Assembly (NCBI GenBank): GCA_020354555.1
Contig: CP070648.1
Span: 2,924,586-2,965,587 of the forward strand
Direction of reading: 5' to 3'
Length of the DNA: 41,002 bases
Source: Armatimonadota bacterium
GTDB lineage: Bacteria > Armatimonadota > Hebobacteria > GCA-020354555 > CP070648
Every line of letters begins with the position of its first letter. Position 1 is the first letter of the stretch. The notes under the pieces were generated by a model. It ran no database searches, had not been told where the DNA came from, and worked only from the letters and a program-made list of their open reading frames with translations. Positions 1-41,002 of the stretch are shown one piece after another. The translations under genes and the position numbers were made by a program.

Positions 1-827
1 CCCCAATACGCCGGCCACGACAGCGCGCCGCGGTAGTGTTTCCGGTAGAACCGCGCCAGCCCCTCCTGGCTCAACCGCAGCGCCGCGCGCCGCGCCTGCG
101 CCGTGCTCGCGCCGACGTGATGGATCGCCTGCGCCTGCGGCACGAAGTATGTCCTCCACGCCGCCCGACGCAGCCGGTAGCATAGATCCACGTCATTGAA
201 GAACAGCGGAAACTGCTCGTCGAACAGGCCGACTTGACGCAGCGCCTTGCGCCGTAGCATCAGCGCCGACGCCATCGGCTGGTCCACTTCCCGCACGGAA
301 TCGTAATCCCAGTGCGTCAGCCGATAGCGCCCGAGCGTTTCGCTCCGCGGAAACAGCTGCGCGAGCCCGAGCACATCAGCGAGCAGCGCTCCGGGCGTGG
401 GGAAGCTGCGCACCGACCGCTGCACGCGCCCGTCGGGATGCACCAGCTTCGGCGCGCACGCCCCCGCCGCCGGGTTGGCGTCCATGAAATCGAGCAGCGC
501 GTCTATCGCGCCCGCCAGCACCTGCACGTCGGGGTTGAGCAAAAGGAGCATGTCGCCCGCACTCGCGCGGATCGCCTGGTTGTTGGCTCGCGCGTACTGC
601 TCGTTCCGCTCGTTGGCGATGAGCCGCACGTCAGGAAACTCGCGCGCGACCATATCCGCGCTGCCGTCCTCCGAGGCGTTGTCAACGACGATGATCTCGT
701 GCCGGCGGCTCGGGGGATGATTGGCGAGGGAGGCAAGGCAGTCGCGCAGGTGTTCGCGCGTGTTCCAGTTGACGATGCAGATGGACAGGGCGAGCGACGC
801 ATCTGCGTTTTCAGCGGATTTGTGCAC
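1..827 (-). CDS. GT2 family glycosyltransferase (C-terminus beyond window)
   Basis: The reading frame runs from a GTG at 827 down to the window edge, so about 275 residues are visible and the C-terminus is missing. Near the N-terminus it shows the GT-A pattern of family 2 transferases: a CIVNWNTRE strand, VVDNASEDGS (nucleotide binding) and LLNPDV in place of a DxD metal site. Further on, PMASALMLRRKAL and FDEQFPLFFNDVDLCYRLR match the acceptor and base region of rhamnosyltransferase-like GT2 enzymes. By family it would move a nucleotide-activated sugar onto a cell-surface glycan at the cytoplasmic face of the membrane; the sugar is not predictable. It lies 81 bp downstream of hisI on the same strand, separated by two hairpins, so it is probably not functionally part of the his operon. 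The GTG start has only a weak Shine-Dalgarno and is uncertain. Confidence 0.85.
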   Translation of the reverse strand, partial: MHKSAENADASLALSICIVNWNTREHLRDCLASLANHPPSRRHEIIVVDNASEDGSADMVAREFPDVRLIANERNEQYARANNQAIRASAGDMLLLLNPDVQVLAGAIDALLDFMDANPAAGACAPKLVHPDGRVQRSVRSFPTPGALLADVLGLAQLFPRSETLGRYRLTHWDYDSVREVDQPMASALMLRRKALRQVGLFDEQFPLFFNDVDLCYRLRRAAWRTYFVPQAQAIHHVGASTAQARRAALRLSQEGLARFYRKHYRGALSWPAYW

Positions 828-848
828 CTCTAGTCGCCTGCGACGCTG

Positions 849-897
849 CTGCGCCCCCGGTCGTAGGGGCGCAGTATGTTTACCCGCCTCTGGCGGG
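849..897. terminator. Tandem hairpins between hisI and the glycosyltransferase
   Basis: Two inverted repeats fill the 81-bp gap. Positions 849-857 pair with 866-874 (CTGCGCCCC with GGGGCGCAG, 8-nt loop). Positions 883-888 pair with 892-897 (CCCGCC-TCT-GGCGGG). Neither is followed by a T-run, so they are not textbook intrinsic terminators. The half-site GTAGGGGCGCAG at 863-874 matches 11 of 12 bases of the palindrome at 20941, and CCCGCC-N3-GGCGGG recurs at 29896, so these may be dispersed REP-like elements. Confidence 0.4.
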
Positions 898-908
898 CTG
901 TGCCGTGC

Positions 909-1283
909 TTATTCCCCCTGTTCCGGCTCGAACACCTTCTCGCCGACGACCTCGAGTTCCCCGTCCTCGAGCTTGCGATAGAAGCACGACCGGAACCCCG
1001 TGTGGCACGCCGCGCCGCCGATCTGCTCGATTTTCATCAACACCGCGTCGAGGTCGCAGTCCAGGTACAATTCGAGCACCCGCTGCCGGTTGCCGGAGGT
1101 CTCGCCTTTGACCCACAGCTTCTGGCGCGACCGGCTGAAGTACGTCGCGTAACCGGTCTCCACCGTTTGGCGAAACGCCTCGGCGTTCATGTATGCCACC
1201 ATCAACACCTCGCCGGTTCCCGCATCCTGTGCAATCGCCGGCACCAGGCCATCCGCGCCGTATTTCAGTTCAGGCAGTTCCAT
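909..1283 (-). CDS. hisI: Phosphoribosyl-AMP cyclohydrolase
   Basis: This 124-residue protein is a stand-alone HisI, without the HisE pyrophosphatase domain that is fused to it in some bacteria. It opens the adenine ring of phosphoribosyl-AMP in the third step of histidine synthesis. The family signature is complete: [10 protein letters not shown] around residues 56-65, the metal-binding DCDLD at 75-79, and [10 protein letters not shown] near 94-103. The zinc-type cysteines are C76, C93 and C100. The ATG at 1283 is preceded by AGAGGAGAGAG, a good Shine-Dalgarno. It is the last gene of hisH-hisA-hisF-hisI and starts 54 bp after hisF. No hisE is visible in the window. Confidence 0.97.
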
Positions 1284-1337
1284 CTCTCTCCTCTGTCACT
1301 CCACCCGCGCCGCCCGCGAGAACCGTACAGCCGGCCC

Positions 1338-2156
1338 TTACCCCGGCTTCAGCTCCGGCATATCCGGCTCGAAACGCACCGGAATCTGCCGCTCCGCGAG
1401 GTGCTGCTTGATCTCGTTGACCGACAGCTCGCGGAAGTGGGTGATGCTGGCGATCAGCGCGGCGTCCGCATGCCCCTCGGTGAACGCCTGAGCGATGTGC
1501 TCGGGCGTCCCCGCGCCGCCGGAGGCGATCACCGGAATCGGCACCGCATCCGCCACCGCGCGCGTCAGCTCGAGGTCATAGCCCTGCTTCGTGCCGTCCG
1601 CATCCATGCTCGTGAGCAGGATCTCGCCCGCCCCGAGTTCCGCCGCGCGGCCCGCCCATTCCACGGCGTCGAGTCCCGTCGGCTTGCGTCCCCCGTGCGT
1701 GTACACCTCCCACGACGGCGACTTCGACTTGACGTCCCAGGGATTGTCGGACACCTTGCGCTTGGCGTCAATCGCCACGACGATGCACTGCGAGCCGAAT
1801 CGCTGCGCCGCCTCCGAAACGACGTTCGGCACCTCCACGGCTCGCGTATTGATCGAGACTTTGTCCGCCCCCGCCTTGAGGATCTCGCGAATGTCATCCA
1901 GCGAGCGCAGCCCGCCGCCCACGGTGTACGGGATGAATACCTGCTCGGCGGCGCGCGCCGCGATGTCCGCCATGATGTCGCGCTGCTGGTGGGAGGCCGT
2001 GATGTCCAGGAAGACCAGCTCGTCCGCGCCCTCGTCCGAGTACCGCGCCGCAAGCTCGACCGGATCGCCCGCGTCGCGCAGGTTGACGAACCGCGTGCCT
2101 TTGACCACTCGCCCCGCCGTCACGTCGAGACACGGTATGAGTCGCTTGGCGAGCAT
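1338..2156 (-). CDS. hisF: Imidazole glycerol phosphate synthase, cyclase subunit
   Basis: HisF takes ammonia from HisH and PRFAR and makes imidazole glycerol phosphate and AICAR, linking histidine and purine synthesis. This 272-residue TIM barrel has both catalytic aspartates where expected, D11 ([14 protein letters not shown]) and D130 (VVAIDAKRK). The phosphate-binding loops GGLRSLDDI and [10 protein letters not shown] are also present. It is about 15-20 residues longer than many HisF proteins because of a segment after the D130 strand (residues roughly 135-155), which also varies in other phyla. Its ATG has AGGAG five bases upstream and lies 5 bp after the hisA stop, so the two are probably translated together. 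Confidence 0.98.
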
Positions 2157-2161
2157 TGCTC

Positions 2162-2908
2162 CTATTGCCCTCCGTAGCCGGGGGCGTCTGCCTGCGCCGC
2201 GAAGACCTCCGCCGCAATCTCCGGCGGCAGGTCGCCGGTGTACAGTGCGCGGCCGACGACCGCCGCTTCGGCCCCCGCGCCGGCGATGGCCTTGATGTGC
2301 TCGCGCGTGCCGATGCCACCAGCCGCAACGACCGGAATCGCTAGCGCCTGCACGAGTTCGGTCAGCGCCGCGACGTTGTGCCCCTCCAGCGTGCCGTCAT
2401 GCAGGATGTCGGTGTAGATGATTCGCCGCGCGCCCAGGGCTTCGAGTCGCCCCGCGAAATCCACCGCCTTGATCTCGGTCACTTCTTCCCAACCCTGCGT
2501 CGCCACCATGCCGTCGCGCGCGTCAACCCCTGCGACAACCGCGTCCCCGAAGCGCGAGAAGAACTCGCCCGCGGCCTCCTCGCTCTCCGTCAGCGCGGTG
2601 CCGACGATGGCTCGATCCGCGCCAGCGCCCAGAACCTGCTCCACGGCCTCCGGCGTCCGCATGCCTCCCCCGACCTGCACCGGGCACGCCACCGCGCCGC
2701 ACATCGCCGCGATGGCCTCGAGGTGCATCGGCTTGCCCTCGCGCGCGCCGTCCAGATCCACGACGTGCAGCCGCCGCGCCCCCGCCTGCTCCCAGCGCTT
2801 CGCAACCTCTACGGGGTTATTCGCGTACACCGTCTCCAGGCTGAATCGCCCCTGGAACAGCCGCACGCAGCGCCCGCCGCGCAGGTCTATCGCAGGTATC
2901 ACATACAA
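2162..2908 (-). CDS. hisA: ProFAR isomerase (HisA)
   Basis: HisA isomerises ProFAR to PRFAR, the HisF substrate. The frame is open far upstream, but homology begins at [12 protein letters not shown] therefore choose the TTG at 2908, which has GGAAAGG seven bases upstream and gives 248 residues, the usual family length. The catalytic aspartates are D8 (PAIDL) and D129 (AGVDARDG). Phosphate-binding motifs VQVGGGMRT and [10 protein letters not shown] are present. A GTG two codons later is an alternative start. The 160 bp between hisH and hisA contain three 30-bp-spaced direct repeats. Confidence 0.97.
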
Positions 2909-2933
2909 CTGCAGGCCTTTCCGGCTTCCCCCG

Positions 2934-3011
2934 GGTGGGGCTACCATCCTCGCGTGCTTCTGTGGTGGCGCAACCGTCTCGGTTGCGGACCCGGTGGGGC
3001 GACCGTCCCCG
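2934..3011. repeat. Three short direct repeats between hisH and hisA
   Basis: A motif of about 19 bp (GGTGGSGCNACCRTCYYCG) starts at 2934, 2964 and 2993, a period of 29-30 bp. The copies are imperfect and the interval is intergenic, just upstream of the hisA ribosome site. I see no coding signal. Three copies are too few and too diverged for a CRISPR array. Confidence 0.45.
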
Positions 3012-3068
3012 GTTGCCAACCTGCGGGCATCCTCTCCGCGTTTTGTCCGCTCTGGCCGCATCTGCGGC

Positions 3069-3878
3069 TCAGGACCTCTGCGGTCGCTCCTGCCACTCGA
3101 ATCCCGGCGGCTCTGTCGGCCCTTTCGGGTATGCCTGCCGCGCGAAGTTCTCCAGCATCCGCAAGCCCACGCGCCCGCTCTTCTCGGGATGGAACTGGCA
3201 CGCGAACACGTTCCGCCGCCCGACTGCCGACACAAACTCGATCCCATACGTCGTCGTCGCGCGCACAACGTCGGGTTCCTCCGGCACGGGCGCATAGGAA
3301 TGCACGAAGTAGAACATCGAGCCCTCAGGTATGCCCGCCAGCACCGGGTGCAGGTTCTCGATGCGAATCGAATTCCACCCCACGTGCGGCACCTTGAGCC
3401 CCGGCCCAGGCGCCTCCAACGACGGATCGGGCTTGGGTTTCCCGAAGTCCTCGGGGATGGGGTCCCACGCCGGCGCCGGCCCTGATCGCTTCACCTTGCG
3501 TGCCACAGGCCGCTCCGTCGGGCCCAGCACCGGCTTGGCGAACGCCGGCCCGGACAGGCGCCTGACCCGCCCACGCAGGATGCCCAGACCCGGCACCTCT
3601 CCGAACTCTTCGCTCACCTCAAACAGAAGCTGCAGGCCCAGGCATATCCCCATGAACGGCTTGCCGTCCTCGATAGTCTTCCTGATGACGGCCTCCAGTC
3701 CAGTACGGTCGAGCGCGGCGATCGCTCTCGCGAACGCGCCCACCCCAGGCAGAATCACCGCCGGGGCCTTGAGCACCAGCGGCGCATGGGACGTGACCTG
3801 CGCCGGATAGCCCAGCCTGTGCAGCGCCTTCTCCACGCTGCGCAAGTTGCCCATCCCAAGGTCAATAATGGCAATCAC
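3069..3878 (-). CDS. hisH: Imidazole glycerol phosphate synthase, glutamine amidotransferase subunit, with insertion
   Basis: HisH hydrolyses glutamine and channels ammonia to HisF. The start is taken as GTG 3878, because homology begins there (VIAIIDLGMGNLRSV), GGAG lies nine bases upstream, and the promoter places transcription start near 3894. An upstream GTG at 3896 would coincide with the transcript end. The nucleophile is C79 (GICLGLQLLFE), and the class I triad is completed by H230 and E232 (FHPEKSG). At 269 residues it is far longer than the usual about 200. A proline-rich stretch at about 111-160 is inserted between GRVRRL and LKVPHVGWN, and there is a tail of about 20 residues rich in proline and charged residues. 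All catalytic residues remain, so the enzyme is probably active. Confidence 0.95.
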   Translation of the reverse strand: MIAIIDLGMGNLRSVEKALHRLGYPAQVTSHAPLVLKAPAVILPGVGAFARAIAALDRTGLEAVIRKTIEDGKPFMGICLGLQLLFEVSEEFGEVPGLGILRGRVRRLSGPAFAKPVLGPTERPVARKVKRSGPAPAWDPIPEDFGKPKPDPSLEAPGPGLKVPHVGWNSIRIENLHPVLAGIPEGSMFYFVHSYAPVPEEPDVVRATTTYGIEFVSAVGRRNVFACQFHPEKSGRVGLRMLENFARQAYPKGPTEPPGFEWQERPQRS

Positions 3879-3900
3879 GAGGGTCCGCTCCGTCACTACC

Positions 3901-3930
3901 AGTATATTGGCTGCGCCGGAACCCCGTCAA
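3901..3930 (-). promoter_or_regulatory. Sigma-70 promoter of the his cluster
   Basis: Read on the minus strand, TTGACG (3930-3925) and TATACT (3906-3901) are separated by 18 bp. Transcription would start near 3894, only about 16 nt before the hisH GTG at 3878. That leaves no room for a his attenuator or T-box leader. Confidence 0.75.
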
Positions 3931-3993
3931 GCGAACAGGACAATGCAGCGGACCGCCAGTATCCTGCCTCTAGCCCGTCGAGAACGGCTCAGC

Positions 3994-4698
3994 ATGACGG
4001 TGGCAGACAATAAGACCTGGGATTTCGACGACGTCGCCGACGAGTACGACTCGTGGGTCCACGGCGATTGTCCGGTTTACGCTCGGTATGATGAGGTGCT
4101 TGACGCGGTTGTCGCCGCGGCAAGGGTCTCAGCGGGAAGCCGGGTGCTCGACCTCGGAACCGGCACCGGCAACCTCGCACTGCGCTGCCTCGCGCGCGGC
4201 GCCGCGGTCATCGGCCTCGACCCGTCGGAGCGCATGCTGGCAAACGCGCGCGCCAAGACCCGCGGCAATCCGAACGTCGGGTTCCGCCAGGTGGATAATC
4301 CCTTCCTCAGCATCCCGTATCCCGATGCGTCGTTCGACGCCGTGGTCAGCACCTACGCCTTTCACCACGTCTCGCATCGCGTGAAGCCGGATGCCGTGCG
4401 CGAGATGCTCCGCGTGCTGAGGCCGGGCGGGATGTGGGCCATGGGCGACCTGGCTTTCGCAAACGCCTGGGAGGAGCAGAATGCGTTGCGGCAACACGAC
4501 TGGCTTGAGGATGAATACTTCATCCGCATAGACGAAATGCGCGGCCTACTCGTCGAGTTAGGCGGGGAACTCCGCGCGCAGCAGTTCACCGGCGTCACCT
4601 GGCTGCTGTGGGCCGAGAACGCCGGGCGTCATTCCAGCGGCGCAGGCTCTTGCTCGACCGGGGCTTCCTCTTCCGGCTGCGCTTATTCGATGGGCTGA
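3994..4698 (+). CDS. Class I SAM-dependent methyltransferase
   Basis: A 234-residue Rossmann-fold methyltransferase of the Methyltransf_11/25 type, similar in layout to small YrrT-like enzymes. Motif I is VLDLGTGTGN (51-60), motif II ends in GLDPS (74-78), and the post-motif strand is FDAVVSTYAFHH. RVLRPGGMWAMGD marks motif III. The substrate cannot be predicted. ATG 3994 is chosen because recognisable sequence starts there; the open frame extends upstream into the his promoter. The last 16 bp overlap the convergent STN-domain gene, and the final about 20 residues are Ser/Gly/Cys-rich, unlike the rest of the fold. Confidence 0.85.
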   Translation: MTVADNKTWDFDDVADEYDSWVHGDCPVYARYDEVLDAVVAAARVSAGSRVLDLGTGTGNLALRCLARGAAVIGLDPSERMLANARAKTRGNPNVGFRQVDNPFLSIPYPDASFDAVVSTYAFHHVSHRVKPDAVREMLRVLRPGGMWAMGDLAFANAWEEQNALRQHDWLEDEYFIRIDEMRGLLVELGGELRAQQFTGVTWLLWAENAGRHSSGAGSCSTGASSSGCAYSMG

Positions 4699-5414
4699 GG
4701 CGCTTCCTCCGGCGTCTGCAGCACAGTAGGGCGTTCTGCCGCGGGCTGCGGCCCTTCCAGCCGCCACACATACCCGCGGATGCTGAAGGCCAAGCTCTCC
4801 GGCGGCTCCGACGGAGAGCCCTCCAACGCCCGCGCGCCCGGAAGCCACCCGCCCCGAACGGCGCTAATCAGCCGGCCGAAGATGCCTCCCAGAAGCTCCT
4901 GCTGGGGCTGCGACAGATCGCCGTACGCCAGCGCATCCCCCTGCGACGCGCGGGCGATCTGGCTTTGCGTCAGTGTCAGCATCAGCCGCGCCGCATCGAG
5001 CCGCTGACGCTCGGAGTACAGGACTCTGTTGGCGAGATCTTCCGGAGCCGGCAGCAGGGGCGCTCGCTGCGCCGGCCGCAGTACGTACACCTGTCCCACC
5101 TTGCGCCACTCGTAGCTCATCTGCCGGCATAACGCGTCGAGCGCCTGTTCCAGCGGAACCTCCTGCATCACCAGGTTGATGCGGACATCATTCGCAGGCG
5201 GCTGAAAGACGATCGGCACCTCGGCGAGCCAGCGGAATTGAATGACTGCGTCCGCCGCCGCCACATCCTCGAAGGACAGAGTGATCCGCCGCTCCTGTGC
5301 CCAGGCCGGCGGCACGAGCAGAAGATGCGCCACGGCCACCGCGACGATGAGCAACCCCAGCGCGCGCACCGTTGCCAACCTACCCCCTACGATACTGCCG
5401 CACCCCTGCCTCAT
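4683..5414 (-). CDS. Secreted STN-domain protein (secretin/TonB N-terminal-like)
   Basis: A 243-residue exported protein. Residues 1-40 form a signal peptide (basic start, hydrophobic LGLLIVAVAVAHLLLV, AWA-Q cleavage near 39/40). Residues about 43-112 fit the STN fold found at the N-terminus of secretins, TonB receptors and FecR-linked transducers: ITLSFEDVAAADAVIQF, a variable strand, then VPLEQALDALCRQMSYEWRKVGQVYVL. The remaining half has no recognisable domain and no beta-barrel or secretin core, so this is an STN-only periplasmic protein. ATG 5414 has GGAGG eight bases upstream, and its first 35 bp overlap the end of the fumarase beta gene. Its partner is not evident here. Confidence 0.75.
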   Translation of the reverse strand: MRQGCGSIVGGRLATVRALGLLIVAVAVAHLLLVPPAWAQERRITLSFEDVAAADAVIQFRWLAEVPIVFQPPANDVRINLVMQEVPLEQALDALCRQMSYEWRKVGQVYVLRPAQRAPLLPAPEDLANRVLYSERQRLDAARLMLTLTQSQIARASQGDALAYGDLSQPQQELLGGIFGRLISAVRGGWLPGARALEGSPSEPPESLAFSIRGYVWRLEGPQPAAERPTVLQTPEEAPQPIE

Positions 5415-5937
5415 AAACGTCGCCTCCGTGGCAATCGTTTGCCACGATCACGGGAAAGTCCTGTATCTCCAGCCGATGAATCGCCTCCGTGCCGAGGTCG
5501 GGGTATGCGACCACCTCCGCCGCAACGATATGCCTGGAGAGAAGCGCCCCCGCGCCCGGCGTCGCCGTCAGATACACCGCGCGGTACTCGCGCAGGGCCT
5601 CGCGCACCTCCGCCCCCCGCGCGCCTTTGCCGATCATCGCCTTGAGCCCCTGCGCCATCAGCCTCGGCGCGTAGGGATCCATCCGGCTCGCGGTGGTCGG
5701 CCCGGCGGAACCGATCGGCCGCCCCGGCGGCGCGGGTGTCGGCCCGGTGTAATAGATGATCTGACCCTCAAGCCCGACCGGCAGCGGCTGTCCGTTATCC
5801 AGCGCCTCCACCATCCGCCGATGCGCCGCGTCCCGCGCCGTGTAAATCACGCCGGTTATCGTCGAGCGATCGCCCGCGCGCAGCGCTTCCACTACCTTAT
5901 CCGCCAGCGGCGGCGTGAGCTTGTGAATCTGCGACAT
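5380..5937 (-). CDS. Class I fumarate hydratase / L-tartrate dehydratase, beta subunit
   Basis: This 185-residue protein matches the C-terminal (beta) half of two-subunit class I hydro-lyases, which with the Fe4S4 alpha subunit hydrate fumarate to malate or dehydrate tartrate. Diagnostic stretches are ITGVIYTARDAAHRRM, IIYYTGPTPAPPGRPIGSAGPTT and SRMDPYAPRL. The open frame continues upstream, but MSQIHKLTPPL at 5937 is the natural start and lies 38 bp after the alpha stop. Fumarase and tartrate dehydratase cannot be separated by sequence alone; fumarase is the default in the absence of tartrate genes. The 3' end overlaps the next gene by 35 bp. Confidence 0.93.
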   Translation of the reverse strand: MSQIHKLTPPLADKVVEALRAGDRSTITGVIYTARDAAHRRMVEALDNGQPLPVGLEGQIIYYTGPTPAPPGRPIGSAGPTTASRMDPYAPRLMAQGLKAMIGKGARGAEVREALREYRAVYLTATPGAGALLSRHIVAAEVVAYPDLGTEAIHRLEIQDFPVIVANDCHGGDVYEAGVRQYRRG

Positions 5938-5975
5938 TGCCCCGCTCTTCCCACGGCGCCCGCGCGCCCTGTCCG

Positions 5976-6818
5976 CTATATCACCGCCTCGGCATGCCGA
6001 TGCGCGTGGCAGTTCAGGTTGACCGCGACCGGCAGGCTCGCGATGTGGCACGGGAACGTCTCAACGTGAACCGCCAGTGCGGTCATACGGCCCCCCAGGC
6101 CGCCCGGCCCGATACCGGTGTCATTGACTGCACCGAGCAGGCGCTGCTCCAGAGCGGCCGCGTCGGCGTCAGGGCTCGGCTCGCCAAGCGGCCGCAGGAG
6201 CGCCTCTTTCGCCAGCATGGCGCACCGCTCGAAGTTGCCGCCGATACCAACTCCGATCACCAGCGGTGGGCATGCACTGGCGCCCGCGCGCTCGACGGTC
6301 GTCACGACGAACCGCACTATGCCCTCGACTCCATCTGCGGGCCGCAGCATCGCCAGCGCGCTCATGTTCTCCGACCCCGCGCCCTTGGGCGCTACGATGA
6401 CGCGCATGCGGTCCCCGGGAACGTGCTTGAGATGGATGATCGCAGGCGTGTTGTCGCCGGTGTTTTCGCGCCGCAGGGGACTTGCGACCACCGACTTGCG
6501 CAACAGTCCCTCGGTGTAGCCCTGGCGCACCCCGGCGTTGACGGCATCGGCGAGCAGCCCGCCGGTGACGCAGACCTCCGCGCCCGCCTCGACAAACACC
6601 ACCGCCACCCCGCAGTCCTGACACGCCGGGAGGCTCTCGCGCTCTGCGAGGCGGGCGTTGTCCAGCAGTTGCGCGAGGATCTCCTTGCCGAGCGGGGACT
6701 CCTCCTGCTTCGCGGCGCGCTCGAATGCCTCAATCAGGTCGGGCGGCAGCCGGCGGTTCGCCTCGACGCACAATCCTGCAACCACCCCAATGATCTCGGC
6801 CGCAGCTACTTCGCGCAC
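5976..6818 (-). CDS. Class I fumarate hydratase / L-tartrate dehydratase, alpha subunit
   Basis: The 280-residue iron-sulfur subunit of the two-subunit class I hydro-lyase. The three cluster cysteines expected for the family lie in ACQDCG, in the GASACPPLVIGVGIGGN region, and in LNCHAHRH near the C-terminus. RRENTGDNTPAIIH and PKGAGSENMSAL are also typical. I prefer the GTG at 6818 over the ATG at 6824: GGAGG abuts the ATG with no spacing but lies six bases from the GTG, and MREV matches the usual family N-terminus. The promoter at 6837-6864 puts transcription start near 6830, about 12 nt upstream. Confidence 0.94.
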   Translation of the reverse strand: MREVAAAEIIGVVAGLCVEANRRLPPDLIEAFERAAKQEESPLGKEILAQLLDNARLAERESLPACQDCGVAVVFVEAGAEVCVTGGLLADAVNAGVRQGYTEGLLRKSVVASPLRRENTGDNTPAIIHLKHVPGDRMRVIVAPKGAGSENMSALAMLRPADGVEGIVRFVVTTVERAGASACPPLVIGVGIGGNFERCAMLAKEALLRPLGEPSPDADAAALEQRLLGAVNDTGIGPGGLGGRMTALAVHVETFPCHIASLPVAVNLNCHAHRHAEAVI

Positions 6819-6836
6819 GTGCATCCTCCGCGCGCG

Positions 6837-6864
6837 ATTATACCAACATCAACCGGTCAGTGAA
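6837..6864 (-). promoter_or_regulatory. Sigma-70 promoter of the fumarase operon
   Basis: On the minus strand a consensus TATAAT (6842-6837) follows TTCACT (6864-6859) with 16 bp between them. Predicted transcription start is near 6830, so the GGAGG at 6829-6825 is at the very 5' end of the mRNA. Confidence 0.7.
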
Positions 6865-6897
6865 AGACCTCCGGGGGGCGCCGTCAGTTGCGGGAGT

Positions 6898-6927
6898 TTG
6901 ACTTCCGCGCGGTACCTGCCATATAAT
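6898..6927 (+). promoter_or_regulatory. Sigma-70 promoter of the hydrolase/PHP/isomerase operon
   Basis: TTGACT (6898-6903) and a perfect TATAAT (6922-6927) are separated by 18 bp. Transcription would start near 6934, about 29 nt before the ATG at 6963. It is divergent from the fumarase promoter. Confidence 0.8.
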
Positions 6928-6962
6928 CCCCTATCATCGCCGACGTCGGCCGCGAGGCGTTC

Positions 6963-8021
6963 ATGCGCAGTCCCAGCACCGGTTCCCGCACGTTCTCGAT
7001 GGGCGAGTATCTGCTCGCCCGCTATCGCCGCTTGCGCCCCAAGCTCGCCTTCCGCGCGCGAAACGAACAGGAATGGCGCGAGTGGCGCGCCGAGTTCTCG
7101 CACGTCCTCGCCGACCTCATGGGCGAATGGCCGCGCCGCTGCCCGCTCGACGCGCATGTCGTCGAGCGCGTCCAGGAAGACGGCTATGCTCGCGAGAAGG
7201 TCATCTTCAACGCCGAGCGCGACATGGCCGTCGTCGCCTACGTGCTAGTCCCCGACGGCATCAAGCGCGGCGACAAGCTCCCCGGCCTGCTCTGCGCGCA
7301 CGGACACGGCAACGGCAAGGACGACGTCTGCGGCATCCATCACGGCGAGCATTCGCGGATCATCAATATCCAGAGCCACAACTACGATTACGCGCGCCAG
7401 TTCGTCCGCCGCGGATATGTCGTCATCGCCCCGGATTGGCGCGGCTTCGGCGAGCGGCGGCTGGGCTATGACTTCCCCGGCCGCGACGGCTGCAACGTCG
7501 CCTTCATCAAGGCCCTCAAAATGGGCCTCAATCCTTTGACCCTCAACGTGTGGGACGCCAAGCGCTGTCTCGATTACCTCCAGCAGCGCCCCGAGGTGGA
7601 TCACTCGCGGCTGGGCTGCCTCGGGCTCTCCTACGGCGGCACGATGACGCTCTTCACCGCCGCGCTGGACGAGCGCGTCAAGGCGGCGATCATCAGCTGT
7701 TATCTCAACGAATACGGCAGCTACGCGATCACCCTCGGCAACTTCTGCGGCTCGCAAACCGTGCCGGGGCTTCTGCAATACGGCGAAATGGCCGATGTCG
7801 CCGCGCTCATCGCCCCGCGCCCGCTGCTGGTGGAGATGGGCAAGCTCGACGACGGTTTCCCGATCGAGCATTCCCGCCGCGCCTATCGGCACGTGGCGAA
7901 GGCCTATCGCGTACTCCATGCGCCGGACCGGCTGGCATGCGATGAGTTCGACGGCGGCCACAGGTTCAGCGGCCGCCTCGCATTTGATTGGATGGACACA
8001 TGGCTGAAGGACATCTCGTAA
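6963..8021 (+). CDS. Alpha/beta hydrolase, acetyl xylan esterase-like
   Basis: A 352-residue protein of the alpha/beta hydrolase superfamily, close to the acetyl xylan esterase/dienelactone hydrolase-like group. The nucleophile elbow is GLSYGG with S223; the acid is probably D296 or D297 (GKLDDGFP); the histidine is H333 (FDGGHRFSG). The oxyanion region is LLCAHGHGNGKDD, and VVIAPDWRGFGER is typical. There is no signal peptide, so it is cytoplasmic. ATG 6963 has GAGG five bases upstream. It is the first gene after a strong promoter and overlaps the PHP gene by 22 bp. A role in deacylating plant or microbial sugars fits the neighbours but is inference. Confidence 0.85.
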   Translation: MRSPSTGSRTFSMGEYLLARYRRLRPKLAFRARNEQEWREWRAEFSHVLADLMGEWPRRCPLDAHVVERVQEDGYAREKVIFNAERDMAVVAYVLVPDGIKRGDKLPGLLCAHGHGNGKDDVCGIHHGEHSRIINIQSHNYDYARQFVRRGYVVIAPDWRGFGERRLGYDFPGRDGCNVAFIKALKMGLNPLTLNVWDAKRCLDYLQQRPEVDHSRLGCLGLSYGGTMTLFTAALDERVKAAIISCYLNEYGSYAITLGNFCGSQTVPGLLQYGEMADVAALIAPRPLLVEMGKLDDGFPIEHSRRAYRHVAKAYRVLHAPDRLACDEFDGGHRFSGRLAFDWMDTWLKDIS

Positions 8022-8959
8022 CCTGGCGCACACCCTGGGCGCTGCCCGGCCAGTGGTTCCGTGGCGTGCTGCACGTGCACACCACGGAGTCCGACGGCGC
8101 GCTCGATCCGGCGGCGGCCCTTGCGTGGTACCGCGAGCACGGCTATCACTTCGCGGCCATTACCGACCACCGCAAGCTCACCGATACCTCGGATCTCGGC
8201 GGCGATTCATTCCTCGCGCTGCCGGGCATCGAGTTGAACGCGGGCGAAACCGAGATCGGCGGTGACTATCACGTCGTCGGCCTCGGCGTGACACGGGAGC
8301 CGGCGCTGGAGCCGGACGCGGGCGCGCAGGCCGCGATTGACGCCGTCCGCGACGCGGGGGGGGAGGCGATACTCGCGCATCCCTACTGGTCGGGCGCGCA
8401 CCTCGGCGACCTGCTGCCTTTGGAAGGACACCTCGGCATCGAAGTCTTCAACACGACATGCGAGGAGAGCATCGCCAAGGGCCTGTCGGCCGTGCACTGG
8501 GATGGGCTCCTGGCTCGCGGGCGCCGTCTGTGGGGCGTGGCCGTGGATGACGCTCACTGGCGCAGGCCGGATCATGGCGAGGGATGGATCGTCTTGAAGG
8601 CGCGCCGCCTTGACCGCGACGCGGTGCTGCAAGCCCTGCGCGACGGGCACTTCTACGCCACCCGCGGCCCGCGCATCACCGGCATCGAGATCCGCGACGA
8701 CGCGGTGCATGTCACCTGCTCCTCGGTGGCGGCAATTACATTTGTGTGCGATAATTGGCGGGGCAGGCGGTTCCGCGCCGACGGCGGGGGCGGCATCAGC
8801 CGGGCGGAGTTCGCGCCGCCCGCGGGCGTCCGCTACGTGCGCGTCGAGTGCGCGGATCAGCACGGGCGCGTCGCCTGGAGCAACCCGATATACTGGCCGC
8901 CGTGGATTCAAGCCCCCGGCGCCGAAGCTCACCATCAACCGAGCGAGACCGACCGATGA
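8000..8959 (+). CDS. PHP-domain metal-dependent phosphoesterase-like protein
   Basis: A 319-residue protein with the polymerase-and-histidinol-phosphatase fold. Metal ligands are visible as H25 and H27 (LHVHTTESDG), D56 and H57 (ITDH), E78 (GIELN), H127 (AHPYW), and DDAH further on. The last about 90 residues look like a beta-rich appendage (ITGIEIRDDAVHVTCSS onward), as in other CehA/McbA-like PHP proteins. Such proteins hydrolyse phosphoesters or related bonds; the substrate here is unknown. ATG 8000 lies inside the upstream hydrolase gene. The stop overlaps the next start as ATGA, showing translational coupling. Confidence 0.85.
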   Translation: MAEGHLVTWRTPWALPGQWFRGVLHVHTTESDGALDPAAALAWYREHGYHFAAITDHRKLTDTSDLGGDSFLALPGIELNAGETEIGGDYHVVGLGVTREPALEPDAGAQAAIDAVRDAGGEAILAHPYWSGAHLGDLLPLEGHLGIEVFNTTCEESIAKGLSAVHWDGLLARGRRLWGVAVDDAHWRRPDHGEGWIVLKARRLDRDAVLQALRDGHFYATRGPRITGIEIRDDAVHVTCSSVAAITFVCDNWRGRRFRADGGGGISRAEFAPPAGVRYVRVECADQHGRVAWSNPIYWPPWIQAPGAEAHHQPSETDR

Positions 8960-9771
8960 AGTTCGCGATCTGCAACGAGATGTTCGAGGAATGGCCGTGG
9001 GAGCGCGTGTGCGAGGTCGCCGCGCAGGTCGGCTACGACGGCATCGAGGTCGCACCGTTCACACTTGCGGAATCCGTGAACGATCTCTTGCCCGACTGGC
9101 GGGCACGGCTGCGCCAGCAAGCCGAGGACGCCGGTCTCGAAGTCGTCGGCCTGCACTGGCTCCTGGTATCGCCCAAAGGGCTTTACATCAATCATCCCGA
9201 TGCCGACGTCCGCGCGCGCACCGCGCAGTATCTGGCGGACCTCGCTGATTTCTGCGCCGACCTCGGCGGCCGGATCATGGTCCTCGGCTCGCCCAAGCAG
9301 CGCAACGTCGCCGAGGGGCTGACCTTCGAGCAGGCGTGGGACCTCATCAAGGACACCCTGGGGGCGGCGCTGGAGCGGGCCGCGGCGCGCGGCGTCACCA
9401 TCTGCCCCGAGGCATTGTCGCCCCAGGAGACGAACTTCATCAACACGGCGGCGGAGGCGCGCCGGTTCGTCGAGGATGTTGCCCACCCGAACCTGAGAAT
9501 GATGCTTGACGTCAAGGCGATGTCCTCCGAGGGACGGCCGATCCCGGACATCATCCGCGACCACGGCGACCTCCTCGCGCACGTCCACGCCAATGATGCG
9601 AACATGCGCGGCCCGGGATTCGGCGACACCGATTTCCGGCCCATCGCGGAAGCGCTGCGCGATGTCGGCTACGACGGATTCATCTCGGTCGAGGTCTTCG
9701 ACTTTAAGCCCGACCCGGAGACCATCGCCTCGCGCAGCCTGGCGTACTTGAAGGAGGCATTCGCAGCATAG
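8956..9771 (+). CDS. Sugar phosphate isomerase/epimerase (xylose isomerase-like TIM barrel)
   Basis: A 271-residue AP-endonuclease-2 fold protein. It begins MKFAICNEMFEEWPWERVCE and shows YDGIEVAPF, CPEALSP, HVHANDAN and SVEVFDF, which supply the Glu/Asp/His metal ligands of sugar isomerases and epimerases of this superfamily (tagatose 3-epimerase and IolE/IolI relatives). The reaction is probably keto-sugar epimerisation or isomerisation, but the exact sugar is unknown. The start overlaps the PHP stop by four bases. DUF6807 and Gfo/Idh/MocA genes nearby support a role in uncommon sugar breakdown. Confidence 0.85.
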   Translation: MKFAICNEMFEEWPWERVCEVAAQVGYDGIEVAPFTLAESVNDLLPDWRARLRQQAEDAGLEVVGLHWLLVSPKGLYINHPDADVRARTAQYLADLADFCADLGGRIMVLGSPKQRNVAEGLTFEQAWDLIKDTLGAALERAAARGVTICPEALSPQETNFINTAAEARRFVEDVAHPNLRMMLDVKAMSSEGRPIPDIIRDHGDLLAHVHANDANMRGPGFGDTDFRPIAEALRDVGYDGFISVEVFDFKPDPETIASRSLAYLKEAFAA

Positions 9772-9846
9772 GGCACGTGTTGCCCCCGATGCCGCAGCCA
9801 CTCCAGGGCGCGCCGCGTGTCAACACGATAGCGAAGGAGCGCAGCA

Positions 9847-11010
9847 ATGAAGGAAACCAAACTCAGGGCCAGCGCGGGACCGCATCATCGCCACCAGTGC
9901 CCGCTGGTCACCCGCATCCCGTGGTCGGGCGATCCACCGCCCGCGGCGTTCGGCATCACCGACCTCACCGCGAACCATACCGCGCCCGCGCAGCTCTTGC
10001 CCGGCCTCGCCGGCGCAGGAGAGATCTGCTTCGCCTGGGTCGTCGAGGACTTGGCGCCAGATCACGCGCGCGAGTTCTTGCTCACGCCCGAGGCGCCGGA
10101 AGCTCGGCCCGGCGTCGAGTTGGTCGAGGCCGGCGCGGGGCGCCTCGAGGTCAACATTGATGGTGGGCTTTTCACCGCGTACAACTTCCACAGCGACCTC
10201 GCCCGCCCCAACCTCCATCCCTTGTGCGGGCCGGGCGGCCGACACATGACGCGCGACTACCCCATGGCCGACGGGCCGGCCGGCGAAACGCGCGACCACG
10301 TCCACCACCGCTCGGTATGGATCGCCCACGGCGAGGTCAACCACGCCGACAACTGGAGCGAAGGCGAGGGGCACGCATGCACCGTCCACCGCGAATTCGC
10401 GCGCACGGAGGCGGGGCCGGTGATGGGGGCGATTGAAGCGCTCTCCGACTGGGTCACCGCCGACGGCAAGCGGTTGCTCAACGAGCGTGCCGAGTTCGCA
10501 TTCTACAATCTCCCCGCCGAGTGGCGTTGCTTCGACCTCTCGGTGGATCTCACGCCGGCGGAGGGGGAGGTGCTGTTCGGCGATACCAAGGAGGGCGGCA
10601 TCTGCGCCGTGCGCGTCGCCAGCTCCATGGATGCTTCGGGAGAAGGGCGCATCGAGAACTCCTACGGCGGCACCGACGAGGACGAAACCTGGGGTAAGCG
10701 CGCCCACTGGTGCGATTATTCCGGCCCCGTCCGCGGCGAGATCGTCGGCATCGCGGTGTTCGACCATCCCGACTCATTCCGCCATCCCACCTACTGGCAC
10801 GTGCGCAACTACGGGCTGATGACGGCCAATCCCTTTGGGCTGTCGCACTTCTATGACGACCCCGCGCGCGACGGCAGCCATGTGCTCAAGCCGGGCGAAA
10901 CCATGTCGTTCCGCTATCGCATCTACCTCCACCTCGGTGACGCGGCGGCGGGCGCGGTGGCGGAGAAGTATCACGATTTCATCAACCCGCCGCACGTGGA
11001 GGTCGTATAG
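9847..11010 (+). CDS. DUF6807 (PmoA-like) family protein
   Basis: A 387-residue protein of the DUF6807 family, often labelled PmoA although unrelated to methane monooxygenase by demonstrated function. Recognisable stretches are YNFHSDLARPNLHPLCGPGG, DHVHHRSVWIAHGEVNHAD, LFGDTKEGGICAVRVA, HWCDYSGPV and FRHPTYWHVRNYGLMTANPFG. It is rich in His, Trp and Asp and is predicted to be a beta-sandwich that binds or processes sugars. No signal peptide is visible. AAGGAG lies seven bases before the ATG. It follows the isomerase by 75 bp and probably ends the operon. Biochemical function is unknown. Confidence 0.85.
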   Translation: MKETKLRASAGPHHRHQCPLVTRIPWSGDPPPAAFGITDLTANHTAPAQLLPGLAGAGEICFAWVVEDLAPDHAREFLLTPEAPEARPGVELVEAGAGRLEVNIDGGLFTAYNFHSDLARPNLHPLCGPGGRHMTRDYPMADGPAGETRDHVHHRSVWIAHGEVNHADNWSEGEGHACTVHREFARTEAGPVMGAIEALSDWVTADGKRLLNERAEFAFYNLPAEWRCFDLSVDLTPAEGEVLFGDTKEGGICAVRVASSMDASGEGRIENSYGGTDEDETWGKRAHWCDYSGPVRGEIVGIAVFDHPDSFRHPTYWHVRNYGLMTANPFGLSHFYDDPARDGSHVLKPGETMSFRYRIYLHLGDAAAGAVAEKYHDFINPPHVEVV

Positions 11011-11011
11011 T

Positions 11012-11033
11012 CGCGCACGTCGAACCGTGCGCG
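11012..11033. terminator. Hairpin after the DUF6807 gene
   Basis: CGCGCACG (11012-11019) pairs with CGTGCGCG (11026-11033) across a 6-nt loop, starting 2 bp after the stop codon. No T-run follows, so a role in transcript 3' end formation is likely but not certain. Confidence 0.45.
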
Positions 11034-11204
11034 GACGAAGCCGCTGGCGGTCGTCACTCGCGGCGACGGTCGGCGGCCGGCTCGGGCGCGCCGTCGGCGT
11101 TGCCCGGCGCTGTTGTGCCTCGTGCGCCGGGTCGCCGCGGCACCTCGCCTGGGCCATTGAGCCGAACATCGCCGAATCTTGACTGAGGCAACCGGGAGGA
11201 ACCC

Positions 11205-11852
11205 ATGAATCTCAAGCGCTTGACGCAGATCTGCGATAAGATTCGCAGCGATTTCGATGCCAAGGACGCGGCCCGCGAGAAGGCCCTCGCACTGTCTCGC
11301 GAGGTCATCCGCAACAGCGCCAATGCCATCCGTGGCGTTCACCGCGGCGAACTCGGCGAGGCGCGCAAGCTCATCGCCGCCAGTTCCCGCATGCTGGCTC
11401 AGGTCAACAAGGCGCTCAAGGGCCACCCCGACATCCACTACGCCGGCTTCGCCCAGGACGCCCAGAAAGAACACGCCGAGGCCTGCATCACCCTCGCCCT
11501 CGTGCACCGCGAGCAGATCCCCGACCCCGACGAGTTGAAGGTCGACTACCCCGCTTACCTGCTCGGCCTGTCCGAGGCGGTAGGCGAACTCCGTCGCCAC
11601 GTCCTCGACGAGATGCGCGGCGCCGAGCCGAGTTGGGGCGAGGAATTGCTCACCGCGATGGACGACATCTACTACCTCCTGGTCTCGTTCGACTACCCCA
11701 GCGCCGTTTCCGGCAACCTCAAGCGCGCCACCGATGTCACCCGCTCGATCATCGAAAAGACCAGGGGGGACGTCACCAACGCCCTGCGCCAGGAGCGCCT
11801 CGAACGCGCTATGCGCCGCCTGGAGAAAGACATCGGCGCCGGTGACCAGTGA
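11205..11852 (+). CDS. Translin family protein
   Basis: A 215-residue, strongly helical protein that matches translin along its length. The core contains KGHPDIHYAGF, the acidic pair E89-x-x-E92 in KEHAEA (equivalent to the EYVEA region where TRAX carries catalytic glutamates), YLLGLSEAVGELRRH, MDDIYYLLVSFDYP, and LKRATDVTRSIIEKTRGD. Eukaryotic translin/TRAX form C3PO, an endoribonuclease that clears cleaved passenger strands; archaeal translins alone form nuclease octamers. Here only one paralogue is present, so a homo-oligomer acting on RNA or single-stranded DNA is likely. GGGAGG is six bases before the ATG. No partner gene adjoins it. Confidence 0.85.
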   Translation: MNLKRLTQICDKIRSDFDAKDAAREKALALSREVIRNSANAIRGVHRGELGEARKLIAASSRMLAQVNKALKGHPDIHYAGFAQDAQKEHAEACITLALVHREQIPDPDELKVDYPAYLLGLSEAVGELRRHVLDEMRGAEPSWGEELLTAMDDIYYLLVSFDYPSAVSGNLKRATDVTRSIIEKTRGDVTNALRQERLERAMRRLEKDIGAGDQ

Positions 11853-12000
11853 GGAGTAACCACCACCCGCGCGCGCGATGACGACGGGCGGTTCGCACCG
11901 TCGCCTGCCCCTGACTCGCGCGGACGGACACCCGAGCGCGAAGGCAGACGTGGCGACCGCGCCGGCCCCTGCACGAGCAGCAACAACGCATGACACCCGC

Positions 12001-13731
12001 TTACGCGCTGTCTCTGGGGGCGTCCCGCCGCCGCAACGCCAGATACCGCTGCTGGCGCACGGCGTCAGTCCGTGCCTGAGCAGCCCTCGGGTCCCGGCCC
12101 AGGCGCAGCAACGTGTGGCGCAGCATCTCCAGGCTTGCCTCGAACTCCGCCTGGACGACCTCCTCCGCCCCTTCTCGGTACATGGCGTCAATCTCCTCTG
12201 TCGGGTGCACGCGGGCGAGGATCGGCAATCCGGGGCTGATGCGCTTGAGGCTGCGAATGGCCAGCCGCGTCGTCATCGCGTCGGGCAGCGCCAGCACTGC
12301 GAGGCAGCTCTCCTTGGCGCCAGCCGCCTCCAGTACGCGCGCGCTTGCGGCGTCGCCGTACAGCGCCGAAATGCCGCGTTGCCGCAGCTCCGCTACGATC
12401 ACCTGGTCGAAGTCCACTACCGCGAACGGTGCGCCGTCCTGCAGCAGCATCTCCCCGACGTGTCGGCCGACGCGGCCGTAACCGCAGATAAGCACCGGCC
12501 GCTCGCCGCCGCAGGCGTAAGCCGCGTCGTCCTGCGCCGCTTCGAGCGGCACGTGCTCCACCGCCCGCCGCGAGCGCAGACGTTGGTACAGCGCGTCACC
12601 GGCGGCGAGTAGCGCCGGGCTCGCCAGCAGCGTGATCAGCGCGACGGCCTCGACCAGGGACAACTGCTCTCGCGTCAGCAGGCCGCTGCGGTAGGCCAGC
12701 GTCGCCACGACGAATGAGAATTCGCCGATCTGGGATAGGCCCAGGCCCGCAGCTGAAGCGGAGCGCATGTGGAAGCCAGCGGCCAGGGCGGCAACAAACA
12801 CGATCAGCGCCTTGCCGACAACGACAGCGGCAAGGACGCTTATAGCCCAGCCCGGATGCCGCAGCACCGCGCCCGGCTCGAACAGCAGACCGAGCGATAC
12901 GAAGAAAATTATGGCAAAAAGGTCGCGCAGTGGCGTCACGTCCGCCAGCACCTCATGGCTGTAGTCCGATTCACTGATCATGAGGCCCGCGATAAACGCC
13001 CCCAGCGCCAGCGAGAAACCTAGCAGTTGACTCCCCCACGCCCCCCCGAAGCACAGCGCGGCGGCGGTCACCACGAAGACCTCCTTCGTATAGCCACGCG
13101 CCACCACGCTGAACAGGCGCGGTATCACCAAACGGGCGAGCACATACACCGCAATCAGAAACGCCAATCCTTTCCCCAGCAACACCGCCATCGCGTCTGC
13201 CCCGAATGCGCGTGTCCCCGTCAGAACCGGTAGCGCTCCCACCATCAGCACCGCAGCCAAGTCCTGCACCAACAGGACCGCAATCATCAGCCGCCCCTGA
13301 TTCGTATGCAACTCGCCGCGCTCCCCGAGTAGCTTGACCACGACCATAGTACTGCTCAGGGCTAGAGCGAACCCAAGTATCAGCGACGAATCGGTATCCC
13401 ACCCCCACGCTCGCCCCAGAGCGTACCCGAGCCCAACGCTAAGCGCTAGTTGCAGCGGCCCCGCCACCAGGCTCGCAGACTTCAGTCGAGTCAGAGAGCG
13501 CACGGACAAATCCACGCCCAGCGTGAACAGCAGCAACGCGACCCCCAGCTCCGCCATGCCCATAACCGCATCCAGGTCCCTGACCAGATTCAGCCCGCCC
13601 GGCCCCGCGACGACCCCTGCGACGAGATACCCGGCGACCACGGGCAGCCCTAGCCGCCGCGAGATAAGAGCGCTCGCCAGACCCACACACAACACCACTG
13701 TTAGGTCGCGTACTGCCTCAACGCCCGTCAT
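12001..13731 (-). CDS. KefB/KefC-type monovalent cation:proton antiporter with RCK domain
   Basis: A 576-residue CPA2 transporter. The N-terminal about 390 residues form roughly 12-13 membrane helices, with GLPVVAGYLVAGVVAGPGGL, LLFTLGVDLSV, LALSSTMVVVKLL and VLLVQDLAAV typical of the Na+/H+ exchanger core. FVSLGLLFEP and GLGLSQIGEFSFV follow. After a linker, PVLICGYGRVGRHVGEML (GxGxxG) starts a TrkA-N/RCK nucleotide-binding domain. It would exchange K+ or Na+ for H+ across the inner membrane under nucleotide control. The open frame extends 36 codons upstream, but the hydrophobic core supports ATG 13731. It is divergent from a K+ channel gene that has the same RCK domain. Confidence 0.93.
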   Translation of the reverse strand: MTGVEAVRDLTVVLCVGLASALISRRLGLPVVAGYLVAGVVAGPGGLNLVRDLDAVMGMAELGVALLLFTLGVDLSVRSLTRLKSASLVAGPLQLALSVGLGYALGRAWGWDTDSSLILGFALALSSTMVVVKLLGERGELHTNQGRLMIAVLLVQDLAAVLMVGALPVLTGTRAFGADAMAVLLGKGLAFLIAVYVLARLVIPRLFSVVARGYTKEVFVVTAAALCFGGAWGSQLLGFSLALGAFIAGLMISESDYSHEVLADVTPLRDLFAIIFFVSLGLLFEPGAVLRHPGWAISVLAAVVVGKALIVFVAALAAGFHMRSASAAGLGLSQIGEFSFVVATLAYRSGLLTREQLSLVEAVALITLLASPALLAAGDALYQRLRSRRAVEHVPLEAAQDDAAYACGGERPVLICGYGRVGRHVGEMLLQDGAPFAVVDFDQVIVAELRQRGISALYGDAASARVLEAAGAKESCLAVLALPDAMTTRLAIRSLKRISPGLPILARVHPTEEIDAMYREGAEEVVQAEFEASLEMLRHTLLRLGRDPRAAQARTDAVRQQRYLALRRRDAPRDSA

Positions 13732-14152
13732 CGTCGCACACCCCCACGGCAAGATAGACCAAGCTCGTCGCCTGTGCCGATTGAAACGCCTCCTTACTAT
13801 TCCCGCTCGACTGTATGCGCCCTGTCGCTCACGAGCCAACCTTCATCGCTACGTTAGCCCGCGTTGCCTGCAGCACTGACCCCGCCGGGGCAGGCGGCGC
13901 CTCGATGCTTCTTTTTCTTCCGCCGCGCACCGAACGGCGCCACGCCGACCACGACTGCAGCGCGCTGCGCTCCGGCAGTTCCCGACAGCGACGCCGCCGC
14001 TTGCTGCCGTGGGCGCCACACGCGCCTCCGCAACGAGCATGTCACTTCCGACAGGAGTGCAGCCGGCGAGGGCGAAAGTAATCACGGCCAGTTGCAGGGC
14101 CGCGCCCAACGGAGCATCCACTCGGCCCTGGCATTCGATGCAGTCCGCCAAG
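13732..14152. other. Divergent intergenic region, no gene supported
   Basis: About 420 bp separate the antiporter (minus) and the channel (plus). Short frames exist on both strands; one minus-strand frame has a lipobox-like LALAGC, but it lacks a convincing start and its composition is arginine-rich like a shadow frame. I could not find a promoter with two good boxes for either gene. Confidence 0.5.
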
Positions 14153-15292
14153 ATGCGCAGCGCATTCCGACGCTGCGCGCGACGACTCTGTTGGCCGGGA
14201 GGGACTATCATCGGCGAGCAGACTTACCGTGAACTCTCAGCTCTGGGGGGCCGCTCCTTCGGCACCCTGCGGGATCGCCAGCGCGTCAGCCTGCATGCAC
14301 TCAAGGCGGCGGCCGTGGCGCTGCTCCTCCTGCTCATCGCCGCCGTGCTCTACTACAAGTTCGCGGAGCATTACGAACTCGTTGACGCCGTCTTCATGAC
14401 CATTATCACCATCTCGACCGTTGGCTATCGTGAAGTGCGGATGCTCAGCCCGGCCGGGAAGATGTTCACCGTGTTGTTCATCCTCGGGGGCTTGGCCACG
14501 GCCACCTTGGCGCTGCGCTATGGTGCGGAACTCGTCGTCGGCGGACAGCTCCTCGACTTCTGGGGCAGGCGGAGAAGAATGAGAGCCATCGAAAAGCTGG
14601 AGAATCATCACATCGTCTGCGGCTACGGGCGCATGGGCCAGGAGATTATCCGGCAGCTCATACGCCACGGCGCCCAACTCGTCGTCATCGAGCGCGACCC
14701 CGACCAACTCGCCGAACTCAGCGATGCGGGAGTTCCGTTCGTTGCCGGCAATGCCACCGACGACGAGATGCTCATGCGCGCCGGCATCAAGCGCGCCAAG
14801 AGCCTGGTCGCGGTGTGCTCGAGCGACGAGGACAACTTGTTCCTTACGCTCAGCGCGCGCGCGCTGAACCCCGACCTCTACATCGTCGCTCGCTGCGCCG
14901 GCCCGGGCGCGAGCGACAAGTTTACCCGGGTCGGAGCGAACCGGGTCATCTCGCCGTACGTCACCGGCGGCCGTCAGATGGCCGCGGCGCTCGTCCGCCC
15001 GGTGCTCGTCGATTTCCTCGACCTCTTCCTGCGAGCTGAGGAAGTGGACGTGGATCTCGCTCAGATCACCATCGGGCCGCAGGCGCGTTTTGCCGGGAAG
15101 AAGCTCGCCGACGCGGCGATCAGAGAACAGAGCGGCGCCGGGATCATCGCGGTGCGCGGGCCCGACGGCCGATTTCATACGAACCCGACGCCCGACTACA
15201 TCCTCGAAGCCGGCGACATGTTGATCGCACTCGGCACGCCGGACCAGCTCACCCGCCTGGAGCGCCTCGCAAGCGGCAGCGACACCGCGTGA
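14153..15292 (+). CDS. Two-helix K+ channel with TrkA-N/TrkA-C (RCK) domains
   Basis: Two membrane helices (about 50-68 and 103-122 in this numbering) flank a pore loop with filter ISTVGYREV (88-95). The filter has arginine where most K+ channels have the second glycine of GYG. An RCK domain follows (HHIVCGYGRMGQEII, DPDQLAELS, GNATDDEML), then a TrkA-C domain (ITIGPQARFAGKKLADAAIREQSGAGIIAV). It is therefore an MthK/Kch-like ligand-gated channel. The start is uncertain: 14153 is the nearest in-frame ATG but has no ribosome site, while GGGAGGG at 14197-14203 precedes tandem in-frame ATC codons at 14207 and 14210. Confidence 0.88.
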   Translation: MRSAFRRCARRLCWPGGTIIGEQTYRELSALGGRSFGTLRDRQRVSLHALKAAAVALLLLLIAAVLYYKFAEHYELVDAVFMTIITISTVGYREVRMLSPAGKMFTVLFILGGLATATLALRYGAELVVGGQLLDFWGRRRRMRAIEKLENHHIVCGYGRMGQEIIRQLIRHGAQLVVIERDPDQLAELSDAGVPFVAGNATDDEMLMRAGIKRAKSLVAVCSSDEDNLFLTLSARALNPDLYIVARCAGPGASDKFTRVGANRVISPYVTGGRQMAAALVRPVLVDFLDLFLRAEEVDVDLAQITIGPQARFAGKKLADAAIREQSGAGIIAVRGPDGRFHTNPTPDYILEAGDMLIALGTPDQLTRLERLASGSDTA

Positions 15293-15638
15293 TCGCCGCG
15301 CGACACCCCGGTTGTCATCAAGGGTAACCCATGCATCGAGTGCGTCGAGGATTCTTTGCACGGATACCACCTTGCCCGGCGCCGAGCCCGGTCGCTGTGA
15401 CCTCAGGATAACCGCGACCGTTCCCGCCGGCAAAACGGTCGCCCATGAGGTCCTGAGCGGACAGGTACTCGCGACGTCGGAGGGGAAAATCGAATCCGAC
15501 CTTCCCGCTGGAGAATGGCAGGTGGCGGAGTTCTCGCGCTGAGCCAGGCGCGTCAGGCGCCCCGACCGGGCGCTCGGCCGACGGTTCGTGTCCGTTGCTT
15601 CGATGTAGCGCGTCAAACAGAGGCGGCAGGAGAAACCC
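15293..15638. other. Intergenic region containing a possible gene remnant
   Basis: The 346 bp between the channel and the sialidase-like gene hold one short protein-like frame, listed separately at 15312-15542. No promoter or hairpin stood out. Confidence 0.45.
15312..15542 (+). pseudogene. Possible C-terminal remnant of an unidentified gene
   Basis: The frame has no good start or ribosome site, but its second half (LRITATVPAGKTVAHEVLSG onward to VAEFSR and a TGA) reads like a real beta-rich C-terminal domain, with balanced composition unlike the Arg/Ser-rich shadow frames nearby. I do not recognise a family. It may be the stump of a deleted carbohydrate-active or surface protein, or simply chance. 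Confidence 0.3.
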
Positions 15639-16700
15639 GTGAGCGCGCCAATTGACGTACGCAAGCTGCCGGGGGCCGAGGAAGTGACGCTCGTGCGTGA
15701 TGCCGGGTACTTCCCGGTGCTCGCAGTGCTCGGCAAATGCGAAGTCGTCGCCATCCTGCGCGGGGGCGCCGGGCACCTGGGCCTGAAAGGCCGCCTGGAG
15801 CTGGTGCGCTCGCGCGATGGCGGACACACATGGTTGCCGCCATCAGTTGTCGCTGACAGCGACCGCGACGACCGCAACCCGGCCGTCGGCGTCACGCCCG
15901 AGGGCACGCTCGTCGTCGCGTACCACCACCAGGGCTCCTACAACGAGCAAGGCCGCTACGATCGTAAGATCGGCATCATGGACACCCTGGTCATCCGCTC
16001 GCATGACGGCGGCCACAGTTGGGAGCATCCCAGAAAGCTCGACTTCGAGCCGCTCAACGGTCGCTCGCCCTACGGGCCGATGGTGAACTTCCCGGACGGC
16101 ACGCTCGGTATGTGCATCTACGGCATGCCGATGGACGACGAGCGCCCGTGGGACGTTCCTCAGTACCATACCTACCTGCTGCGCTCGCCCGACGGCGGCC
16201 TCACCTGGGGCGCCCCGTCGCTCGTGGCCCAGGGCTTCAACGAAACCGCTTTCCTCCGCTTCCCCGACAGCGAACTCATCGCCGGCGTGCGTTCGCCCGA
16301 CCGCCCGCCCAATGTCCACGTCAGCAGATCGGCCGACGACGGCCGCACCTGGTCGGCGCCCGCGCCGGTCACTGAGTCGGGTGAGCACCCCGCGGACTTC
16401 GCCCTCCTCTCCAACGGCTGGGTGCTGCTGACCTACGGCCACCGCCGCGAGCCGTTCGGCGTGCAGGGAATAGTCAGCCGCGATCGCGGCCGCACGTGGG
16501 ACCGCACTCGCACGCTCATCTACAACGACGATCGGCCCGGCGGCGACTGCGGGTACCCCACGACGGTCCGCTTCCCGGACGGCACGATGCTCACAGCCTA
16601 CTACTCGGCGGGCGACCACATGGACTCCTATCGCCTCGACGGGGCGTTCGCGGCCGGCGTCCTCTACGCCGAGCAGGAACTCCTGTCCGCGCTTGAGTAA
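15639..16700 (+). CDS. Sialidase-fold protein with Asp-box (BNR) repeats
   Basis: A 353-residue beta-propeller protein with five Asp boxes: SRDGGHTW (58-65), SHDGGHSW (121-128), SPDGGLTW (183-190), SADDGRTW (231-238) and SRDRGRTW (280-287). This spacing fits a six-bladed sialidase fold. Lack of a signal peptide suggests a cytoplasmic location, unlike most secreted sialidases. It could be an exo-sialidase, another glycosidase, or a non-catalytic BNR protein; I could not confirm the arginine triad and nucleophilic tyrosine. GTG 15639 has AGGAG six bases upstream. It precedes two dehydrogenases on the same strand. Confidence 0.85.
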   Translation: MSAPIDVRKLPGAEEVTLVRDAGYFPVLAVLGKCEVVAILRGGAGHLGLKGRLELVRSRDGGHTWLPPSVVADSDRDDRNPAVGVTPEGTLVVAYHHQGSYNEQGRYDRKIGIMDTLVIRSHDGGHSWEHPRKLDFEPLNGRSPYGPMVNFPDGTLGMCIYGMPMDDERPWDVPQYHTYLLRSPDGGLTWGAPSLVAQGFNETAFLRFPDSELIAGVRSPDRPPNVHVSRSADDGRTWSAPAPVTESGEHPADFALLSNGWVLLTYGHRREPFGVQGIVSRDRGRTWDRTRTLIYNDDRPGGDCGYPTTVRFPDGTMLTAYYSAGDHMDSYRLDGAFAAGVLYAEQELLSALE

Positions 16701-16722
16701 CCGTGAGTTCCCGCTCTCACGG
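16701..16722. terminator. Hairpin after the sialidase-like gene
   Basis: CCGTGAG (16701-16707) pairs with CTCACGG (16716-16722) across an 8-nt loop, directly after the TAA. No T-run follows. Confidence 0.4.
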
Positions 16723-16861
16723 CGTTGCCAATCCCCCGGATGCGGCAGGATTCGGCCGCGGGTGCGGCGAAGCGCGGAGCCGAGTCGCTTGTCCTCGGCG
16801 CGGCCGCGCCGCGCGCGACTGTGCTGCGGCACGATCCTGCGAGACATGAGGTAGCATCCAG

Positions 16862-17875
16862 ATGAAGTCAGATTACGGAGTCGGCGTTATCGGCTGCGGC
16901 GGAATGGGCACCTCGCACGCGGGGTATTTCGCCGCGCTGCCGGATGTCGAGGTGGTTGCTTGCGCCGATAGCGTCGCGCCAGCGGCGCAGCAGCTGGCGC
17001 AGCAGCACGACGCGCGGGCGTACACAGATCCCGAGGAACTCCTCGACGATCCTCGCGTCACCATCGTCGCCATCTGCACCCCGACGCCCTTGCACGCGGA
17101 TCTCATCGAGGCCTCCGCGCAACGCGCCAAGCATGTGTTCTGCGAGAAGCCCATCGCCCGGACGCTTGCCGATGCCCGGCGCGCGATTGACGCCGCGAAG
17201 GACGCCGGCATCTGCCTCATGATCGGCCACGTCCTGCGTTTCTTCCCGGAATACGCGATGGCCAAGCGCCTGCTCGACGACGGCACGGTTGGGCGCCCGG
17301 CGGTCGTCCGCACCACGCGCAACAGCGGCTACCCTCGCGGCGCTGGCGACTGGTTTGTCGACCCCGACCAGAGCGGCGGCGTGATGGTTGACATGGTCAT
17401 CCACGACCTCGACTTCCTGCTGTGGTGCTTCGGTGAAGCGGAGCGCATCTACTGTAAGGCGCTGACATACCACGGGCCGGAGGCGACGGATTACGCGCTC
17501 GCTACGGTGCGCTTCAAGAGCCGCGTCATTGCTCATATCGAAGGCAGCTGGGCGCACCCACCTGGAACGTTCTTTACCAAGCTCGAGATCGCCGGCGACA
17601 AGGGCCTCCTGGAATACGACAGCCAGGCCGCGTCGCCGCTCCAGGTCTGGAAGAAGGCCGTCGGCGACGAGAAAGCGCCCGGTGTCGTCGTGCCCGAAAG
17701 CCCTCTCGCTGAGAGCCCGTACCAGATCGAGATCTGCGAGTTCATGGACGCGGTGCGCACCGGCCGCGATCCGTGCGTCACGCCGCAGGACGCGTACAAC
17801 GCGCTCGAGTTGGCGCTCGCCGCCTTGGAGAGCGCCCTGCGCGGGGAGGCGCTCGCCCTGCCGCTCGCTCACTAG
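16862..17875 (+). CDS. Gfo/Idh/MocA family oxidoreductase (first copy)
   Basis: A 337-residue NAD(P)-dependent sugar dehydrogenase. The Rossmann motif is GVIGCGGMGTSHAGYF, and the family signature FCEKPIAR supplies the conserved lysine. The second domain has GGVMVDMVIHDLDFLLWCFG, whose Asp/His pair forms the active site. Members oxidise or reduce sugars such as inositol, glucose-fructose or UDP-N-acetyl sugars, and the substrate here is unknown. ATG 16862 begins the homology. The following gene is a second, clearly different member of the same family, 72 bp downstream. Confidence 0.93.
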   Translation: MKSDYGVGVIGCGGMGTSHAGYFAALPDVEVVACADSVAPAAQQLAQQHDARAYTDPEELLDDPRVTIVAICTPTPLHADLIEASAQRAKHVFCEKPIARTLADARRAIDAAKDAGICLMIGHVLRFFPEYAMAKRLLDDGTVGRPAVVRTTRNSGYPRGAGDWFVDPDQSGGVMVDMVIHDLDFLLWCFGEAERIYCKALTYHGPEATDYALATVRFKSRVIAHIEGSWAHPPGTFFTKLEIAGDKGLLEYDSQAASPLQVWKKAVGDEKAPGVVVPESPLAESPYQIEICEFMDAVRTGRDPCVTPQDAYNALELALAALESALRGEALALPLAH

Positions 17876-17947
17876 GCCGGGCGTCGCCGCACACCGTCAC
17901 ACGCAACGCAGCCGCTTTTGACTGTGCTGCCAAAACCGGAGGAACGA

Positions 17948-18931
17948 ATGGTCAAGATCGGCATACTCAGCTTCGCCCACATGCACGCCGGTAGCTACGC
18001 GCGCTGCCTCAACAGCCTGCCCAACGCGCAGCTCGTCGGCATCGCCGACGATGACAAGCAGCGCGGCAAGGAGATGGCCCGGCAGTTCGAGACGACCTGC
18101 ATGGATCGCGACAAGCTGCTCAAGCAAGTGGACGCCGTCATCGTCACCGCCGAGAACGCGAGGCATGCGGACTGGGTGCTGCCGGCCGCCAAGGCCGGCA
18201 CGCACGTGCTGTGCGAGAAGCCCATCGCGGCGGACGTCGCCGACGGCAAGCGCATTATCGACGCGTGTACGAAGGCCCGCGTCAAGCTCGGCATCGCCTT
18301 CCCGTGTCGCTACATACCCGGCGTCCTGCGGCTCAAAGCGCTCTGCGACAACGGAGACCTCGGCGAATTCCTCGCTGCCCGGGGCACCAACCGCGGGCGC
18401 ATGCCCGGCGGGTGGTTCACCGTCCCCGCGCTGTCGGGCGGCGGCGCGGTGCTCGACCACACCGTTCATGTCGTGGATCTCATGCGGTGGATACTCAAGG
18501 CCGAGATCGTCGAGGTGTACGCCGAGGTTGACCGCCTGATGCACGACATCGAGAGCGACGACTGCGGCACCCTCACTATGACGTTCGACAACGGCGTCTT
18601 CGCCACCCTCGATCCGAGCTGGTCGCGCCCTAAGACCTATCCGACCTGGGGTGATGTCACGCTGCAGATCGTCGGCACCAAGGGCGCCGCGGCCGTTGAC
18701 GGCTTCGGGCAGAAACTCGACGTCTACGATGACCAGCGCGGCGGCGTGGCCTGGAATTACTGGGGCTCCGATGCTGACCTCGGCCTCGTCGCGGACTTCG
18801 TGGACGCGGTGCAGCAGGACCGGCCGTTCGGTATCACCGGCACGGACGGCCTGCGCGCGCTCGAGGTCGCCATGGCCGCCTATCGCTCCGCCGAGGAGAA
18901 GCGCCCGGTGGGGATCGAAGAAGTGCGCTGA
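17948..18931 (+). CDS. Gfo/Idh/MocA family oxidoreductase (second copy)
   Basis: A 327-residue paralogue of the preceding dehydrogenase. It starts MVKIGILSFAHMHAGSYARC, so the usual GxGxxG nucleotide loop is replaced by SFAHMHA, as in a known subgroup of this family. LCEKPIAADVADGKRI carries the conserved lysine, and SGGGAVLDHTVHVVDLMRW the catalytic-domain Asp/His. ATG 17948 has GGAGG five bases upstream, so an upstream start ten codons earlier is not needed. Two adjacent, divergent members suggest sequential redox steps on one sugar or a redox-epimerisation pathway, which is inference. Confidence 0.92.
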   Translation: MVKIGILSFAHMHAGSYARCLNSLPNAQLVGIADDDKQRGKEMARQFETTCMDRDKLLKQVDAVIVTAENARHADWVLPAAKAGTHVLCEKPIAADVADGKRIIDACTKARVKLGIAFPCRYIPGVLRLKALCDNGDLGEFLAARGTNRGRMPGGWFTVPALSGGGAVLDHTVHVVDLMRWILKAEIVEVYAEVDRLMHDIESDDCGTLTMTFDNGVFATLDPSWSRPKTYPTWGDVTLQIVGTKGAAAVDGFGQKLDVYDDQRGGVAWNYWGSDADLGLVADFVDAVQQDRPFGITGTDGLRALEVAMAAYRSAEEKRPVGIEEVR

Positions 18932-18933
18932 CG

Positions 18934-18977
18934 GCGCGGGACGACGTGGAACAGGCGCCGCGCCTGTTGTCCCGCGC
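18934..18977. terminator. Hairpin between convergent genes
   Basis: AACAGGCG (18950-18957) pairs with CGCCTGTT (18961-18968) around a 3-nt loop. An outer stem GCGCGGGAC (18934-18942) pairs with GTCCCGCGC (18969-18977), leaving a 7-nt one-sided bulge. It sits between the dehydrogenase (plus) and the UroD-family gene (minus), so it can end transcripts from both sides. Confidence 0.6.
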
Positions 18978-19045
18978 GCGCGCCGAGTGCCCCGCACACG
19001 CCACGCAAGCCGGCCGCGGATGTCCTGCCCGACGCCCCGCGCGTC

Positions 19046-20107
19046 TCAGAACGTCCCGTACTTCCTGACCAGTTCCATCACGTGCGAGTACTGCGCGAAG
19101 CTGACGTTGCTCGGCACCGAGTGGTCGGAGTGGTAGATGTACCCCCCGCCCTTCTTGCCGACCGGGATCTTGGTGCTGATCTCCTTCTCGATGACTTGGG
19201 GATCGGAATTCGCCATCGCGCGCACGTCAACGCCGCCGAAAAGGGCCAGGTCGCGACCGAATTCCCGCTTCAGCTCGACGATGTCCATTCCCGACTTCAC
19301 CTCCAGCGGCTGCAGACAGTCGAGGCCGGCCTCGATCAGGTGCGGCACCAGGCCGCGTACGTTGCCGCAGCTGTGCAGGATCGTCGGCATCCCGTTGCGG
19401 TGGCAGAAGTCGTACAGCCGCTGCTGCGACGGGAACTCCAGCTCGCGAAACGCGGCCGGTGAGAACAGCGACGCGTTTCGATACCCGAGATCGTCGAACA
19501 TAAAGGCGCCGTCAAACTGGAAACCCCGGCGGATCATCTGCTCCGCCCCGGTGATGACCAGGTCCACCGTCGTCTCGAACATCTCTCGCACCCACGCCGG
19601 GTCCTCCGCAATCGCCATCAGCAGCCAGTCCGAGCGGATAAAGCCTTGCGTCCGGTCATAGCCGATCGCGCAGCTCAGGCATACGAACGCCCCTCGCTCG
19701 CGCGCCTCGCGGTTGGCCTGCAGCGCCTTCTCCCAGTCCACGCGCTTGTCGTTCCACGCCAGACGGTGCTTGTGCTCGTCCCACGTCCGACGATCCCGAA
19801 TCGTGAAGTCAATCAGCTCCGGCGTTGACTCGTGATCCTTGAAGTTGCGCCGCGTCGCCCCGTTGGCGTCGCGCGCGATGGTGTAGGTATCGGTCTCCTC
19901 CACCACCTCGTGCGGGAACTGGAATGAGATGTCCGGGCCCTGGCCCACGAGTTCATCGTAGCCGAAGAACTCCCCGGGGGACTTGCCCTCGGGCAAGCCC
20001 TCCCGCCGCCAGCGGTTCACCGTATGTCCCCACGGGCTGTCGTGGATCGGGATGCGATCCGCCTCCTTGTGAGTGAGCGCTGCAAGGTACCGTTCGCGAG
20101 AGGTCAT
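19046..20107 (-). CDS. Uroporphyrinogen decarboxylase superfamily protein
   Basis: A 353-residue TIM barrel of the UroD superfamily, which includes haem-pathway decarboxylases and cobamide-dependent methyltransferases. It starts MTSRERYLAALTHKEADRIP, typical of the non-haem branch. H245-x-C247 (LHSCGN) resembles the zinc site of MtaA-like methyltransferases. However, where those supply a third cysteine this protein has IYHSDHSVPSNVS (H326, H329), so metal binding may differ. It is not expected to be HemE. GGAG lies six bases before the ATG, and a good promoter lies just upstream. Relatives often sit beside sugar genes in Armatimonadota- and Planctomycetota-type genomes; their function is not established. 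Confidence 0.85.
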   Translation of the reverse strand: MTSRERYLAALTHKEADRIPIHDSPWGHTVNRWRREGLPEGKSPGEFFGYDELVGQGPDISFQFPHEVVEETDTYTIARDANGATRRNFKDHESTPELIDFTIRDRRTWDEHKHRLAWNDKRVDWEKALQANREARERGAFVCLSCAIGYDRTQGFIRSDWLLMAIAEDPAWVREMFETTVDLVITGAEQMIRRGFQFDGAFMFDDLGYRNASLFSPAAFRELEFPSQQRLYDFCHRNGMPTILHSCGNVRGLVPHLIEAGLDCLQPLEVKSGMDIVELKREFGRDLALFGGVDVRAMANSDPQVIEKEISTKIPVGKKGGGYIYHSDHSVPSNVSFAQYSHVMELVRKYGTF

Positions 20108-20135
20108 TCACTACTCCGTTCACGTGTGCTGCGTG

Positions 20136-20164
20136 ATGATAGCACAAGGGAATGCGGACGACAA
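20136..20164 (-). promoter_or_regulatory. Sigma-70 promoter of the UroD-family gene
   Basis: On the minus strand TTGTCG (20164-20159) and TATCAT (20141-20136) are 17 bp apart. Predicted transcription start is near 20129, giving a leader of about 22 nt. Confidence 0.65.
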
Positions 20165-20396
20165 CCGGTCTTTCCGAGGGCGGCCGCGCGAGCCACAGCG
20201 CAACGTGCACTCTGCTGCCGCCGGCCCTCACAGCCGTGACAGGAGGGCCGCTGCGCTCCTGATTGTCCGGGGCATGGCAGGCAACAAGCACCGCAGTATC
20301 GAAACCAACAGTGGTCAGCGAGCCGGTCCCCACAAGGCTTCCCGGTGACAGGCTCGCACGCAGGCACGGTCGAAGCACGAACCAGTGGAGGGTGAA

Positions 20397-20909
20397 ATGT
20401 TCCGAATCGGAGTCGCCGTCGCAGCAGTGTCCGTCGCGCTCGTGATTGCAGCCGCCCCCGCGGTGGCGCAAATCACCATCCCCGCGCCCATCCCTGTGCC
20501 CGGAGCCGGGCAGCAGGCCACGCCCGTCGTGTCGTACATCTGGTACGAGCCGTCCCGCGACGAGGTCGAATCAGGCAAGGGGGTCGAACTGTCCGCCGTC
20601 TTCGGCTTCCTCGGGCCCGTCAAGGGCCGAATTCAGTGGACCTGGCCGCAGTCCGGGGACTACTCCAACCTCGGCCTCGCCGGCATCATCGGCTGGGGCA
20701 GCCCGATCTACTTCGGCGCGGGTTACGGCCGTACCGGCGGCCACGAGACGTCCCCGGTGTCGCGCGACGTCAGCGAGTATCAGTCCTACGCATTTGCGGG
20801 TCTGACCTCGCGCAGCCAGCTCTACTCGCTCCTGCTCGAGGTGGAACGCAGCTTCGGCGATGAATTGAAGGGCACCACCCTCAAGGCCGGCATTACCATG
20901 TCGTGGTAA
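20397..20909 (+). CDS. Small exported protein, possible outer-membrane beta-barrel
   Basis: A 170-residue protein with a clear signal peptide (FRIGVAVAAVSVALVIAAAPAVA, cleavage near AVA-Q). After a proline-rich linker come alternating Gly/aromatic strands (SAVFGFLGPVKGRIQWTW, GIIGWGSPIYFGAGYGRT, YAFAGLTSRSQLYSLLLEV), and the protein ends ITMSW. The terminal aromatic residue is typical of outer-membrane beta-barrel proteins in diderms. Its size would suit an 8-stranded barrel. No family is recognised. ATG 20397 is preceded by GGAGGGTGAA; a GTG four codons earlier lies on top of that site. Confidence 0.65.
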   Translation: MFRIGVAVAAVSVALVIAAAPAVAQITIPAPIPVPGAGQQATPVVSYIWYEPSRDEVESGKGVELSAVFGFLGPVKGRIQWTWPQSGDYSNLGLAGIIGWGSPIYFGAGYGRTGGHETSPVSRDVSEYQSYAFAGLTSRSQLYSLLLEVERSFGDELKGTTLKAGITMSW

Positions 20910-20940
20910 GGCCGCCCGCTCGAGCAGACGCCCACAACTC

Positions 20941-20968
20941 GTAGGGGCACAGCCTGCTGTGCCCCTAC
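20941..20968. terminator. Perfect 12-bp hairpin between convergent genes
   Basis: GTAGGGGCACAG (20941-20952) pairs perfectly with CTGTGCCCCTAC (20957-20968) across a 4-nt CCTG loop. It lies between the exported protein (plus) and the ARPP-1 gene (minus), and probably terminates both. Its arm recurs as GTAGGGGCGCAG at 863 and as a shorter GTAGGGGC at 23732. Confidence 0.65.
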
Positions 20969-21052
20969 CGTTCCCTTCCGCAATCTCGCGACGGCCTCCG
21001 ATCGCCTCGACGCGCACGCTTGCGTGGCTGCGTCGGAGCCGGACGCTTGTCC

Positions 21053-22207
21053 TCACTCCTCCAGCCGTTGGCGGCGCAGGTCGAGGTCCATCGGGCGCAC
21101 CGGCTCGCCCGGCCTGAGCAGCTCAATGCCCGGGAAGACTTCGAGATGCACTACCGACCGCCCGTGAATCAGAGCTGAACCGTTGACGCCGGCGCGGTGC
21201 AAGCGTATCGCGCGTCCCGCGCCGGGCGTCTCGATGATGGTCCGCTCCGCGTGGTACAGCCGCCCGAGGAACCGCTCCGCGTCTCCGACGGTCGCACGCC
21301 GTGAACCCCCGGGTTTGCCCACGACGTCCGCCGCGTAACTCCGCAGTAGCCGCGGCCACAGGCGCCGGAACAAGTCCGGCCGGTAGAACAGATCGGCGCA
21401 GATAATCCTGTCGCCTCTCGCGATCACGACTCCTATCACGTTTGGCGCTGCCGAGGGGACGTCGCTCAACACCGACACGTACGGCGCGAGCTTCTGCTGC
21501 ACGTGACGGCTCTCGTATACCGACCTAATCGCCCCCGTTGCGCTCGGCGCCTCGAGCCGCTCTTGCTCCCGGGCGACCTCAGCCCACACCGCCGATTGGT
21601 CCTGCTTGAGACGCGCCGTCCGCCGCACCGTCATCGGCGCGTTGAACTCCATGACCCGGAATCTCGCGTCCGGCGCGGCCGCGGTCCACCGGTGCGCCTC
21701 GACGCAGAACACCGGCACCTGTGCCTTGCTCCGCGGCGCGAGCAGCACGTCCTCCGCGACCGTGCGGTCCTGCTTGGCTCCGCCTATCATCTCGCTCGCC
21801 ATGAGGAACACGTAACGGTCCGACCGGTTTACTGCCAGCACTTGATTGACCGACCCGCCGCCCACCTCTTGGATGACGAGCAGGCCCCTCGTCAGCGCCT
21901 CGTCCATCGTCAGCACCGATCCGAAATCGCCGATGTGAGACGCAGCCACGGGGAATACCGTCAGGTTGCCGTGGGAGTGGGGCGCGAGCACCGTCGCCCT
22001 GTGCAGAAGCGCGGTCAGCGGATCCTCGACTGCAATGGGCTTCCTGACGACCTCCGGCAACGGCGTCGGCTCGATGCGCGCCACCTGCTGCGGCCCGCCC
22101 GGCTCGGCCGCGGCCGTGAGTAACAGCCCGCCCGCCATCAGCGCCGCGGCCGCCAGCGTCCATACAACGATCCATTTCAGCCGCCTGCTCAGCTTTACGG
22201 ACTTCAT
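21053..22207 (-). CDS. ARPP-1 domain protein with N-terminal membrane anchor
   Basis: A 384-residue protein. A basic start followed by WIVVWTLAAAALMAGGLLLTAAA forms a signal peptide or anchor. The rest fits the ARPP-1 domain: NLTVFPV, an EVGGGSVNQV segment, YVFLMASEMIGGAKQDRTV, LLAPRSKAQVPVFCVEAHRW, and further on a segment that ends with an RxxxH/ADLFYRPDLFRRLWPRLLRSY helix. ARPP-1 is a poorly characterised domain named for association with ADP-ribosylglycohydrolase, rhodanese and phosphatase proteins; its biochemical role is not established. Here it is exported, which is not usual for all relatives. ATG 22207 has GGAGG five bases upstream, so the ATG 12 bases earlier is unlikely. Confidence 0.7.
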   Translation of the reverse strand: MKSVKLSRRLKWIVVWTLAAAALMAGGLLLTAAAEPGGPQQVARIEPTPLPEVVRKPIAVEDPLTALLHRATVLAPHSHGNLTVFPVAASHIGDFGSVLTMDEALTRGLLVIQEVGGGSVNQVLAVNRSDRYVFLMASEMIGGAKQDRTVAEDVLLAPRSKAQVPVFCVEAHRWTAAAPDARFRVMEFNAPMTVRRTARLKQDQSAVWAEVAREQERLEAPSATGAIRSVYESRHVQQKLAPYVSVLSDVPSAAPNVIGVVIARGDRIICADLFYRPDLFRRLWPRLLRSYAADVVGKPGGSRRATVGDAERFLGRLYHAERTIIETPGAGRAIRLHRAGVNGSALIHGRSVVHLEVFPGIELLRPGEPVRPMDLDLRRQRLEE

Positions 22208-22427
22208 TTTCCCCTCCATTCCGCTCGCCGCCGACAGAGCATGCGCCGCAGGCGGACGAACGTGCTCGCTGATGTATTTGACTCCGGGCAGGCCGCGGAA
22301 GTTCCGCGACGGTTGGCGGTCTATGGCAGCGATGCCCCCGAGGCGAGGAAAGGCCCCGCGGAGGAGACCGGCATCAATACTGCGGGCGTGAACGAGGAGG
22401 GCGGGTGAGATCCGGTGCCCTCTGGCT

Positions 22428-22841
22428 CTACGGAACGGGTGAGAAGGAGTCAGCCGACAGCGGAGAGAGGAAAGGAGGAGTGCCTGGCGTGACGATGGGC
22501 CAGAAGAACGGCATCACCGGCCGCGGCGGACGACCCACAATGACAGGCGGCCAGTAGGGCTTGACGGAAGCGAAAGCGTGAACTGCGTAGCCGGCCGGCT
22601 CGCGCACCGCAACCGCCACCGGCGGCGACCAATGCTGTGGCGCCTCGTCGGGATGCTTGAAATGGCTCACGATCTCCCGCAGTTCGGGATCTGCGAGTGT
22701 GAGCGGTGCAGGCGTCACAGCCGGCGCGTCACAGCCGCCGCCGGATGCGGACGTTTCGACCTCCTCGCCTGCCGCTGTCGCCCCAGCCGCTATCAGACAA
22801 CCAGCGGTTAGCAAGACCGCGAATCCGATTCTGAAGATCAT
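22428..22841 (-). CDS. Secreted proline-rich protein, unknown function
   Basis: A 137-residue protein. The N-terminus is a signal sequence (MIFRIGFAVLLTAGCLIAAGATA). The TAGC could be a weak lipobox, so either signal peptidase I or II is possible. The mature part is proline-rich (VKPYWPPVIVGRPPRPVMPFFWPIV), with no recognised domain, and may be extended and associated with the envelope. ATG 22841 follows GGGGAGG by four bases; the frame extends six codons further. It is followed on the same strand by the ARPP-1 gene, 220 bp away. Confidence 0.6.
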   Translation of the reverse strand: MIFRIGFAVLLTAGCLIAAGATAAGEEVETSASGGGCDAPAVTPAPLTLADPELREIVSHFKHPDEAPQHWSPPVAVAVREPAGYAVHAFASVKPYWPPVIVGRPPRPVMPFFWPIVTPGTPPFLSPLSADSFSPVP

Positions 22842-22951
22842 AGTCCTCCCCACGCACATCGTACGGTCCTGATAGCCCCCTCGCGTGCTGGCCGTCGTGC
22901 TGAATCTCTTTGGCCAACGCCGAAGCGCAGCGTCGTGCGGGCTACGTTACA

Positions 22952-23590
22952 TCACCGGTTCCGCGTCGCAGGGGGCAGCCGCCCTGAGCCTCTTGGCCGA
23001 ACCAGGTTCTGCTCCTTCGCCGGCTCCCTGGGCAGCCAGGGGAACTGAGGACCTTCCCCAGGCTTGAAAGCCATGTCCGGCGGCCGCTGCGGCAGGAACA
23101 GCATCCCGTAGATGGTCTTGTCGAAATCCGGGTTCGGCACGAAGGTCCACGGGCCGGGCGGATACGGCTTAACGTGCCAATACGCGTAGCGCCCTGGGTG
23201 CACGTAGTACGGCGGCGGGAGGATAATCGGCTCCCAATACCTGGCCCCTGTCGCGGGATCCCACACCCACCGGCCCGGACGCTGCGGCTCGATTAGCCGC
23301 GGGGACGTTCGCCGGTAATCGTGACGCAGCGCTGCTCGCTGCGGCACTGCCTGCGGCTGATCGAGCGCAGGTTTCGGCGGCGGTGGAGGTGGCGGCGGAG
23401 GCGGAGGTGGCGGCGGAGGCGGAGGAGGCGGCGGAGGCGGAGGAGGAGGCGATGCCGTTTCCTTTGCCGCGGGCGGCTCGCTCTGCTCATCCGCAGCTCC
23501 GATAGTGGCCTGGGGGCTGCTCGCGCTCATTGTCACGAGAAACACGAGCGCGACCCACGCCCAGACAAGCGGCGCCGCGTGCTGCTTCAT
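22952..23590 (-). CDS. Secreted protein with 25-proline tract
   Basis: A 212-residue exported protein. A signal peptide (LVWAWVALVFLVTMSASS) precedes a short acidic stretch, then 25 consecutive prolines at residues 48-72 (coded at 23375-23449), and a C-terminal domain rich in Pro, Tyr and Trp (RWVWDPATGARYWEPIILPPPYYVHPGR split over two strands). Ribosomes would need elongation factor P to pass the tract. The polyproline helix could span the periplasm or peptidoglycan, as in TonB-like linkers, though no TonB domain is seen. GGAGG is six bases before the ATG, and the gene has its own promoter. Confidence 0.7.
   Translation of the reverse strand: MKQHAAPLVWAWVALVFLVTMSASSPQATIGAADEQSEPPAAKETASPPPPPPPPPPPPPPPPPPPPPPPPPKPALDQPQAVPQRAALRHDYRRTSPRLIEPQRPGRWVWDPATGARYWEPIILPPPYYVHPGRYAYWHVKPYPPGPWTFVPNPDFDKTIYGMLFLPQRPPDMAFKPGEGPQFPWLPREPAKEQNLVRPRGSGRLPPATRNR
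23375..23449. repeat. Low-complexity GGN triplet tract coding for polyproline
   Basis: Twenty-five consecutive CGG/AGG/TGG triplets on the plus strand (CCN on the coding strand) give an almost pure-G/C tract with many GG runs. It is prone to replication slippage and could form G-quadruplexes. The codon order is mixed, so it is not a simple single-triplet expansion. Confidence 0.85.
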
Positions 23591-23655
23591 GACGTACCTC
23601 CACGAGGATCCGCGCCTGCGTTGGCATCCTGCAGTCCGCCCGAATCCTCATGCCT

Positions 23656-23683
23656 ATAATACCCCGCTGCGGCGCAAAGTCAA
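23656..23683 (-). promoter_or_regulatory. Sigma-70 promoter of the polyproline protein gene
   Basis: On the minus strand TTGACT (23683-23678) and TATTAT (23661-23656) are 16 bp apart. Transcription would start near 23649, about 59 nt upstream of the ATG at 23590. Confidence 0.65.
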
Positions 23684-24053
23684 GGGACGAAATGTCGGAA
23701 GGAATCGCCGCCCGGCAGAGCCACCCATTAAGTAGGGGCGATGTCCCCCCGACGACCTCCCGGCCGTCAGCACCGCCCCATCCCGGATGCCCTGTCGGCG
23801 ACCACATCCGTCCCCGGATCGCGGCGCATCCGGGGGCGGCGCGGCCTGACCTTGATCGGTTGCCCCCCTTGCTTGGCAGCGCGCCCCTGGTTGCCGGCCG
23901 TTTCCCTCGCGCGGCAAGTAGCCGGACCGTGCGCGCGCCCGAGCAGATCAGCATAGCGGCTCTATAAGCTAGTATGACACGTGACGAGAAAAGGTAACAC
24001 GATTCCTGAGCGGGCACCGGGACGCAAAGGGGAAGGGACGTGTCGAATCCCAT

Positions 24054-24098
24054 AGAGTCTCGTGTATTACCGCAGCGCCGGTAATACACGTAGACTCT
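24054..24098. repeat. Long hairpin, 19-bp stem with one bulge
   Basis: AGAGTCT (24054-24060) and CGTGTATTACCG (24061-24072) pair with CGGTAATACACG (24079-24090) and AGACTCT (24092-24098). The loop is 6 nt and T24091 is bulged. The left-arm sequence CATAGAGTCTCG recurs at 24149 as TATAGAGTCTCG with similar flanks. It could be a terminator of the ECF gene, a small structured RNA, or a REP-like element. Confidence 0.7.
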
Positions 24099-24194
24099 TC
24101 CGGACGAGGTTCGTTTGGGAGGTGCCCCGCCGTCCCTCGCATCCTTCCCTATAGAGTCTCGGCTATTAGAGTGCCAGCCCAGACTCCATGGGAA

Positions 24195-24252
24195 CGGGAT
24201 TCGTGAGCGTGATCCTCTCGTCTGCGGGCCTTCCGGTGATACACGAATCCCG
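24195..24252. repeat. 11-bp inverted repeat
   Basis: CGGGATTCGTG (24195-24205) is the exact reverse complement of CACGAATCCCG (24242-24252), separated by 36 bp. The arms resemble GGATTCG-type motifs on both sides of the ECF gene. Confidence 0.6.
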
Positions 24253-24321
24253 GCAATGCACGAACCTCGATAGGTGGGGCGATTGGCCCGGCGGCCGGCG
24301 TCGATGATGTGACACGGGTTG

Positions 24322-25734
24322 CTAATACAGGAGGTCGTCGAGGCGCGCGCCGACCGTCACGCGGTACAACCGCTCTGCCGTGTCCGCGCTGACGTGCAAA
24401 GGTGGCCTGACCTCCACCGACCTCCAGTAGCATCTCCGCGCGAGGTGGCGCAGACCGGCACGAACGAAGATGTCTCCCCCGATCTTCTGCAGCGCGGGGA
24501 ACCAATGACGTGCGCCGTCGGTGAGGGCCTTGCCAGCGAGGAACAAGGTCTCCCGCGCCGCCCACAGGCTCTCGTTCTTGCGGCCCGACTTGGCGAGAGC
24601 CGTTCCCAGTATCGCGTAGTAGAACGGATTTCCCGACTCGGTCTTCTCAGCCGCGCGCAGATGGTCGAACGCATCTTTCAGCCGCACCCTCCCGAAGGTG
24701 TGAAGGTGCGCCATGTTAATCAGGGCTCCGCCGAATGCCTCGAGTTCCAGGGCGCGCGCGAAGCAAGACTGCGATTCGTCGAACGCCCCGCCGTGGAAGT
24801 AGCGGAAGGCCCCGAGAGCAGTCCACAATCTGGACGATCCCGGCCGGGCCCGGATCGCTCGCCGCAGGGCCTTCTCAGCATGTCGGCACCTGGTCCGGTG
24901 GTAGGGCGTGCCGCTCGAATCCTGAGTGTCGCCCCACATGCGCATGCCGAGACCGTCGTCGAGCACGAAGCTGGCGGCGTACGCTCCCGCGCCTTGCTGC
25001 CAATGCCCCTGCGTCCACAGCAGTTTCCCGAGCTGCCAGTAGCACCGCGCCAGATCCGTCGCCACCGTCGTCGGGAATGGCAGCTTCCCGCGCCGCGTGC
25101 ACTTCCGCATGATCCGCCGCGCCCGGCTCAGGCGCATCTTCACCGCCCCCACCGATAGATCCAGCAGGTACGCTATCTCGCGCAGATCCGTGTCGTGGTA
25201 GAAACGCAGTACCGCCGGTATCGCCAGCTGCGTCGGGAGCGATGCCACCGCCTCGCACAGCCGCGCGGCCGACTCGCGCTCTTCGAGCGCTGCGACGGGA
25301 GTCAGCTCGGTCAGCATGGGCGATGCCCACCGCGACTCGCTGGTCCCCTTCAGCTCCGCCGGCGCGTGACGCCGCGCTCGAAGCAGCTCGTGGGCCACAT
25401 TGCCCGCTATGCCCAGCAGCCACCCGACGAAGCTGCACGATGGCCAGTAGCTGTGAAGCCCTTCGTAGGCGCGCAGGAAGGTCTCCTGCGTCGCGTCGAG
25501 AACGGCATCGGAGCTGTGCAGCCGGCGGGAGAGATACCGCTCCACCTGCGCGCGGTACCGCCGCACCAATTCATCGAAAGCGGGGCCGTGGGAATGGGTC
25601 AGGGTCTCGTGTACGAGGTCGGCGTCGCGCCACGTCGCCAGCGAGCGCGCCCGTCGCTCAACACGGGACGCCGCACCGGACAGGCCGGAGCTTGCGTGAT
25701 CTTCGCTGCGCATCGCGCTCGTATCAGCAGACAT
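24322..25734 (-). CDS. ECF sigma factor fused to a TPR-like C-terminal half
   Basis: A 470-residue protein. Residues about 50-122 are sigma region 2 (FDELVRRYRAQVERYLSRR, ATQETFLRAYEGLHSY, SFVGWLLGIAGNVAHELLR) and about 152-210 are region 4 with its helix-turn-helix (LREIAYLLDLSVGAVKMRLSRARR). This would direct RNA polymerase to specific promoters. Unlike a normal ECF factor of about 180-200 residues, it continues with some 250 residues of helix pairs resembling tetratricopeptide repeats (HAEKALRRAIRARPGSSRLW, ESQSCFARALELEAFGGAL, AFDHLRAAEKTESGNPFYY). No anti-sigma gene adjoins it, so the C-terminal half may do the regulating. ATG 25734 has GAGGAACC just upstream. Confidence 0.88.
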   Translation of the reverse strand: MSADTSAMRSEDHASSGLSGAASRVERRARSLATWRDADLVHETLTHSHGPAFDELVRRYRAQVERYLSRRLHSSDAVLDATQETFLRAYEGLHSYWPSCSFVGWLLGIAGNVAHELLRARRHAPAELKGTSESRWASPMLTELTPVAALEERESAARLCEAVASLPTQLAIPAVLRFYHDTDLREIAYLLDLSVGAVKMRLSRARRIMRKCTRRGKLPFPTTVATDLARCYWQLGKLLWTQGHWQQGAGAYAASFVLDDGLGMRMWGDTQDSSGTPYHRTRCRHAEKALRRAIRARPGSSRLWTALGAFRYFHGGAFDESQSCFARALELEAFGGALINMAHLHTFGRVRLKDAFDHLRAAEKTESGNPFYYAILGTALAKSGRKNESLWAARETLFLAGKALTDGARHWFPALQKIGGDIFVRAGLRHLARRCYWRSVEVRPPLHVSADTAERLYRVTVGARLDDLLY

Positions 25735-25942
25735 GGTTCCTCGGAGAACAGCCGCACACGGTTTCCTCACGGGGTTCTGTGTCGCCCCGCGCCCTCCTCT
25801 ATGGATTGGTTCAGCGCAACCTGCGATTCCGTACGAATCCAGGGCCGGATGACGGAGCGCTCCTCCGTGCTAATCCGACGCTCGCGCGAGGACATGCGCA
25901 GGCGACGCATCCAATGCCCCTCGTCGGCACAGATGCTCCGCC

Positions 25943-25971
25943 TTGACTGAGGCGGACCCCGCGGCTATACT
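25943..25971 (+). promoter_or_regulatory. Sigma-70 promoter of the deacetylase gene
   Basis: TTGACT (25943-25948) and TATACT (25966-25971) are exactly 17 bp apart. Transcription would start near 25978, about 12 nt before GTG 25990, with GGAG at 25979-25982. Confidence 0.8.
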
Positions 25972-25989
25972 GGCCCGCGGAGATTGCCA

Positions 25990-27126
25990 GTGATGCACAA
26001 GGCCACCTTGATCTACAGCCCCACCTTCGCCGAGTACAAGCTGAGCGACACCCACCCCCTGCGCCCGGAGCGGCTCACCCTCGCCTTCGAGCTGATGCAG
26101 GCCTACGGCCTGTTCAGCGACTCGGGCGTGAACTCGCAGCAGCCCACCGAGGCCGGCCGAGAGTTCCTGCTCAAGGTGCACGCCGAGGAGTACGTGGATA
26201 TCGTCAAGGCGCTGGGCGAGGGCAGGAGTGTTGATTCGCCCTCGCGCTATGGCCTCGACACCTCCGACAACCCCATCTTCCCCGGCATGTACGAGGCATC
26301 CGCGCTGTGCGTGGGCGGCTCGGTGCTGGCTGCGGACCTCGTTATCAACGGCAAGACCGAGGTCGCCTTCAACATCGGCGGGGGGCTGCATCATGCCCAC
26401 CGTAACCGCGCCGCGGGATTCTGCGTGTTCAACGACCCCGCGATCGCCATCGCGCACATCCTCGAGCGCACCGACGACGACGCCAGAGTCGCCTACATCG
26501 ACATAGACGCCCATCACGGCGACGGCGTCCAGGAGGCGTTCTACGACTCCAACCGCGTGCTCACCATCTCCCTCCACGAGACCGGCCGCTACCTCTTCCC
26601 CGGCACCGGCTTCGTCGAAGAGTCGGGGATCGGGGATGGCGTCGGCTATTCCGTCAACATTCCCCTCGCGCCGTACACCGACGACGAGACCTACCTCTGG
26701 GCATTCCGCGAAGTCGTGCCGCCGTTGATCGAAGCGTTCAGACCGGACTTCATTCTCACTCAACTCGGAGCAGACACCCACTACCGCGATCCGCTGACAC
26801 ACCTGGCGCTGACCACCGCCGGCTATACGGAAGTCCTCAATACCTTCAAGCGCCTGCCGGGCAAGTGGGTCGCCTGCGGCGGCGGGGGGTATGACCTCGA
26901 GGTCGTGCCGCGGGCGTGGACGCTCGCCTTCGCGGTCATGGCCGACCTCGACCTGCCCGACGAGATCCCCGGAGCCGCCGCCCGGCACTACCCCGACACT
27001 TCGGGCCGCTTGCGCGACGCCGAGGCGCCCGAGTCCGGCCCGGAACTGCGCGCCGGAATCAAAGTCATGGCCGAGCGCACGGTGCAGCAGATCAAACGCC
27101 TCATCTTCCCCCGCCACCGGCTGTGA
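25990..27126 (+). CDS. acuC: AcuC-type (class I/II-like) protein deacetylase
   Basis: A 378-residue member of the histone deacetylase family, similar to bacterial AcuC, which removes acetyl groups from acetyl-CoA synthetase and other proteins. Zinc and active-site motifs are present: GGGLHHAHRNRAAGFCVFND, YIDIDAHHGDGVQ, and QLGADTHYRDPL, with GGGGYDLEVVPRAW near the end. I choose GTG 25990, seven bases after GGAG; ATG 25993 is the next codon and is equally possible. It stands alone after its promoter; acuA or acs is not in the window, so the physiological target is inferred only from the family. Confidence 0.9.
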   Translation: MMHKATLIYSPTFAEYKLSDTHPLRPERLTLAFELMQAYGLFSDSGVNSQQPTEAGREFLLKVHAEEYVDIVKALGEGRSVDSPSRYGLDTSDNPIFPGMYEASALCVGGSVLAADLVINGKTEVAFNIGGGLHHAHRNRAAGFCVFNDPAIAIAHILERTDDDARVAYIDIDAHHGDGVQEAFYDSNRVLTISLHETGRYLFPGTGFVEESGIGDGVGYSVNIPLAPYTDDETYLWAFREVVPPLIEAFRPDFILTQLGADTHYRDPLTHLALTTAGYTEVLNTFKRLPGKWVACGGGGYDLEVVPRAWTLAFAVMADLDLPDEIPGAAARHYPDTSGRLRDAEAPESGPELRAGIKVMAERTVQQIKRLIFPRHRL

Positions 27127-27287
27127 ACGTCTCGCGGCGCCTCTCCCGCCGCGTTCCGTGGAAGCCGCTGGTCGCTCGGCTCCCGCCACCGGTCCAGTTG
27201 TCCCGTTTCTCCCAATCCCCTTCGCTGTCGCTCCGCCAGCGGGAAGGAGCATCAGGCGCGGCGAACTGTACAGCAAAGGTCGTCACG

Positions 27288-29687
27288 ATGGACCCTCGCA
27301 CTCTGCGAGTTCTCGAGTATCATAGGATCGTCGAGCTGCTGGCCGAGCACGCGACCTCCACCGTCGGCAAAGAGCAGACCCGCGCCCTCGAGCCCGCGGC
27401 TGACCTCGACGTCGCGCGCGCGCGCCAGCAGGAGACCTCCGAGGCGCGATTCGTCCTCGAGGAGGACAGCGCGCCTCCGCTCGGCGGCATCCGCGATATC
27501 CGCGAAGTCGTGCGCGGTGCCGCAAAGCACCAGGTCCTCGAACCGGCGCACCTCCTCGACATCGCCGGTACCGCCTTCGCCGCTCGGCGCCTGCGGTCGT
27601 TCGTCCTCTCGCGCCAGGACGCTTGTCCGGCCCTCGCCGCTCACGCTCTCGGGCTCCGCGACTTCCGCCACCTTGAGGATGAGATCACGCATTGCGTGGA
27701 CTCTCGCGCCCAGGTCAAAGACGACGCCAGCGAAGAGCTGACCCGTCTGCGCCAGCGTGCGCACGCGCTCCACGCATCCCTCGAGCAAAGGCTCCAGCGC
27801 GTCCTGCACAACCGACAGTACGAGCGCATGATCCAGGAGCCCCTCATCACGGTGCGTAACGGGCGCTACTGCATCCCGATCCGCAGCGAGTTCCGCACCG
27901 AGTTCCGCGGCATCATCCACGGCTCCTCGGCCAGCGGTGCGACCGTGTTCATGGAACCGCTCGCTCTCGTGGACACGGGCAACGATCTCGCCGAGGCGCG
28001 CGAGGAGGAGGAACGCGAGGTGCGCCGCATCCTCGCCGGCCTCAGCCAGGGAGTAGGCCGCGCCGCGCGAGAGCTGCTCGAAACCGTGGAGGTCCTCGCG
28101 ACGCTCGACGCCATCTTCGCCCGCGCTCACCTCAGCCAGGCCCAGGACGCCTGCGCGCCGCAGCTTAACGCCGACGGCGTCATTGACGTCGTCGGCGCGC
28201 GCCACCCCTTGCTCGCCGGAGACGTCGTGCCCATTGACATCCGCATCGGCGAAGGATTCACCGCCCTCGTCATCACCGGCCCCAACACCGGCGGCAAGAC
28301 CGTCAGCCTGAAGACGGTCGGCCTGCTCTCGCTTATGGCTCAGTCAGGGCTGCACGTGCCCGCCGAGCCAGGCAGCCGCCTCGCCGCCTTCAAGCAGATC
28401 TTCGCCGACATCGGCGACGAGCAGAGCATTCAGCAAAACCTGTCCACGTTCTCCTCCCACATGGCCCAGATCGTCGAGGTCATGCGCGCGGTCCCGCGCA
28501 ACGCCAACGCCCTCGTGTTGCTCGATGAAATCGGCGCCGGCACCGACCCGGCGGAAGGCTCCGCCCTGGCCAAGGCGATACTCACCGAAATGCATTCGCG
28601 CGGCGCGCGGACCGTCGTGACCACCCACTACGGCGAACTCAAGGCCTTCGCCTACGCCCAGCCGGGCATCGAGAACGCGAGCGTCGAGTTCGACCCGCAG
28701 AGCCTCCAACCCACGTATCACCTGCGCATCGGCCTGCCCGGCAGCAGCACCGCCTTTGCCATCGCGCGGCGCCTGGGGCTGCCGGACGACGTCGTCTCTA
28801 CCGCCCGCTCAATGCTCGGCGAAACCCAGACCGTGATGGAGGACGCCATCCGCGGCATCGAAGAGTCCCAGCGCCGCCTCCAGGCCGAACGCGCCGGCGC
28901 CGAACGCGAGCGCCGCGAGCTGCAGGCAGCGCGCGCCGACTTCGAACGCCGTCTCCGCGACCTGGAATCGAAGCGCAGCCAGATCCTGCGTGACGCCCGC
29001 CGCGAGGCGTCGCGTGTGCTCAACGAAACCCGCGCGCAAGCCGCGGAGATCATCGAGCGCCTGCAGCACGAAGCCCGCCGCAAGCCGAAACGCGCCGAGG
29101 CCGACCGCACCGCCCACCAGGCTCAAGGTGACCTCGCTCGCGTGGACGAGCGCGTGGAAGAGGCGTTGCCCGCTCCCCCGCCCGAGCCGGCACCGCCGCC
29201 CCCTAAGCCTGAGCCCGAGCCCGCGCAGCCCGTCGAGAAGATCCGTCCCGGCGAAGCCGTCATCGTCCGCACCGTCGGCCAGCGCGGCACCATCCTCGGC
29301 CCCGCCCCGGAAGAGGGTATGGTTGAGGTGCAGGTCGGCATACTCAAGCTCAAGGTGCGTACCGAAGATCTCGAGCAGGTGCCTCCGTCGGAGATGGAGC
29401 CTGCGCCCCAGTTGGCGAAGGCCGGGGAAGTCCCGCCCGAGATTCACCTGCGCGGGATGCGCGTGGCCGATGCCCTCGAAGTGCTCGACAAGTACCTCGA
29501 CGATGCCATCCTTGCGGGCATGACGGAAGTGAGAATCGTTCACGGCCTTGGCACTGGCGCGGTACGCAACGCGGTGCGCGAGGCCTTGGCCAAACATCCC
29601 CACGTCCACGGGTACCGCCAGGGCCGCCGCGACGAGGGCGCCGCCGGCGTCACCATCGCCGAACTCGTCCCCGGCGACCCGGGCTAG
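27288..29687 (+). CDS. mutS2: MutS2 (RqcU-type) ATPase with Smr domain
   Basis: A 799-residue protein with all MutS2 landmarks: a core and lever region, Walker A GPNTGGKTVSLKT, STFSSHMAQIVEV, Walker B LLDEIGAGTDPAEG, and VVTTHYGELKAFA. A long Glu/Arg-rich coiled coil precedes a proline-rich linker (PEPAPPPPKPEPEPAQP), then a KOW-like strand region (GEAVIVRTVGQRGTILGP). A C-terminal Smr nuclease domain starts IHLRGMRVADALEVL and includes VHGLGTGAVRNAV. MutS2 limits recombination and rescues collided ribosomes in other bacteria. The frame is open well upstream, but ATG 27288 with AAAGGT seven bases before it matches the family start. Confidence 0.96.
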   Translation: MDPRTLRVLEYHRIVELLAEHATSTVGKEQTRALEPAADLDVARARQQETSEARFVLEEDSAPPLGGIRDIREVVRGAAKHQVLEPAHLLDIAGTAFAARRLRSFVLSRQDACPALAAHALGLRDFRHLEDEITHCVDSRAQVKDDASEELTRLRQRAHALHASLEQRLQRVLHNRQYERMIQEPLITVRNGRYCIPIRSEFRTEFRGIIHGSSASGATVFMEPLALVDTGNDLAEAREEEEREVRRILAGLSQGVGRAARELLETVEVLATLDAIFARAHLSQAQDACAPQLNADGVIDVVGARHPLLAGDVVPIDIRIGEGFTALVITGPNTGGKTVSLKTVGLLSLMAQSGLHVPAEPGSRLAAFKQIFADIGDEQSIQQNLSTFSSHMAQIVEVMRAVPRNANALVLLDEIGAGTDPAEGSALAKAILTEMHSRGARTVVTTHYGELKAFAYAQPGIENASVEFDPQSLQPTYHLRIGLPGSSTAFAIARRLGLPDDVVSTARSMLGETQTVMEDAIRGIEESQRRLQAERAGAERERRELQAARADFERRLRDLESKRSQILRDARREASRVLNETRAQAAEIIERLQHEARRKPKRAEADRTAHQAQGDLARVDERVEEALPAPPPEPAPPPPKPEPEPAQPVEKIRPGEAVIVRTVGQRGTILGPAPEEGMVEVQVGILKLKVRTEDLEQVPPSEMEPAPQLAKAGEVPPEIHLRGMRVADALEVLDKYLDDAILAGMTEVRIVHGLGTGAVRNAVREALAKHPHVHGYRQGRRDEGAAGVTIAELVPGDPG

Positions 29688-30177
29688 CGCTCAGTCAACA
29701 TAGTCTTCTCGTCACCTCCGATAAGTGAGCCGTAGGGCATGCACTTGCCTCCGGCCCAGAGTCGGGGAGGGTGGGCAGAAGACGTGCTTCCGACCTCCGA
29801 CATTGTCGCAAGAATCAGTTGTCTGAGCACCAGCCGTCGATCTCCGCGGATAGCTTTCTTGCCGCTCCCGGGCGCGACTTCGCGCCAGAGGTCCACCCGC
29901 CTCCGGCGGGCGCGCCAGCGCTGACGTCTACTCGCCACAGGTGAGCCGCGAATCGCGGGGTCAGAGCCTGTCCTGGGCGCGGCCGAAACGCGGACCGCCC
30001 GGGCGTGGGCGAGGCACGCGCCCAGTGGCCCACGAAGCCTTGGCACGGCGGGCTCGCCGTCCTTGTGGGCACGGGAGAGAGACACGTGAAGATACACGGG
30101 GTCGGGAGGAATCCAGGCGCGAAAGCGCGGGTGACCGGCAGGACGCAGTCTGCCGGACTTGCCCCGGATTCCGACGC
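29688..30177. other. Intergenic region, no gene supported
   Basis: These 490 bp between mutS2 and the next minus-strand gene contain open frames of shadow-like composition only. The palindrome CCCGCC-TCC-GGCGGG at 29896-29910 is nearly identical to the one at 883-897, which suggests a dispersed REP-like hairpin. No promoter or RNA gene stood out. Confidence 0.5.
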
Positions 30178-30678
30178 CTATCCCCCGGGGGCCTTCTTCT
30201 TCCCCAACTCCAGGATGTAGTTGATCCCCGCCTTGAGTTCCCGGTGGGTCAGGCTCCCGCCCTTGAAGTCGGTTTGCAGCAGCTTGTTGATCTCCGCGAA
30301 CATCTCGTGGCTCGACTTGCCCTCGCCGAACCACCGGTCGATGTCCTCGCGCAGTCGCCGCAACCGGCGCTCCGGGATGCGCGCTATGCTCTCGCGCACC
30401 AGCTCCAGCGCGGCTTCCGCGTCGCTGCAGTTGCGCTCTTCGGCGGTGTCAACGTCCATGATGCAGAAGCTGTCGTTCGTCGGATGGTAGTCGACGTTGA
30501 TCTGGCTCGTTGACCCGCCCGGCAGCTCGTAGACCAGCGCGAAGTTGACGACGCCGTCTTGCCCCGGCCACTCGGAGCGTTGCGCGCGCAGGTTGCCGTA
30601 GACGACGCGGTACTGATAATCGGCGAGCAGCGCCTGCAGGCGCTGCTCGCATTCCTCGAGTGCGGATGATGAAGACAT
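30178..30678 (-). CDS. Conserved-looking protein of unknown function
   Basis: A 166-residue cytoplasmic protein with balanced composition, so probably real. The N-terminal half is a predicted alpha/beta region (LEECEQRLQALLADYQYRVVYGN, VNFALVYELPGG, SQINVDYHPTNDSFCIMDVD). The C-terminal half is helical and charged (RRLRRLREDIDRWFGEGK, MFAEINKLLQTDF, HRELKAGINYILELGKKK). I do not recognise a family. ATG 30678 gives the natural start but lacks a clear ribosome site. It follows spoVS by 56 bp on the same strand and may be the last gene of the recA-rny-spoVS block. Confidence 0.65.
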   Translation of the reverse strand: MSSSSALEECEQRLQALLADYQYRVVYGNLRAQRSEWPGQDGVVNFALVYELPGGSTSQINVDYHPTNDSFCIMDVDTAEERNCSDAEAALELVRESIARIPERRLRRLREDIDRWFGEGKSSHEMFAEINKLLQTDFKGGSLTHRELKAGINYILELGKKKAPGG

Positions 30679-30734
30679 GATCAACCAACGCCGCGCGTCC
30701 CCGGCCCCCACGGCGGCGCGCTACGTGTGTGAAG

Positions 30735-30995
30735 CTACTTCGGTTCGACCATGAGCCGAATCGCGGTGCGTTCCTGGCCGTCCACGTGAATATCGGCGAA
30801 GGCGGGCCGGCAGATGAGGTCCACTCCCGAGGGCGCCATGAACCCCCGCGCGATTGCCAATGCCTTCACGGCCTGATTCAGCGCGCCCGCGCCGATGGTC
30901 TGCATCTCCGCGCATCCCTTCTCGCGCACCACTCCAGCCAGGGCGCCTGCTACTGCATTCGGGTTCGATTTTGCTGATACTCGAAGGACCTCCAT
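30735..30995 (-). CDS. spoVS: Stage V sporulation protein S
   Basis: An 86-residue protein, the same length as Bacillus subtilis SpoVS and recognisable along its whole length: MEVLRVSAKSNPNAVAGALA, IGAGALNQAVKALAIARGF, and PSGVDLICRPAFADIHVDG. SpoVS is an Alba-like nucleic-acid-binding protein needed for late sporulation and septation control in Bacillus, but it also occurs in non-sporulating lineages such as Thermus, so it does not show that this organism sporulates. AAGGAGG lies seven bases before the ATG. Its position after ymdB and rny is a known conserved order. Confidence 0.97.
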   Translation of the reverse strand: MEVLRVSAKSNPNAVAGALAGVVREKGCAEMQTIGAGALNQAVKALAIARGFMAPSGVDLICRPAFADIHVDGQERTAIRLMVEPK

Positions 30996-31121
30996 CGTGA
31001 GTCCTCCTTGCCGTGTCTTTGTAGATAACGTTGCAGCCGTGACGTCGCCGGCCCGGATCGTTTGCGATGCCTCCACATGCCGAGCACCGCCTGAGGAACG
31101 CACGCGCGCAAGGCTGCCGCG

Positions 31122-31940
31122 CTAGTTCTGCCCCTCAGCGGCCGACTCGACAAGCGGATCGGGCTCGACCTCCTGAAGCGTCTTGATGCTGCGGGCGCGG
31201 CCGGTTTCCTCGTCAATCTCAATCACAGCGGCGCCGATTACGACCGGCCCCCGCGCCAACTCGAATTTCTTCGGCATCTGCCGCGTGAACCGCTCGATCA
31301 CCGTGCTCGGCTCGATCCCAAGCACCGAATCCCGCGGCCCGACCATGCCGACGTCCGTTATATACGCGGTACCCCCCGGCATCACCTGCGCGTCCGCCGT
31401 CTGCACGTGCGTGTGGGTGCCGATCACCGCGCTCACCCGCCCGTCCACCATCCATCCCATCGCCAGCTTCTCGCTGGTCGCCTCGCCGTGCATGTCCACC
31501 ACGATCGCCCGGGCGGCCTCCCCCAACTCGGCGATCTGCCGCTCGACCTCGCGGAACGGGCAGTCAAGACACTCCATGAATACCCGCCCGCATAGGTTGA
31601 TAACCGCCACCGGCACGCCGCTGCGTGACTCGAACACCCCAGCCCCGCGCCCGGGTGCCTCCGGCGGATAGTTGGCCGGGCGCAGCACCCGCGACTCCTG
31701 CGCCAGGAACTGCTCCGCCTCCTTCTTATTCCACACATGGTTTCCGGTCGTAATGACATCCACGCCGGGCGCCAGGATCTCCTCGGCTACGGAGGCGGTG
31801 ATGCCGAACCCGGCCGCCGCGTTCTCGCCGTTGGCGATCACGAAATCCGGCTGCCAGCGTTCGACCAACTCCGGCAGCGCGCGCTGGAGCGCGCGGCGCC
31901 CGGGGCGGCCCACGATGTCCCCGATGAAGAGTATGTTCAT
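31122..31940 (-). CDS. ymdB: YmdB family calcineurin-like phosphodiesterase
   Basis: A 272-residue metallophosphoesterase of the YmdB family. Binuclear metal motifs are clear: ILFIGDIVGRPGRRAL, ANGENAAAGFGI, ITTGNHVWNK, VVDMHGEATSEK and IGTHTHVQTADA. In B. subtilis YmdB hydrolyses 2',3'-cyclic nucleotides and influences biofilm and RNA turnover together with RNase Y. ATG 31940 matches the family N-terminus; the open frame upstream overlaps the rny end and is not coding. The gap to rny is 95 bp. Confidence 0.96.
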   Translation of the reverse strand: MNILFIGDIVGRPGRRALQRALPELVERWQPDFVIANGENAAAGFGITASVAEEILAPGVDVITTGNHVWNKKEAEQFLAQESRVLRPANYPPEAPGRGAGVFESRSGVPVAVINLCGRVFMECLDCPFREVERQIAELGEAARAIVVDMHGEATSEKLAMGWMVDGRVSAVIGTHTHVQTADAQVMPGGTAYITDVGMVGPRDSVLGIEPSTVIERFTRQMPKKFELARGPVVIGAAVIEIDEETGRARSIKTLQEVEPDPLVESAAEGQN

Positions 31941-32035
31941 AGATCGGCGCGCCCTGCGTCCGTTGCCGTATGCCACGCGTCTGTTGTCGCAAACCCTACG
32001 TTCACCGCCGCCCGCGTCCGCCGCGGCGGCGGCTT

Positions 32036-33571
32036 TTACTTCGCATATTCCACGGCGCGGGTCTCCCGGATGACCGTGACCTTGATCTGTCCCGGGTAGT
32101 CCAGCCCTTCCTCGATGTTGTGCACGATCTCCTTCGCCAGCCGCCCCGCGGCGAGGTCGTCCACGTCCTCCGGCTTGACGATGATGCGCACCTCGCGCCC
32201 CGCTTGAATCGCGAAGCACTTGTCCACCCCGGCGCACGACTCCGCTATCTTCTCCAGGTTCTCCAGGCGCTTGATATACGTCTCCAACGTCTCCTTGCGT
32301 GCGCCCGGGCGCGAGGCCGACACCGCGTCCCCGGCCTGCACCAACACCGCCTCGACCGTCCGGAACGGCTCCTCGGCGTGGTGCGCCGAGATCGCGTGGA
32401 TGACCTCGTCGTTCTCCTTGTGATGGCGCGCGAGATCCGCGCCGATGGCCGCGTGGGTGCCTTCGACTTCGAAATCAACCGACTTGCCGATATCGTGCAG
32501 CAGGCCGGCACGCTTCGCGACCGCGACCGACGCGTGCAGCTCTCCTGCCATCACCCCGCATAGGTGGGCGACCTCGATCGAATGATCGAGCACGTTCTGC
32601 CCGTAGCTAGTGCGGAACTTGAGCTTGCCCAGCTGCCGCATCACATCCTTGGGCAAGCCGGTCACGCCGGTCTCGAGCACCGCCTGCTCGGCCGCCTCCT
32701 CGATCTTCTTCTCGACCTCCTTGCGCGCCCGCGCCACCGTCTCCTCGATGCGCCCGGGATGGATCCGCCCGTCGTTGATCAGATACGACAGGGTGGTGCG
32801 GGCGATCTCGCGGCGCACCGGGTCGAACGCCGATAGTACGACCGCCTCCGGCGTGTCGTCAATGATCAGATCCACGCCGGTTTCCGCCTCGAAGGCGCGG
32901 ATGTTGCGCCCCTCGCGCCCGATGATGCGCCCCTTCATCTCGTCGCTCGGAAGGGGCACGACGGACACGGTGGTCTCCGCTGCCTGGTCAACCGCGCAGC
33001 GCTGAATTGCCATCGCCAGGATATCGCGCGCCTTGTTCTCGGCCTCCTCGCGAGCCGCCTCCTCGATCTCCCGTGCGAGTTTGGCGGCCTCGTGGCGAAC
33101 CTCGTTCTCGACCTGCTCGAGCAGCAGTGCCTTCGCCTCTTGCGGCGTGACCCCCGAAATCCGCGCCAGCTCGGCGAGTTCACGCTCTTTGACCTCGACG
33201 ATCTCCTGCCGCATGCGGTCGAGGTCCTTCTCGCGCCCATTGAGGGCGCGTTCGCGCTTCTCGGCACCGTCGAGCTTGCGCTCGAGATTCTCCTCCTTCT
33301 GTGCAATCCGGCGCTCCGCGCGCTGGATTTCGCTCCTGCGCTCCCGGTTCTCCCGGTCTATCTCCGTGCGCAGCCGGTGCGCCTCGTCCTTGGCTTCGAG
33401 CAACGCCTCCTTCTTGAGCCCATCTATCTCCTTCTGGGCATCCTCCAGGATGCGGCTCGCCTCCCTCAGCTTCGCGCCCGCTCGCTGCGATTGCTTGCTC
33501 CCGATCAGCCATGCGAGCGCGAGCACCACGATCCAACCGACTACCGATAGAACGATATACTGCGTTTCCAT
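32036..33571 (-). CDS. rny: Ribonuclease Y
   Basis: A 511-residue membrane-anchored endoribonuclease that initiates mRNA decay. Residues about 6-23 form the N-terminal membrane helix (IVLSVVGWIVVLALAWLI). Residues about 30-190 are a long coiled coil. A KH domain has GRIIGREGRNIRAFE, and the HD nuclease domain has LLHDIGKSVDFE and AISAHHAEEPF. The C-terminal RNase Y domain ends REVRIIVKPEDVDD through VIRETRAVEYAK. GGGAG lies about eight bases upstream of the ATG. It is transcribed with recX and recA upstream and ymdB and spoVS downstream. Confidence 0.98.
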   Translation of the reverse strand: METQYIVLSVVGWIVVLALAWLIGSKQSQRAGAKLREASRILEDAQKEIDGLKKEALLEAKDEAHRLRTEIDRENRERRSEIQRAERRIAQKEENLERKLDGAEKRERALNGREKDLDRMRQEIVEVKERELAELARISGVTPQEAKALLLEQVENEVRHEAAKLAREIEEAAREEAENKARDILAMAIQRCAVDQAAETTVSVVPLPSDEMKGRIIGREGRNIRAFEAETGVDLIIDDTPEAVVLSAFDPVRREIARTTLSYLINDGRIHPGRIEETVARARKEVEKKIEEAAEQAVLETGVTGLPKDVMRQLGKLKFRTSYGQNVLDHSIEVAHLCGVMAGELHASVAVAKRAGLLHDIGKSVDFEVEGTHAAIGADLARHHKENDEVIHAISAHHAEEPFRTVEAVLVQAGDAVSASRPGARKETLETYIKRLENLEKIAESCAGVDKCFAIQAGREVRIIVKPEDVDDLAAGRLAKEIVHNIEEGLDYPGQIKVTVIRETRAVEYAK

Positions 33572-33686
33572 CTATGCAACTCCCTTCTTCGAGAGGCCGA
33601 AGGGCGGGAGAGTCATCCCATCGGCCTCAACCATGTTGCGCCCGGCGCCGCTGATCCCGACGCCGGCGGCGGCGGCCCGCCATACT

Positions 33687-34178
33687 CTACGAAGCGCTCC
33701 GCTCCCGGCGCGCCCGTGCGAGCGCCGCATCTATCACCTCAAACGTAAACCCTCGCCGCCGCAGCGCTGCGGCCAGGCGCCTCAGGCTTCCTGCTTCATC
33801 CTCGCCCGGCCGCGCCGCGTACCTGGCGGCCACTCTCAGTGCGGCATCCAGTTCCCGCTCCACGCCCATTTCTTCCTCGATCGCTCGCTGGATGATCTCT
33901 TCATCTACCCCCTTGCGGCGCAGCTCCCAGCGCACCACCAACGAGCCCCGAGGGTTGTTCGCCAGGCGCTCCCGCATCCACGCGCGGGCGAACGCCTCAT
34001 CATCTACCAGCCCCGCCATTTCCAGCGCATCCACCGCCGCGCGAATCACCGGCTCCGCGAACCCCTTGCGCGCTAGCCGCTCGGCCAGCTCCCACCGGCT
34101 CCGCGCGCGGTACCCCAACAGCCGCAGACACGCCTCGCGTGCCCGCTCGACCTCTCGCCGCGAGCAATCGCTGCTCAG
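33687..34178 (-). CDS. recX: Regulatory protein RecX
   Basis: RecX binds RecA filaments and modulates recombinase activity. The conserved part includes ACLRLLGYRARSRWELAERL, VDALEMAGLVDDEAFARAWM, RGSLVVRWELRRKGV, and a final RRGFTFEVIDAALAR helix set typical of three-helix RecX repeats. The nearest standard start is TTG 34118, but homologous sequence extends upstream (EVERAREACLRLL). No ATG, GTG or TTG is in frame between there and a stop inside recA. GGGAGG at 34189-34184 lies five bases before CTG 34178, so I place the start there, giving 163 residues. It follows recA by 62 bp. Confidence 0.88.
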   Translation of the reverse strand: MSSDCSRREVERAREACLRLLGYRARSRWELAERLARKGFAEPVIRAAVDALEMAGLVDDEAFARAWMRERLANNPRGSLVVRWELRRKGVDEEIIQRAIEEEMGVERELDAALRVAARYAARPGEDEAGSLRRLAAALRRRGFTFEVIDAALARARRERSAS

Positions 34179-34240
34179 GCTATCCTCCCTCAGGCCTAAG
34201 AGTCGCGCGGCGACGGGCCTCGCGGTCTTGTTGACCGCCG

Positions 34241-35275
34241 CTATTCCTCGGCCGCCGCGTCATCTTCATCCGCCGCACTGGCCCCGTCGGCGCCGACCTG
34301 CTGGCGGATGCGATCCTCGATCTCCTGGGCCAGCTCCGCGTTGCTCTCCAATGTCTCTCGTGCGTTCTCGCGCCCCTGCCCGAGGCGGGTATCGCCGTAG
34401 CTGAGAAACGCCCCCGACTTGGTGATCAGCCCGAGCCCCAGGCCGACGTCGAGAATGCAACCGCCGTGGGATATCCCCTTGCCGTAGATCATGTCGAACT
34501 CGGCCTGCCGGAACGGCGGCGCGACCTTGTTCTTGACTACCCGCGCGCGGCTGCGCGCGCCGATGACCTGCGTCCCGGACTTGAGGTTCTCCACCCGCCG
34601 CAGCTCGATGCGCACCGACGACCAGAACTTGAGCGCGCGGCCGCCGGGCGTGACTTCCGGATTGCCGAACATGATGCCGATCTTCTCGCGGAGCTGGTTC
34701 AGGAAGACCCCAACCGTGCGCGTCGTCGCCAGCGATCCCGAGAGCTTGCGCATCGCCTTGCTCATCAGCCGCGCTTGGAGCCCGACGTGCGAATCGCCCA
34801 TTTCCCCTTCCAGCTCCGTCTGGGGAACCAGCGCGGCGACCGAGTCCACCACGAAAATGTCAATCGCGCCGCTGCGCACCAGCATGTCGGCGATATCCAG
34901 CGCCTGCTCCCCGGTGTCGGGCTGTGACAGCAGAAGCTCGTCAACGTTGACCCCGACCGCCTTGGCGTACGCGGGATCGAGCGCGTGTTCCGCGTCGATG
35001 AACGCGGCGGTTCCCCCGCGCTTCTGCGCTTCGGCGACGATGTGATATGCAAGCGTGGTCTTCCCCGAGGCCTCGTTCCCGAAAATCTCGATAATCCTCC
35101 CGCGCGGCACGCCCCCGACACCCAGCGCGAGGTCGAGCGTCAGCGCACCCGTCGGAATCGCATCCACCGACAGCCGCGACGACGCCTCGCCGAGGCGCAT
35201 GACTGAACCCTTGCCGAATTGCTTCTCGATCTGGCCGATGGCCAGCTCCAACGCCTTCGCTTTGTCCGACATCAT
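34241..35275 (-). CDS. recA: Recombinase RecA
   Basis: A 344-residue RecA. The N-terminal polymerisation helix ([23 protein letters not shown]), ATPase core and acidic C-terminal tail (DEDDAAAEE) are all present. Walker A reads GNEASGKTT (66-74) instead of the usual GPESSGKTT, so a proline and a serine are replaced while the invariant G, K and T remain. Walker B-type [11 protein letters not shown], loop L1 [17 protein letters not shown] and L2 [24 protein letters not shown] are normal. ATG 35275 overlaps the thpR stop as ATGA; a second ATG follows immediately. It probably belongs to the long cinA-to-spoVS transcript. Confidence 0.98.
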
Positions 35276-35856
35276 CCCTCTCCCTGCTCCGTCGGCGCTC
35301 CCGCGAGATCAAACGCATGCTGACTCGTATAGATGGGTCCCGTCGGGCGCAGGTCGCTGCGCATCAGCTCGACGCGCCTGACCTCCATCTCACCAAACGG
35401 CCGCTCGCGCATCGCCCGTATCTCGGCGGCGAGCCCGTCACGCCCGCCCGCGCTGCGGCACCGGCCCACTGTGACATGCGGGCTGAACCCCCGCGCTTCC
35501 CTGTCAAATCCCAATGGCTCCAGCGCCGCCTCTACCCGCTCCGCCAGCCGCGCAAGCTCCTCCGCGCCCTCTTTGACTCCCACCCAGATCACCCGCGGCG
35601 CTGTTGCCGACGGGAACCCGCCCGTGCCCTCGATCCGCAGGCGGAACGGCGCCTCCGCTTCCACGGCCGGCCTCACCGCCTCGACGATCGGCGCCAGCCG
35701 CGCGTCATCCACCCACCCCAGGAACTTGAGCGTCAGGTGCATGTTGTCCGGGCGCACCCACTTGACGTCGCCGCCCGTGCGTCGCAGCGAACCCTGCGCC
35801 TCACCGATGGCCTGGCGTAGGTTCCCGTCCAGGTTGACGGCCACGAAAGCCCGCAT
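35272..35856 (-). CDS. thpR: RNA 2',3'-cyclic phosphodiesterase
   Basis: A 194-residue member of the 2H phosphoesterase superfamily, also called 2'-5' RNA ligase or LigT-like. The two catalytic HxT motifs are H40-L-T42 (MHLTLKFLG) and H127-V-T129 (SPHVTVGR). It opens 2',3'-cyclic phosphate ends of RNA to 2'-phosphates. It begins [14 protein letters not shown], the usual start. Its location between cinA and recA is a recurring arrangement in several phyla, and it overlaps recA by four bases. Confidence 0.95.
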
Positions 35857-35913
35857 CGTCTCGATCCAGCGCCTCGCCGCACGGCAGCAACGCAGCGCCT
35901 TTTCCCCTACGTC

Positions 35914-37173
35914 CTAGTCTTCTGCGCGCGCCCGTGCTAGCCTCTCGGCCTCGCTCAGCACCAACGCCAACGCCGCGTTCGCCGCTCGCGACTTGATCAT
36001 GTCACGCGCGCCGCCAAAACGGTGTTCCTCGCACTTCTCCCCGTCCGGGCCGCAGAAGCCAATGTACGTCAGGCCGACCGGCTTCCGCGCCGTGCCGCCC
36101 GAAGGGCCGGCAATCCCCGTTACCGAAACCGCGACATCCGACCCAAGCACCCGGCGCGCTCCCGCAGCCATCGCGAGGGCGGTCGGCTCGCTCACCGCTC
36201 CGTGTTCCTCCAGCACCGTCTCCGCAACGCCGAGCAACTCCACCTTCGCGCGATTGCCGTACGTTACAAGCGAACCGAGAAAGTAGTCCGAGCTGCCCGG
36301 AACTTGCGTTATCCGGTGGCCGATCAGGCCCCCGGTGCACGATTCAGCGGCCCCGAGGGTCAGCCCGGCCACCCGCAGGCGCTCGCCGACAGCCGCCTCC
36401 AACGACTCCTCGTCGCGGCCGTACATGAATCCCCCGGCGCGCTCCCGCACCGCCGCTTCGAGGGGATCGAGCATCGCCTCCGCCGCGTCCGCGTCCGCCG
36501 CCTTCGCGGTCAGGCGCACGTGCACCTCGCCGGTACACGCGAGGAGCGCAATGGTGGGATTGCTCTGCGCCGCAACCAGATCCCCGATTAGATTCTCCAG
36601 CGTGGATTCGCCGATACCGACGAACCTGAGCACCCGCGATCGGATGACGCTGTCCGGCGACAGGCGGCGCAGCTCCGGCAGTAGGCTCTCCTCGGCCATC
36701 GCCTCCATTTCTCTGGGCACGCCGGGCAGGGCGCACACGACATGGCCATCCTCTTCGACCATGAAGCCCGGAGCGCTGCCGACGGGGTTGGGCATGATGC
36801 GTGATCCCGCGGGCACGCGCGCCTGCTTCATGTGGCTGTCGAGGACGGGGATGCCGCGGGTCTCGAGGAGCGACCGAATACGTCTCGCGCAGGATTCGTC
36901 GAAGATGAGTTCGCGGTTGAGGGCGAGCGCGATCGCCTCCGACGTGACATCATCGGCCGTCGGGCCGAGGCCGCCGGTTACGATCACGGCGTCGGCGTGG
37001 TTCAGCCCGTCACGCACCGCCGCGCGGATGCGCTCAACGTTGTCACCGACCGTGACGTGCCGATAGACGTCTATGCCGACGTCCGGCAGTCTGCGCGACA
37101 GGTAGGCGGCGTTGGTGTTGACGATCTGACCAAGGAGAAGCTCGGTTCCTACCGAGAGGATTTCCGCTCGCAT
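35914..37173 (-). CDS. cinA: CinA family protein (competence/damage-inducible; NMN deamidase-related)
   Basis: A 419-residue two-domain CinA. The N-terminal MoCF-like pyrophosphatase domain has AEILSVGTELLLGQIVNTN, VIVTGGLGPTADD and PNPVGSAPGF. The C-terminal amidohydrolase domain has LTLGAAESCTGGLIGHRIT, GSLVTYGNRAKVELLGV and VTGIAGPSGGTARKPVG. In characterised cases the domains act as ADP-ribose pyrophosphatase and NMN deamidase in pyridine nucleotide recycling. ATG 37173 has AGGGGA five bases upstream. A strong promoter lies about 240 nt upstream, leaving a long structured leader. Confidence 0.96.
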   Translation of the reverse strand: MRAEILSVGTELLLGQIVNTNAAYLSRRLPDVGIDVYRHVTVGDNVERIRAAVRDGLNHADAVIVTGGLGPTADDVTSEAIALALNRELIFDESCARRIRSLLETRGIPVLDSHMKQARVPAGSRIMPNPVGSAPGFMVEEDGHVVCALPGVPREMEAMAEESLLPELRRLSPDSVIRSRVLRFVGIGESTLENLIGDLVAAQSNPTIALLACTGEVHVRLTAKAADADAAEAMLDPLEAAVRERAGGFMYGRDEESLEAAVGERLRVAGLTLGAAESCTGGLIGHRITQVPGSSDYFLGSLVTYGNRAKVELLGVAETVLEEHGAVSEPTALAMAAGARRVLGSDVAVSVTGIAGPSGGTARKPVGLTYIGFCGPDGEKCEEHRFGGARDMIKSRAANAALALVLSEAERLARARAED

Positions 37174-37312
37174 GCGGTCCCCTGGAGCGCGCCGACCGTC
37201 GCGGGCCTGCGGCGCGCTCGTTCCGCGGGCTCGCCCGCTGTGACACCGCACAGTCGGCCTGTGCCCGCATTCTAACCCGGATTACCCATGACCGACCTCG
37301 CGCCCTGCGCGC

Positions 37313-37350
37313 GGTGCGCCTATGAAGTATCATGAATAGCGCGGCGCACC
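37313..37350 (-). promoter_or_regulatory. Hairpin in the cinA leader
   Basis: GGTGCGCC (37313-37320) pairs perfectly with GGCGCACC (37343-37350). On the transcript strand the 22-nt loop contains TTCAT-GATAC-TTCAT, a 5-bp direct repeat. It lies midway in the predicted 240-nt leader of cinA. No known riboswitch class is recognised. Confidence 0.4.
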
Positions 37351-37420
37351 CCAGGCAGCACGCTCAGAGATCGGTAGCGCCGACCCGCGCCGGGTATGAG
37401 TAATACCGGCTAACGCTGCC

Positions 37421-37449
37421 ATTATAGCCCATTCCCGCGCCCGCGGCAA
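37421..37449 (-). promoter_or_regulatory. Sigma-70 promoter of the cinA-recA-rny block
   Basis: On the minus strand TTGCCG (37449-37444) and a perfect TATAAT (37426-37421) are 17 bp apart. Transcription would start near 37414. I saw no clear LexA-type palindrome overlapping it. Confidence 0.75.
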
Positions 37450-37483
37450 GCGCATCCCGCTGATGGCGCCGGGGCAGCGTCCC

Positions 37484-38152
37484 TCAGTGGCTGGCCGGTG
37501 AGATCGACTCGACAACGCCCCCGACCAGCGCGCCCATCGCCGCCCCAGCGAGAGCCATGACCAGTACCTCCGCTGCCACTATCGGCGCCGGCGTCCCCGC
37601 AATCGTACCGGTAAGCAGCATCTGCGCGAACCACATGCCCGCGGCCAGCGCCCCGCCGACCTTCCCACCGGTCCAGATCCCGCCCCCGTAGTACGCGCTC
37701 AACGCTCCGATGATCGCCCCGTTGATCGCCCCCACGATGAAGCCCTGCGCGACGTACACCGCGACCGTTCCCCCCTCGAGTATCCCCGAGCCGGCTTCGG
37801 CCAGCAGTCCGGTCACTACGCCAAGCGCCCCGCCTCCCGTCACTGCGCCGGCGATGATGCTTCGAACCAGCAGCCGCCTGGCACCTCGTGCGGCTGACAC
37901 GTGGTCGGCTGGCACCCGGCTCTCCGGGCGGGGCGCAGTCCGCTCAGACGGGCCACTCAGCCGCAGCGGTCCGAGCGTCCCCAACTCCGAAGTGTCCTCC
38001 GCGCTTGGCCTCTTGTCCGGCGCAGCTCTCGCTCCGGCGGCCGCCGCTTTTACGTCGGCGTCATCGTCCGTGGAAGCGCCGAGCCGCGTGCCACAGTTCC
38101 AGCAGGTCTCCCGGCCCGGCGGATTATGCTGATGGCAGTGCTCGCATTCCAC
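37484..38152 (-). CDS. Zinc-ribbon membrane protein, unknown function
   Basis: A 222-residue protein. The N-terminus is a zinc ribbon with C3, C6, C17 and C20 (CEHCHQ, CWNCGT). A low-complexity Ala/Asp-rich linker follows. From about residue 93 to the end there is a chain of Gly/Ala-rich hydrophobic segments (SIIAGAVTGGGALGVVTGLL, FIVGAINGAIIGALSAYYGGG, VLVMALAGAAMGALVGGVV) suggesting four or so membrane helices with small-residue packing. No family is recognised. The zinc ribbon should face the cytoplasm. It lies 42 bp after the acylphosphatase gene. Confidence 0.7.
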   Translation of the reverse strand: MECEHCHQHNPPGRETCWNCGTRLGASTDDDADVKAAAAGARAAPDKRPSAEDTSELGTLGPLRLSGPSERTAPRPESRVPADHVSAARGARRLLVRSIIAGAVTGGGALGVVTGLLAEAGSGILEGGTVAVYVAQGFIVGAINGAIIGALSAYYGGGIWTGGKVGGALAAGMWFAQMLLTGTIAGTPAPIVAAEVLVMALAGAAMGALVGGVVESISPASH

Positions 38153-38194
38153 CGTCGTCTCGACTTCACCCCGCCGAATTCCCCGGCCAGGCCG

Positions 38195-38473
38195 TCAATA
38201 GGTGATCCGAAATGACCTGAACTCGCCGATCGCCGCCCGCCACTGTGCGTCAACCGCCTCGACGCGCGCGCTCGCTGGCCCGCGGCGCAGATGCCCCAGT
38301 AAGGCCTGCAGCGACTTCTCACGCCCCTCGGCGACCACCTCGACCTCGTCGCCGACCGTGTTGCGCACCCAGCCGGTCAGCCCCAGCTCAATCGCCCGGC
38401 GCTGGACGAACGCGCGAAAGCCTACCGCTTGCACCCTGCCCCGGATTGTAGCGTGGAGCCGTTGATCGGGCAT
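38195..38473 (-). CDS. acyP: Acylphosphatase
   Basis: A 92-residue protein that hydrolyses carboxyl-phosphate bonds of acyl phosphates. The signature GRVQAVGFRAFVQRRA contains the catalytic arginine R20, and GWVRNTVGDEVEVVAEG contains the catalytic asparagine N38. Length and layout are standard. ATG 38473 is chosen from the family length; the open frame extends upstream into holA but is not conserved-looking. It starts 28 bp after the holA stop. Confidence 0.95.
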   Translation of the reverse strand: MPDQRLHATIRGRVQAVGFRAFVQRRAIELGLTGWVRNTVGDEVEVVAEGREKSLQALLGHLRRGPASARVEAVDAQWRAAIGEFRSFRITY

Positions 38474-38501
38474 TCTCTGCGCCTGCCCCTCCTCACGCAC
38501 G

Positions 38502-39674
38502 TCACGGGCGGGGTGTCGCACCGGTGCCGCGGGTGCTTCTCGCGTCCGCAGCGGCCGCGCCCGCGCCCGATCGCCGCCGACATAGCCCCGCAACGAGCAG
38601 TTCCAGCGCCATCCGCGGCTCCGACACACCCTCGCCGATGCCCTTCAGGGCAAGCTCCGCCGCGAGCACGCGGCGCAGCGCGTAGGCCAACTGCGGCCAC
38701 GAGAACCGCCGCGCCTGTCCCGCCAGTCGGTTGACCAGCCACTGGCGGCTGGACAGATAGCGCCGTATGTCGGCGTCCTCCGGCAGCAAGGCCTCGGCCT
38801 CATCTGAGGGTTCCTTCCCCGGGCGCCAGCCCGTATCGAGCAGCACCTTAGTCTGCCAGATGAGCCGAAACTGGCGGGCGATGAAAGCCAGCGCCGTGGT
38901 CGGTTCGACGCCTTGGTATTGCACGAGATCGCGCAGCACCGCCAGCGCCTGATCCGCATCGCCGGCGCCGATGGCGTCGCCCACCGCGAAGACATTATCC
39001 TCAGGGGCACGTACCGTCAACTCCTCAACGTGGCGCTTGGATATGCCGCTCCCCTCCGATGCGACCAGCACAAGCTTCTCGACCTCACGTGCGATCCTAC
39101 CGAGGTCGGTGCCGACGCGCTCGGTCAACAGCGCGGCGACGGCCGGCTTCATGGTGCTGCCCAGGGATTGCGCGTAGTCGGCAGCCCACGCGGCAGCCTC
39201 CTCCCGCCTCATCGCGGCGCATTCGACTACGCTGCCCGACTCCGCGACCGCCTTAATCAACTCCGCGCTCAAGCGGCTCTTCGCCTCTCCGCCGGCTGAC
39301 CTCCGGCGCTCGGATCGCTGGCCGCGCGCTCCCTCCGTGAGAATCACCGTCGTGCCCGGCGCCGCGCGCAGATTGCTCGCCAGTTCGCGCTGTTCGGCAT
39401 TCGTCATGTTCTCCACGCCGTCCACCACGAGCACGCGGACGGGACTCAGGCTCGCGGCTGTCTGCGCCCTACCCGAGATCGCGGCCGCCCTGACTCCTTT
39501 GCCGACGACGAAAGTCTCCACCGCATAGTCGCGGTCCTCGGGCGAAACCAGGCGTTCCACGATCCCGTTGCGCACCCGCAGCTTCAGTTCGTACTCGGGG
39601 CCATGCAGCAGACACCACTGGCCCTGCGGATCGTATCCCTGCTTGTGGAATTGGGCGGCGGAAAGCTTAGGCAT
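38502..39674 (-). CDS. holA: DNA polymerase III subunit delta
   Basis: A 390-residue clamp-loader delta subunit that opens the beta clamp. The N-terminus reads QWCLLHGPEYELK (degenerate nucleotide loop, as normal for delta), followed by VETFVVGKG, VRVLVVDGVENM and TTVILTEGA. The middle and C-terminal parts contain TDLGRIAREVEKLVLVA, ISKRHVEELTVRAPEDNVFAVGDAI and FIARQFRLIWQTK, all typical. The last about 30 residues are Arg/Ala-rich and poorly ordered, longer than usual. No good ribosome site precedes ATG 39674. Confidence 0.92.
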   Translation of the reverse strand: MPKLSAAQFHKQGYDPQGQWCLLHGPEYELKLRVRNGIVERLVSPEDRDYAVETFVVGKGVRAAAISGRAQTAASLSPVRVLVVDGVENMTNAEQRELASNLRAAPGTTVILTEGARGQRSERRRSAGGEAKSRLSAELIKAVAESGSVVECAAMRREEAAAWAADYAQSLGSTMKPAVAALLTERVGTDLGRIAREVEKLVLVASEGSGISKRHVEELTVRAPEDNVFAVGDAIGAGDADQALAVLRDLVQYQGVEPTTALAFIARQFRLIWQTKVLLDTGWRPGKEPSDEAEALLPEDADIRRYLSSRQWLVNRLAGQARRFSWPQLAYALRRVLAAELALKGIGEGVSEPRMALELLVAGLCRRRSGAGAAAADARSTRGTGATPRP

Positions 39675-39826
39675 AGGACTGTTCGGCGGCGTCGCCGGTC
39701 ACGGCGAGCTTATGACTCTCGGTTTCCGTTGGCGCACGCGCTCTTCCTGCCCAAGGCAGACCTCATCGCGAACGCGCGACGACCAGCTCTTGAGAATGAC
39801 CAGCCCGGTGCGGGAAAAGCCTGACC

Positions 39827-41002
39827 TCACCCGTCGAGTACTCCCCCCGACATCTCCGAGAACAACCGATAGCACTCGTACAGCGCGCGGGGGACATGGA
39901 AACACCCCTTCCACTTCCCGCCCTTCAGCGGCAGCAGCACTTCGCCGCGCCGGTCGAGATACCCGTACCACTCCCCGTACTCCGGGTCCGGAAATCGCTC
40001 CCACGCATACTCATGCACCCGCTCATACCACTCCCAGCATTCCTTGCGCCCCGTGAGCAGGTAGCCCATTGCCGTCGCCACCAGCGTCTCCAGATGCACC
40101 CACCACAGCTTCTGATCCCACTCCAGTTGCTGCGGCGGCTTGCCCTCCGCGTCGAGGAAGTAGAAGATCCCGCCGTGCTGCTTGTCCCATCCGAACTCGA
40201 GAATGCTCAGCGCGAGATCGACGCACTTCGCAATGAGCGCGTCATCCCTCTTGCGCCTCGCGATGTCCATGATAAACCACATGCCCTCGATGCCGTGTCC
40301 GGGGTTGATGAGCCGGCCGTCGAAGCAGTCACAGTGAGCCCCCTCTGCCAGCACGTTCTCGAATATCAGGCCGCGCTCGTCGTCAACGAACAGCGTCATG
40401 ACCTCGTCCACGCAGCGGTCAACCAGTCCCCACGTCTCCTCCTCGCCGAGCAGCCATTCCATCTCCAGGGTCAGGTTCGACAGGATCATCGGGATCGCGA
40501 ACGGGCGCAGCGGGCGCGTGCCCGGCACGGCCTTCGAGTACTTCCCCTTGGGATTGTCCTTGCGCCGCCAGACGTTATGATAGGTCGTGAGCGCAAGCTC
40601 CTTCGCCGCCTCATCTCCGGTCGCCAGCGCATACTGACTGAACGCCATGGCCGCGAACGCATCAGAGAAGATGTTGTACGGCTGCACCAGCGGATTGCCC
40701 CGCCGATCCAGCGCGAAATACCAGTTGCCTTCCCCGTCCATCCCGTGCGCGCGCAGGAACTCCGCCCCGTGGCGCGCGATGCTGAGCCATTCATCCCGCC
40801 GCTCGAAGCGGTTGTACAGCATCGAGAACGTCCACACCTCGCGCGCCTGGAGCCACACGAACTTGTCGGTATCGTACACATCGCCCGCGCGGTCGAGGCA
40901 GGTGAAGTATCCGCCGCACTCCCGGTCGAGGGAATGCTTCTGCCAGAACGGCAGCACGTCGTCAAGCAGATTGGTGAGGTAGAGCTGAGCGTACTCCGCG
41001 AA
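39827..41002 (-). CDS. AGE-family (N-acylglucosamine 2-epimerase-like) protein, N-terminus beyond window
   Basis: The frame is open to the window edge, so the first residues are missing; 391 residues are visible. It is an (alpha/alpha)6 barrel of the AGE/cellobiose 2-epimerase family: [80 protein letters not shown], and [20 protein letters not shown], with the conserved histidines expected for catalysis. It would epimerise N-acyl-glucosamine or a related sugar at C2. A GTG at 40957 is inside the conserved region and is not the true start. Confidence 0.9.

Follow-up and report, generated by a model that had tools for sequence, protein, structure and literature searches.

The locus studied here raises the question of what a protein of the translin superfamily is doing in a bacterium: whether it is a translin, as an earlier note on this DNA had proposed, whether it came from archaea, and whether it is likely to cut RNA. 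We addressed these questions in a stretch of 41,002 nucleotides from the genome of an Armatimonadota bacterium (contig CP070648.1), hereafter the window.

A Trax-like gene in Armatimonadota

The open reading frame at 11205-11852 on the plus strand, which runs from ATG to TGA and encodes 215 amino acids, is a genuine gene, preceded by a Shine-Dalgarno-like GGAGGA that was read by eye at 11194-11199 on the same strand (approximate to 2 bases); no promoter- or terminator-like site was found around it. We classify its product as a Trax-like member of the translin superfamily, of the PRK14562/COG2178 type, from the reading frame, the sequence matches and the predicted fold. In a phmmer search against the PDB, the window protein matches AfTrax of Archaeoglobus fulgidus (3zc1) with an E of 4.9e-18 over residues 12-193, in line with the full-length copy described by the earlier note, and NEQ131 of Nanoarchaeum equitans with an E of 2.6e-05. 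When a profile of 34 bacterial homologues was compared with the same database, it found AfTrax (3.2e-42), NEQ131 (1.2e-17), human TRAX (6.8e-07) and Drosophila Trax (2.5e-05). At E up to 1 no chain of mammalian translin was recovered; two chains labelled GM27569p, from a Drosophila clone, came up at E 0.6-0.7. The nearest relative encodes a homologue of the window protein with 79% identity.

With Pfam at its default threshold the window protein has no match, and a search of the window's genome with PF01997 (Translin) found nothing. At a relaxed E this model gives the protein 18.9 bits, below its gathering score of 25.9, which is a detection threshold and not a biological feature, and it matches 30 of the 34 homologues at E up to 10. 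The best NCBIfam model of the PRK14562 set, NF011160, scores 262.5 bits (E 2.3e-78) against a cut-off of 291, a value that not one of the 198 genomes sampled from the phylum of an Actinomycetota MAG (G062) attains either. Since the Pfam Translin score lies below its cut-off, the family assignment rests on other evidence, namely the PDB sequence search, the profile and the fold.

The AlphaFold monomer model is all-helical, with a mean pLDDT of 94.8, and Foldseek ranks its matches in the order AfC3PO, NeC3PO, animal Trax and translin, with an E of 3.5e-08 and a TM to target of 0.85 against 3zc1. The protein also carries a quartet of acidic residues that is a signature of Trax. Because of this quartet, and by the ranking of profile and fold matches, the window protein is, as judged from sequence and model, Trax-like and of the catalytic type, not translin; the earlier note, which had announced a translin in a bacterium, was right about the superfamily and mistaken about the member.

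A predicted self-assembling endoribonuclease

The best explanation of these features is that the gene encodes a Trax-type, metal-dependent, self-assembling endoribonuclease, an activity that we predict from sequence and model with a probability of roughly 70%. According to this proposal, one type of subunit would fold as an all-helical translin-superfamily protein, and identical subunits would form a closed oligomer, which by analogy with archaeal C3PO is probably an octamer. Self-assembly into a homo-oligomer is proposed because the window's genome yielded a single superfamily gene and no separate translin gene that could provide a partner. A divalent metal would be bound by E89, E92, E124 and E128, acids contributed by two adjacent helices, and short single-stranded or nicked duplex RNA would be cut inside the shell, the likeliest cellular role being the turnover of small RNA pieces. 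The catalytic sites of C3PO reside in TRAX (PMC3834833), and NEQ131, which is Trax alone, degrades RNA through oligomerization (PMC9051087); a bacterial Trax without a partner would therefore be workable. Weighing against an endoribonuclease are the third acid, which is Glu and not the Asp inactivated in AfTrax, and the Pfam Translin and NF011160 scores, both of which fall below their curated cut-offs.

The known systems differ in how closely they resemble the window protein. The C3PO of A. fulgidus (AfTrax, 3zc0/3zc1) has in common with it a full-length alignment, the best Foldseek match, the acidic quartet and the use of one gene type, but the two proteins are about 31% identical, the window protein has E124 in place of the archaeal Asp, its host is bacterial, and it is known from sequence and a model. 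The C3PO of N. equitans (NEQ131; 5jr9, 5jrc and 5jre) is alike in fold and acidic quartet, whereas identity is about 21% and the third position is Asp. Eukaryotic TRAX (3pja, 3axj and 3riu), the catalytic subunit of C3PO, resembles the bacterial proteins in fold and through the human and Drosophila profile matches, but forms a hetero-octamer with translin; the separate translin and TRAX genes that characterize eukaryote-type C3PO were not found in the window's genome. Eukaryotic translin (1j1j and 4wyv) has the same overall fold, with a TM of about 0.7-0.76, yet gives a weaker fold match and no clear profile match, and it is non-catalytic.

Gene neighbourhoods and a possible link to tRNA

If the protein is an endoribonuclease, its favoured substrate might be tRNA or pre-tRNA fragments, a tentative suggestion drawn from the genes beside it. 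In the window, a DUF6807 gene lies upstream of the Trax-like gene at a gap of about 195 bp, and a convergent KefB/KefC-type antiporter gene faces it; no tRNA-related gene stands beside the Trax-like gene in this genome. In the closest relative, a long ORF occupies the corresponding upstream position and follows a homologue of the window's sugar-isomerase-like TIM-barrel gene; apart from this, there is little conservation of gene neighbourhoods. Both this poor conservation and the lack of an adjacent tRNA gene in the window's genome count against the endoribonuclease explanation.

Elsewhere the surroundings are more suggestive. Genome coordinates and domains show a gene of the CCA-adding/poly(A)-polymerase type directly 3' of the Trax-like gene, on the same strand and at a gap of about 20-150 bp, in 14 genomes from four families of Armatimonadota: f20 (G032, G045, G639, G640, G641, G643, G647 and G648), f36 (G630 and G631), f37 (G635 and G636) and f38 (G637 and G638). 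The loci with this CCA-type neighbour are L036 (3998-5359, minus strand), L151-L154, L156, L157 and L161-L163. An rpoN-like gene after the CCA-type gene is common to seven f20 loci only, and the Trax/CCA-type pair is therefore held more widely than its surroundings. In four Chloroflexota that belong to a single clade (L095, L096, L098 and L099), the Trax-like gene comes immediately after an AlaX-type alanyl-tRNA editing gene, and in other Armatimonadota a gene for a D-aminoacyl-tRNA deacylase or for a class I W/Y tRNA synthetase is found downstream. The neighbour clusters used were on the same strand and confirmed by Pfam or genome coordinates, with clusters that were opposite-strand shadows of stop-to-stop ORFs left out. 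As a separate observation, a RadC-type gene lies directly upstream of the Trax-like gene at five Armatimonadota loci of f15 and f26 (L026, L033, L034, L166 and L170).

Taken from sequence and noticed post hoc, these associations point tentatively to tRNA metabolism. In Neurospora, C3PO-type complexes appear to remove 5' fragments of pre-tRNA (PMC3834833), and in archaea TRAX is found in an operon with SepRS (PMC5424206, PMC8762117). As a narrower version of the Trax-type endoribonuclease explanation, the bacterial protein could be a dedicated tRNA or pre-tRNA enzyme that disposes of 5' leaders and 3' trailers once these have been cut off, or of defective tRNAs, and works together with the CCA-adding enzyme and with tRNA deacylases. 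The CCA-type gene in 14 genomes, the AlaX, deacylase and synthetase neighbours and the archaeal operon all argue for this specialization, while each adjacency may stem from one ancestral event, the association was a post hoc observation, and it is absent at most loci, the window included. We hold the dedicated tRNA enzyme to be possible, on the doubtful side.

The earlier note had also set the gene beside those for RNase Y, ThpR and YmdB as a sign of RNA processing. These genes are present in the window, but they lie 20-25 kb away and show no sign of a link to the Trax-like gene. The segment that holds them (30735-37251, minus strand) appears, by translation, to encode SpoVS, TIGR00282 (YmdB-type), RNase Y, RecX, RecA, ThpR and CinA, of which NCBIfam models confirm TIGR00282, RNase Y and ThpR. 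It is likely the cluster commonly seen in bacteria, and its distance from the Trax-like gene is about 20 kb or more. Other genes of the window include one for a sigma-70-family (ECF-like) factor whose C terminus is extended by about 260 amino acids that have no Pfam match (24322-25770, minus strand), an ORF whose product has more than 20 consecutive prolines behind a signal-like N terminus (22952-23590, minus strand) and a histone-deacetylase-domain protein (PF00850, 2.3e-89; 25984-27126, plus strand).

Conservation of the active-site acids

E89 and E92 lie where the earlier note had placed them, within KEHAEA (K88-A93; codons 11466-11483, plus strand), as does KTRGD (residues 185-189; codons 11757-11771, plus strand). 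To the first two acids our analysis adds E124 (codon 11574-11576, plus strand) and E128 (codon 11586-11588, plus strand) as conserved active-site acids, which together make up the quartet E-x-x-E plus (D/E)-x-x-x-E and would serve as metal ligands 1 to 4. E89, E92 and E128 do not vary in any of the 110 distinct bacterial homologues or in either archaeal sequence, which bears out the claim that the E-x-x-E pair is preserved. The KTRGD segment, which reads E-[RK]-T-R-G-D in most homologues, falls within the long C-terminal helix of the AlphaFold model, and we know of no evidence that places it in the active site.

The putative third ligand, supported by alignment with AfTrax and NEQ131, by homologue counts and by the tree, is acidic throughout: 104 of the 110 bacterial homologues have E at position 124, and the other 6 have D, as do AfTrax and NEQ131. 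In the alignments, the AfTrax of the RNA complex (3zc0) differs from the apo form (3zc1) by a D to A change within GFADAVGELRR, and in the corresponding GLSEAVGELRR of the window protein E124 replaces this Asp, with E128 as the next Glu. Glu in place of the Asp inactivated in AfTrax could weaken or abolish catalysis. Within the bacterial tree, D at position 124 arises four separate times, which argues that the acid is kept rather than the exact side chain, and these sequences are most simply explained by a metal site that accepts either D or E.

Translin binds nucleic acid without cleaving it and is the non-catalytic subunit of the complex, and the bacterial Trax-like protein might likewise be a non-catalytic binder of RNA or single-stranded DNA whose acids have been retained for its folding or for a binding function that involves no cutting. 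This alternative draws on that known family biology and on the change of the third catalytic Asp to Glu in most bacterial homologues, but it sits poorly with the fact that all four positions are acidic in 110 of 110 sequences while overall identity drops below 40%, and with the repeated E to D changes at position 124, which are expected of a metal ligand and not of a dead site; we regard it as unlikely. The active nuclease that the earlier note had suggested is plausible from the sequence of the window protein.

Distribution and descent

Far from being unusual in bacteria, as had been supposed, the gene is carried by 190 of 205 Armatimonadota genomes of at least 90% completeness (about 93%), by 181 of the 194 in this sample with at most 5% contamination, and by 52 of 61 genomes in a smaller sample of relatives; in the Armatimonadota sample, the families without it are f8 (0/3) and f24 (0/5). 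It is also present in 139 of 251 genomes of Chloroflexota, the phylum of Ktedonobacter, and in 84 of 198 genomes of the phylum of the Actinomycetota MAG. The window's genome has a single match, and nearly all relatives have one per genome.

In a maximum-likelihood tree of 110 bacterial homologues and two archaeal sequences (AfTrax and NEQ131), the window protein groups stepwise with relatives from its family and class (support 100/95, 100/86 and 100/88), and it belongs to a group of ten sequences that all come from Armatimonadota (98/69). Elsewhere in the tree the phyla intermingle in part, some groups being mixed, and at some points this probably reflects either transfer between bacterial phyla or a lack of resolution. 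A recent lateral transfer from an archaeon into the lineage of the window, for which the earlier note had proposed a phylogeny, could be invoked because the closest solved relatives are archaeal. It is nevertheless very unlikely, given the high-support nesting of the window protein among its class relatives and the presence of the gene in 190 of 205 genomes of the phylum, the widespread vertical presence that the earlier note, coupling it with a lack of nuclease activity, had itself named as telling against its view. The two archaeal sequences, which have long branches, are placed outside all 110 bacterial ones with weak support (92/64), and on a sample of two a very old exchange between the domains may still have taken place. 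A search of genome contigs with the window protein returned bacterial matches only. No relatives were found in plasmid records, phage records or viral contigs, and an origin from a mobile element is therefore without support. Judged from sequence, the gene is an ordinary single-copy gene of the phylum and not a recent archaeal loan.

A misleading family name

The NCBIfam models NF011156-NF011161 (PRK14562) match bacterial and archaeal Trax and yet are named "haloacid dehalogenase superfamily protein". That the window protein should be such an enzyme, as these match names would have it, has next to no chance of being correct, since its modelled fold is all-helical where haloacid dehalogenases are Rossmann-like, the DxDx[TV] motif and any haloacid dehalogenase Pfam match are absent, and its Foldseek matches in the PDB are C3PO, Trax and translin. 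Because of the modelled helical fold and the missing motif, we consider the PRK14562 name wrong, and it likely conceals the family from those who search for bacterial C3PO.

Implications for the origin of C3PO

A 2012 study by Gupta, Kale and Kumar names eubacteria in its title, and its abstract reportedly describes a single Trax-like protein in Chloroflexi. The study (J Mol Evol 75:155) is cited for translin-superfamily proteins in eubacteria in PMC3834833, PMC5424206 and PMC8762117. Compared with the proteins of that study, the distribution described here extends to the phylum of the Actinomycetota MAG and to Armatimonadota, where the gene is nearly universal. In the literature that we looked at, we did not find this near-universality, the systematic Glu at the third position or the linkage to cca stated.

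It is tempting to combine these features and to view bacterial Trax as a stand-alone, homo-oligomeric C3PO with a Glu-for-Asp site that would clear pre-tRNA leaders, trailers and faulty tRNAs together with CCA-adding and aminoacyl-tRNA proofreading enzymes, although in this complete form the proposal is rather improbable. Were it true, the clearance of tRNA fragments would be the ancestral job of C3PO, and its part in RNA interference would have come later. The complex is known from that pathway, which to our knowledge is absent in bacteria, and a conserved single-copy bacterial Trax can inform the original role of the enzyme. Since the gene is nearly universal in Armatimonadota, a phylum with cultured members, the question of that original role is experimentally accessible.
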